Source: Cinnamomum chago
Lineage: Eukaryota > Streptophyta > Magnoliopsida > Laurales > Lauraceae
Direction: 5' to 3'
DNA length: 64,000 bases
Assembly: GCA_038049695.1 (NCBI GenBank)
Contig: CP142456.1
Span: 67,173,922 to 67,237,921 of the forward strand
Below are positions 1 through 64,000 of this stretch, piece after piece. Made by a program: the position numbers and the translations under genes. The notes beneath the pieces are model-generated. The model made no database searches. It was not told the origin of the DNA and saw only the letters and a list, made by a program, of their open reading frames with translations. The stretch's first letter is position 1; every line of letters starts with the position of its first letter.

Positions 1-2
1 GT

Positions 3-1520
3 TTATTGGAGGGCACTGAAACTGGAGCTGCTATTCAAGCTGCAGTAAGTGCCGCGCTTGCACCATTTTTGAGAAGAAAAGGAATTCTTCCTTTGGATCC
101 AATCAAAGTAGGCAAGGAAAATGGTTGTGACCTCGTAGTCAATGCTGACATAATGCTGGAGAATTTTGATACTTGTTTGATACCTAGTGACCACTCAGTA
201 ACTGATACAGAAGTAGATCACCAACCTACTGCAAAGCCTTATTTTCGCCTCTGGTTGACTGATGAAAGGGCGTACAGCAGAAGACCCATCGAAAATGATT
301 GCCATATTAGATCGGACGCAATCACCCATGTCTTGTTGGATTGGTCTGACAGAATTCTTGACTTTTATGATGTCAGCTTCCTTGAGGATCTGCCTGAGGT
401 TTTCAAGTCTGAATTTACTGTAAAGAAAACTAGGCAGGAAGCAATCTCCTTATTTTCATGCCTAGAAGCATTCTTGAAGGAGGAACCTCTTGGACCGGAT
501 GACATGTGGTTAGTAGCATGCCATCAAAACTGCAATTTAATTTTCAGAATCCAGTTCATTCTTTTACTCTTAAATTATTCTTCATACTCCTGTTTGGTAA
601 ATGTAGGTACTGTCCTACCTGTAAGGAACACAGACAAGCAACTAAGAAACTTGACTTGTGGAGGTTGCCTGACATTCTAGTAGTTCATTTGAAGCGATTT
701 TCTTATAGCCGATATCTGAAAAACAAACTTGACACCTTTGTTGACTTCCAACTCAGCAACCTTGATTTAAGTCAGTATGTGATGCACAAGGATGCCACTC
801 AATCTCACGTGTATGAACTCTATGCAGTGAGCAACCATTATGGTGGCCTAGGTGGTGGTCATTACTCTGCATATGCGAAGGTAAAGAGCCATAATCAGAA
901 TTCTTAGGTGTCGTTTAACAAGTCTACTTTTTGGGTCTAGTCGACTTAAAACTTATTCAAAAATATGTTTTGCGTGCTTTGGACCATTCGGCTCTCTTTT
1001 AAAAAGTAACAAAAGGTTACTTTCTCAAATAGACATGAATATTAAAAGCAATCAGACACCTTTTGCCTTTTATTTGTCAATTTTGCCCATATAACTTTTA
1101 TAATATGATAAGTTTGCATGTAATACTGTTCCTATGAAATGTTTGCTTGTGCTATTTTTACTATATAACAACTTTACCCATATGACTTAAATGTATGAGA
1201 AGTTTGTTTTTTTTCTAATTGAGGCATACCAAACAGTCTATTTGTAAAAAAAAAAAAAAAAGTCTAATTGAAATAGTTGTAATTGAATAAGCTCGTAGTC
1301 ACTCTTAGAGCGTCATTGTACTAACTATTTGGTTTCTCTAATGCACAAACAGTTGATCAAAGAGAGCAGATGGTATCATTTTGATGACAGTCATGTTTCT
1401 TCAGTCACTGAGGATTCGATCAAGACCTCAGCGGCTTATGTGTTGTTCTACCGACGAGTTGAAGTTGAAGCTCCAATGGGTATGGGAGGTTTTTCGGGTG
1501 CTGATTCTCCACCGTGTTGA
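3..1520 (+). CDS. Ubiquitin-specific protease (UBP), C-terminal half, copy 1
   Basis: Spliced model 3-508, 607-880, 1353-1520; the gene enters from outside the window. The three pieces total 948 nt, exactly 316 codons with the stop, so the frame is open. Introns 509-606 and 881-1352 are GT-AG. The protein is the C-terminal half of a plant C19 deubiquitinase of the UBP5/8/9/10/11 type: a paired-Cys segment (GPDDMW joined to [19 protein letters not shown]), [20 protein letters not shown], the His box ([10 protein letters not shown]) with the catalytic His, and WYHFDDSHV with the likely third active-site residue. The Cys box would lie upstream, outside the window. The stretch coded at about 265-335 ([13 protein letters not shown]) reads as frame-shifted relative to copy 2, which has DEKGRSAEVPLKM, but frame is regained at VLLDWSD. 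Function (removing ubiquitin from substrates) is inferred from family. It may be a living gene or a young pseudogene. Confidence 0.8.
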
Positions 1521-2390
1521 GGGGTCAGAAGTTTTGCATTTTGGTAGTGCTATTCAGTTACAGAGAGTTTGCTTCCCTGCACTTTCCTGCAGAATATGCC
1601 ATTATCATAGTAATGGTGGCAATGGTTTTGACTGCACAAGTGATATACGTACCATAAGAAATGGATGTGAGGCTCATACCAAAGAATGAATACTATTGTC
1701 TTTTTTGGGGGGTGAGTATAGTAGTCACATGGGGGCACCCAATTTGGTTGCTGTCCTCTTTTTTACTCCTTTCCTTTGGGATTTTCTTTTGATTCTCTCC
1801 ATCGTTTTGTTGGGGCATCACAAATTTGAAATGGTAGTAATTAGTGCGTCAGTACTCTTTTTTATTTTCTCATTTTGTTTTGGTTGTAGAAGCAGTCATT
1901 GATTTTTCTCCCCGCTCTGATCCTAGGTGTTCTGTTTGATTTCCAAGGGAGGCCTTCTGCAACTGCTGTCTCATTCCAGGTAATCCTGCGTAATTAATTG
2001 CATTGTGGATAACTAAAGTCTTCTGCATTTTTGGACGTGTTGAAACATTATACCTCAATTTTGTGTGGCATGCATTGTTTTACAGTCATTGCCGGCCGGA
2101 GGAGTGGATTTGGAGTGGTGGAGTTTTCGACCTGGTTGGTAGATTGGGTATCAAGAAGTCGTGCATATTTGCAATCAGATCAGAGTGGGTGCTGCCTGGA
2201 GGGGATTGTTTTGCCATCTATTCGATCTTGAGGAGTCAGTTTAAAAATTAACTAGACTTCATGGATGTCGATATTGGTATAAAATGGTAGTTTGACATTT
2301 GTAGAGACTATTTTATGCAAAGCTTGACCTCCGACAGCATATCCTCAGTGGTAGTTTAAATGTCAGCTGAAAAATCCAACTGATTGGATG
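1521..2390 (+). other. 3' flank/UTR of UBP copy 1
   Basis: No coding region seen. The stretch matches copy 2 at 41743-43420 apart from an 817-bp solo LTR in copy 2. Splice-like AG/GT contexts near 1979 and 2088 hint at transcribed 3' sequence, but nothing proves it. Confidence 0.4.
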
Positions 2391-2398
2391 GTTCTAAC

Positions 2399-2530
2399 TA
2401 GGGGAGTAAAGTGGGCCGGCATGGCTTAGGTCGTGTTGTGCTGGGCCATGCCGGTCACATGCCTCTTCTACATTTTTTTAATATAAATTAAAAGAGACTT
2501 CAGTTTTTTTGTGCCCAATTTACTCCTCTA
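2399..2530. mobile_element. hAT-type MITE, 132 bp (copy 1)
   Basis: Inverted ends TAGGGGAGTAAA and TTTACTCCTCTA. The 8-bp direct repeat GTTCTAAC lies at 2391-2398 and 2531-2538. TIR start and 8-bp duplication fit the hAT superfamily. The same insertion is at 43429-43559, so it predates the segmental duplication. Confidence 0.8.
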
Positions 2531-2538
2531 GTTCTAAC

Positions 2539-4766
2539 TACAGTTTTCATCTATTGAATTTGGTGGTCTCACTACCTATTGTTTGGTGGTTCTCTCTCCC
2601 AATTTTATGTTGCTATTAATTGCTGGGTGGTTGTCTCCCCCAAATCTGGTACCGTTTTATTTTACCCCTCTTTTTTTCATGAACCTTCACTTCAATTCAC
2701 TTTTGCAAGTGAATTACCCAAACAGGTCTTAAAGAAAATTTAAGTAGACCCCTTGAACTTCATCCTCGGTCTTGTTTGTAGTGGGGGCTGTCTTAAACGA
2801 ACATGTTAATCAGGAGGGTGAACCAATTGAGTGAATGGTTGTATCTGAATAGGTTCAATTCAACTGCCCCATTTGATTGCGTTTGCCCATGAGACATATA
2901 AACCAAACCAAATCAAGCGTTTTCCCACTAAGTGGGGTCGGCTTTTATATAGATTTGACGACGTCAATCAAATCTGTTTAGGACCATGAGACATATAAAG
3001 GATAAAAAATGTCCTGAAATATATTTTACCATGCCAAAACCATAGTTTCTTGAAGATTTTCTGATGTACAAATGAATTTATGAAATTTAAGAGGTTACTC
3101 TATTTAATGGATAAAAGGTATTGAAGGCGCTGATGTGATTTCTTATGATTGCCTCTTGCCTCTTGCCTCTTTGCAAATTTATTTTGGGTTTGGGAAGGAG
3201 GTTTGTGCTATAATTGCAGTGATCTTTCGTTTTTTTTTCCCCTTGTCCTTTTGGATTAAAAGAACTCCTGCAAGTGATCTTTTGGCATTTAATAAAAAAT
3301 ACTTAAATAATTCAGCTATTCTTTTTTCAAATGCAATGGTCTGGCCCTTCACCCCCTTCACATTGATGGGGAAATCGGAGATTCTTAAGAGTGTTATGGT
3401 CAGTTGAAAGAACTACAGACCGAGTGCAAAAAATCTGAAGGACACTATGATATGCAAAAAAAAAATTGATCATGGACGACTGGATACCAAATCTTCATTT
3501 CATTACAGGGACTCATTTCAATAGAGAGAAGGCAATGATTTAATATTGGGTGTCTAGATCTGAAATGATCTAGCAACAAAGTTTTTATGCATGAAGATCC
3601 CAATCCGGAAGAAAAATCTAGCCTGTTGTGGCCTGCCAGATGAGTTCACACACGACTTTTCTTGATGCTTTGTTGACCACCCCCAGTGGAAGATGCCTCA
3701 CCTGCAATTGCAAACCAGGCCTCTTTTTTTTCTAGTTTCATCCTCTCTTGATGAAAGTACTGTTGATTTGTATCAGAAATTTCATTCAGAGGAAACTATC
3801 CTGTTTGATGTCTACATATATATCAATTTGAATTACTTCTTAGAATGTTGTCAGGAAAATGTGAAAATAATACTTAAGCAAGAAACAAAAATGCTATTCA
3901 AAATAAACTCTTCCTTGTTTTTTATTTTTGATTTTTGATTGTTTTTTGCTGATATTCTGATGATTTTGTTTTGGTATTTTTAAATTTTGGAAATATTGGC
4001 CCGGCCCTTTGAATAATCAAGCCAGTAAACTATGCTCAGGTACAGACCAGGAGCCTAAAAATCCAAGCCCAATCCAGGCTGTGAATGGGTTGGACTTCGG
4101 TTAGGCCCTTGTGCACTCCTAGTAAGAGGATGTGACTCGCCCTTATGGTTCTTTTTCTGCCTTCTAGAAGATAGACCCTACAACAAATTGGTTGGCTCAT
4201 GATCTCATGTGGGTGACCAAGCCAAGTTAACCTTGGTCAATTTTTTATCCTTTGTGAAACGGTGTGCTTTTTTTTTTTTTTTTTTTTTTTAAAGGATTTG
4301 AGTATTCCTCGCTACCCGTTATAACAAGGATTCTTGCTGAACATTTATATAACTATGAATTTTACATCGATATTGGTGTGTATCAATACATATATAGTTG
4401 AAAAGAATTCGTTTGGATTCACACTAGTGACGATCTTCAAATCTTTTGGGAGGAGGTCGGACTTGAAAATTCTCACAATTGAGGATTTGTATTTATCCAA
4501 ATCTTTGGGGATTTTCCATTGCAAAACGTGGGAAATCTTTTTCCCAAGGATTCGGTCACCGAACTTGACATTAAGATATAAGAGTAATCGTTCAAACCTG
4601 GTTTATTATTGATCAAACTTTTTGACTTTAGATTATAATTTTTTTTGTACGTTGGGACTTCCATGGGCGTTCCTTTGCATGTCAACATGTCATGATAGCA
4701 TTCTTATAAAACATGGCTCCCTGCAGGCTGCTATCAGAGACCTGGCTAGTCTTGAGTCAAGTTGAA
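2539..4766. other. Non-coding duplicated DNA
   Basis: No gene supported. It is collinear with 43568-45770. It holds a motif at 2925-2990 (CCCACTAAGTGGGGTCGGCT) resembling the 3' tail of plant RTE LINEs and a poly-T run at about 4269-4291. Copy 2 has a (TA)n expansion at 44848-44876 where copy 1 has a short TA stretch. Confidence 0.5.
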
Positions 4767-4769
4767 AGT

Positions 4770-4809
<40 letters not shown>

Positions 4810-4986
4810 GAAAGTTTCAAGTGCATCTATCCCTCACCATAGGGTGAGAGACACTTCCCATTTTTGCACATGAAGACAAGGAAGTGTACCTCACCCTATG
4901 TACTTGAAAAGTAACTTTTGTACTTGAAAATGCCCAATTATAGAAGTGTCCCTCATCCTATGATGAGGGATGGGTGCACTTGAAAC

Positions 4987-5040
<54 letters not shown>

Positions 5041-5470
5041 AGAGCTCACACAGGCTGCAGCTAAGCTTATTACAAGCTGGAGTCTGTGAGGCCCAGGTGA
5101 GGCCCAAACAGTGGTTATGAGGCTTCAGCTTGTAATAAGTTGGGCTGCAGCTTGTGTGAGCTCTCCTCATATATATATATATATAGAGCAAGGCTCTTCT
5201 AAGCTCAAGTTTAAGATAAAATTTCATAAGCCCATGCTTGTGGGGCTCACATTTGGTTCATCCAAATGGACCAAACACATGACCCCCTTAAATTCCACAT
5301 GTCCACCAACTTTTGGTTAGATCCAAATTTACTGGACCGTTGGATTAACTATATATCGATCCGAATGGACTATTGACCATTAACTTTTGGGCCAATATGA
5401 AGATGATAGAGATCATGGTTGGGGCTAATTTTTTGCAGGGAGGAGGATTCCAAGGAGTCCTTGAAATTCC

Positions 5471-5520
<50 letters not shown>

Positions 5521-5640
5521 GGCTAGCTCTCCTAAGCTCAAGCTTTAGATAAGGTAAGTTCAAGTGTGTGGTGGGGCCCACTTGAGGACCCTCATGATGA
5601 TGGGAATGAGGGGAATTTCAAGGACTCCTTGAGATCCTCC
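4767..5640. mobile_element. MITE cluster in (TA)n arrays, copy 1
   Basis: Several small inverted-repeat elements sit between long (TA)n tracts (about 4771-4807, 4992-5038, 5169-5186, 5473-5518). M1, 4808-4991, has about 40-bp inverted ends around GTTTCAAGTGCA and CCCTCACCATAGGGTGAG. M2, 5039-5169, has inverted ends starting GGAGAGCTCACACA and almost its whole length can fold into a hairpin. A third composite, 5185-5640, has two direct copies of TCCTAAGCTCAAG-type ends (5196, 5529) and an inverted pair (5437-5472 and 5603-5637). The TA flanks suggest TA-targeting elements (Tc1/mariner or PIF-type) landing in or creating TA microsatellites. Superfamily is inference. Copy 2 carries only an M1 relative here. 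Confidence 0.65.
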
Positions 5641-6489
5641 TCCCTGTTGAGTGCCTCATCTCCAAATTGAGTGCCTCAGAAATGCACTGATGAGAACAAT
5701 TCTAACCGTTCTGTATACAGCCTGCACATGAATGTGTAGCTGTTAACGGGGGGCCAAGAACATTAGACAATGAGGGGTTCACATCTACCATGTAAAAGAA
5801 AGGGGATAAAAAGAAAAGCACATGGATGGACAGAGTCTTCCATAAGTTTTTCTAGTTCACACTTCAGAGAGGAATTCTCATGTCTAGAAAATTGTTTTCT
5901 ATGGAAACCCATTTGACTTGGAATCCTTCCCTTTGAAGCATCACCATAATCTTATTCTATCAGTTTGAAGTGTTAATTTAAGGGGTTCTATAATTTTGGA
6001 AGCCTGGTCAGTGTAGAGGATAGAACTGAATAAATAATATTCTGTTTTTAGCAAAAGTCTTATTGACTACGCAAGTTGAATAGGAAAAGTTTCTTATTGA
6101 CTCATGAGGCATTAGTAGCTAGAACATTATTAATGAGAGAGAATATTAGTAGCTAGAACACAAAATAAACAATAAGAGGAAAAAAAGAAAAAGAGGTATG
6201 AGAGCATTATTGGTTTTTAATTTTCGATGGACATATTGTGGTTTGTGAACAATATCTAAATTTCTTTTTATGACAAAGATTGGTTGTTTGATTTTCTGCT
6301 GAAAATGGAAGGTTAAGAATTGAATGGTGAAAATGGGATTGTTTATTTGAATAGAATTGAATATATTGAAGTGAAGGATAAAAGGTAGCATCGTAGATGG
6401 GACCTCTTGACTTTTCTAATATTTGAATTACTTTGGGTGACTGTAGAGTATTCATTTCTCATTTCTGCTTATGTTTGGTTCATTTTCTA
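5641..6489. other. Non-coding duplicated DNA
   Basis: Collinear with 46460-47296, with small indels. No gene seen; homology between the block copies stops in CATTTTCTACTA at 6481-6492. Confidence 0.5.
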
Positions 6490-7884
6490 CTAGAAAGCGA
6501 TGCCTGTGCCAAGCAACCAACAACATTTGCAATACAGAATTTGTAGATAGAGATATGGAATCTTTTAGAGTATACTTCTGGTACAATGCAGTTGATAAGT
6601 AAATCGATAATATCTCACACTTAAAGAGACAAACATTAGGAAATATTTATTTGTAAAGTAATTGTACACACTGCCCTACAGCCTATCCTTATCCCATACA
6701 TGTGCTCATTTCATTGTCTATCGTTATAAGACAAAACACCTAAAAATGGAAACTTTTTTCTAATCCATGAATTTCTAAATCTATATTAATTGAAATAATG
6801 GGGGGAGAAGAAAAGCTGGATATGACCACAGAGTTTATAAAATCTTGGTATTGGACACAGTGGCATGACAAAAATTCCAAAGAAGTCCTTAAACAACTTA
6901 ACCATAAGATGCCAATGTGAGATAAGTTATTTACAACATTTATACAAAAATTTGTTAAGAGAATTTAAAGAACCCAATGGAAGTAAAATAAATAATTAAC
7001 TCATAATGATAAGCATTAAAAAAATAAAAAAAAAAATACAACAGAAAAATGAGAATTCACATAAAATCCCATGATAAAAAGTGATTTAAAAGAAAAAAAA
7101 TTTGAAGGAGAACCGAATTCCCAAATGTTGAAATAAAAAGGGGGATGAAAAAAAACTCATAATCTATGAAAACCAAACAAATACAAACCATAAAAAATAT
7201 TGTGAATCTATAGAAATTTTAAAGTGTTGATTCTTTTGTATAAATCATATTAAAATGACATAATTAAAATTGCTCAAATAAAATATTATGAACTCAAAAG
7301 TAAATGAATTAAAAAAAGGTTTACCTAGCTCTCAAATTGAAATGTTTAATAATTGCACCAATTGTCTCAAGATGCTCATATTTTAAAATGGGTTGAACAT
7401 TGACCTAAACCAAGCATGCAAATGAGACACGAGACGGTACTAAAAAGAGACAAAAAAACAAATATATATTTAAACTTGCTCTAAAAAAACTACAACAAAC
7501 TTAAAAGTAAATGAATTGAAAAACTAAAAGTTCTCTGGTTGACATAGAGAAATAGAATTATATTGGATAAAGTAGAAAATGATGATAATAAGAATGAGCT
7601 TAATTCTTTATTTAGATATTCCAACATTATTGGAGATTCCTTTTACCATTAGTTCCGCATTTTTAAAAAAAAAGTGTACAATCAAAATCAATAGATAAAA
7701 AAGAAACCAGATGACCCAGAACCAAGAGTGGATTAGATAAAAAAAGACTAAGCATTAAATAAACCAAATAACCCAGAAATCAGCATTTCACATTCTAAAA
7801 AGAAAAAAGAAAAAAAAATCATATATTCAAAACAAATAAAAATACTTGAGATTCCTTAGATTAGTGGCACTTAAACACTGAGAC

Positions 7885-8519
7885 TAGGTTGTCAAAATGT
7901 TACACGACCTGTAAATATGACACGAACCCACACGATATTAATGAGTTTGGGTGACCCCTTAATGGGTTCAGGTCGTTAATGGGTCAGACCCGTTAACCCG
8001 TTAAATTAATGGGTCGTTAACGAATAAACTCAGTAACCCATTACAACCTCATACAACTCGCCAAAAAGCCATGCTGCCAAGTGTGCATCACATTACCATG
8101 CAAAAATTCAACGTGTGGGTGACGTAACTTTTGTTCAGTGGAAGATGCACTTAATCGGAAGAGATATAACAGTTACTTAGAAAATGGGCCTAGCTTCAAA
8201 ACATGAAGTATGGCTCCATGATTTAGAAAAGAGATACTACAGTTACTTAGAAGATGTACTTATTTAAATTATAACAAGGTTTGACCGTATGAGGGGTCTT
8301 CTGGTAAATTTACAGAGGATAAAGTGATTAATGAATATTTTTCTCAAAATTAACGGGTTAACGGGTCGTGTCGTATGACCTGTTAAATAAACGAATTGGG
8401 TTCGTGTTTGGTTTTTTGACCCGTTTTCTTAATGGGTTGTGTTCGGGTTGAGGTGATTTAACCCGAATTCGTTTGACCCGCAACCCAAATTCGTTAACAC
8501 GACCCAATTGACAGTCCTA
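7885..8519. mobile_element. Non-autonomous hAT element in unit A, 635 bp
   Basis: Ends TAGGTTGTCAAAATG and TTGACAGTCCTA are inverted. Flanks ACTGAGAC (7877-7884) and ACTAGGAC (8520-8527) are a slightly decayed 8-bp duplication. The interior is rich in short inverted GGGTCGTTAACGGGT-type words. Unit B has the empty site near 11190. No coding frame. Confidence 0.75.
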
Positions 8520-9321
8520 ACTAGGACCCATTAACACTCAAATGCTATTGCTTTGATAGAAATAGGATGCGATTGAGAGTTTCTTAATAGACAAAAAGCA
8601 TGATGGAGAGTAAAAAAAAAAACATGATTTAAAAAACTCCAGTATTTTGTTTTTTTTTATTAGAGAAACAATTTGACTGTGGAAATAACGCAGAATGAGG
8701 TGAAAATTTGATGTATCCCATAAATAGCAAGGATGTTTGTCTTAATGATTTTGATTTTTAATAGATGGGGTTTATCGTAGTGTTCCACTCCATTTACATC
8801 GCGATTTATAAAAGTTAAAGCCACACACAGAAAAAAGAAAAAAAACCAGACTCCACCCTTTCTCCCTCGGTAAGCGTGCATGGTAGCACATTAGTTACAT
8901 GGAAGGTTTCCCGCCTCCTTTTTAGCTCCACGCTGTTATCCCGAATTTTTCTTTTTTCAATAATATTATCATTTTCTTATTAATTATGAAACTTAATATT
9001 TTTGTTGATCAGTTCCATATATTATATACTCATTTGAGTTAAGTTTTATTGTAAAATGGTTGTCATAGAAAATTAATGACTATATAGGAAATCATATAAA
9101 ATAGTTATATCAAAAGTTTGATCACCTATGCTTAAAGTACAATGCAAAAGTATGAAAATAATAACAACAGTATTTATAGGGGTTAATATTATTAAAATAT
9201 AGTTATTTTTATAAATACCTCATAGATAAATTCCAACTCCCTGTCAATATTCCAAAGTGGGGCTGGGTCCCTTCCTCATTAACTAATTTTAAGTTTTTGT
9301 TGAGAAGTATTAATAAAAAGA

Positions 9322-9385
9322 TGTTTTGTGGTGTGGTAGGATCGCTCCTTTGAAATCCATATTGTCCTTAATTTGAGTCTTGGTA
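9322..9385 (+). repeat. tRNA-like relic inside the Helitron-like repeat
   Basis: GTGGTGTAGTGGTAG (clearest in unit C at about 23030) resembles a pol III A box. GAGTTCGAGTCTC (clearest in unit B at about 12119) resembles a B box. The pair recurs in units A, B (12068-12140), C (23020-23085) and D (47972-48040). It is too decayed to be a tRNA gene and is best read as an old tRNA-derived SINE or tRNA relic carried by the repeat. Confidence 0.4.
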
Positions 9386-9600
9386 CATACTATGATTAAT
9401 TTTTACCAAGTCATTAAAAATACGTGGGTCGGGTTGGGTCTAAAAAGTGTGCTTTATCTCTGGCCCGACCTAATTTACCCCGACCCGACCCATTTGCTAG
9501 GGTCAAACTAAATTAAATTGGTAAATTGAACGAGTCAAAATCAATTGGAGCGAATTGGATCTTATTTCAATTCGAAACCACTTCGCTTCATATATAATAA

Positions 9601-12600
9601 CTAGAAAAACATTCCCATGCTTAGCACGGGCAATATATTTATATTATAAATTTAAAAAAAAAATTATGATAAGTTTATTTTAAATTAAATGCAAAACGTT
9701 TTAGTCTAAGAGAGAGGGAAAAGAAGAAAAAAGAAGTTCATAAGAATTCAATACCGAATACCATATAATTAAAAAAAAACACACACACACAAGCCCATGA
9801 AAGTTGAAGATTAATGATAAAGAAAACTAAAAAACAAAATCAAAACAAACAAACAATATAAACTATAAATAAAATCCAATGAGATTTGAAAGACACATAG
9901 AAATAAAACATAAAAATGAAAATCCAGAATCAACTTAATAATATAAGTCATTTAAAAGAATCAAACACTCATGAGAAAAAAAATAAAAAATTGGAGCACG
10001 GAAGGGCAAAGACAAAAGAACCCACAAATTCTTGAAAGACCATCATAAAAAATAAATTAAAAAAATTAAAAACCCATCACAAGTGTGAAATTATAATATA
10101 GGAAATATAAAATAAAATGAAATAAATTTTATTAAAAAGGCTATAAAAATTATATATAAACAAAGATTCATAAACAATACAATGATAAAAGAAATTTAGA
10201 AGAACCAAACCAACTTATGATAATCTAATACTAAAAAATGGAAATCTAAAGCCACAAAAGAAATAAGAAAAATCAATAAAAATATTTCACAAAGAGAACT
10301 TAAAGAACCCAATTATGGAAGTAAAATAAATAATTCACTCATAATGATAAGCATTAAAAAGATTTAAAAAATAGAACAGGAAAATGAAAATTAACAGAAA
10401 ATCTCATGATAAAAAGTTATTCAAAAGAAAAAAAAAACCAAGAAGAACCAATAACCAAAAGTTGAAACAAAAAAGAGGAAAAAAAGAAACTCGCAATCTA
10501 TGAAAACCATACGAATACAAACCATAAAAATATTGCAAATCTATAGAAATTTTAAAATGATGATTCTTTTGTATAAATCATATTAAAATGACATAACGAA
10601 AATTTCTCAAATAAAATATGATGAACTCAAAAGTAAATGAATTAAAAAAGGTTTACCTCTCAAATTGAAATGTTTAATAATTGCACCAATTGTCTTAAGG
10701 TGCTCACATCTTAAAATGAGTTGAACACTGATAAAAAATAAGCATGCAAATGAGATATGAGACGGTACTAAAAAGAAACACAAAGAAAATAAAAAAATTA
10801 TTAAAGTTGCTCTAAACAAATACAATGAACTTAAAAGTAAATGAATGGAAAAAATGTAAGTTCTCTTGTTGACGTAGAGAAATAGAATTATACTGGAGAA
10901 AGTATAAAATGATGATAATAAGAATGAGCTTAACTCTTTACTTAGATGGACCAATATTATTGGAGATTCCTTTTACCATTAGGTCTGCATTCTTAAAAAG
11001 GGTGTACAATCAAAATCAATAGATAAAAAGAAAAGCATATAACCCAGAACTGAGTGGATTAAATAAAAAAGACTAAGGATTAAATAAACCAGACAACCCA
11101 GAAATCAGCATTTCACATTCTAAAAAAAAAAAATTCATATAATCAGAAGAAACAAAAATACTTGAAATTCCTTAGATTAGTGGCACTTATAGACACCGGG
11201 ACCCATTAACACTCAAATGCTATTGCTTGATAGAAATAGAATGATATTGAGAGTTTCTTAATAGACAAAAGGCATGATGGAGAGTCTGAATCACAACAAA
11301 AAAAAAAAAAAACTTTATTTGGAAAACTCCCGTATTTTGTATTTTTTTATCAGGGAATAAATTTGACCGTGGAAATAACCCAGAATGAGGTGAGAATTTG
11401 TGGTATCCCATAAATAGCAAGGATGTTTGCCCTAATGATTGCGATTTTTAATAGATGGGGTATGTCGTATCCCATAAATAGCAAGGATGTTTGCCTTAAT
11501 GATTGCCTTAATGATTGCCTCTCCTTAATGATTGCATCTCCATTTACATCACGATTTATAAAATTTAAAGCCACACACACAAAAAAGAAAAAAAATCAGA
11601 CTCGCCTTTTCTCCCTTGGCAAGCGTGCATTGTAGCACATCAGTTACATAGAAAGTTTCCCACCTCCTCTTTAGCTCCATACTGTTGTTGCAAGTTTTTC
11701 TTTTTTCAATAATATTTTCATTTTCTTATTAACTATGAAATTTATTATTTTTGTTAATTAATTCATATATTATATATTCATTTGAGTTTAGTTTTATTGT
11801 AAAATGGTTGTCATAGAAAATTAATGACTATATAGGAAATCATATAAAATAGTTATTTCAAAAGTTTGATCATCTATGCTTAAAGTACAATGCATAAGTA
11901 TGAAAATAATAACAACAGTATTTATAGGGGTCAATATTCTAAAAATATAGTTATTTTTATAAATACCTCGTTAATAAATTCCAACTCACAGTCAATATTC
12001 CAAAGTGGGGGCGCCGGTCCCTTTCTCGTTAACTAATTTTAAGTTTTTGTTGATAACTATTAGCAAAAAAGTGTTTTGTGGTGTAATGGTAGGGTTGTTC
12101 CTTTGAAATCCATATTGTCTTGAGTTCGAGTCTCAGCACAGGTTGGGTCTAAAAAGTGTGCTTCATTTCTAACCTGACCTAAATTACCCCGATCCGACCC
12201 GTTTGCTAGGGTCAAACTAAATTAAATTGGTCAAAATCAATTGTAAGTGATTTCAAATTGAAATCACTTCGCTTCATATATAATAATTGAAGGAGAAATT
12301 AATTGATGATCATTTTTGGGTAAATAACAAGCCTCCAAGCCCAAGCTCTATATATTTTGTCCTTTTTTTGTTTCCCCCTTTTGCTTGATATTAATTTAAT
12401 CCTTATCTACAAAACATAAATTGTGAAAAAAAGAAAGTAATTTGAATAAAAATTATAAAATATGACTAAAAACATATCATTTTAGAATAATATTCAAGAT
12501 AACACATAAACATCATATTCTTTTTATTTTTATTTTTTCACATTATAAAGGGAATGCACTCATTATCCAAGTTCTTTTATTTTCCAAGTAAATTCAAGGT

Positions 12601-12713
12601 ACGGAGAGAGCGCAATATCTTCCACAGGTTGGGCTTCAACCTATGAGTACCCACACATGCACAGAGGGAGAACCTACACATGGGGAGTGAGTAGGCTCAC
12701 ATGCGAGATCGGG
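9601..12713 (-). mobile_element. Helitron-like repeat unit B
   Basis: The left end, read on the minus strand, is a textbook-looking Helitron 3' terminus: stem CCCGTGC, loop TAA, stem GCATGGG (one G-T pair), a 9-nt spacer, then CTAG followed by T. It abuts unit A at 9600/9601. It lacks the 640-bp hAT insert present in A and C. Similarity to unit C continues past the presumed element end (12296) through 12713, so B plus about 420 bp of flank appears to be a duplicated copy of the C region. No transposase-like frame. Confidence 0.55.
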
Positions 12714-13866
12714 TCTTCTGAGATGAAGGTTTGATGGTATATGGGGTTAGATTATTTGGGATCCATAACCGGATTTTAAGGATGTGTTACTTTAGCAGAA
12801 TTCCAAGAATTCGTGTACAGAGAATTTGTAAATTCTCCAAATGCTAACCATTGGTTGGAAGTCCCAAATCCTTCTCTCCACTAGCTAGAGCATCCAAAAA
12901 TGCTAAGGAAGTTTGAAAATTTGACAAATTCAAAGGTAAATTTAGAATTTTAGCAAAAAAAAAAAAAAAGCTGCATCCAAAAACTCCAAGGGACAACCAT
13001 CACATTATTTTCTTTGAATTCCCAACGTCTGAAAATCTAGCCAAGAATTATGCTAAAGAAACATGCCCTAAGATTTGAGTACTGTTTTTGGGTCCTACGA
13101 AGCTTCAAGGTTTGTTAGAGATGTTGGATTATGTTTTTACTTTGATAGTCATGGAACAATCGAGGCCATTTATCCCATATTAGAAATAAACCTAGTTATA
13201 AGCATACCTAAAGATTCATTCATGCCCGGAGAATTCAATGGCTGGGCTTAAGGGTATAGGCTTCTGAGGGTGATGCTCCAATCAAGTGGAGTCCTTCTAA
13301 GAGATACATTCCCCTATAATAATAATAATAATAAAACTAGCATAATTACCCGTGCTCACCATGGATATGGCAAACATTACAATTTAAATATTAATTTATA
13401 AAAAAAATCCATAGCTTTCTTTGAAAGAAAGCAAAAAATAAATAAATAAATAAATAAATTTGAGTATGTATTTATGTAATCCAATAGTTGTATCATTTAA
13501 TGAAAAAAATGAGAATTGAAGTAGATAGGGAATGATAGAGTTTGGATTGAAACAAAGTCTTTGAAAAAAAAAATAGAAAAGAAAAGAAAAGTGGAGAGCA
13601 GTTATGAGTGGTTATGATAAAGAGATAAAGAAGATAGTTGATGTAACTTCCAGTCAAAATTAAATCCAAAACCTCCTACCTCAATATGTTATAATAGGTT
13701 TCTAAGTATTTGGCACTGGGTGGAGGCTTTTATTATAGTTTTGGCCCAGGCTTTTGAACCTTCAATTTAGATTTGGCTATGGATACAGGTCCTCTAGCCT
13801 AGACCTGTTAGCACAAGTATGAGTACGTAGGGGTGCTCCTGAGTCACTCCAGACTGGACCCAGCCC
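12714..13866. other. Unique non-coding DNA with Helitron-like end
   Basis: No gene seen. (TAA)n at 13318-13333 is followed by CTAG and a TAATTATG spacer plus CCCGTGC at 13337-13355, resembling a second Helitron 3' end on the minus strand, though its hairpin is poor. (AAAT)n lies at 13436-13458. Confidence 0.4.
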
Positions 13867-13989
13867 ACTTTAGGCCTGGCTTGGATATATAAACTGAGCT
13901 TGTTGAATCCTGGCCTGGCCCGATTGACTAAATTGGTGGGCTAGCTTAGGCCCGACATTTCTTCCCCTTGTTGGGATTGGGCTGGACCA
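13867..13989. repeat. 123-bp direct repeat, left copy
   Basis: Nearly identical to 14848-14970, with a few substitutions such as TAAATTGG against TGAATGGG. The copies are 981 bp apart start to start. Rich in GGCCTGGCTTGG-type words; no coding sense. Confidence 0.75.
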
Positions 13990-14497
13990 GTGAACTGCAC
14001 AACCTTTTCCAAATATTTTTAGAAGGAAACAACTGAAGTTCACTGGAGTGCTTAGCCCTCTGTCACAGCACAAGAAGAAAAGAGGAAGGAATGGGATCTG
14101 ATGGCTTTGTATGCTTGCGTGTATTCATGCGATCACTTCTACATGCATCATCATTTTAGGGCTGGGCCCCACACCTTTGTATTAAGGTAACGGTGTAAAG
14201 GGGTTAAAAGTTGTGATGATCCTCTACTACTCGTAGTGGAATTTGGATGTGCAGGACTCTATTCAACCAATGTGAACCATTCATTTAATTCACCTTCTCT
14301 GTCCACAGGTCATTGAGCAGAAGAATAGTTCTAAATCATTTCGACAAATCTCAGCCCATCAAATGGTCTTAAAAAAACATACAATTGAAATCAATATTTT
14401 TCTTCCATTCATTTGATGGGACATACTTGGTTGCTTATGATTGTAAAGAATCACTTCTGTTAGACACTTCCATCATTCATTTGAGGCTTGCAAAAGC

Positions 14498-14699
14498 TAT
14501 GAAAATACTTTGTCCCTGCATTTGTGATTTCTACATCATTAGGCAGTCTTGTTCTCAGCTGTGATTTGTACATCCTTAAGGCATCAAAACCCAATGGAAA
14601 CAAAACAACTTATGAAAATACTTTGTCCCTTCATTTGTGATTACTACATCATTAGGCAGTCTTGTTCTCAGATGTGATTTGTACATCATTAGGGCATCA
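14498..14699. repeat. Two direct copies of an ~88-bp repeat
   Basis: 14498-14587 and 14611-14699 share TATGAAAATACTTTGTCCC, TTAGGCAGTCTTGTTCTCAG and TGATTTGTACATC, with scattered substitutions. A local duplication upstream of the small peptide gene. Confidence 0.7.
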
Positions 14700-14847
14700 T
14701 CCCCAAAGGGGGATGGCAACATGACAAGATAAAGTTGAACTTAATCTGACCTTCGACCGGTTCATAATATGTGATGCCACACCCAGCGCGTGCATATACG
14801 GGTCGGGTCAATTGTTTATTTTTTAATTTCTATTTTGAAGTAACCAT

Positions 14848-14970
14848 ACTTTAGGCCTGGCTTGGATATATAAACTGAGCTTGTTGAATCCTGGCCTGGC
14901 CCGATTGACTGAATGGGTGGGCTAGCTTAAGCCCGACATTTCTTCCCCTTGTTGGGATTGGGCTGGACCA
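14848..14970. repeat. 123-bp direct repeat, right copy
   Basis: Partner of 13867-13989. Ends about 500 bp upstream of the small peptide gene. Confidence 0.75.
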
Positions 14971-15347
14971 AGACCTGTATTTCTAAAGTCGGGTCAGCCT
15001 TGTAATGCCTCAACCACTCCCGACCAAGCCCACAAGCACCCTAGGTATGGGTTTAGTTGAGGATTTAGAAACGGGTCCTCTACCAGAAGCCAAACCCGAA
15101 ATCAAACTTCTTTTTATTGGCTCTAGACCTTATTAGATTCAATTCACACCAAATATTCAATGTTCAAAAACTAGGAAAAACCTAGGAAGTTACCTAGTAT
15201 GGAATCTGGATGTTTACAGTCAAGACTCAGGACCCGACTTCTTTTCCCTTAAACCCTACAACGGGACAAGGCATAGTCAAACAATCTCCTGAAACACTGT
15301 ACAACAGCAGCTTTCTAAACTCCACCAGCACCTAACACGTACAACCG

Positions 15348-15357
15348 CTATATATAC
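15348..15357 (+). promoter_or_regulatory. TATA box of small peptide gene
   Basis: CTATATATAC about 110 bp before the start codon, followed by an A/C-rich start-site region and a (CT)n leader at 15431-15454. A standard plant core promoter layout. Confidence 0.55.
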
Positions 15358-15466
15358 AACAACAAACTCCACCTTTCCTTCACACCTCAGACTTCCATCT
15401 CCTTTACTAGTCCACAAGAAGATCCTCACTCTCTCTCTCTCTCTCTCTCTCTCTCAACACTGAGAT

Positions 15467-15775
15467 ATGGGTTCTTTCAGAAGAAACCTATTGCCTTTAA
15501 TATCCATTCTGTTCTTCGTCTTGATCTCGACTCGTCTTTATCTCTCTATGGCTAGGCCTTTAGGAGGAGAGTCGGAATTGAAGAAAGAAATCCACATGTT
15601 TCAGTCTCTGCAGCATGGCAATCCTCCCTGTAGTTCGAATGGCACTTCTACACCAGGAGCTGGTGGGCACTGTCCAAAACCCCCCAAAGAAATGAACTTT
15701 GCAACCCATGTTCCTACTACAGCACAGGCATCTGCTTCTGAGGAGGCTTACAGCCAAGACAAGATTCAGGGTTAG
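15467..15775 (+). CDS. Putative small secreted peptide precursor, 102 aa
   Basis: Single-exon frame with a convincing promoter: TATA box at 15348, (CT)n leader, and the first ATG used. Residues 1-29 form a signal peptide (MGSFRR, then a hydrophobic run LLPLISILFFVLIS, cleavage likely after SMA). The mature part is polar, with only two cysteines (C55, C69). It contains a conserved-looking block around STPGAGGHCPKPPKEMNFA (residues 61-79), followed by an S/T/A/E tail. This layout resembles plant signalling-peptide precursors with a Gly-rich motif near the C-terminus, but I cannot assign a named family. It lies only in the extra DNA of copy 1. Secretion and signalling are inference. The alternative is a random frame, which the signal peptide and promoter make less likely. 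Confidence 0.65.
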   Translation: MGSFRRNLLPLISILFFVLISTRLYLSMARPLGGESELKKEIHMFQSLQHGNPPCSSNGTSTPGAGGHCPKPPKEMNFATHVPTTAQASASEEAYSQDKIQG

Positions 15776-17336
15776 ATGGGAGATTGGTGCAAGGATCCAA
15801 GACCAATGACACTCACACCTGAAATTGTGAAAAGTTTGTTAAAAGAATAAGTGTTTATACATGCAAGTCGTGTCGGTTAAAACAATAAGCACTTCATAGT
15901 CCATACATGCAAATGGAAGTGGATGTGTCTCCTGATTCTAAATCGTTTCTTCTAGTCTTGTAATTTGATAATTGAATTTATATGGGCTTTTCATGTTAAA
16001 ATATTGACTCTCTCTCACGAGTTGTCGCTACACAGCTTATAACATAGATACACATATGTAATCATGCATGCATATTGCATGAATTCGGAGAGCCGTTCCC
16101 TCGGCTATGATGGAGAAAGCATTCTCTATATATTTGGATACTGAGATCCATAGAAATATATATGTAAAAAATTCTAGCAAGACAATGAGATTTGCGAAAT
16201 TACTATGGGCCGGAGATCACCGGCCTCATGGCATCCTCTCTTGATTTTCTACTCGCACATCAATCACCAACTTGAGCCACACCAATCAAGTTGAGGTGGT
16301 GGATTGAAATATCTAAATGAGACCAAAGCATATATAAAATATCAACCAATCTATTAAATCATCATAACCTTTCATCTCCGGACCTCAAATTTAATGGTTT
16401 TAGAAGACATTACTTTTTTTTAAATTTTAATCGATCCGCAATAAACAGCTAGAAGAGGGTGAAATTTGGACTTATACCCATTCTTTAGTGAGTAATGAGT
16501 ATAAGGGGTTGGATTGAGCATAAGAGGGTTCCATTTGCTAGTAAAAATAGGGTGATCACAAATAGTTCTTATTTCAAGATTCTCCATGTATAATTAAAAG
16601 AAATGCTATAAAGTACTTGAGTACTTTTAAAGATAGAACACTCCTGTTGTTAAAGGAGCTTGTGTAAATATATGACAATCAAAGGAGGCAAGAGACAAGA
16701 AAACATTTTGGTGGAGATGGAAAAATATAATATATCACATTAATTAAATGACCCCAGCCATTATTAGTTGTAACTCCTAATGTATAATGCTATGCACTGT
16801 GCAAATTCTTTGTGATAGACTTGGTCAACTCTGAGTAACATTTGAGCTATCTGAAATTTAGATTCATGCTAATTATTCAATGAGGATCGGTGTGTGGGAA
16901 CCACTTAAATAGATTAAAGGTAGGCCGTAAATAGGAAAACTCAAAAAGAGATGTTGGAAAAACGAATTCCACTTTAAGTAAATAAATAGCAACTAAAAAC
17001 AAATTGATCATATAAAATATTGTTAAAAAGTGTCCTAATTATAGGTTGTAAGTTTCTATTTTTATTTATTCTTTTTCATTTTCTTCTGATATTATTATTG
17101 TGATATTCTTGCTATATATTTTTTTTAATTTCAAGAATATTTCAAATATGCAAAAAGAGTATTAAAAAAACATCATCCCAAAGAACTCTCTCAATGGCAT
17201 GGTAGAAGGTGAGAATTGATATGGCAGACTTCAGGTAGGCCTACGTGGGTTCTATTGATCATCCATGACTCCATGGATTGGTCATTCGCCTCTTGGAGAG
17301 AATATTTCATTCCCCATTCCCCAGCAGTGCACAAAT
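15776..17336. other. Non-coding, downstream of peptide gene
   Basis: AT-rich. The 3' UTR of the peptide gene probably ends near 15960-16000. No other gene, RNA or element end recognised. Confidence 0.4.
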
Positions 17337-17452
17337 TTTCAATCTACCATATCGACTTTGACCATGAGAATAGGCCAATCTACCATATCGACTTTGACCA
17401 TGAGAATAGGCCAATCTACCATTTCGACTTTGACAATGAGAATAGGCCAATT
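17337..17452 (+). repeat. 36-bp tandem repeat, three copies
   Basis: Three head-to-tail copies of a 36-bp unit around CTACCATATCGACTTTGACC with two or three substitutions. Because 36 is a multiple of 3 it encodes repeated HIDFDHENRPIY inside an otherwise unremarkable 100-codon frame (17216-17518). I do not call that frame a gene. Confidence 0.75.
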
Positions 17453-17978
17453 AACCTGTCAAAAACACCCTCTTTGAACTTTGCTAAGATCTTTTTTGGT
17501 TTGCATAATGGGAGGTAGACCAACATGTGTACTTGACCTTACCCGTCCTAAATGCGGGCATATTTTGCTGATTTATATATGATCAGAAAAATCAATTTAC
17601 AATATTATAATGCTTAAAAGTTAGTATGTAATTTTAATATGAAATAGAGATTTGTCTTAGTAAAAGGAAGTAGTTTCACATATAGAAAAAGAGAAGTATA
17701 TATTTCAGTCGGGAGTGGTATATGAATGAATTAAATATTAAAAATATTATTTTTTTCTTCTTCGCTTCGGCACAACCTAGCCCTTGAGAGTAGGTTAAGG
17801 GCCAATGACTCTAATTTGATAGTGACACAGACGTTAGACTTCTTTGATTTTAGAGGATTTTATTGGAAAATACCCAGTATTTGTTTGTTGCACTTGTTAG
17901 TGCTTCAGAACTAGCACCACACAAATGGGGTCCGTCGGATCCTGTTTGGGTTTTTTTTTTTTTTCCAATTTGAAATGA

Positions 17979-18308
17979 GTGTTGTTTTTAGTGACGATAG
18001 CGTCACTCTTCGACTTTTTATTTAAACCCCAAACTCTTTCCTTTTCCATTCCTTTCTCTCCCCTTCCTTTCTCACCATCACCACCACCACCAACACCAAC
18101 ACCAACACCAACACCACCACCACCATTATCTAGCATGTCATGTGGGACTCATGGCAACGGTTCGATCACCCTCGTAGAGCATTTGATGGTGCAGGGTACT
18201 CTCATGCACAACATGTCTGATGAGGAGTTGCTATGCATGGAGAGCATCAATGGCCCACGAGTGCGCAATTTCCTCTTTATTTCATGGCCTAACAGAAGAG
18301 AATCATGA
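17979..18308 (+). pseudogene. Fragment of GT14-like (core-2/I-branching type) glycosyltransferase
   Basis: An open frame of 109 codons. After a hydrophobic start and a low-complexity Pro/Thr run (from a CCA/ACC triplet repeat at 18075-18125) it reads GNGSITLVEHLM, then LMHNMSDEELL, then GPRVRNF. In plant core-2/I-branching-type proteins (Golgi type II membrane enzymes) a Pro-rich stem is followed by HxMSDEELLWRASMxPRVxxFP, which this resembles. Here WRAS is changed to CMES and the frame stops soon after, with no catalytic domain. It reads as a broken 5' fragment. Recognition is from memory of the family and moderate. Confidence 0.45.
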
Positions 18309-19565
18309 GAAGGGCTTTTATTAATAGCTCTTGGTCTGTAAACTTAAAATAACTTTAAAAAATAATTCTTTATTTTATCTTATCATCATCATCAACAACA
18401 TCATCATCATCATTATTGGTAGAAAGGGAAGATTCATAAAAGAAAAATAGAAGGGCAAAAAGCAAAAACAAAGTAAGGAGACGAGTTGAGAAATCACGCC
18501 CTTTTTTTATAGTAAACTAAACTTTTGTTATCGAGTCAAATGCTTTTAACTATTTAATTTTTTTTTGTCTAAATAAAGTTTTTAAATGATTCTTCTTCCT
18601 TTTGCTTTCTTCATTCAAATTTGGATTTAATGTGTGAACGTGTTTGGATGGGTGGTGAAATGAATTGATTGAGGTGAGGTAAGGCCTACATTATCCAGAC
18701 AATAAAAGACCCGGGGTCATGTAAAAAATACATAAATTCAAAATTTTCTCATTCTTTTTCAAAATAAGTCAAAAAGCAACCTCCTTACTCCACTAAATGA
18801 CAAAAAAATATATTTTTACACAAAAAAGTAAAAAAAAATTCCTTTCAAGCCATTAAGAATAAAAGACAATCATAACTCCTTATATCTTATTCTCTCTTGA
18901 TTTGATGCTTCATCTTACTTTACTTCAATTCACCATCCATCCAAACATGCACAAGTATATTCAGTGTACTCCTTATATCTTATTCTCCATATATATCCAT
19001 TGCGTTTGTGGAAATTCTATACTCTTTATTAACAATTTTCTCCTAATCTAAAGAGCTGACTCTTTTGGATGAGGAGAAACTGCAAGGTCTAGAATTCCAC
19101 TAGTGCGTTAGGTACAGGTCAATGCTGAGTATTCACATTTTCTTTTCTTTTACTTGGATTATGTGGGTACAATTTGGGTTGAGTGCCCAGTTGGCAATTG
19201 ACCTAGTGTGGCCTGGCAGGATTGTTTACGGGCCAAGTCGGCCCAAACCCTAATTAGAACATTGGCCCATATCTGGCCAAGCCCGATATGGGGAATAAGT
19301 ACCTGACCCAATCTAGACTTCACTAAACTTCAAGAACTAGATTTTGGACCAATCTTGTGTGGGTCTGGCTGAGGTTCATACTTTTTAACTTTTAATCTAA
19401 TTAAGTCGGGAAAATATCAAATGGGCTCAAGCCTTAGATCCAGGCCCATTTCAAGTACTAAAACTGAAGGTTCAAACCTGGCCAGTATCCTTCCAACTAG
19501 ACAAGGTACAATGCATGTTGGATTTTATTTGAGTTGGTCCGAGCTGTCCAGTTATATATAGTTCA
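18309..19565. other. Non-coding DNA
   Basis: (ATC)n at about 18384-18415; Gly/Pro-word repeats of the GGCCAAGTCGGCCC type at 19200-19470 that look like decayed transposon DNA. No gene seen. Confidence 0.4.
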
Positions 19566-19708
19566 AATGACTTCAAAGAACCCAATGGAAGTAAAATAAA
19601 TAATTAACTCATAATGATAAGTATTAAAAAAATAAAAAAAATACAACAGAAAAAATGAGAATTCACATAAAATCCCATGATAAAAGGTGATTTAAAAGGA
19701 AAAAAAAA

Positions 19709-20781
19709 GAGGAATTTACGGGTAAAATCCCCGTAGGATTGCATACGTCCCAGCAGGACCTTCCATGTTCGAGACGGGAGGGATCCTCATATGGACTTTT
19801 TTTCCTTTTTTTTTTTTTTTTTGTCGTTTTGCGATATGGTCGATATCGATCGACCATATAACTGAAAGGCATTTTTCCCTGCATGGTCGATATCAACCAT
19901 ATAACTGAAAGACATTTTTCCCTACATGGTCGATATCGACTATACAACTGATACAACTAAAAGGCATTTTTTCCCTGTATGGTCGATATCGACCATTCTG
20001 TTAGTCAGATTTTCTTCAATATGTAAATGTCTTATCTGCTGAACACAGCAAAATGGTCGATATCGACCATAATACGAAATAACAAGAAAAAAGACAAATA
20101 TATGTTTTCTCCCTTGGTTGCTAGTGTTGTTCCATGGCCAGATGGGTCTGTTCAAAATGAGAATCCATACCTAGGTGGCTGTTTCAAATGTGGTTGATTG
20201 TGGATTTTCTTAACAAACCCATCAAGATATTAGCATTGAGATTACATACTCTGATTAATATGGAGAGTAACGCCATCGGTAAAGGTTACGCACAAAGTGC
20301 CGAGATAGTAGTTCATGAGGATGAGAGTGATGGCGGCGGTGTTGATACTAATGATTGTAGTGATTCTTCTTCTTCGAGCAATGAAGAAGATGAAGACGAC
20401 GACGACAATGATGAAGAAGAAAAAGGAAATGATGATGAGGGAAATGATGTAGATATTGAAGAATGTAAGATAAGAAATCTTGAAAAAGAGGAGATAGCCC
20501 TTAACAATGGCGATGAGGAAGAAGGGGCCGTGAAAGGACCCATCCCCTCTTCTCCCTCCTCTTCCCCTCCCCTCTTCTCCCTCCTGAAAAAAACCCAATT
20601 TTTATTTGGGTTCCCGCAGAATGGTCAATATCGACCATAAAAAATGGTCGATATTGACCATTCGCTAAACGATAAAAAAAAATACAAAAATGCACATGGA
20701 GGACCTTATCCATAAATACAGTGTGTCTGGGACCTCAAGAGTGGTATGGGGTCCTACGGGGACCTACGCTGTAAATTCCTC
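19709..20781 (+). mobile_element. Non-autonomous MULE, 1073 bp, with palindromic repeats
   Basis: Inverted ends begin GAGGAATTTAC with a second matching block CCCCGTAGGA (about 32 bp in all). Nine A residues flank it on each side (19700-19708, 20782-20790), a 9-bp duplication as in Mutator-like elements. Units A and B show the uninterrupted site. Seven copies of the near-palindrome ATGGTCGATATCGACCAT lie in the subterminal zones: starts 19836 (with a 4-bp insert), 19883, 19926, 19979, 20053, 20621 and 20644. The left-hand ones sit in an imperfect tandem unit containing CATTTTTCCCTGCATGG. No transposase frame is present. Confidence 0.8.
20188..20640 (+). CDS. Acidic frame inside the MULE (hypothetical, maybe captured)
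   Basis: An open frame of 150 codons; a second ATG at 20260 (MESNAIGKGYAQ) may be the better start. The middle is very acidic (runs of D, E and S, such as NEEDEDDDDNDEEE), then a K/E stretch, then Pro/Ser-rich. It ends inside a palindromic repeat of the element, so the C-terminus is not native. Such acidic tracts occur in nuclear proteins and in N-terminal regions of some transposases. The codons are close to a GAT/GAA/GAG repeat, so much of the frame could be low-complexity DNA. No function assigned. Confidence 0.3.
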   Translation: MWLIVDFLNKPIKILALRLHTLINMESNAIGKGYAQSAEIVVHEDESDGGGVDTNDCSDSSSSSNEEDEDDDDNDEEEKGNDDEGNDVDIEECKIRNLEKEEIALNNGDEEEGAVKGPIPSSPSSSPPLFSLLKKTQFLFGFPQNGQYRP

Positions 20782-21566
20782 AAAAAAAAATGAAGGAGAA
20801 TCGAATTCCCAAATGTTGAAATAAAAAGGGGGATAAAAAGAAACTCACAATCTATGAAAACCATATAAATACAAACCATAAAAATATTGCGAATATATAG
20901 AAATTTTAAAGTGATGATTCTTTTGTATAAATCATATTAAAATGACATAATTAAAATTGCTCAAATAAAATATTATGAACTCAAAAGTAAATGAATTGAA
21001 AAAGGTTTACCTCTCAAATTGAAATGTTTAATAATTGCACCAATTGTCTCAAGATGCTCATATTGTAAAATGGGTTGAATACTGATCTAAACCAAGCATG
21101 CAAATGAGACACGAGACAGTACTAAAAAGAGACAAATTAACAAAAATATTTTTGAACTTGCTTTAAAAAAACTACAACAAACTTAAAAGTAAATGAATTG
21201 AAAAACTAAAAGTTCTCTTGTTGACATAGAGAAATAGAATTATATTGGAGAAAGTAGAAAATGATGATAATAAGAATGAGCTTAATTCTTTATTTAGATA
21301 TTCCAACATTATTGGAGATTCCTTTTACCATTAGTTCCGCATTTTAAAAAAAAAAGTGTACAATCAAAATCAATAGATAAAAAAGAAACCAGACAACCCA
21401 AAACCAAGAGTGGATTAGATAAAAAAAGACTAAGGATTAAGTAAACCAATAACCCAGAAATCGGCATTTCACATTCTAAAAAGAAAAAAGAAAAAAAAAA
21501 TTATATAATCAAAACAAACAAAAATACTTGAAATTCCTTAGATTAGTGGCACTTAGACACTGGGGC

Positions 21567-22213
21567 TAGGGCTAGGGCTAGGGCTGTCAAAATGTCACAC
21601 GATCTATTAACATGACACAAACCCACACGATATTAACGGGTTTAGGTGACCCCTTAATGGGTACGGGTCGTTAATGGGTCGGACCCATTAACACGTTAAT
21701 TTAATGGGTCGTTAACGAATAAACGCGGTAACCCATTACGACCTGATACAACCCGCTAAAAAGCCCTGCTGCCAAGTGTGCATCACATTACCATGCAAAA
21801 AATAGTGTGGGTGACGTAACTTTTGTTCAGTGGAAGATGCACTTAATCAGAAAAGATACAACAGTTACTTAGAAAATGGGCCTAGCTTCAAAACATAAAG
21901 TATGGCACTATGATTTAAAAAAAGAGATACTACAGTTACTTAGAAGATGTACTTAGTTAAATTATGACAAGGTTTGACTGTATGAGGGGTCTTCTGGTAA
22001 ATTTACAGAGGATAAAGTGATTAATGAATATTTTTCTCAAAATTAACGGGTTAATGGGCCGTGTCGTATGACCCGTTAAATAAACGAATTGGATTCATGT
22101 TTGGTTTTTTGACCCGTTTTCTTAATGGGTCGTGTTCGGGTTGAGGTGATTCTAACCCAAATTCGTTTGACCCGCAACCCAAATTTGTTAACGCGACCCG
22201 ATTGACAGTCCTA
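21567..22213. mobile_element. Non-autonomous hAT element in unit C, 647 bp
   Basis: Same family as 7885-8519. Ends TAGGGC (expanded to three TAGGGC words) TGTCAAAATG and TTGACAGTCCTA. Flanks ACTGGGGC (21559-21566) and ACTGGGAC (22214-22221) are an 8-bp duplication with one change. No coding frame. Confidence 0.75.
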
Positions 22214-23304
22214 ACTGGGACCCATTAACACTCAAATGCTATTGCTTTGATGGAAATAGGATGTTATTGAGAGTTTATTAATAGACAAAAGGCATGATGG
22301 AGAGTAAAAAAAAAAAAAAAAACTTGATTTAAAAAACTCCAGTATTTTGTATTTTTTTTATCAAAGAATCAATTTGACCGTGGAAATAACCTAGAATGAG
22401 GTGAAAATTTGAAGTATCCCATAAATAGCAAGGATGTTTGTCTTAACGATTTTGATTTTAATAGATGGGGTCTATCGTAGTGTTTCACTCCATTTACATC
22501 GCGATTTATAAAAGTTAAAGCCACACACAGAAAAAAGAAAAAAAACCAGACTCCACCCTTTCTCCCTCGGCAAGCGTGCATGGTAGCACATTAGTTACAT
22601 GGAAGGTTTCCCGCCTCCTTTTTAGCTCCACGTTGTTATCGCTAGTTTTTCTTTTTTCAATAATATTTATCATTTTCTTATTAATTATAAAACTTAATAT
22701 TTTTGTTGACCAATTCCATATATTATATATTCATTTGAGTTAAGTTTTATTGTAAAATGGTTGTCATAGAAAATTAATGACTATATAGAAAATCATATAA
22801 AATAGTTATATCAAAAGTTTGATCACCTATGCTTAAAGTACAATGCATAAGTATGAAAATAATAACAACAGTATTTATAGGGGTTAATATTCTTAAAATA
22901 TAGTTATTTTTATAAATACCTCGTAGATAAATTCCAACTCCCGTCAATATTCCAAAGTGGGGTTGGGTCCCTTCCTCATTAACTAATTTTAAGTTTTTGT
23001 TGATAAGTATTAATAAAAAGATGCTTTGTGGTGTAGTGGTAGGGTCGTTCCTTTGAAATTCATATTGTCCTGAATTTGAGTCTTGGTACATACCATGATT
23101 AATTTTTACCATGTCATTAAAAATACACGGGTCAAGTTGGGTCTAAAAAGTGTGCTTTATCTCTGACCCGACCTAATTTACCCTGACCCGACCCGTTTGC
23201 TAGGGTCAAACTAAATTAAATTGGTAAATTCAATGAGTCAAAATCAATTGAAGCGAATTGGATCTTATTTCAATTTGAAACCCCTTCGCTTCATATATAA
23301 TAAT

Positions 23305-24434
23305 TGAAGGAAAAATTAATTGATGATCATTTTTGGGTAAATAACAAGCCTCCAAGCCCCAAGCTGTATATATTTTGTCCTTTTTTTGTTTCCCCCTTTT
23401 GCTTGATATTAATTTAATCCTTATCTTCAAAACATAAATCGTGAAAAAAAGAAAGTAATTTGAATAAAAATTATAAAATCTGACTAAAAACAAATCATTT
23501 TAGAATAATATTCAAGATAACACATAAACATTATATTCTTTTTATTTTTATTTTTTCACATTATAAACGGAATGCACTCATTATCCAAGTTCTTTTATTT
23601 TTCAAGTAAATTCAAGGTACGGAGAGAGCAATATCTTCCACAGGTTGGGCTACAACCTATGGGTACCCACACATGCACACAGAGAGAACCTACACATGGG
23701 GAGTGAGTAGGCTCACATGCTAGAAAAGAAAAATTGCTCGCATGGAGTAAGAGCTCGCACATGCAAGGAGTGGGAAGAGATCCCTCCATATCAAGGTTGG
23801 AGGCTGGGCTGCCAACCAACTTGCAACTCCTCATTCAAGATATTACCTTGATCGAAATGACAATTGACATTTGGGTTGAAATTGTGCTAATGACATGAAT
23901 ACATGAATTAGTTCATCATATTAGCTGCATCATTTCATTTCAGTTTCATTCAAACATACTACCATTAATAGAGGGGAAAATTTGATCTAGCAGTTTGAAT
24001 TGAAAGGAGGTCTCCACGACTCCACAGTTGAAATCCATCAGAAATTTACATCTTTGTTGTGTGTCCTGTTACACATGAGACTCTTTTATAATTACTAATT
24101 TCTTTTGGACCCATAAAGAATGCACAAAATGAGTATAGCATAGCACAAAAAGACAAGGTTTGGTATGGGTCAGGATAAATGTGTATCGGCCCCAACTCGC
24201 AACTGCCTTGCTTTATTGGGTTTACAAGTTTATAATACCCATTAGTTTTTAATTCAAATGAGCACCATCTGTGCGCACTTATTTTTACGATTACATGGGC
24301 TGCTCCTGTGATCAATCCAACCATCTCTCACTGTCAAAACCATTCCAACCACGAACAAACTACACACCCACCCCCCGCCAAAAAAATATATATGTATCAT
24401 ATCTTGCAAATTTGGTATTATAACTCCTTCAAAT
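23305..24434. other. Non-coding duplicated DNA
   Basis: Collinear with about 48640-49774 (copy 2), and its first 420 bp also with 12297-12713. No gene seen. Confidence 0.5.
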
Positions 24435-24620
24435 ATAACCCCGACGGTTATGTTAGTTGATCTAGGACTGCAGTTTGCATCTGAAGGTTGTAGGTTCGTA
24501 ACTGTATGACTGCACTAGGGACACATGGGAATTTTACCCAACTTTCTCTCTTGGGCCTGTAGGGGTTATTCTGGCCCAAAAAGCTAGCAACCCTACCTTA
24601 TAAAAAAAAAAAAAAAAAAA
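24435..24620 (+). mobile_element. tRNA-derived SINE, copy 1
   Basis: A-box-like TTAGTTGATCTAGG and B-box-like GGTTCGTAACT about 30 bp apart, a body, then poly-A at about 24601-24620. Flanking repeat CTCCTTCAAAT (24424-24434) and TCCTTCAAAT (24621 on). The same insertion at 49789-49970 shows it predates the duplication; that copy has the better A box (TAGCTTAGTTGG). Confidence 0.75.
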
Positions 24621-24639
24621 ATCCTTCAAATGTCTAGTA

Positions 24640-27412
24640 CCAACAGTATGATGCAAGTTTGGTGCACTTTACTTTATTAATAACTACGTAAATTGGTTGT
24701 AACCAGGGAAGAGTAGGTCAGGACAGGTCCGAAACAAGCCTCCAAAACCAAATCCGAGTCCAGTCAAATCTAAACGTACTCCCAACCTGAAAAATCAACC
24801 ATGAAACCCACTTCCATCCCTTAATCACTGACCTCATGGTACGTCATTTTCTTATCTTGTAATTGAATTCCAAAACCATCTTAGTATCTTACTCTTTCCG
24901 ATTTGTCTTTTGCTTCTGTGCTAAGGAAGCCTTGAAAGAAAATGTCTCTTTATTCTTTACTTTGGAAAAGAGAGTGGAACAACAATAAAGAGAGGTTTTT
25001 GCATATGCATCAACTTCTTTTTAACTATTTGTGACAGAGCCCTTTAAGAAATTGACGACGGTAAAAAAAAATGCAAAATGTAGGGAGGCCACAGTCCCTT
25101 ATGATGAAATTATGGTGGGGCCGATAAACGATTGCAAACGGTGGGCTCACCAATATGGTCATTAAACAATATCAATACATGGTGGAACCACCAACAACAC
25201 ATAATCACCATCCATCACACATCTTAAAGAGCACAACTGATAGTGGAGGGATAGACAATGGGGGTTATTGTCTTGAACATTTTGTTAGGTCCCACCCAAA
25301 ATGATAAGAATTTTTTTAATAGATTTTATTTTTCATAAAAGATCTTCTCTCTTTAAAACAATAAATGATATCTGAGACTCTTATATCCATGTAGAATTTG
25401 CTTGCAAACCTGTTGGAAAAAACTTGGCAGGTGGTCAAAAAATGGTTTTTGAAACAATATTTCAAGACAAGACAGAGATCATTTTACAGTTAATAATTTT
25501 TTAAGGTTTTCCTTTTTTGAACAATTGAATAAAGCTCCATGGGTGTATGAAAGAAGAAAAATCCAAGTAAGATTTGACATTGTATAATATTTTTTATACA
25601 TCCCCACAGCTTATGCATGGTTGCTCCAATAAAGACTCTCTCAGTAAACAAATAATAGTTAGAAGACTATCCAGCATATGATTCTTGGTGTTTGACTGTT
25701 CAAGTTTTATGTAACTTGATTTACAGCATCTAAATAAAGTCATGGAAAAATTCAATCCATATGACGTATTGAAATATTTGGTCTTTATCTCTTCTTCCCC
25801 AGCTTCTAGTTTCTAGATGCATGATGTGGAGCAGTGTGCATAGCCACCAATGGTACAACAGAGAAATCTAGAAGCTATCCCCAGCCAATATTATAAACTT
25901 CCTCTGCTGTTTTAGAAGAGTCTAGGATATATATAAACCATCCGAATCAGGGGTAAAACAAGGAATTCTTCTTTCGGGGCCACTATATAGAAAAGATTTC
26001 TTGGGAGGCCGCATAAAAAAAATTATGTAGACTCTAAAATATATAATTTTGTTTTGAGGGGGAGCTATAGGTAAAAAATTATAGAACATGCTAAAACTTA
26101 AAAGGGGTTTCTAAAAAGAAAAAAAAAAATTGGGCGGGTTCTGACAAGAGTGCAGGTATGGTAATATCCTTGTTTGGATAGCATGAGGTAAAACATAAGT
26201 GGGAGAGGGAGTGCAATAAAAAAGTACTTTTTTTATAAAAGGTTTTACTATGCCACAATTTATCCACAATTTATCACTTTATAGTGCAAAAAAGAAAAAA
26301 AAGAAGAAGAAAGAGGCATGCGGAGGAGCAAAAGTTAAGTGGTCTTGTATTATAGGTTTACTTCACTCCACTTTTTTCATCTAATTTCACATGCCTACTT
26401 TTCCTACTTCTTGTGCTAAACAAACTGTAGGTAAGGGAATAGTAAGGAATTTTGCCTTGTTGGGCTAGTAAACTGGCAAATCGTAACAACCCTAAAATGG
26501 AATTTGGATAAGAGAGATGCAAATTTAAGAAACAAGTATATTTGAATTTGTTTGGGTGAGATGGGAATCAACCATTTTTTGGTAATTAGGTTGGAAATGC
26601 CAATTTTAGAAACACAGTTCGGAATTTGTATCAGCAAAAGGGAAAATATTCTGTGGGGGATATATCAGTACTCCATTAATATATCGGTTTGTTTCATCCC
26701 TTTTTTACTAAATTAAAAAGCTTCCCTGAACAATCATAAAATAAATATTTATAAATCTTCACTTCTTTTAATTACTTTTAGAGTGCATGTTTTTGACGTC
26801 GATAAAATAACAAAATAGACAATTTAATTTTCAAACTAAACACATTAGCAAACCTTCTTTTGATGTTAACACTACATGATTTGGGCCATATTTTACAACC
26901 ATAATCCAAACCTAACTCAAAAATAAGAAAGATTAACCTAAACCCTAAATTACCAGGTTGGGTTGGGTTAGTTTGACATGTTACAGCACAATGAGTCGAG
27001 ATAGACCAGGTTCAAATTTGGGTTGGTGGATTGAATTGCAAGTTTGAACTAACCTGATCCAACCAATTTCTTTAGGTTTGGAAATGTTAGCCTGAACCCA
27101 ATTTGAAACTGGTCGAACAAACCTTAAACTACTGGGTCGGATTTGGTTTGGATCTTCATGTTGCATAAAAGATGCCACCGAATCAAAGGCAAAAATCATT
27201 GGATACTTGTATTTCTGAGAACTTCTACTCACGTGCAGCCTACAGGGCTAGAACATGGTTAGATGCATTGTTAACCTTTGTTTGTTGTATATGTTTCTTC
27301 TTTATTCCTGCTTTTAATATCTAGTCAATGGCCCTAAGATTAATCTAATGTTGGTTATACCTATTAATCCACCCTCATGGAAAAAGTGGTGATGGCATAA
27401 ATTCTAAGAAAG
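24640..27412. other. Non-coding duplicated DNA upstream of RING-H2 remnant
   Basis: Collinear with 49985-52720, with small indels; about 70 bp around 26580-26630 is absent from copy 2. No gene recognised in either copy. Confidence 0.5.
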
Positions 27413-27621
27413 GTGGGAATTGAGAGGCAGTCTTACATACCCCCCTTCTTCTCTCTCATCCAACCCTCAAACTGCTCATATATAATTACATATATATACC
27501 CCCTCTGCTCTCTCTCTTTCTACCCCTTCTTCAATCAGCAAAAAACACAATCTCCTCCTTTTCCTTCTCCTATCAACCACTTTCTCCTCCTTCTCTCAAT
27601 ACTCTAGCTTCTTAATCTATC
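27413..27621 (+). promoter_or_regulatory. Promoter and leader of truncated RING-H2 copy
   Basis: Nearly identical to the promoter and 5' UTR of the intact RING-H2 gene (52720-52919): CATATATAATT and CATATATATACC TATA candidates at about 27476-27500, then a long CT-rich leader. Homology runs through the start codon and stops at 27638. Confidence 0.7.
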
Positions 27622-27792
27622 ATGGGTTTCTCTTGTAATGCGACTTACCATGTCGAACATGTCGGCAAGACGAGGAATATGGAATTTTTACTTCTTGATA
27701 TTTTATCTATTCTTGACTATTTACATACATCACTTCCTATCCTCAGGGATAAGGCTGGTCAGTACCACATGGTCTCATGTTGTTCCTTCTAG
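27622..27792 (+). pseudogene. RING-H2 copy 1: start codon joined to foreign sequence (56-codon chimeric frame)
   Basis: The first six codons (MGFSCN, against MGFPCN in copy 2) match the RING-H2 gene. From 27639 the DNA is unrelated to the gene, so the RING domain is lost. By chance or selection the new frame stays open for 56 codons: MGFSCN, then ATYHVEHVGKTRN, a hydrophobic MEFLLLDILSILDYL, stop at 27790-27792. If the retained promoter works this would make a small novel protein. More likely it is a dead duplication-breakpoint relic. Confidence 0.55.
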
Positions 27793-28764
27793 ATCCTCGG
27801 TCCAAAATGTCCATAACTTGCCTATTTTTCTCTTCATGCTCCTTTGGGCTCATTCAATTGACAGTCTGATTTGGCAAACTAGCGGCTAAGATGAGGTCAG
27901 TTTAATGTTGAATGTTCCTCATAGGCAGCAGACCAGGTTGCAATTAAATGGGAGAAGCATCCATCTAGATTGGATGATTTTTTTTAGGAAATTTTTTTTT
28001 TTTTGGTCGATAAAGTCTCTCCATAAAAATATTAAAGAAAATACTTTCCAATAATTAGATTCAGTGGTAATAGAAAGTGCTTGCCAGTTATGTGCAGAAA
28101 GTACTTTATCAATTTTTCCTCAACTCTTATGTTGTGATATTTTATGATGCCTTGATTGATTGACTTGAAACTATATTCCTATGTGGACTTTAAAACCCCA
28201 ATTAAAAAAGGCATACATTCATGTTTTAACATTAGCAAGGAAATAAATCATTGGTAGACATATGAGTACCCATTAATCACTTCAAGAACAAGAAACATAG
28301 TATTTTTCTAATGACTGGTAATTATCGTATAAACAGAGTATTTTTCTAATGACTGGTAATTATTGCATAAACAGCTTGAGTTTCCTCCATGGATTGTGTT
28401 CAACTATCCATGGAAACACCATGACACCAAGGAATCAAAGAAATGAACAAGATGCCAGCTCACTTTTGGTTCAGTGGCAAGGCAGATAGCAGGGTAAACT
28501 AGGGTCAATCCATGGCAATGGAAGAAAAACTTGCCCATGTGCAACAAGCGGCACACTAAGCAAGAAAAAAAAGGAAAATAAAAAAGGAATTAACAATATG
28601 GATTTATCCATATCAATGCGAAGCCATACAGGCATCCAATCCACAAAACAAGAAATAAGCTGCATGCACGGCCGCACCCACCACTTATACACACTAGTGC
28701 AGGAGGCACTTTCCTCCTCTTTCTTGCAATTTTTTTCTTATTTTTTTCTTTTGATCGGTGACAA
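27793..28764. other. Non-coding DNA
   Basis: Not matched to copy 2. A 33-bp direct repeat (AGTATTTTTCTAATGACTGG) lies at 28299-28320 and 28338-28358. No gene seen. Confidence 0.4.
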
Positions 28765-28773
28765 TAACTTTTC

Positions 28774-30357
28774 GGGAAAAAAGCACTATACCTACCTGTA
28801 CTTTGGCCGTTTTGCAGAGTGACCCATGTACTTTAGTATTTGTGACTAAACCTACCTGTAGTTTTAGTTGACATGCAAATACTAACTGCAGTGACGGAAT
28901 CAATAAAATGCCGAATTTACCCCTCCATATATCAGTTTTACTCTTCACGATTTTGCTCATTTCCCCCCTTTTCACTTGCGGTTAGGGTTCCTGGCGATTT
29001 TGGGTGAAACCGCCCATCGACAGATCAGAGGTATGATTTCAGGTCCTTTCTTCAAGAATGACTTGATCCACTAGAAGATTCTCCAGTTCAACTCATTTAA
29101 TCATCTTGGAGGATGCCTTTTCTCTGCAACTGGCCTGACACCCAAAATTCGGGACATGGTTTTGAAATCCTCTAATCTTAGAATCTGGATCTGTTCCAAA
29201 TTTCTCAAAGATGCCATATTACCGATGAAACACAACATTCATTTTTGTTAAAAAACATCATTTCTTAAACCCAATAAAAAAATAAAAAGAAAAAAAAAAC
29301 CCTCCAATACCTAAATATGAAATTCCTTGAGAATGAAAAAAGACCCACAAATCACGAAAACCAACATTCAAGAATCTCAGTATGAGACTGGAAAGAGAAC
29401 CCAAAAATGAATAAACAAATTAAAAAGCCAAACCCCAAAAGGCACCAGAACGATCCCTCACAGTTACAGAGGAAAAGGAAAACACATGAAAATCCCTATA
29501 ACAGCTTGTTGCATTAAATCAAACAGATATGCAAGGAATCCAATACCCAGATTCCAATATCATCAAAAACCGACATGAAAGACATGAATGGTGAAATCCA
29601 AGATCAAACTAAGAAACGCATCAAACTAATTCAACAGAGGTACGACTAACTCGGGGCAAAAATTGTAAAAATGAAGAAATAAAAATACGAATGATAGGGA
29701 TGGATGGAGATGTACTACTTGGTTGGGACCCACCCGATTTGAGGTGACCATATCCGCTGAGAAAACCTGGAAATCATGGCTGAATGTGAGGTGACCATAT
29801 CCGCTGAGAAAACCCACCTTTTAATACTGATTTGGTAGGGAAGAGTTGGGTATGGCTTCAACCAAACAGAGGCTTTTTCCGATTTCCAGGTTTTCTGCAT
29901 CAGCTCTGAACTCACTCAAATGGGCATGAAGACAAGCATGGGAAACAATGAAAATAAAGGAGAGATGGGGAAACCTCCAAATCAATTAAGGAGATATGGG
30001 GAGAGAGGAGATGACCGGAGATTTTCTAGATCTGTCCGGTCCGGAGAGAGGAAGTGCAGACGAGAGGAGTGTTGCAAATTGATTAGGTTTAGAAATTTGG
30101 AAAGGGGGAAATGAGGAAAAAAAAAAAGCGGGCCCTGAGATTTTTTCTCCCCAGGGGCAAATAAGTCTTTTTGTGCGAGTAATTTGACGCCTGAATGCAC
30201 CAGACACCATTTATACGACATACACCGTTAAAACTAACAGAATCCGTGAGTTTTGCATGCCAACTAGAACTACAGGTAGGTTTAGTCACAAATACCAAAG
30301 TTCAGGGATCACTCTGCAAAACGGCCAAAGTCCAAGTAGGTATAATGCTTTTTTCCC
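28774..30357. mobile_element. Non-autonomous MULE with long TIRs, 1584 bp
   Basis: Inverted ends of about 120 bp starting GGGAAAAAAGCA, then the shared block TTTGGCCGTTTTGCAGAGTG and then GTGACTAAACCTACCTGTAG. A perfect 9-bp direct repeat TAACTTTTC flanks it at 28765-28773 and 30358-30366. The interior has no transposase. It has a 27-bp direct repeat (GAGGTGACCATATCCGCTGA) at 29741 and 29788 and a GC-richer stretch near 30000-30080 that could be captured host leader DNA (Pack-MULE style). Long TIRs with a 9-bp duplication are the Mutator hallmark. Confidence 0.9.
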
Positions 30358-30419
30358 TAACTTTTCCTTGAAGGGGAGAAAGATTAGACAAAGCCAGACC
30401 ACAAACAAAACGAAGGGGA

Positions 30420-31743
30420 AAGCGATGGTATGAATGCATTATACCCTTCCCAAAAAGAACAAGAACAGTGCAACTCACTAAAAAGACTAGCCAATAAAAG
30501 TAAAAGCAACCAATGGCAAGGATCTGCCCACCCCTTGCTTGGTCAACAAATCAACAAAGCCATTAGCCAACCACCCAATATGCTAGAACGCCACTCTAAT
30601 ATGAGAAGCCAACCTTATAATCTCATTAAGATAAAACTGCAGCCTTCAATGGTGAATCCAAACAAGACAACCAAGAAATCGGGATTGTAGAGTCGCTTTC
30701 CTCAGCTAACTTGGCTCTAAAAGAGGAGAAAAACATGTGAAGCGCTTCAAAGATAGCCACCACCTCCCCTTCATTGGACTTCATGCAACCCATATGCTTA
30801 GAAAACTTAGCCAACACCAAACCATCACTATTACGAAGCATCCCACCAATGCCAGCCAGACCCGGCTTGCCTTAGGCTGCCCCATCGACATTAAAGTTCA
30901 AAGCACCTTACAGGGAGGCTCCCAAGAATCCCCAATCCTCACCTTATTAGCCCCACTATATAAAGAAGTCATATGGTTAAAGAACTACTGATATAATTGA
31001 TCCTCTGCCTCAGATTTACCATACAGTTAAAGAACTTGTTGTTTCTATCCCCCTCTTTCAACCATAGAGCTTTAGATTTTTGTCTCCATGAGACCTCTTC
31101 CATCCGGTGTAAGTTCCATAACTCACTAACTAATGACTCCTCGGTCACACTTTCCTCTTGTTTTAGTCCTCTCTCTTTCTTCTTCAAGTCCTAGACTTAC
31201 CTTTTTTAACACAGAATCTCTAACAACTTTGACCCTACCAAATACATCTCAACTCCACATTTTTTTACTTTTTTTCAAGAGCTGAAGTTTCTTGACAGCC
31301 CTGAATATTCTCTATATCCCACCACTTAACCAGAGGCAAGAAAACCTTATGCAAAAGCCATCAAATTTGAAAGGCCTCAGCCCCCGCTTAACCCCCGCAG
31401 AGTTCAATTTAATGGGTCTATGATCTGATGAAGCGGACTATGTTGGAATCCCCACCAAAACAACACAATACCAACCGCCCTAAATGAATCACCGAAAGAA
31501 TATCCCATAACACATTTCTATTTGCATCCTCATTTGGAGCATAAATATTTGCAGATCGAGGACCTGAAATTGTCAAATTGTCGACCACATTGAGGAATTC
31601 AGTGGCTGGCACCCTTTTTACCAATGATCTCCAAGCTCAGCTCCTTGTTGACGAAACATTGGTTGTCTGGCCTGATACACAGTATTCTGTACTTGTCTCC
31701 CTTTTCACCCCCGAACACCTTTCCAAATCTCTTGTGTTCGACA
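30420..31743 (-). mobile_element. Decayed L1-type LINE, RT core missing
   Basis: Three recognisable pieces lie in the right order on the minus strand. Endonuclease end at 31624-31418: NIYAPNEDANRNVLWDIL, then a GxxLVLCCFGGDSNIVR-like stretch. The linker and start of the RT region at 31400-30969: KKLQLLKK, then WRQKSKALWLKEGDRNNKFF. The RNase H domain at 30841-30520: RNSDGLVLAKFSKHMG and NEGEVVAIFEAL. The catalytic RT core expected between the last two pieces (about 250 codons) is absent: only 130 bp separates them. Stops and frameshifts occur throughout. The Copia element inserted at the upstream end. Confidence 0.75.
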
Positions 31744-32220
31744 TGTTATATCATTATTAACATGAACCCTAAGATCGTGAACAACATGATAATCACAGGT
31801 AAGGTTTAATCTTAAATAAGTTGAAGAGTACCTCCAGACATCCTGATGCAGAGAGCTTTCCGATCCTGCTGTCTGGCGCTGTTGTTGAGATCCGTCGGAG
31901 AAGAGACTGGGTGAATGGTTTCGGTTTCTCTCTCCTTGCCTATAAACCTTAATGTGTTGATTTTGTGTGTAGCCTTTGTGATGGACCAAAGGCTTTATTT
32001 ATAGGTGGAGAGAGGACCAAATTTCCATTTAGGTTTACTTTAGATTTAATCTCAACCGTCCATCAAGGTAGAGGATATTAAGGAAACTTTCTCATTTGGA
32101 AACCTTTTTGAGTAATTATAGCATATGTATCCTATGAAAACGGAATTCCTATTATGACCACACTTCTAGAAAGGAAAGGACTTGTGGTCCAATTAATGGG
32201 CCTAAAATAATTTCCTTACA
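31744..32220 (-). repeat. 3' LTR of Copia element
   Basis: 477 bp, begins TG and ends CA on the + strand. No difference from 37844-38320 found on reading both through. Confidence 0.93.
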
Positions 32221-32231
32221 GTCTCTCACTT
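32221..32231 (-). other. Polypurine tract of Copia element
   Basis: On the minus strand AAGTGAGAGAC directly precedes the 3' LTR, the usual place and composition of a plus-strand primer. Confidence 0.6.
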
Positions 32232-32609
32232 GGTCAATAGGAAGATCCATTAATATTTTCATTTTTAGGGATCATAAGGCGCGCATTATATGCTAAACAC
32301 TCCTTTAGTCGGTTAGCATAAGTGTCTTGGCTAATTCGGTTGTTAATGGGAGTCATGGCGTGCACATATTATTTTGCAACATGTTTACTTCCATGTACTA
32401 CATCATTTACAACCGTCATAACTAGACCATAAGATGAGATTTACATAATGGTCTCATAATGTCTTTGTTTAAAGACTGTTTCTGTTTATCATTTATCCAA
32501 ACATAATTATGTACACAATGGAAAAACAAAAATAGTAGATGTAGAATTGCATTAAGAGCTCAATAAATGTCAAATACAAGTACAGAAATATAATGGCAGA
32601 AAATGATAA

Positions 32610-35600
32610 TTAAGAACTATCTTGAAGGCCCATGCTTTCAGTATGTCCTTGAAAGGTCTTTGGAGGTAGTCCTTTCGTGAATATGTCTGCGACCATGAAA
32701 TCTGTACGTATAGACTCAATGACAAATTTTTGTAATCTAACATCTTGCTTCAGTGATAGATATTTAAGGTCCATGTGTTTGGATCCTTTAGATATCCTGT
32801 CATGCTTAAAGAAGAAGGTTGCAGCATCATTATCACAGTAAATAGTTAATGGCTTAGAGATGAAACTCAAGGCTCCAAACTGAGTGATAAAATTACGCAA
32901 CCATGTTCCTTGAATTGCAGCCTCATAACATGCCACATATTCAGCCATCATGGTGGATGTGTAAAGCAACTCTGATTTCTGGCTTTTCCATGATATTGCT
33001 CCTCCACATAAGAGATACACATAGCCAAGAGTGCAGAGTCTGGTGTCAGGACATCCAACAAAATCTGAATCGGAATAACCAATCACCTGTAGGTGACTTG
33101 ATTTTCTGTATGTGAGCATATACTTCCTTGTTCCCTTGAGGTATCGCAGTACTTTCTTTGCAGCTTTCCAATGAGCGATTCCTGGGTTACTTTGAAATCT
33201 ACCCAGCATGCCAACAGCATGACTAATGTCAGGTCTGGTACAGACCTGTGCATACATCAAACTTCCTACAAGAGAAGCATAAGGATATTTTTCCATTTCT
33301 TTACGTTCCAATTCGTTCTGTGGACACTGCGTAAGATCAAGCTTGTCTCCTTTATGCAGTGGAACAGGACTAGAGGAACATGTCATCATGCCAAATCTCT
33401 CTAGAACTTTGTCAATATATGCTTGTTGAGACAATCCCAAAATACCAAGTGACCTATCACGAAATATTTCTATTCCTATCACATAGGAAGCCTCACCCAT
33501 ATCTTTCATTTCAAAGTTCTTAAAGAGATAATCCTTTGTTTCATGTAACAAACCAAGGTCGCTACTAGCCAGTAATATGTCATCAACATACAGAACCAAA
33601 AATATGAACTTACTCCCACTGATCTTGAGATATATGCAAGGGTCAATTATGTTTTCTTTGAAATCGAAGGCAGTAATGATTTCATGAAACTTTAGGTACC
33701 ATTGCCTCGAAGCTTGCTTCAGTCCATATATTGATTTCTTAAGTTTGCAAACCATGTCTTCCTGACCTTCAATTATGAAGCCTTCAGGTTGACGCATGTA
33801 GACTTCTTCTTCCAAGTCTCCATTAAGAAAGGCAGTTTTCACATCCATTTGATGTAACTCGAGGTCATAGTGAGCTACTAATGCCATGATAATTCTAAGA
33901 GAATCCTTCCTGGACACAGGGGAAAAAGTCTCAGTATAATCAATGCCTACTTTCTGATTAAAACCTTTGGCAACAAGTCTAGCTTTATGTCGTTCAATAT
34001 TGCCTTTGCAGTCGCGTTTGGTCTTGAAGACCCATTTACAGCCAACTGGTTTGTGTCCTGAAGGCAATTGAACAACTTCCCATACTTGATTTTCATCCAT
34101 AGATTTCAATTCATCCTTCATGGCATCAATCCAATTACTAGAATTAACATCCTTAATGGCTTGTGAATAAGAAACCGGATCTTTAATTGTCCCTTCTTCA
34201 GATTCTTCTTGGTAAAGCATGTAATCATCAGAAATAGCTGATCTCTTTTGTCTTTGAGACCTTCTTAATGCTGGTTCCTCCGGTGCTTCATCCATATGTT
34301 CATTGGTGACAATCTCATTATGGAGTTGTTGATCATTTATTGGATTTTCCTCATTGTTAAATGGTTCAACAACGGGAGGATTTCCAACATCTTTCGGAAT
34401 GGAGGGTAAAGGGATAGGTACCCTGATTTCCTGAATGATCACATCTTGAGTTTTATTACTCCCACTGATTTCACCATTTTCAAAGAATCTAGCATTACCG
34501 GTTTCAACAATTCTTGTACTATGGTTAGGGCAGTAAAACCTAAATCCTTTGGACTTTTCTGGGTAACCTATAAAGTAACCACTGATTGTTTTAAGGTCCA
34601 ATTTCTTTTCATGTGGGTTGTAGACTCTAGCCTCAGCTGGGCAACCCCAAATTTGGAGATGTCTTAAACTAGGTTTCCATCCTTTCCACAGTTCAAAAGG
34701 TGTCTTTGGAACTGCCTTACTGGGAACCCTATTCAAGATATAAACAGTTGTGCGTAGAGCATCCATCCACAAGGATATAGGTAAGTTGGCATGACTCATC
34801 ATGGATCTAACCATTTCCATGTATGTACGATTTCGCCTTTCAGCTACACCATTCTGCCATGGAGAACCAGGCGTTGTGTATTGGGCAACAATTCCAAGCT
34901 TTTGGAGGAGTTTTGCAAAAGGTCCAGGATGTTGTCCTGTTTCATCATACCTACCATAAAACTCACCACCTCTATCTGACCTTATGATTTTCACTTTTCT
35001 ATCTAGTTGCCTTTCGACCTCAGTAATGAACACTTGTACAGCATTCACAGACTGAGATTTGTCATGCAACAAGTATAGGTAACAGTAACGTGAGTAATCA
35101 TCAATAAAGGTAATGAAGTATTTTTCTCCCCCAAAGGTTGGAACATCAAAAGGTCCGCAAATGTCTGTATGAATTATTTCAAGAAGCTGAGTACTTCTTG
35201 TGGCTCCTATCTTTGTGTGTTGTGTTGTTTTGCCTTTAATACAATCCACACATACTGTAATATTAGTAAAATCTAGATCCGGAAGGACACCATCTTTTAC
35301 TAATCGTTTGATTCTTTCACTGGATATGTGACCCAGTCTTTTATGCCACAAGAAATAAGAGTCATTTTTAGATGACTTTCGTTTTGTTTCCTTAGAATGC
35401 AGGGTAAGATGGGTTTCAGTAAATGGACTATTAAGATGAAACTTGTATAGCCCGTCAATCAATATTCCAGAACCAATGCGACTAGAATCTTTAAATAAAC
35501 TGAAATTACCATTTCCTACTTCAAACGAATAACCAACTTTATCAAGTGCACTTACAGAAACCAAATTACGAGAAATAGACGGAACATAAAGAGTTTGACA

Positions 35601-36803
35601 TAAATCTAACTGATAACCGCTATCTAAAACAAGACGAAAAGTGCCAATAGCTTCAACTGGAGCTTTGTCTTTGTTCCCCATAAAAAGAAAGTTCTCACTT
35701 GGGTTTATGGTTTGGATCGTAAGGAATCCCTGCATTGAATTGGGAACATGAACATTAGCACCAGTGTCAATCCACCAAGTATCAGAAGAAACAGAAGGAA
35801 GATTTGATTCGAAATAACTTACGAAACCCATAGGGTTACCTTTCTTTTCGAACCATTCTTTACGTTTAATGCAGTTTGCCTGAAAATGTCCAGGTTTCTT
35901 GCAAAATCTGCATATGTCTTCCTTCTTTTTCTTCTTGGGGTTATGACTAGCCTCATTAGGTCTGGGTGGTGCCCTTTTCTGGCCTGAATTATTCTTTTTC
36001 CCAGCTTTATGTCCAGCTCCTTGAACAAGATGAGCTACTTTAATACCTTGTTGATTCAGCCTGACCTCCTCTTGAACCAGTTTATTAGCCAATTCATTCA
36101 CTGTCCACTTGTCCGTAATAGTGTTGTAGTGAATTTGGAAAGGCCCGTACTGAGGAGGTAAACTATTTAGGATAAATTGGACAAGAAATGCCTCATCCAC
36201 TGATAATCCCAAATTCTTAAGTTTAGCAGCAAGGTTGGTCATCTCAATGACATGCTCATGCATTGAGCGAGTGCCATCAAACTTCATGGTTGTAAGATCT
36301 GCCATTAGTTTCCCAGCAAGGGATTTGTCTGCAGTCTTAAACCTATCTTCAATGGCCTTCATATAGTCCTTAGCATTCTCAGGTTTGGGAAGTGATGTTT
36401 TGATGTTGGTGGCAATAGTCATTCGCATAAACATGGTGCTTAGTCTGTCAGACCTCTCCCAAGCATTAAAGAGGGCCTTTTCGTCAGGGGTACTTTTTTC
36501 AGTGAGTGGAGCTGGCTTATCTTTAAGAAGAGGCATATCCAGTTCGAGTACCCCCAATGTGAACTCAACTTGCTCTTTCCATTCTGAAAAGTTGGTTCCA
36601 TTGAGCTTAGTGACAGAGGTAGCATGCGAATTCAGATTAGTGGGTGCAACAACTGTAATAGAGAAACAACAATAAGGCTTCAATTTAAAAAAGAAGACAA
36701 CACATGCATAAGATATGAATATATACGACATAAAATTTAGATGCTCCTGTGGGTAGTCACCATAATTTCTATACATTATACCATCTAAGGTCGTCATATT
36801 CAA
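32610..36803 (-). CDS. Copia gag-pol polyprotein
   Basis: One open frame, up to 1397 codons. Domains in order (approximate residues): UBN2-type gag (70-270); CCHC knuckle [14 protein letters not shown] (~296-309); aspartic protease [11 protein letters not shown] (~343); GAG-pre-integrase [12 protein letters not shown] (~484); integrase with [17 protein letters not shown] and [14 protein letters not shown] giving the D, D, E residues (~543, 607, 650); reverse transcriptase from [20 protein letters not shown] (~905) to the catalytic YVDD in [10 protein letters not shown] (~1071); RNase H from GYSDSDFVG (~1240) to [11 protein letters not shown] (~1372). All key motifs are intact. The integrase-before-RT order is Copia. 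The true gag start may be downstream or in an upstream exon: a pyrimidine-rich TCTCTATTACAG lies just before [10 protein letters not shown]. The protein copies and integrates the element. Confidence 0.95.
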
Positions 36804-37826
36804 GGTGGTGATAATGAGTGATGTTGCTCTTAATTATGAACAAACACTCCTTAATTATTGTTCAAACGTATGAATATAATCCACCTGTGGGCGACTAAAT
36901 GTTTCATGCGCTTGAACAATATGTAATGTAAACATCATGATGGTACTATTAGGGCCAAATATCAGTGTTTAATTGTTAGGGTCACTGTGGTGAGACCTAA
37001 CCATAAGCATACAACTATGATGACATAAACATTATATGTTGCATGTATTCATGATAGATAATTTGATATATGAAAAGTACTGATAAAGAGGCCGAGCCCC
37101 AGAGGGCTGTCCGACGTTGGGGCTGAATGCCCCAACCCGTCGGGCTCATCAGTCCACATTACCATTATATCTTTCTGGGCCCACGGCCCACGATACCATG
37201 ACCAATTGACCATGACACATATGTATATAAAAATAAAAGATATTTTTCTCTATCCACCATCTCCACAAACAGAATGAAACTATGAGAAGCAAAACAATAA
37301 AAAAAATGGTGGTCCTAAGAGCCCAGACAACAGCCGCAGCACAGAAAATCATGTTGGTCGGACACGATTGCTAACACAATAATCACATCATTGACACCAG
37401 TTGGTCGGTCAAGTTACGGTCCATGCAATCTTGATCTGGACGGTCAGGATTGATTAATATAAATTTGCTAACAATCCGGATTATTTAACTTTAATTAGTG
37501 CTGATGTTGGCAGTACTGAAAACCCTTCACCAACCACATCCAAACCCTCCATTCAGCAACGAAAACAAGAACGTCAGAGAATCTTAAAACAAAACCTCTC
37601 TTCAATTGGTATAATTTTTTTTTTTTTTCAACTTACGCAGGAGTTTTATGCATCATAATAATTAAAAAAAAATCAAAACTTTAAATAAATCATGATCAAA
37701 CAGTCGTGGTCAAATTAAAATTGCGGAATAACATAAATTTAAACCATTCATGCAGGCTATAATAATTGGATCAATAAATTGTGGCAGAAGTTACCCTAAT
37801 TAATGGACGATCATGTGTTCTTAAAC

Positions 37827-37841
37827 CATGCTCTGATACCA
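37827..37841 (-). other. Primer binding site (tRNA-Met-i type)
   Basis: On the minus strand TGGTATCAGAGCATG follows the 5' LTR after two bases. This matches the 3' end of initiator Met tRNA, as in most plant Copia elements. Confidence 0.85.
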
Positions 37842-37843
37842 CA

Positions 37844-38320
37844 TGTTATATCATTATTAACATGAACCCTAAGATCGTGAACAACATGATAATCACAGGT
37901 AAGGTTTAATCTTAAATAAGTTGAAGAGTACCTCCAGACATCCTGATGCAGAGAGCTTTCCGATCCTGCTGTCTGGCGCTGTTGTTGAGATCCGTCGGAG
38001 AAGAGACTGGGTGAATGGTTTCGGTTTCTCTCTCCTTGCCTATAAACCTTAATGTGTTGATTTTGTGTGTAGCCTTTGTGATGGACCAAAGGCTTTATTT
38101 ATAGGTGGAGAGAGGACCAAATTTCCATTTAGGTTTACTTTAGATTTAATCTCAACCGTCCATCAAGGTAGAGGATATTAAGGAAACTTTCTCATTTGGA
38201 AACCTTTTTGAGTAATTATAGCATATGTATCCTATGAAAACGGAATTCCTATTATGACCACACTTCTAGAAAGGAAAGGACTTGTGGTCCAATTAATGGG
38301 CCTAAAATAATTTCCTTACA
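37844..38320 (-). repeat. 5' LTR of Copia element
   Basis: 477 bp. Carries the element promoter. On the minus strand a TATA-like CTATAAATAAAG lies at about 38092-38103. Confidence 0.93.
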
Positions 38321-38642
38321 CGACACCTACCTTTGTTGGCCACCTCCCATGGTTTTACCCGATGCATGTGGATAGGAGGGTTTGAATGTTTCTCTAGAGA
38401 TTAGTTCTCGGCTGTCCAAAATCGAGTGTCCCTCAGGCTTAGAGCCAAAGGCTCTTGGGCTGGGCTGGGCAGAAGATAACCCTAGGTTATAAAATAAAAA
38501 AAAAATCCCTGATGATCCGAAGAGCATCCTCTATATCTGCAAAAGACAAATCCCTCTAAGCCTAGCCTAGCCACCTTAACTTAATGCAACCCTTAAGAGT
38601 CACGGTGAGTTCCAATGGAAGAGTTGGCTCCCAACCATCTCT
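38321..38642. other. Non-coding spacer between Copia and solo LTR
   Basis: Probably more of the pre-existing repeat DNA into which the Copia inserted. A short minus-strand frame (38527-38327) is not recognisable. Confidence 0.4.
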
Positions 38643-39132
38643 TGTAAGGAAATTACTTTTAGGTCTATTACTTGGACCATACGTCCTTACCTTTCCCAAA
38701 ATGTGGTCATTATAGGTATTTTGTTTTCATAGGATATATGCTATTAATTACTCAAAAACGGTTTTTTAATAAGATATATTCCATAATATTCTCTACCTTG
38801 ATGGACGGTTGAGATTAAATCTAAGGAAAATCTAATTGGAAATTCGGTCCTCTCTCCACCTATAAAATAAAGCATTTCGTCTATTACAAAGGCTACACAC
38901 AAAACTCGACACATTAGGATTTATAGGCAAGGAGAGAGAAACTAAAATCATTCACCCAGCCTCTTCTTCGATGGATCTCAACATCAATCAATAACAGCAC
39001 CAGACAGCAGGATCGGAAAGCTCTTTGCATCAGGATGTCTGGAGGTACTCTTCCATTTATTTAAGATTAAATCCTACATGTGACTATCATGATGTTCACG
39101 ATCTTAGGATTCATGTTAATAATAGTATAACA
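38643..39132 (+). mobile_element. Solo LTR of the same Copia family, inverted and diverged
   Basis: 490 bp, the diverged reverse complement of the LTR at 37844-38320. It starts TGTAAGGAAATTA and ends AATAGTATAACA. Flanks TCTCT (38638-38642) and TCTCC (39133-39137) are a 5-bp duplication with one change. Many substitutions and small indels against the intact LTRs show an older insertion that later lost its body by LTR recombination. Confidence 0.85.
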
Positions 39133-40132
39133 TCTCCCTCCCCACAGCAAGCTATTTATTAAAAAGCCACCCGATGTTACCATCAACTACCTCCCTACCC
39201 AGTGAAACCACATCCCTGCTCTTAGCATAGTTACTTGATTCGAAGTTCGACGAGTTTGCATTTGAGTTCATAGTTCGGCACTCAGTTAAATTCAAAAATT
39301 CGATGGGGTACACTCATTTGATTCTTTTTTAAATTCGCTTAAGTCATAGTTTAAATTCAACAAATTCGATGCAATAATTCGAGTTATATGATTCATTAAG
39401 CTTGGTGAATATTCACAAGTCTAATTTCTAAATATATGTGTATCTGTTTTTCCTCTCTTTCACAGAAGTACCTAAATGCCGCAAAAGGTTTATAAAATGA
39501 CATTTCATTAAAAATATAAATAAAAATTAAATATTATTTATATTCAACACAAAGTGTCTCTTCCAATCAATGGGCTCGTTGAGACAAGCTTTTATTAAAT
39601 TAATAGTTTTTTTATGGGGCTCATTGTCAGAGCAAGTTTTCAACGGGCCCGCAGATGGAAGTGGGCCTTTTCAAGCTATCCATTTTCTTGATACCAAAGG
39701 TCTCAAGTAGGGGCAATAGCCTCCACTGTGACCACTTTCCCCGATCAGGAGTTTTTTACACATGGAAGGCCTTTTATATTCAGTGTGTCCATCTCCGTAA
39801 CTTAATTAATAGGGCCTGTATAAGAAAGGGGGATATTTAAGTGAGGGATTCCTTCACCATGTAGTGAGGGACACTTCCCTTTTTGGGAAGTTTTTTTTTT
39901 TTTTCTTTTTCCATTAAAAAGAAAGATTTTGCTAGGTTATATCTACCCTTTTTCTATTCAAGAAATAATATTAATAATAATAATTCAGATTTTGCTAGGC
40001 TATATTTATAACTTTTGTAATCAACTATGCTTGGTTTAGTGATACTGCTTTCTCAGCTTGGTTTAGTGCTACTGCTTTCTCAGCTATGTTATAGGGGTCT
40101 TTCTGATTACATGCATATTCTGCCTGCTTCAG
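39133..40132. other. Non-coding DNA and UBP intron
   Basis: AT-rich. Repeated TTCGA-type words at 39240-39400. A half MITE related to M1 (GTGAGGGATTCCTTCACCAT...GTGAGGGACACTTCCC) is at 39840-39875. The last part is the intron ahead of the UBP exon, with acceptor TGCCTGCTTCAG ending at 40132. Confidence 0.5.
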
Positions 40133-41742
40133 GAGCACCAGAGATCTTCAAAGTAATGGGCATATAGAGCTTCTGGGAACACCTCTGGTGACCAGTTTAT
40201 TGGAGGGCACTGAAACTGGAGCTGATATTCAAGCTGCAGTAAGTGCCGCGCTTGCACCATTTTTGAGAAGAAAAGGAATTCTTCCTTTGGATCCCATCAA
40301 AGTAGGCAAGGAAAATGGTTGTGACCTCGTAGTCAATGCTGACATAATGCTGGAGAATTTTGATACTTGTTTGATACCTGGTGACCACTCAGTAACTGAT
40401 ACAGAAGTAGATCACCAACCTACTGCAAAGCCTTATTTTCGCCTTTGGTCGACTGATGAAAAAGGGCGTTCAGCAGAAGTCCCATTGAAAATGATTGCCA
40501 TATTAGATCGGACACAATCACCCTTATCCTGTCTGGTTGGATTGGTCTGACAGAATACTTGACTTTTTATGATGTCAGCTTCCTTGAGGATCTGCCTGAG
40601 GTTTTCAAGTCTGAATTTACTGTAAAGAAAACTAGGCAGGAAGCAATCTCCTTATTTTCATGCCTAGAAGCATTCTTGAAGGAGGAACCTCTTGGACCGG
40701 ATGACATGTGGTTAGCAGCATGCCATCAAAACTGCAATTTAATTTTCAGAACCCAGTTCATTCTTTTACTCTTAAATTATTCTTCATACTCCTGTTTGGA
40801 AAATGTAGGTACTGTCCTACCTGTAAGGAACACAGACAAGCAACTAAGAAACTTGACTTGTGGAGGTTGCCTGACATTCTAGTAGTTCATTTGAAGCGAT
40901 TTTCTTATAGCCGATATCTGAAAAACAAACTTGACACCTTTGTTGACTTCCAACTCAGCAACCTTGATTTAAGTCAGTATGTGATGCACAAGGATGCCAC
41001 TCAATCTCACTTGTATGAACTCTATGCAGTGAGCAACCATTATGGTGGCCTAGATGGTGGTCATTACTCTGCATATGCAAAGGTAAAGAGCCATAACCAG
41101 AATTCTTAGGTGTTGTTTAACAAGTCTACTTTTTGACTCTATTCGACTTAAAACTTATTCAAAAATATATTTTGCGTGCTTTGTACCATTTGGCTCTCTT
41201 TTAAAAAGTAACTAAATGTTACTTTCTCAAATAGACATGAATGTTAAAAGCAATCAAACACCTTTTGCCCTTTTATTTGTTAATTTTGCCCATATAACTT
41301 TTATAATATGATAAGTTTGCATGTACTATTGTTCCTTTGAAATCTTTACTTGTGCTATTTTTAGCATATAACAACTTTACCCATATTACTTACAGTATGA
41401 GAAGTTTGTTTTTTTTTTCCTAATTGAGGCATATCAAACAGTTTATTTGTAAAAAAAAAAAAAAAAAAAGTCTAATTGAAATAGTTGTAATTGAATAAGC
41501 TCGTAGTTACTCTTAGAGCGTCACTCTTAGAGCGTCATTGTACTAACTATTTGGTTTCTCTAATGCACAAACAGTTGATCAAAGAGAGCAGATGGTATCA
41601 TTTTGATGACAGTCACGTTTCTTCAGTCACTGAAGATTCGATCAAGACCTCAGCGGCTTATGTGTTGTTCTACCGACGAGTTGAAGTTGAAGCTCCAATG
41701 GGTATGGGAGGTTTTTCGGGTGCTGATTCTCCAACGTGTTGA
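40133..41742 (+). pseudogene. UBP deubiquitinase, C-terminal half, copy 2 (frameshifted)
   Basis: Exons 40133-40710, 40809-41082, 41575-41742, with the same splice sites as copy 1. The start of the first exon, not visible in copy 1, reads STRDLQSNGHIELLGTPLVT, typical of plant UBPs. It keeps the better DEKGRSAEVPLKM sequence. Then the frame is lost: relative to copy 1 there are extra bases near 40525-40545 and an extra T in GACTTTTTATG (40560), leaving a net shift of 2 nt and a stop at about 40550. The later exons, with the His box ([10 protein letters not shown]) and WYHFDDSHV, are intact. No upstream exon with a Cys box is visible in the 1 kb before it, so this may be a 5'-truncated duplicate. 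A non-functional copy is the simplest reading. Confidence 0.75.
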
Positions 41743-42128
41743 GGGGTCAGAAGTTTTGCATTTTGGTAGTGCTATTCAGTTACAGAGAGAGTTTGCTTCC
41801 CTGCACTTTCCTGCAGAATATGCCATTATCATAGTAATGGTGGCATTGGTTTTGACTGCACAAGTGATACACCTACCATAAGAAATGAATGGGAGGCTCA
41901 TACCAAAGAATGAATACTATTGTCTTTCTTGGGGGGTGAGTATAGTAGTCACATGGGGGCACCCAATTTGGTTGCTGTCCTCTTTTTTCTCCTTTCCTTT
42001 GGGATTTTCTTTTGATTCTCTCCATCGTTTTGTTGGGGCATCACAAATTTAAAATGGTGGTAATTAGTGCATCAGTATTCTTTTTTATTTTGTCATTTTG
42101 TTTTTGTTGTAGAAGCAGTCATTGATTT

Positions 42129-42945
42129 TGTGTGGGGACGTCCCCAAACTCCAAGAATGCCTAGCCTGATTTCGGCAAGAACACCAATCGGTGTCTCGGC
42201 CACGGACACGGATCGACCGACACGCTCGCTCCTGCACCACTTCGGCTTCAGCATCTCTTTTTGGTGGTTTCGGTAAGAACCAACTGGTCTCACTTCGGCT
42301 ACACGGATGCTATGCCCGTCTTGGTCTCGGTCTCGGTCTCAAGCCTGTAGTTGCGCCACGAGCCGCCAAGCAGGGCCTGACAGCCTCGTCCCATGTAGGA
42401 CACATGGCGGGGTGCCAGCATACGTTGATGGGACGGATGCATCATCCCGGCCGTCCATCCTCACCAAATCCTTGGCAAAGCCACATCCAATGGCTGCAGC
42501 CATATCAGGGCAGGGCCCGAGACAAGATCCGATGGGACCTTAGCTGCCAACAGATCTAGGCGAGACCAGGCCCAATGTAACTGGCATTTATTGTGACATG
42601 GGCTAATCGGACCCTCATTAAATGCAATGTGGGTTATGATGGACCCTCATTAATGACTCTATGGGCTGATAAGACCCCAACAGTCAGATCATTAGGCCCA
42701 CTCACACAGGCACTGAAGAACTTCCTCATATCTCAGGTAATCGACCACCCAAAAAAGGGTACGCATACTCTCATGCATGTAATTCCACACACCTTTCTCT
42801 TCTCCGATCAGCTTTTCCGCACTAGTCCTCTGACCGTTTCTTCTCCCCTTTCAGGTCCCCAGATCAAGCAGTTTCATCTCTGGTCCCTTAGATAAGTCCC
42901 TTGAGACACCTCCCTAATCTTGTAAGTAGATTTTCTGCACTTACA
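42129..42945. mobile_element. Solo LTR, 817 bp, only in copy 2
   Basis: Begins TGTGTGGGGACG and ends CTGCACTTACA. Perfect 5-bp duplication GATTT at 42124-42128 and 42946-42950. The empty site is in copy 1 at 1902-1906. GC-richer than its surroundings, with a (TCGGTC)n-like stretch near 42325. Superfamily not determined (Gypsy or Copia). It is not related to the 477-bp Copia LTR. Confidence 0.9.
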
Positions 42946-43428
42946 GATTTTTCTCCCCGCTCTGATCCTAGGTGTTCTGTTTGATTTCCAAGGGAGGCCT
43001 TCTGCAACTGCAGTCTCATTCCAGGTAATCCTGCGTAATTAATTGCATTGTGGATAACTAAAGTCTTATGCATTTTTGGACGTGTTGAAACATTATACCT
43101 CAATTTTGAGGCATGCATTGTTTTACAGTCATTGCCGGCCAGAGGAGTGGTGGAGTTTTCGACCTGGTTGGTAGATTGGGTATCAAGAAGTTGTGCATAT
43201 TTGCAATCAGATCAGAGTGGGTGCTGCCTGGAGGGGATTGTTTTGCCATCTATTCGATCTTGAGGAGTCAGTTTAAAAATTATCTAAACTTCATGGATGT
43301 CGATATTGGTATAAAATGGTAGTTTGACATTTGTAGAGACTATTTTATGCAAAGCTTGACCACCGACAGCATATCCTCTGGTAGTTTAAATGTCAGCTGA
43401 AAAATCCAACTGATTGGATGGTTCTAAC

Positions 43429-43559
43429 TAGGGGAGTAAAGTGGGCCGGCATGGCTTAGGTCGTGTTGTGCTGGGCATGCCGCTCACATGCCTCTTCTAC
43501 ATTTTTTTAATATAAATTGAAAGACACTTCAGTTTTTTTTTGCCCAATTTACTCCCCTA
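43429..43559. mobile_element. hAT-type MITE, 131 bp (copy 2)
   Basis: Ends TAGGGGAGTAAA and TTTACTCCCCTA, flanked by GTTCTAAC at 43421-43428 and 43560-43567. Partner of 2399-2530. Confidence 0.8.
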
Positions 43560-43567
43560 GTTCTAAC

Positions 43568-44843
43568 TACAGTTTTCATCTATTGAATTTGGTGGTCTCA
43601 CTACCTATTGTTTGGTGGTTCTCTCTCCCAATTTTATGTTGCTATTAATTGCTGGGTGGTTGTCTCCTCCAAATTTGGTACCGTTTTATTTTACCCCTCT
43701 TTTTTTCATGAACCTTCACTTCAATTCACTTTTGCAAGTGAATTACCCAAACAGGTCTTAAAGAAAATTTAAGTAGACCCCTTGAACTTCATCCTCGGAC
43801 TTGTTGATAATGGGGACTGTCTTAAACGAACATGTTAATCAGGAGGGTGAACCAATTGAGTGAATGGTTGTATCTGAATAGGTTCAATTCAACTGCCCCA
43901 TTTGATTGCGTTTGGCCATGAGACATATAAACCAAACTAAATCAAGCATTTTCCCACTAGATGGGGTCGGCTTTTATATAGATTTGACGACGCCAATCAA
44001 ATCTGTTTAGGACCGTGAGACATATAAAGGATAAAAAATGTCCTGAAATATATTTTACCATGCCAAAACCGTAGTTTCTTGAAGATTTTCTAATGTACAG
44101 ATGACTTTATGAAATTTAAGAGGTTACTCTATTTAATGGTAAAAGGTATTGAAGGCGCTGATGTGATTTCTTATGATTGCCTCTTGCCTCTTGCCTCTTT
44201 GCAAATTTATTTTGGGTTTGGGAAGGAGGTTTGTGCTACAATTGCAGTGATCTTTCTTTTTTTTTCCCCTTGTCCTTTTGGATAAAAAGAACTCCTGCAA
44301 GTGATCTTTTGGCATTTAATAAAAAATACTTAAATAATTCAGCTATTCTTTTTTCAAATGCAGTGGCCTGGACCTTCATCCCTCACATTGATGGGGAAAT
44401 TGGAGATTCTTAAGAGTGTTATGGTCAGTTGAAAGAACTAAAGACCTAGTGCAAAAAATCTGAAGGACACTATGATATTCAAAAAAAAAATTGATCATGG
44501 ATGACTGGATACCAAATCTTCATTTTATTACAGGGACTCATTTCAGTAGAGAGAAGGCAATGATTTAATATTGGGTGTCTAGATCTGAAATGATCTAGCA
44601 ACAAAGTTTTTATGCATGAAGATCCCAATCCGGAAGAAAAATCTTGCCTGTTGTGGCCTGCCAGATGAGTTCACACACGACTTTTCTTGATGCTTTGTTG
44701 ACCACCCCCAGTGGATGATGCCTCACCTGCAATTGCAAACCAGGCCTCTTTTTTTTTTCTAGTTTCATCCTCTCTTGATGAAAGTACTGTTGATTTGTAG
44801 AGCATTATCAGAAATTTCATTAAGAGGAAACTATCCTGTTTGA

Positions 44844-44878
<35 letters not shown>

Positions 44879-45770
44879 ATTTGAATTACTTCTTAGAATG
44901 TTGTCAGGAAAATGTGAAAATAATACTTAAGCAAGAAACAAAAATGCTATTCAAAATAAACTCTTCCTTGTTTTTTATTTTTGATTTTTTATTGTTTTTT
45001 GCTGATATTCTGATGATTTTGTTTTGGTATTTTTAAATTTTGGAAATATTGGCCCGGCCCTTTGAATAATCAAGCCAGTAAACTATGCTCAGGTACAGAC
45101 CAGGAGCCTAAAAATCCAAGCCCAATCCAGGCTGTGAATGGGTTGGACTTCGGTTAGGCCCTCGTGTACTCCTAGTAAGAGGATGTGACTCGCCCTTATG
45201 GTTCTTTTTCTGCCTTCTAGAAGATAGACCCTACAACAAATTGGTTGGCTCATGATCTCATGTTGGTGACCAAGCCAAGTTAACCTTGGTCAATTTTTTA
45301 TCCTTTGTGAAACGGTGTGCTTTTTTTTTTTTTTTCAAGATTTGAGTAATCCTCAATACCGGTTGGAATAAGGATTCCCTATAACTATGAATTTTACATT
45401 GACATTGGAGTGTATCAATGCATATATAGCTTAGAAGTATTGGTTTGGATTCATAGTAGGGAGGATCTTCAAATCCTTTGGGAGGTGATCGGACTTGAAA
45501 ATTCTCACAATTGAGGATTTGTATTCACGTGGGATTTTTTTTCCCCAAGGATTCGGTCACCAACATGACATTAAGATAAGAGAAATTGTTCAAACCCGGT
45601 TTATTATTGATCAAACGTTATGACTTGAGATTATAATTTTTTTGTACGTTGGGATTTCCATGGGCGTTCCTTTGCATGTCAACATGTCATGATAGCATTC
45701 TTATAAAACATGGCTCCCTGCAGGCTGCTATCAGAGACCTGGCCAGTCTGGAGTCAAGTTGAAAGTCAAT
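43568..45770. other. Non-coding duplicated DNA
   Basis: Collinear with 2539-4766. (TA)n at 44848-44876. No gene seen. Confidence 0.5.
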
Positions 45771-46111
45771 CTTAATATATATATATATATATGAAAATAT
45801 TCATGTGCATCCATCACTCACCATAGGGTGAGACACTTACATAATTAGAAATATTCATGAACATTCTTTTTTTACATATTATCATATATGGCTTTTCCTC
45901 TTTTTGCACATGAATATTTTTAATTATGTAAGTGTCCCTCACTTCATATATACCTCACCATAGGGTGAGGGATACTTTCATAAATGAAAATCTTCAAGTA
46001 CAAAAGGGGGATTTCAAATACATAGGTGCAGTACAAAGGGAGGATTCATGTGCAAAAAAGGGAAAGTGTCGTCACCTTATGGTAAGGGATGGATGCACTT
46101 AAAACTTTCCC

Positions 46112-46164
<53 letters not shown>
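45771..46164. mobile_element. M1-type MITE flanked by (TA)n, copy 2
   Basis: Inverted ends (CATGTGCATCCATCACTCAC... and ...GGGATGGATGCACTTAAAAC) lie between (TA)n tracts at 45776-45792 and 46115-46164. Same position as M1 in copy 1, but about 320 bp and different inside, with extra ATTCATG repeats. The other MITEs of copy 1 are absent. Confidence 0.6.
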
Positions 46165-46166
<2 letters not shown>

Positions 46167-47296
46167 CTTGGGTCAATTAGATCTTATCAAGTTCTCTTTT
46201 AGCCAACCGAGGCTTGACCAAGTTAACCCGCGCCTAATCAAAATTCTTCAGGGTCCAAGCTTCTCATTTAGTCATTTTCCTACTGAGCTGGTAACGCGGC
46301 CGAGTTTCACCAAGTCACTGTTTTTTAAACAATGGTTTAGACAAGGGAAGAATCATCAGATTGGACATTTGCTCAAAGGTATGAAGTTGAATGTGCCAAC
46401 TATAAATTTCTGATCCTAATCTTTGACCAATGGGTAATGGGACCTCAGCTAGACCAAATTTAGTGCCTCAGAAATGCAATGATTGATGAGAACAATTCTA
46501 ACCGTTCTGTATACAGCCTGCACATGAATGTGGTGGCTGTTGACTGAGTGCCAAGAACATTAGACAAAGAAGGATTCACATCTACCATGTAAAAGAAGAG
46601 GGATAAAAAGAAAAGCACATGGATGGACAGAGTCTTCCATAAGTTTTTCTAGTTCACACTTCAGAGAGGAATTCTCATGTCTAGAAAATTGTTTTCTATG
46701 GATACCCATTTGACTTGGAATCCTTCCCTTTGAAGCCATCACCATAATCTTATTCTATCAGTTTGAAGTGTTAATTTAAGGGTTTCTATAATTTTGGAAG
46801 CCTGGTCAGTGTAGAGGATAGAACTGAATAGATAATATTCTGTTTTTAGCAAAAGTCTTATTGACTAGGCAAGTTGAATAGGAAAATTTTCTTATTGACT
46901 CATGAGGCATTAGTAGCTAGAACATTATTAATGAGAAAGAGAATATTAGTAGCTAGAACACAAAATAAACAATAAGAGGAAAAAATGAAAAAGAAAAGGA
47001 GGTATGAGAGCATTATTGGTTTTTAATTTTCGATGGACATATTGTGGTTTGTGAACAATATCGAAATTTCTTTTTATGACAAAGATTGGTTGTTTGATTT
47101 TTCTGCTGAAAATGGAAGGTTAAGAATAGAATGGTGAAAATGGGCTTGTTTATTTGAATAGAATTGAATATATAGAAGTGAAGGATAAAAGGTAGCATCG
47201 TAAATGGGACCCCTTGACTTTCCAAGGATTTAAATTACTTTGGGCGATTGTAGAGTATTCATTTCTCATTTCCGCTTCTGTTTGGTTCATTTTCTA
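46165..47296. other. Non-coding duplicated DNA
   Basis: From about 46460 collinear with 5660-6489. The first 270 bp has no counterpart in copy 1. No gene seen. Confidence 0.45.
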
Positions 47297-48640
47297 CTAA
47301 CAACAATGGCCCGTGCTTAGCCCAGGCTCAATAATAAAAATGTATTTAATTTTATTGATTTCTTTAAGATATTATCGATAAATAATACAGCAAAATAAAT
47401 ATATTATTTAATAAAAAGAGTAAATTAATTTATTTATAAAATTTAGATTGGAATATTATTGTCATCATACTTTGAAATTGCATAAAAAAGAACTATATAA
47501 AAGAGAAGAATGATGGTGATAATTTTAAATATATAAATATATATCAATTACATGGAAAGTTTCCCACCTTCTCTTTAGCTCCACACTATTGTCGCAAGTT
47601 TTTTTTTTCGATAATATTGTCATTTTCTTATTAATTATGAAACTTATTATTTTTGCTGATCAATTCCATATATTATATATTCATTTGAGTTAAGTTTTAT
47701 TGTAAAATGGTTGTCATAGAAAATTAATAACTATATAGGAAATCATATAAAATAGTTATTTCAAAAGTTTGATCATCTATGGTTGAAGTACAATGCATAA
47801 GTATGTAAATAATAACAACAGTATTTATATGGGTCATTATTTTAAAAATATAGTTATTTTTATAAATATCTCGTAGATAAATTCTAACTCTCGGTCGATA
47901 TTCCAAACTGGGGCTGGGTCCATTCCTCATTAACTAATTTTAAGTTTTTGTTGATAATTATTAACAAAAAGATGCTTTGTGGTGTAGTGGTTGACTTGTT
48001 CCTTTGAAATCCATATTGTCTTGAGTTCGAGTATTAACACATACCATGATCAATTTTTACCATGTCATTAAAAATACATGGGTCAAGTTGCATCCGACAA
48101 GTGTACTTTATTTCTGACCCGACCTGACCCGTTTGCTAGGGTCAAAATAAATTAAATTGGTAAATTGGATGAGTCAAAATCAATTGAAGCGAATTGGTGG
48201 TTCCAATTCCCCTTCAAATGACATGAAGGGATTCATTTGGTATGAGCTAAAAGTAGGCCCCATTTAATATATATATATATATATAAGACATATAAAGTGT
48301 ATAGTTCTTGAGATTATTTTGGTCAAAGTAAAAGTTATATAATTGTAGAGAGTATATCGATTATAATTTCAAATTGCCGAGTGAGATGGACGTGGATTTC
48401 TTTTTTAATCAAGAAAGAGATGTTTCTCCTTTTTATCTATTTTGATTAATTTTTATCATATCATTAAAAATACACGGGTCAGGTTGCGTCCAACAAGTGT
48501 GCTTTATCTCTGGTCCGACCTGACCCGTTTGCTAGGGTCAAAATAAATTAAATTGGTAAATTGGATGAGTCAAAATCAATTGAAGCAAATTGGAACTGAT
48601 TTCAATTCGAAACCACTTTGCTTCATATATAATAATTGAA
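47297..48640 (-). mobile_element. Helitron-like repeat unit D (deleted)
   Basis: The left end sits at the same spot as unit A (CATTTTCTACTA). On the minus strand: CCTGGGC TAA GCACGGG hairpin with one mismatch, then an ATTGTTGTTAG tail followed by T. After 250 bp it joins the repeat body at 47546 (ATTACATGGAAAGTTTCCC), so most of the 3' half is deleted. A direct duplication (48078-48198 and 48470-48594) brackets about 270 bp of other DNA with (AT)n. Confidence 0.5.
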
Positions 48641-49788
48641 GGAGAAATTAATTGATAATCATTTTTTGGGAAATAACAAGCCTCCAAGACCCAAGCTCTA
48701 TATTTTCTGTCCTTTTTTTGTTTACCCCTTTTGCTTGATATTAATTTAATCCTTATCTTCAAAACATAAATCGTGAAAAAAAGAAAGTAACTTGAATAAA
48801 AATTATAAAATTTGACTAAAAACATATCATTTCAGAATAATATTCAAAATATCACATAAATATCATATTCGTTTTAATTTTTCACATTATAAAGGGAACG
48901 CACTCATTATCGAAGTTCTGTTATTTTTCAAGTAAATTCAAGGTACGGAGAGAGCGCAATATCTTCCACTGGTTGCGCTACGACCTATGAGTACCCACAC
49001 ATGCATGGAGAGAGAACATGCACGTGAGGAGTGAGTAGTCTCACATGCGAGAAAAGAACATTAATTGCATGCATGGAGAGTAAGAGCTTGCACATGCAAG
49101 GAGTGGGGAGAGATCCCTACTTATCAAGGTTAGAGGCTGGGCTGCCAACCAACTTGCAACTCCTCATTCTAGATGTTACCTCGATCGAAGTGACAATCGA
49201 CATTTGGGTTGAAATTGTGCTAATGACATTAATACATGAATTAGTTCATCATATTAGCCGTATCATTTCATTTCAGTTTCATTCAAACATACTACCATTA
49301 ATAGAGGGGAAATTTTGATCTAGCAGTGTGAATTGAAAGGAGGTCTCCACGACTCCACAGTTGAAATCCATGACTCCACAGTTGAAATCCATCAGAAATT
49401 TACATCTTTGTTGTGTCCTGTTACACATGAGACTCTCTTTTAATTACTAATTTCTTTTGGACCCACAAAGAATGCACAAGATGAGTATAGCAGAGCACAA
49501 AAAGACCAGGTTTAGTATAGGTCAGGATAAATGTGTATCCGCCCCAACTCGCAACTGCCTTGCTTTATTGGGTTTACAAGTTTATAATACCCATTAGTTT
49601 TTAATTCAAATGAGCACCATCTGTGCGCACTTATTTTTACGATTACATGGGATGCTCATATATGATCAATCCAACCATCTCTCACTGTCAAAACCCTTCC
49701 ATCCACGCACAAACTACACACCTACCCCCCGCCAAAAAATATATATGTATCATATCTTGCGAATTTGGTATTCTAACTCCTTCAAATG
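48641..49788. other. Non-coding duplicated DNA
   Basis: Collinear with 23305-24434. A 22-bp local duplication (GACTCCACAGTTGAAATCCA) is at 49351-49392. No gene seen. Confidence 0.5.
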
Positions 49789-49970
49789 TTATCCCGAGGG
49801 TTAGCTTAGTTGGCCTAGGACCACAGTTTGCACCCGAAGGTTGTGGGTTCGTAACTACATGACCACACTAGGGATACAAGGGAATTTTACCCAGCTTTCT
49901 CTCTTGAGCCTATAGGGATTATTCTAGCCCAAAAAGCTAGCAACCCTGCATTATCAAAAAAAAAAAAAAA
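49789..49970 (+). mobile_element. tRNA-derived SINE, copy 2
   Basis: A box TAGCTTAGTTGG, B box GGTTCGTAACT, poly-A at the end. Target duplication AACTCCTTCAAATG (49775-49788) and AACTCCTCCAAATG (49971-49984). Partner of 24435-24620. Confidence 0.8.
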
Positions 49971-49984
49971 AACTCCTCCAAATG

Positions 49985-52719
49985 TCTAATACCAACAGTA
50001 TGATGCAAGTTTGGTGCACTTTACTTTATTAATAACTATGTAAATTGGCTGTAACCAGGGAAGAGTAGGTCAGGACAGGTCCAAAACAAGCCTCCAAAAC
50101 CAAATCCGAGTCCAGTCAAATCTAAACGTACTCTCAACCTGATAAATCAACTATGAAACCCACTTCCATCCCTTAATCACTGACCTCATGGTACGTCATT
50201 TTCTTATCTTGTAATTGAATTCCAAAACCATCTTAGTATCTTACTCTTTCCCATTTGTCTTTTGCTTCTGTGCTAAGGAAGCCTTGAAAGAAATGTCTCT
50301 TTATTCTTTACTTTGGAAAAGAGTGTGGAACAAAAATAAAGAGAGGTTTTTGCATATGCATCCACTTATTTCTAACTATTTGTGATAGAGCCCTTTAAGA
50401 AATTGACGACGGTAAAAAAAAAATAAAATGCAAAATGTAGGGGGCCACAGTCCCTAATGATGAAGTTATAGTGGGGCCTATAAGCGATTGCAAACAGTGG
50501 GCTCACCAATATGGTCATTAAACAATATCAATACATGGTGGAACCACCAACAACACATAATCACCATCCATCACACATCTTAAAGAGCACAACTGATAGT
50601 GGATGGATAGACAATGTGGGGGTGGGGGGTTATTGTCTTGAACATTTTGGTACGTCCCACCCAAAATGATAAGAATTTTTTTAATAAATTTTCTTTTTCA
50701 TAAAGATCTTTTCTCTTTAAAATAATTAATGATATCTGAGACTCTTATAGCCATGTAGAATTTGCTTGCAAACCTGTTGGAAAAAAACTTGGCAGGTGAT
50801 CAAAAAAGGGTTTTTGAAACATTTCAAGACAAGACAGATCATTTTACAGTTAATAGTTTTTTAAGGGTTTTTTTTTTAACAATTGAATAAAGCTCCATGG
50901 GTGTATGAAAGAAGAAAAATCCAAATAAGATTTGACATTGTATAATATTTTTTATACATCCCCACAGCTTATGTATGGTTGCTCCAATAAAGACTCTCTC
51001 AGTAAACAAATAATAATTAGAAGACTATCCTGCATATGATTCTTGGTGTTTGACTGTTCAAGTTTTATGTAACTTGATTTACAGCATCCAAATAAAGTCA
51101 TGGAAAAATTCAATCCATATGACGTATTGAAATATTTGGTCTTTATCTTTTCTTCCCCAGCTTCTAGTTTCTAGATGCATGATGTGGAGCAGTGTGCATA
51201 GCCACCAATGGTACAAGAGAGAAATCTAGAAGCTATCCCCAACCAATATTATAAACTTTATGAAGAGTCTAGGGGTATAAACCAGTCGAATGAGGGGTAG
51301 ACCCAGAAATTCTTCTTTCGGGAGGCCACTATATAGAAAAGATTTCTTGAGAGGGCCGCATAAAAAAAAACGTGTAGTTTCTAAAATATATAATTTCGTT
51401 TTGAAATTTTTTGAAGGGGAGCTATAGGTGAGAAATTATAAAATTTGCTAAAACTTAAAGGAGTTTCTGAAAAGAAAAAAAATGGGGCGGGTTCTGCCAA
51501 AAGTGCAGATGTGGTAAAATCCTTGTTTGTATAGCATGAGGAAAAACATAAGTGGGAGAGGGAGTGCAGAAAAAAATACCCCTTTTTTTTTAAAAAGGTT
51601 TTACTACACTACAATTTATCACTTTGTAGTGCAAAAACGAAAAAAAAAAAGAAAAAAGAAAAAGAGAGAGGCATGCGGAGGAGCAAAAGTTAAGTGGTCT
51701 CACATTATGGGTTTACTTCACTCTACTTTTTCATCTAAACTCACATGCCTACTTTTGCTACTTCTTGTCCTAAACCAACTGTAGGTAAGGGAATAGTAAG
51801 GAATTTTGCCTTGTTGGGCTAGTAAAGTGGCAAATTGTAACAACCCTAAAATGGAATTTGGATAAGAGAGATGCAAATTTAAGAAACAAGTATATTTGAA
51901 TTTGTTTGCGTCAGATGGGAATCAACCATTTTTTGGTAAAGCAAAAGGGAAAATATTCTGTGGGGGATATATCAGTACTCCATTAATATATCGGTTTGTT
52001 TCATCCCCTTTTTACTAAATTAAAAAGCTTCCCTGAACAATCATAAAATAAATATTTATAAATCTTCACTTCTTTTAATTACTTTTAGAGTGCATGTTTT
52101 TGACGTCAATAAAATAACAAAATAGACAATTTAATTTTCAAACTAAACACATTAGCAAACCTTCTATTGATGTTAACACTACATGATTTGGGCCATATTT
52201 TACAACCATAATCCAAACCTAACTCAAAAATAAGAAAGATTAACCCGAACCCTAAATTACCAGGTTGGATTGGGTTAGTTTGACATGTTACAGCACAATG
52301 AGTCGAGATAGACCAGGTTTATATTTGGGTTGGTGGATTGAATTGCAAGTTTTAACTAACCTGACCCAACCAATTTCTTTAGGTTTGGAAATGTTAGCCC
52401 GAACCCAATTTGGAACTAGTCGAACAAACCTTGAATTACTTGGTCGAATTTGGTTTGGATCTTCAGGTTGCATAAAAGATGCCACCGAATCAAAGGCAAA
52501 AATCATTGGATACTTGTATTTCTGAGAACTTCTACTCACCTGCAGCCTACAGGGCTAGAACATGGTTAGATGCATTGTTAACCTTTGTTTGTTGTATACG
52601 TTTCTTCTTTATTCCTGCTTTTAATATCTAGTCAATGGCCCTAAGATTAATCTAATGTTGGTTATACCTATTAATCCACCCTCATGGAAAAAGTGGTGAT
52701 GGCATAAATTCTAAGAAAG
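49985..52719. other. Non-coding duplicated DNA upstream of RING-H2 gene
   Basis: Collinear with 24640-27412. It may hold distal regulatory sequence of the RING-H2 gene. No gene seen. Confidence 0.5.
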
Positions 52720-52779
52720 GTGGGAATTGAGGCAGTCTTACATACCCCCCTCTTCTCTCTCATCCAACCCTCAAACTGC

Positions 52780-52805
52780 TCATATATAATTACATATATA
52801 TACCC
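52780..52805 (+). promoter_or_regulatory. TATA region of RING-H2 gene
   Basis: CATATATAATT and CATATATATACC 115-140 bp before the start codon, followed by a CT-rich leader. Conserved in copy 1. Confidence 0.55.
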
Positions 52806-52919
52806 CCTCTGCTCTCTCTACCCCTTCTTCAATCAGCAAAAAACACAATCTCCTCCTTTTCCTTCTCCTATCAACCACTTTCTCCTCCTTCTCTCAATTC
52901 TCTAGCTTCTTAATCCATC

Positions 52920-53438
52920 ATGGGTTTCCCTTGTAATTCTTATGGGGTTGTAATGTTTGAACCTTTAGTATATGTACTGAATTTCTTAGATCATGTACTT
53001 CTCTTGGTTAAACTGGCATTCTTTTATCTGGGTCTGTTTGATCTAACTGGTCTGGCACCTCCTGTGGATGATCACGCGGATCGTGTGGCTGTCGTGAATC
53101 GCCCGGCTCCACCATCACCACCAATCACTTCCAAGTTGATCAAGAAGAGCCTCCCAGTAGTAGAATTCGCAGCGTTTGCAGAGAGATCAGGGAGATACAA
53201 AGAGGACAACCAGAACCAGGTATGTGTAGTCTGCTTGGGTTGTCTAGAGAGGGACCATCAGATCAGAGAGTTGAGCAACTGTTCACATGTTTTCCATTCT
53301 GGGTGCCTGGATAAGTGGGTGGACCATGGTCAAATGACATGCCCCATGTGTAGATCCAAGCTACTGCCTGAAGGATATGAGAGAAAATACTATATGAGAA
53401 TGTGGATTGCAAGAAGATTTTCATATTTCCTGGGCTAA
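52920..53438 (+). CDS. RING-H2 E3 ubiquitin ligase, BRH1/RHA-type, 172 aa
   Basis: Single exon. Residues 11-45 are hydrophobic (VMFEPLVYVLNFLDHVLLLVK, then FFYLGLF), a likely membrane-anchoring N-terminus. A Pro-rich linker (RPAPPSPPI, 61-69) follows. The RING-H2 domain spans residues 102-144: C102, C105, C121, H123, H126, C129, C141, C144, a complete C3H2C3 zinc-binding set. The tail (MRMWIARRFSYFLG) is basic and hydrophobic. Length, MGFP start and RING spacing fit the small plant RING-H2 family that includes brassinosteroid-responsive BRH1 and RHA proteins. These bind an E2 and pass ubiquitin to targets. ATG choice is supported by the TATA box and leader. The tandem copy at 27622 lost its coding part. 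Confidence 0.9.
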   Translation: MGFPCNSYGVVMFEPLVYVLNFLDHVLLLVKLAFFYLGLFDLTGLAPPVDDHADRVAVVNRPAPPSPPITSKLIKKSLPVVEFAAFAERSGRYKEDNQNQVCVVCLGCLERDHQIRELSNCSHVFHSGCLDKWVDHGQMTCPMCRSKLLPEGYERKYYMRMWIARRFSYFLG

Positions 53439-55072
53439 TGGTTGGTGAGCTTTCAAAAGTAAGTTCTTAGCATCACAGGGCTAATGTTTTGCAGTGATTG
53501 TGGTTTGGAGTATGGTGAGTGAGATAGTAGGCAATGAGATGTGTATACAATTTTATTTCTTAGACAGCTTGCAAGGATAGGTATAACTGGATATCTGATT
53601 GAGATCTTCTATTGGCACCGGAGATTTTACTCTCCCCACCGTTTCCAATAGAAGCTCTCTAAATCTCTTGTAGTAGGCAAAGGCCTCTTCATGCCTTATT
53701 GACAAATAAATCATATTTCCAAGTTGGCTTTGGAAGTCTTGCCATTTCTTATCTGTTCATGTGTGATTCAATGTTTGGTAACCAACTCCAACACAGCAAA
53801 GCCTGATTCGAGTCAGACAGGTTGCACCAAGGACTTGGAAGACACCGAAACTAGAAAGACCCTGGCTGAATTGGCTTTGTCTTGACAGGTTTTAAAATTC
53901 AATCTAGTGGAGCTAAGCTTGGCCATCACTTATAAAACCACAGTTCAGAAACTTCAAAAAACACGGCTACACCATTGGACTGAGTTGATTCGAAGACTTG
54001 GCCAAGTGTTCAATAAAAAAAGGTCCTCTCTATATTATTTCTAATGGTTTTTCCCAATTTTTCTAATGACAAGTCAATGTGTCCATAAATATATTACAAA
54101 GGACTAGCTAGCGACAACTCCTCCTACCCAAAAGCAGTACGCAAACTAACTACGCCAAAGTCGTTGGAGATTGACATGTTAGAGAGATAATATTGAGTTG
54201 TTAGGATCTAATTGGCTAGAGATTATAGATAGGTTTGATACAATATTATTTGAGACTTGTTATGCTATCAAAGCCGCGGACAAGTGGTGACCTTGCAATT
54301 AAGCCGGCCTCCATCATAATGATAATCTAGTAATAGATGGTGATCGCCAGCAAGGCATCATAATTGTTTTAGCCAAACATCTGCCATTTGATTTTTAGTG
54401 ATCAAATAATTATTATTTTTCATGTTAACAATTCAATACTATTCTAAATTTATCAAAAGTATATGGTGTCCTATCAGAAAGGAGAGAAGATAGGCCTAAT
54501 GGGGGCATAAATGAGTCTTGGGTGAGTTAACAAAGTCTTTAGCAAGTTTTGGCCGAATTAAGCGAGTCTTGGGTGAGTCAACTAAGTCTTTAGCAAGTTT
54601 TGGCTGAATTAAGCGAGTCTTTCCCAACTTTAGCCAAGTCTAGCCAATTCTTGTCAAGGACCATGTTTCTCATTATGTCCTCGGTTTTTCAACAAAGTTT
54701 TAAAAATTGTAATAAAAACCTAGCACATTTACGATCTGCCATCATGAGTCTTTGGTCCAACCTTGATGACCATAAACTAAGACTCATTCCTCTGTTCAAG
54801 AAAAACTCAATGCTCTCAATAACTTCTCCCAAAACACCTAATTTGACCTTTGAAAAAATTATATAGGCCATGTTTGTTTGCATTAAAAGACATAGAAATT
54901 GAATACAGAGTGTGGTTGAAATTGAAAATCAGAGGTGAACTTTAAAAAGTGAGTATCAAGTAGCATCTTATTTTGATTCTATTTCTCTAAAAAAAAAGGT
55001 TAATTGATGTTCATTTTTTGGAATTCACTTTTATTGTTCACCACCCTTTGTATTTTAATGAAAACAACCAAT
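53439..55072. other. Non-coding DNA downstream of RING-H2 gene
   Basis: Holds the 3' UTR (probably to about 53600) and a 51-bp tandem repeat. No other gene recognised. Confidence 0.45.
54513..54614. repeat. 51-bp tandem repeat, two copies plus a stub
   Basis: Two head-to-tail units starting GAGTCTTGGGTGAGT at 54513 and 54564, with few changes. A third start (GAGTCTTTCCC) is at 54615. Confidence 0.75.
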
Positions 55073-55589
55073 CCTATATACATGGGCGGACACACATATA
55101 GGGGTCTGGGGGCTGAAGCCCCCACCCAAATGGCAAAATGTCCATAAGGTCCCTAATGCCCCAACTAGTCCCACTCCCATTTAAAAAACTGTCCAGCCCC
55201 CATCTATTTCCCCAAACTCTCTCTCCTTCTAAAAAATCCCTAAACCGATTAACACCTTTCTTTTGGCCACTTTTTTTTATTTAGATATATACAATGGCTA
55301 AAAGTGGACCAATGATAGTCTTGGGTTCATTCATTTCAAAAGGAGAGCTTCATTTTAGCGTTGGCTCTTTATCTCATATGGTGTTGTTAAAAACTAGTAT
55401 GATTTTTTTAAGGGGGCTTTGGTAAGAGATCTCTTAAAGCATGACTTTAAGGCAAAAAGTCCACAATCTTTTTTGATAGGTCATTTTTTTCAAATTTGAA
55501 GACCTAAAATGTCTAATTTACCCTTTCTTGAAAATCATATCCACGATTAGCGGAATATGCCATTAATAATGGTCAACTACCATTTAATT

Positions 55590-56100
55590 GGCCAAATAAA
55601 TTTCAAAAAATGAAAATAAACTTCAAAAGATACAAATAAATTTCAAATAATGTAAATAAATTTCAAAAGATGAAAATAAATTTCAAAATACGTAAATAAA
55701 ATTAAAAAACACAAATAAATTTGAAAAATACAAATAAATTTGAAAGATCGCAAATAAATTTAAAAACATGCAATAATTTTAAAAAATGCAATAAATTTCA
55801 AAAGAACACAAAGAAATTTAAAAAGGTGCAAATAAATTTCAAAAGATCCAAATAAATTTCAAAAAATATAAATAAATTTCAAAGATGAAAATCAATTTCA
55901 AAAGATCCAAATAAATTTTTAAAAAATGAAAATAAATTTCAAAAGACGTAAATAAAATTAAAAAACGTAAATAAATTTAAAAAAACGCAAATATATTTGT
56001 CAAAACTAAGATAAATCAATTTTTCAAATTTCAGAAAAATTTGCCAAACACTCGAGTATTTTTGCCAAAACTCAATTAAATTTATTTCAAAAAATACAAA
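55590..56100. repeat. AT-rich short tandem repeats in hAT arm
   Basis: About 25 imperfect copies of a 17-18-bp unit, AAATAAATTTCAAAAGA-like, with drifting spacing. Possibly the subterminal repeat array of the hAT element. Confidence 0.7.
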
Positions 56101-57558
56101 TAAATTTCAAAATAACAGCCTGAGTTTAGTTCAAAAATTCAATTAAAATCTGCCAAATGGAGATAAATTTATCAGAAACTCAGCTATATTTTTCAAAACC
56201 TCAAATAAATTTGCCAAAAACTCAGATAGAATTGTCCAGAACTCAGATAATTTTTTTCCAGAACTTAGATAACACTACAAGAAATTTAGGCTGTTGTGAC
56301 GAAATCTGAAGACGAATTTTTTTTTTGTCTTAAAAGAACACCCAAAGGGGACGAAATATAAATTTTGTCGTCTATTTTCATTTTTTTCAAAAGTATTGGA
56401 GACGAAAACAAAATTTCGTCTACAAAAATATGGCGCCAACTTGTTTTGTGTTGGCGCCAATTATTTTAGCTCATTAGAGACGAAAACTGTTGTCACAAAA
56501 TATAATTTTTTTTTGCGACGAACGTAATTCGTCACCAATAAGGATAAGTTATGGAAGACGAACATATTTCGTCACCAAAATAAGGCGCCAATTTCATTTG
56601 CTTTTGGCGCAAATTATTTTAGCTCATTGGAGACGAACATTTTTGTCACAAAATATAATTTGTTTTTGTGACGAACTTAATTCGTCACTAATAAGGATAA
56701 GTTATGGAAGACAAAAATATTTCGTCACTAGAATAAGGTGCCAAATTATTTTAGCTCATTGGAGACGAAAATTTTTGTCACAAAATATAATTTGTTTTGC
56801 GACGAACGTAATTCGTCACCAATAAAGATAAGTTATAGACAACGAACATATTTCGTCACCAAAATAAGACGCTAATTTCATTTGCTTTGGCGCGAATTAT
56901 TTTAGCTCATTGGAGACGAAAATTTTTGTCACAAAATATAATTTGTTTTTGTGACGAACATAATTCGTCACTATTAAGGATAAGTTATGTAAGACGAAAA
57001 TATTTGGTCACCAAAATAAGGCACCAATTTCGTTCGCACTTGAGCCTATTCATCTCTTACAATTATTGCTTTGGAAAAGCCTTTAAAATGACTAAAATGG
57101 GCCCCCAAGGCCCTAACATCCATCCCCCTCCCCCACCCCCACCCCAATCCAACGCCTCTTTTCCAAAACCCATTTCCCCCTTTGTCCCTCCATCTATCTC
57201 GGTCTCTTTTTTCCAAAACCCTTTTCCCCCTTTTCCAAAACCCTTTTCCAGAAGAGGAGAGAAGAACCATTTTCCCCATTTTCCAAAATCCTTTTCCAAC
57301 ATCTCCCACCCATCATCTCAATTAAGCAACAGCCCCATGGCTCATTGACCCCCATCAATCATCATCACCCTCCATCAACACACGCAGTGCAGACCCATCC
57401 CTGATCGGTGATCCCTCTCATCTCTACTTCTCTCAGTCTCTCTCGCCTAGAATTCGCAGATGCAGCCACCATCACCAATCACCATCATTTGTGCCCATTC
57501 TCCTCCATCCAGGAGTCTGCCACCGCCAGGTACACCTACCTCTCTGAGTCTCTGCTAC

Positions 57559-59260
57559 TGTGAGAACTTGGTCCGGGCAGTACCCTTAACCACGAGGCGT
57601 AGCGTGTCAATCACGGGCTTCAAACGGTGAGTCTCCGTTAGCCCACATTAGAAATATTCAAGTCCTGACCTAGGACTTATAAGTCAAACCCTGTATTAAC
57701 TTAGCGTGAGGTTTTTTAAAACCATGCGTCCTCAGAAATCGTAAGAACTTCGAATTTAAGCGTGCTCGGGCGGGTGCAGTATTAGGATGGGTGACCTCCT
57801 GGGAAGTCCTCGCGTGTGCACGTGGGCCAAAGCGGACAATTTCATGTTGAGTTGGGCGGGGCTGTGACAGTTGGTATTAGAGCCGAGGACGACTCTATTT
57901 CTAGTGGGGGAGAATGTGAGATCTTGGTCTGGACGGTACCCTTAACAACTAGGCGTAGCGTGTCAATCACGAGCTTCAAACGGCGAGTCTACGATAGCTT
58001 GCATCGGAAATATCCAAGTCCTGACCATGGGCTTATAAGTTAAACCCCGTATTAACTTAGCATGAGGCTTTTTAAAACTGTGCGGCCCCGAAAATCGTAA
58101 GAACTTCGAAGTTAATCGTGCTTGGGCGGGATCAGTACTAGGATGGTTGACCTCCTGGGAAGTCCTCGCACGTACACGTGGGCCAAAACGGACAATTTCA
58201 TGCTGAGTTGGGCTGGGCTGTGACAGTTGGTATCAGAGCTGAGGACGACTCGATCTATTTCTAGTGGGGGAGAATGTGAGATCTTGATCTGGGTGGTACC
58301 CTTAACAACTGGGCGTAGCGTGTCAATCAAGGGCTTCAAACGGCAAGTCTACGATAGCCTACATCTGAAATATCCAAGTCCTGACCATGGGCTTATAAGT
58401 TAAACCCCGTATTAACTTAGCATGAGGCTTTTTAAAACTGTGCGGCCCCGGAAATCGTAAGAACTTCGAAGTTAATCGTGCTTGGGCGGGATCAGTACTA
58501 GGATGGTTGACCTCCTGGGAAGTCCTCGCACGTACACGTGGGCCAAAGCGGACAATTTCATGCTGAGTTGGGCTGGGCTGTGACAGTTGGTATCAGAGCC
58601 GAGGACGACTCGATCTATTTCTAGTGGGGGAGAATGTGAGATCTTGATCTGGGCGGTACCCTTAACAACTGGGCGTAGCGTTTCAATCAAGGGCTTCAAA
58701 CGGCAAGTCTACGATAGCCTACATCTGAAATATCCAAGTCCTGACCATGGGCTTATAAGTTAAGCCCCGTATTAACTTAGCATGAAGCTTTTTAAAACTG
58801 TGCGGCCCCGGAAATCGTAAGAACTCCGAAGTTAAATGTGCTCGGGCGGGAGCAGTACTAGGATGGTTGACCTCTTGGGAAGTCCTCGCATGTACACGTG
58901 GGCCAAAGCGGACAATTTCATGCTAAGTTGGGCGGGGCTGTGATAGTTGGTATCAGAGCTGAGGACGGCTCTATTTCTAGTGGGGTGAATGTGAGATCCT
59001 GGTCCGGGTGGTACTCTTAACCACGGGGCGTAGCGTATCAACCATGGGCTTTAAACGATGAGTCTCCGTTAGCCCGCATCGGAAATATCCAAGTCTTAAC
59101 CATGGCTTATAAGTCAAACCCCGTATTAACTTAGCATGAAGTCTTCTACAATCGTGCGGCTCCAAAAATCGTAAGAACTCTAAAGTTAAGCCTGCTCAGG
59201 CAGGAGCAGTACTAGGATGGGTGACCTCTTGGGAAGTCCTTGAGTTGAGTTGGGCGGGGT
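57559..59260 (+). mobile_element. Tandem multimer of a Cassandra-type TRIM (5S-bearing LTRs)
   Basis: Five LTR-like units start with TGTGAGA at 57559, 57915, 58275, 58635 and 58990. The first four are 311 bp and end TGTGACA (TGTGATA in the fourth). Between them lie spacers of only 44-49 bp (57870-57914, 58226-58274, 58586-58634, 58946-58989). Each starts TTGGTATCAGAGC (tRNA-Met primer site; TATTAGAGC in the first) and ends with a purine tract such as AGTGGGGGAGAA. Each LTR contains 5S rRNA-like sequence including AGTTAAGCGTGCT and GGATGGGTGACCTCCTGGGA. LTRs with 5S sequence are the hallmark of Cassandra. The fifth unit is shortened after AAGTCCTTGAG and its end is lost. No flanking target duplication found. 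Confidence 0.85.
57740..57815 (+). repeat. 5S rRNA-derived segment in LTR unit 1
   Basis: Reads as the 3' two-thirds of plant 5S rRNA: AGAACTTCGAATTTAAGCG, then GGATGGGTGACCTCCTGGGA and AGTCCTCG, with the A-box, intermediate and C-box regions of the internal pol III promoter recognisable but mutated. Equivalent segments are at about 58097-58170, 58457-58530, 58817-58890 and 59168-59240. Not a working 5S gene: the 5' part is missing. Confidence 0.8.
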
Positions 59261-60876
59261 AAATGCGACAAAAAAATTTCATCTCTATTTCTTATATTTA
59301 TGACAAAATATTTTTGTCTCTAATTTCTTCCTTTAATGACAAATTATTTTGTCACTAATTACTTACAAGTATGTTTCCAACATAGTGTATTGGAGACGAA
59401 AAAAAATTACTTGTTTCCATCAGTGTATTGGAGACAAAAAAAAATCGTCACTAATTTATCTTTTTCAGTGACGAATTTTTTTTTTCGTCACCACCACCTT
59501 TCTGCGACGAGGCTTTGGCGACAACAAGGGTGACGAAAAATTTTCGTCTTAATTAGTTTCGGTGACGAAATATGTACAATTTGGGACAAATCTGTTTCGT
59601 CATTAGACCCCAAATTTCTTGTAGTGTAAATTAGCCAAAAACTCGGGTACATTTTTTCGTAACTCAGACAAATTTGCGCAAAACTCAAATATATTTGATA
59701 AAAAATGAAAAACTCAGATAAATTTAACAGAAACTCATATAAGTTTGTTAAAACTCAGATTAACTTGACAAAAATTTAGATAGATTTTACAAAAACTCAG
59801 ATAAATTTAATAAAAACTCATATATATTTGTTTCTGGGCTTCTGCACAACGGGTCAGGTCTTACCTAGACTGGACCGAGCCCGATACTGAACCCAAAACA
59901 AAAAAGAAAATGGGTTCTTCTTCTTCATTCTGTTTCTGCAATTGACCCGAGGGGCGGTCTTCTTCTTCCTCAGCTACGGGATTGCAGCGGCGGCGGTTAA
60001 TTCTCCGGCAGCGGTGGGTGAACCAGAAAATCAGAGAGAAAACTATCTTTGGAACCAAACAGTCCATGTTGGACTTGCAAGGATGGGGTGGTCTTCTGAT
60101 GAATGGCGGATGGAGAAAGAAGAATGGGTTGCAGGGATCGGCCTCAAGTGATGGGGATAGAGGAGAGACCGAGATGGGCGATGGAGATGTTTGATTCGCA
60201 AGGGAGGCTCTGAGATGGGTCGGTAATGGAGAGACAGGCGTGGAGAGGGTGAGGCGTGAGAGAGGAATGGTGATGGAGAGGTCCATGCAGGGAGGAAGAA
60301 GATGGATATGGAGGGCTGCTGGGCGTGGTTTTTGAGATGGGACCAGGGTGATGAGACTGTGCGAAAGGGAGCGATGCAGGGTGATCAAGAGAGGGAGTGG
60401 TGAGAGGTTCTGCGCAGGATGGAGAGGGATCGTGAGAGGGAGATGGGGATGAGGTCGCATGGGAGATGGAGGAGAGGGGATTCTACGCCTAGGAGAGATG
60501 AGACGAAATATGGGTTGATGAAGAAGAGGGATAATACAAGATTTGAAATTTCAAATTTCAAATTTTTATGCATAAAACAGTTGAAAGGGTAAATCAGTCA
60601 TGCCAGTTGTATCTAGCGACCTCTCACCGAAATATTTTCAGTTGCATGGACTACGGGACTTAGAGGAAAAATTGATGGACTGGAAGCCTTACAAGACCTC
60701 TATGATGGACCTTTCGCTAATTTACTCTTTTTTTAATAGCTCTTAAAACTCAGGTAACACGTATCAGTTTGGTTGTCACTAAAATTCATCTTTTAGGTTA
60801 TCGTTTTGAGTAACAAAAGATTATTTTTTTCAAGCCCCCCTCAAAAGAAAACCATGGGTCCGTCACTACCTATATA

Positions 60877-62350
60877 AAACCCCCTTTCATCTTCCGATAG
60901 TATATGTTGAAAATGCAAAGATACAAATGCTTACGATCAGGGGCAGACCCATGTAAGGTCAACCTGGGGCGGTCACCCTAGGTGTTTTGAAAAAAGGCCC
61001 AAAAGGGCCATGCCCGAGGTGTTTTGAAAAAAAAAAGCCCAAAACGGACATGGCCCATATGGCCATGCCCCATACCCTCCCCCCTTTCCAACCCATTTTG
61101 GTGCTTTTGGAAATGGATATTGTTCATTTATAGCTAATAGAGAAGGCAGGAAAATAAGTTATGATAAAAACCCAACTTACACATGAGTAGATTGATGCTG
61201 TTGTTAAGGCTTCTGCTTAATCTTATTCGTACCTTTTTCTTGTTTGTTGTTGTAAGTGGGTATATCTAAGAATGCTTACTTGTGTTGGGGTTGGACTTAG
61301 ATTGCAATCAATTTGGGTGTTTTGGTGGCAAGGAAATGGATGCCTGTTGATTTTACAAAGCATCCTGGAAAGAGCTTTGGCCACTAAACCTATAGGAGTA
61401 GATGGATGCTAGTATTTAGGCTTTCTGGTTATAGTGAGGGGTGTGGGGGATCTATGATGAGATTTGCATCATGGGTTTTTGCAAGAAATCAATGGACAGT
61501 AACAACTGGAGGCCTTCTCAATCTTTCATGGGCCCTGAACTAGGTTCACTCAGAATAGATATCGATACACCGTTAGATTGGTGTATAAAAATACATGATC
61601 AATATGTTAGATTGGTGAAATTTGGCCTACTCCCATATTGGAGGGGGTATTAGATTTTTGGTACGTTGGCTTCATTGACCATTGTGAAGCTTCACTCAAT
61701 TGGAGCCTCATAGGGCTTCTGCATCTTGAGGAGCTGGATCCTCTAATGCGTTGAACCAAGGGGATTTTGTGAGGCACCTTAGTCCCATCATCCCACTTAT
61801 GAAAAATTTATACCAATCAAAATAATGAGCCCTTGATTTCATTCAAAAAGGAGTTGGGTACACTGCCAAATTGATCACTTATAAAAACACGTGAATAAAA
61901 TACTATGAAAAATTCAGGTGTTACATAATGATCAGTTTGATGGTGTTCTAGTGGAGTGAAATTTAGTGAAGGCCTACACCAGAGAGGGCATTTATTTTAA
62001 ATGATTTAGACTTCCTTCCAAGGAGCCTTGCAAATTTCCCAGGAGTACTGTAAGCCTAAGAGAGTCATGACTCTAAGGTAATGCTGACAACTTTGAAGAC
62101 TAGTCCACAAGCCCATTTACTTCTCTGCCCATTAGGCCTAAGCCTGGGTATATAGTTTGACTATTTGTCTTGACAAATTCTCAACATGAGCAATAAGAAA
62201 ACTGGAGTGATCCCTCATGATTTTGTGGATCTCCCTTATTAAACTTTTCAACTGAACTTGTATGGTATGTACAATCCCTTAAATTGGAAATTACAATCAA
62301 CCATGATCCTTTAATTAGGGAAACAAATACCTTAAGATTATTTACAGTTA
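60877..62350. other. Non-coding DNA with transposon scraps
   Basis: A hAT-end-like CAGGGGCAGACCC at about 60937, a duplicated AGGTGTTTTGAAAAAA at 60981 and 61017, and a 70-codon frame at 61441-61653 that I cannot identify. Otherwise nothing seen. Confidence 0.4.
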
Positions 62351-62359
62351 TGATAGTTT

Positions 62360-63660
62360 TCATATGGAATACTTGAGACTATGCTCCTTCACACTTGCCC
62401 TCAATTGATGTGGATGAAAAACGTCAATTTGGATACTAGAAATTAATGCCTGCCATGAGTCATAGCCTTGGTAAATATATCCACAAGCTGGAGGGATGAT
62501 AGTACATGAGGAAATGCAAGAAGCTTGTCTTATTTCTTTTCCTGGAGAAATTACAATCGTGCTCGATATGTTGTGTGTGTTCATGGTTGACCGGATTGAA
62601 GGCTAGTTAGAATTGCTAGTGTTATTAGCATAGAGGGGGATTGGATTTGGAATTTTGATGCCCTATTTCATGACGAATGCGGGTAATCCAGATTACTTTA
62701 GAACAAGCAGAAAAAATTGCACAATACTTGGATTTTGTGAAGGATTTTGATTCCCGATTGGGTCTCTCACATTTCCAGGAGATAACGTTATCATCTTCAT
62801 CATCAAAACCTTGTCCTAACTATGTTGGGGTTTGCTACATAAATTCTGTTTCTTTATTTCGATCAATTATGAGCCAAATCCTTGAATAGCTTGTACTTCT
62901 TCAACCCTATCCTTAATACTTCCATTCATGTCGTCTTCGACCTACCACTTCTCCTTGGTGGGTCATCAGCATGCATAGAAAAAAATTTCCTCAATGGCAC
63001 CGCTACTAGCTCGCATTGGACATGTCAAAACCATCTCAAATGAGTTTCTCGCAAGTTATCACATATTTGTTACTACCCCTAAATGCTCTTGAAAGCGCTC
63101 ATTTTTATTCCATCTTTCTTATGTTTACCTCATATCCATCTCAACATTCTCGCCTCTATTACCCTCATTCTATACATGTGTTGCTTCTTGATTGGTCGAC
63201 ATTTTGCTCCATAGATCATAGCTAGTCTAATTACTGTCCTATAAAATTTTTCCTTTAACCAGTACTGGAACAATAAAAAATCTCTTTCAGCCGATAGTAA
63301 AACGATAAGTATCGAGTTACCCGTCCCAATCAACATCAGCATAAGCAGGCTGTGGTAATGGTGATGTTGATGAGAAGAACAAATCACGTCTTATGGTTCC
63401 TTGAAGATATCTGATGATGTGAAGTACGAGAGTCAAATGATGATGTTGAGGATCGGACATGAATTGGCTGACAATATTTACTCCATGAGAAATATCAGAA
63501 TGTGTTGTAATTAAGTATATGAGACTATCAACCAATCTACAATATACTACATGATCAATTATTGGATCACCATTATCTTTATTGAATTTAACATTCACTT
63601 CAGAGTATTTGGTCTTGTGAGAAAACCCCACGCCTGAAGTGTTTGATCTTAAGCTCGAGC
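62360..63660 (-). mobile_element. Decayed Copia fragment (RT end and RNase H), split by a LINE
   Basis: On the minus strand 63631-63290 reads VKFNKDNGDPIIDHVVYCRLVDSLIYL, DISHGVNIVSQFMSDP, IIRYLQGT and YADVDWDG: the end of a Copia RT and the start of RNase H, with a stop just after. 62600-62390 resembles the end of Copia RNase H and following DNA. No LTRs seen. It belongs to a different Copia lineage from the intact element. Confidence 0.65.
62785..63262 (-). mobile_element. 5'-truncated RTE-type LINE
   Basis: On the minus strand it starts in the RT C-terminal region (KFYRTVIRLAMIYGAKCRPIKKQH, then EARMLRWI). It ends with the RTE-like 3' tail ACATAGTTAGGACAAGG followed by a TGATGATGA-type repeat. 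5' truncation is usual for LINEs. It sits inside the Copia fragment. Confidence 0.65.
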
Positions 63661-63665
63661 AAGTA

Positions 63666-64000
63666 CACTACTAGAAAAAAGGATTTTTATATCGGCTAAA
63701 AACCGATATAAAAGACCTATTATATCGGATTTTCAGTAAACTTTAAACCGATATAAGTACCCCCGATATAATAAATAACTATAACCGATATAATATGTGT
63801 ATTATTTCATATCGATTTTTGGACAACTGATGTCTTTTAAACCTGAAATTATAACACATATTACTGTAAAACCGATATAAAAAAAAGTGAAACCGATATA
63901 AAAAACATTTATAATATCGATTTTCGGAGAACTGATGTGTTTTGAAACTAAAATTATAGCATACATTACTATAAAACCGATATAAAAAAGAGTGAAACCA
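63666..64000. mobile_element. CACTA element, left end only
   Basis: Starts CACTACTAGAAAAAAGG, a CACTA terminus, and continues with many ACCGATATAA/TATATCGG words in both directions (at least ten in 335 bp), the expected subterminal transposase-binding array. It runs off the window. A different family from 56273-59626, judged by the repeat word. Confidence 0.8.

Follow-up and report, generated by a model that had tools for sequence, protein, structure and literature searches.

Structure of the Locus

The window, i.e., the whole stretch of 64,000 nucleotides of Cinnamomum chago DNA that was analysed (contig CP142456.1, positions 67,173,922 to 67,237,921), contains a tandem array at 57559-59240, with a period of 360, 4.7 copies and a score of 2523 in Tandem Repeats Finder. 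The array (57559-59260) is a multimer of a Cassandra-type TRIM with common LTRs. It consists of five head-to-tail units, which start at 57559, 57915, 58275, 58635 and 58990: four of these are complete LTRs of 311 bp each, and the fifth has part of its 3′ end missing. A first-pass annotation of this DNA had described five 311-bp units; repeat detection and the alignment of units and spacers confirm the five-unit array, the length of 311 bp holding for four LTRs but not for the truncated fifth. The features of the array and of the sequence around it are as follows (mismatches are those in the 5S boxes A and C).

56270..56272: target site duplication (TSD) of the CACTA element, left copy, TAA
56273..56287 (+): CACTA 5′ terminal inverted repeat CACTACAAGAAATTT, 15 bp, perfect
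56273..57030 (+): CACTA left subterminal repeat region, rich in GACGAA/TTCGTC, with tandem repeats
57031..57558 (+): CACTA left inner segment, common to copies, ending in CTCTGCTAC at the LTR
57559..57869 (+): LTR unit U1, type a; box A with 1 mismatch, box C intact
57870..57914 (+): internal region I1, 45 bp; primer-binding site (PBS) with one mismatch, purine tract
57915..58225 (+): LTR unit U2, type b; 1 mismatch each in boxes A and C
58226..58274 (+): internal region I2, 49 bp
58275..58585 (+): LTR unit U3, c/b hybrid, the extra unit of this copy; 1 mismatch each in boxes A and C
58586..58634 (+): internal region I3, 49 bp
58635..58945 (+): LTR unit U4, type c; 1 mismatch each in boxes A and C; best Rfam 5S match at 58788-58899
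58946..58989 (+): internal region I4, 44 bp; purine tract interrupted by T
58990..59260 (+): LTR unit U5, type d, 3′ part deleted; box A with 1 mismatch, box C intact
59261..59626 (+): CACTA right arm, subterminal repeats
59612..59626 (+): CACTA 3′ terminal inverted repeat
59627..59629: TSD of the CACTA element, right copy, TAA

Elsewhere in the window there is a Copia-type polyprotein frame of 1397 amino acids without a stop (32610-36803, minus strand; gag, integrase, RVT_2), possibly a young element, and a reading frame for a RING-H2 finger protein of 172 amino acids (52920-53438, plus strand). A tRNA scan of the window found none.

The LTRs start with TGTGAGA and end with TGTGACA, except that the fourth LTR ends with TGTGATA. 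The spacers measure 45, 49, 49 and 44 bp in order and have the composition of a Cassandra internal region, which is short and non-coding and holds a PBS and a polypurine tract. The tRNA-Met PBS, TGGTATCAGAGC, is exact in three of the four, the first spacer having TGGTATTAGAGC with one mismatch; a purine tract is present in all four, the 3′ end being GTGGGGGAGAA in three and GTGGGGTGAA, with the tract interrupted by a T, in the fourth. Thus, the tRNA-Met site and purine tract ascribed to the spacers on first inspection are indeed in every spacer, with these two blemishes. U2 and U3 differ at 12 of 311 positions, U3 and U4 at 14 and U2 and U4 at 24, whereas U1 differs from U2-U4 at 41-44 of 311 and U5 from the other units at 56-59 of 284. 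As the pairwise differences are smallest among U2, U3 and U4, the inner units are the most alike, which is what the first-pass annotation had noticed.

All five units match the Rfam 5S_rRNA model (E values from 6e-6 to 1e-3), only one match being given at the gathering score in a scan of the whole window. Boxes A and C are 18 nt apart, at unit positions 196 and 226 (in U5, at 195 and 225). Each box has 0-1 mismatch, and none of the five units has both boxes perfect relative to the published motif.

The Element around the Array

CACTA (En/Spm) elements are defined by CACTA...TAGTG terminal inverted repeats (PMC10741241, in the part of the source available), and such repeats bracket the array: CACTACAAGAA lies at 56273 and recurs in reverse complement, ending at 59626, which gives a perfect inverted repeat of 15 bp. 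The stretch 56273-59626 has TAA on both flanks, i.e., a duplication of the 3 bp that is usual for CACTA elements. The arms have the subterminal repeats of such an element: motifs of the GACGAA/TTCGTC type occur at 24.9 per kb in the left arm (56273-57558) and 33 per kb in the right arm, versus 0.23 per kb in positions 1-56000 of the window, so that the arms are about 100-fold denser. The longest open reading frame listed that touches the CACTA element is 153 amino acids long; the one frame tested in the left inner segment, at 56887-57348, has no Pfam match.

In older copies, the array itself is flanked by GCTAC on the left versus TCCTT on the right, which is not the 5-bp TSD of a Cassandra insertion; the array is therefore Cassandra-derived cargo rather than an intact Cassandra insertion. 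Judged from its sequence, 56273-59626 is very probably one copy of a high-copy non-autonomous CACTA element (class II) with a Cassandra-type TRIM multimer (class I) as its cargo. The first-pass annotation had overlooked the CACTA transposon whose interior the array forms, and it is this transposon that appears to be the multiplier of the array.

Copies across the Genome

The genome searched was the 1.06-Gb assembly that contains the window. With the array as query, 40 of 1986 candidates were scored and gave 41 matches: the window, one short piece and 39 other long matches (92-95% identity), most of which cover the query from position 357 to about 1700. Twenty of the 39 long matches were fetched for reading. 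All 20 have a four-LTR array (L028 has parts of a second array as well, and L023 one partial LTR elsewhere) and all 20 align to the arms of the same CACTA element, L015 being without most of the left arm. At least one exact CACTA end motif is missing in L015, L020, L026 and L027. Both ends are present in 17 sequences, counting the window. The 3-bp TSD is exact in 15 of these, with 12 different triplets; the two copies without an exact one are L017 and L028. In L028 (G000:C1:7996600-8004600), a composite is inserted in an LTR of another composite, with flanks CGT/GTG and no exact TSD; L028/L060 is thus a case of a composite inside the array of another copy.

Short patterns gave the following numbers, which are pattern counts rather than a census: the left junction between array and CACTA element at 678 places, the CACTA 5′ end at 645 and the younger right junction at 347 (each with up to 2 mismatches), and the internal region from PBS to LTR at 688 (exact), the reversed-pattern control giving 0 for each of the four. 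Array evidence (junction or internal region) lies within 2.7 kb downstream of 24 of 25 exact 5′ ends among the C1 and C2 matches listed.

About 65 loci were read, picked by best score, list order or pattern and not at random. One sample comprised twelve exact left-junction matches on C1 in list order, with one already-read locus skipped. In 11 of these the right arm follows the array (L037 is cut off and has no right arm), and the arrays of these 11 have one LTR (one locus), two (three loci), three (six loci) or five (one locus). A second sample comprised ten C1 internal-region matches with no exact left junction nearby among the matches listed, taken from the first twelve such matches. The right arm of the same CACTA element is present in all ten; their LTR numbers are two (one locus), three (six), three plus a 36-bp stub (one), four (one) and at least four (one, cut by the edge). 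Three is the commonest number in both list-order samples, and the range is 1-5. Taking the fetched matches and both samples together, the same CACTA junction or arm was found in 42 of the 42 array loci read. The CACTA element thus appears to have carried the array to hundreds of places in the genome.

The repeat period is 262 bp in L034 and 308-309 bp in L046 and L047. In L034 (G000:C1:19649990-19651920), the PBS and purine tract between units are gone, making this locus the nearest to a plain satellite-like repeat.

Free Relatives and the Internal Region

The internal region is 44-49 bp long in 100 of 100 cases among the matches listed (688 in total), with a pattern that allowed about 37-97 bp and needs the exact ends of the family, placing distant relatives outside its coverage. 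A search for Cassandra internal regions that differ gave 8 places, and the six cut out were five of the same composite and one two-LTR element, L054, which has an internal region of 45 bp and no CACTA arm match in the stretch read. LTR ends with other flanks occur at 44 places, of which three were fetched: a free element (L073), a chimera (L074) and the composite again (L075). L073 has two LTRs, an internal region of 45 bp, no CACTA arm match in the stretch read, and flanks ATGAT/ATGGT, which are probably a 5-bp TSD with one mismatch. From L054, L073 and the 100 listed matches, the short internal region seems to be a property of the Cassandra family in this plant and not a product of the array. 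What had been taken on first inspection for an internal region unusually near the minimum is therefore ordinary in this genome.

In the chimera (G000:C1:42328750-42329510), unrelated sequence ending in GGTCGCGACACA stands where the 5′ LTR would be; behind it come a Cassandra internal region and a 3′ LTR whose two boxes are both intact. It was considered as a possible partner element and dropped, its junction occurring once in the genome.

Proposed Founding of the Composite

In older copies, the last LTR of the array is complete at its terminus, which abuts TCCTTTATATTAAACG. The corresponding right pre-insertion sequence, i.e., the TCCTTTATATTAAACG side without the LTR end, occurs at 34 places, and the three that were fetched are all CACTA-arm-like sequence with no LTR match. 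As LTR-free CACTA-arm sequence matches the right junction, the place now taken by the Cassandra LTR end was once a CACTA site. On the left, too, the junction is exactly at an LTR end. Pattern searches of the genome found no left pre-insertion site (nine of nine matches were mutated junctions), and 0 places with the joined empty site. The right-arm sequence TTCCTTTATATTAAACG recurs at a spacing of 194-199 bp (G000: C1:55598920, C4:84739937, C8:55270509 and others), so that Cassandra-free CACTA relatives seem to hold a tandem subterminal repeat of about 196 bp.

The composite would have been founded by insertion of Cassandra into an ancestor of the CACTA element. Probably, there were two such insertions, and recombination between LTRs would have deleted the DNA between them, leaving three LTRs and unmatched flanks; a route to arrays by LTR-LTR recombination is described in the available part of Kalendar et al. 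(PMC7215508). Because the flanks of the array are not a 5-bp duplication, this two-insertion step is an inference, with about an even chance of being right.

Its main rival, which concerns the founding step only, is transduplication: a Pack-CACTA element would have captured a segment of host DNA in which a Cassandra array lay beside a gene. Gene capture by CACTA elements is known (PMC13317346, in the part available), and the left inner segment (57031-57558) looks unlike subterminal repeats. However, both ancestral junctions are exactly at LTR ends, and the CACTA-arm sequence in which the right one lies also occurs without Cassandra. A captured host segment is therefore distinctly the less probable beginning, if a serious one.

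Following insertion of Cassandra into the CACTA ancestor, a CACTA transposase encoded elsewhere would have moved the composite to several hundred places, and the units within each copy would grow and shrink by unequal crossing over. The present spread would need no reverse transcription.

Inheritance and Turnover of the Units

A unit tree covers 146 units of 43 loci; 2 short units were dropped and partial LTRs were excluded. First, middle and last units mostly cluster by position and not by locus, but several older copies (L032, L034, L035, L040, L042, L046 and L047) depart from this pattern. When all loci are included, pairwise arm distances correlate with those of first or last units at r of 0.78-0.95, and 0 of 999 permutations reached values as high. 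Without the 20 members of the subfamily to which the window belongs, r for first units is 0.57 with the right arm (n = 18; reached by 0 of 999 permutations) and 0.54 with the left segment (n = 8; 32 of 999); for last units it is 0.28 with the right arm (n = 18; 59 of 999) and 0.54 with the left segment (n = 8; 27 of 999). The distance correlation is weakened as evidence because it leans on the window's four-LTR subfamily; within that subfamily, the joint inheritance of array and arms is clear. Outside it, divergence is greater for units (0.076-0.119) than for arms (0.058-0.067), so that in older copies the units have either undergone exchange or evolved more rapidly than the arms. In the four-LTR subfamily, the mean divergence between copies is 1.5-2.2%, and the unit types differ from one another by more than this; the array was thus already old before the burst of the subfamily.

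The fifth unit of the window records one unequal exchange. Across 19 copies of the four-LTR subfamily, the second unit (b) and the third (c) can be told apart at thirteen diagnostic sites. In the window, U2 is b and U4 is c at all 13 sites, whereas U3 switches from c at the first 7 (columns 13-96) to b at the remaining 6 (columns 156-245). U3 is a c/b hybrid from one unequal crossover in a four-LTR ancestor: an unequal exchange of c on one chromatid with b on the other predicts both the observed order, c then b, and the repeat of the 49-bp spacer behind b. The first-pass annotation had invoked recombination for tandem TRIM forms that share LTRs, and in the copy in the window, where recombination accounts for the likeness of the inner units, one crossover is seen directly. 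Two bases separate U3 from each of its two local sources, and its spacer shows 1 further difference, a divergence similar in size to that among the subfamily copies; U3 is therefore not an exact duplicate made in assembly. L038 also has five units, of which the three middle ones (2-4) group together: an independent gain.

Could such arrays be nascent 5S-containing satellites, homogenised as satellite DNA and heading for satellite size, i.e., a retroelement turning into a 5S satellite as was first proposed? Units from the same locus can group (units 2-4 of L038 and the two middle units of L048), the altered periods of L034 (no primer site between units), L046 and L047 point the same way, and in older copies units diverge faster than arms. 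However, the arrays sampled have only 1-5 LTRs, commonly three, with no long homogenised tandem array among them, and the position classes mostly remain distinct in the unit tree; the proposal is thus not borne out by these arrays, and a satellite in the making is improbable.

It is still less probable that the multimer itself is mobile, concatemers formed by readthrough or template switching having been retrotransposed as four- or five-LTR elements, with the nesting in CACTA coincidental: multi-unit transcripts are reported in the available part of Kalendar et al. 2020 (PMC7215508), and tandem TRIMs with TSDs exist (PMC4717578, as far as available), but no matching 5-bp flanks border the array, and the common junctions largely refute the idea, the same CACTA junction or arm being present at all 42 array loci of the fetched matches and the two samples.

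An equally faint prospect is that collapsed or duplicated repeats in the assembly made the fifth unit, repeats of 96% identity being hard to assemble and no other scored match covering the whole five-unit query: U3 is unlike its local sources by 4 bases, and its spacer by 1, and five units arose independently in L038. An assembly collapse is unlikely as well, because the units differ from each other and the four-LTR architecture recurs at 20 of 20 other places fetched.

Both 5S boxes are perfect in 46 of the 144 units scored (4 of 148 were too short): in 12 of 40 first units, 9 of 63 middle units, 24 of 40 last units and the single unit of its kind (1/1). In the window and its subfamily, the numbers are 0 of 20 for first, 0 of 41 for middle and 14 of 20 for last units. 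Preservation is thus poorest in the amplified middle units, a sign that these are not under selection as 5S promoters. Perhaps the spread of a retroelement array was taken over by a DNA transposon in such a way that this class I/class II composite seeded arrays of 5S-type pol III promoters at several hundred sites, but this is doubtful. As arrays gain and lose units at each site, they could be raw material for satellites, or for pol III or small-RNA transcription from the CACTA element.

Comparison with Known Systems

The published work, as far as available, attributes the copy number of Cassandra and its tandem arrays to retrotransposition and recombination. In the present case, the amplification appears to come from a DNA transposon, and Cassandra counts, ages and 5S hybridisation signals could therefore be misread in such a genome. 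Hundreds of separately placed arrays, seemingly of one ancestor, are also a natural series for tracing, one site at a time, how unequal crossing over adds and removes units. No report of Cassandra, TRIM, 5S or retroelement cargo in a CACTA element was found in open-licence PMC, most subscription papers being outside that coverage.

Cassandra arrays of the form LTR-internal-LTR, with up to 13 LTRs, are known, and unequal crossing over has been proposed for them (Kalendar et al. 2020, PMC7215508; this and the other sources below are cited for the parts available). They have in common with the arrays described here the 5S boxes A and C 18 nt apart, the PBS TGGTATCAGAGC and the sharing of LTRs; unlike them, the arrays here are inside a CACTA element and spread with it, and the exchange is resolved to one crossover interval. 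The internal region of 44-49 bp compares with a median of 82 bp for Cassandra of Asteraceae (Maiwald et al. 2024, PMC10853983).

Tandem LTR-retrotransposons in general are known (PMC11899658). Among TA-TRIMs, L3I2 is the commonest form in maize, and L5I4 is known (Gao et al. 2016, PMC4717578), and recombination has been proposed for the TRIM arrays of Wukong (PMC4528315). Multi-LTR arrays, including those of five LTRs, and recombination are thus common to these systems and to Cinnamomum chago. However, the TA-TRIMs figured have their own TSDs as retroelement insertions, and none is described as CACTA cargo in the accessible part of that paper (PMC4717578).

CACTA elements, for their part, are known to carry tandem arrays or foreign DNA, as does the element described here: the Jozin CACTA of Chenopodium has captured a 171-bp satellite in four named quinoa elements (PMC8978399), and Pack-CACTA elements carry pieces of genes (review, PMC13317346). 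Unlike these kinds of cargo, as described in the parts of the two sources available, the cargo here is a class I TRIM multimer, and the family that carries it has several hundred copies. Thus, the array alone is of a known kind, and what is new is a class I multimer as the cargo of a high-copy class II family.
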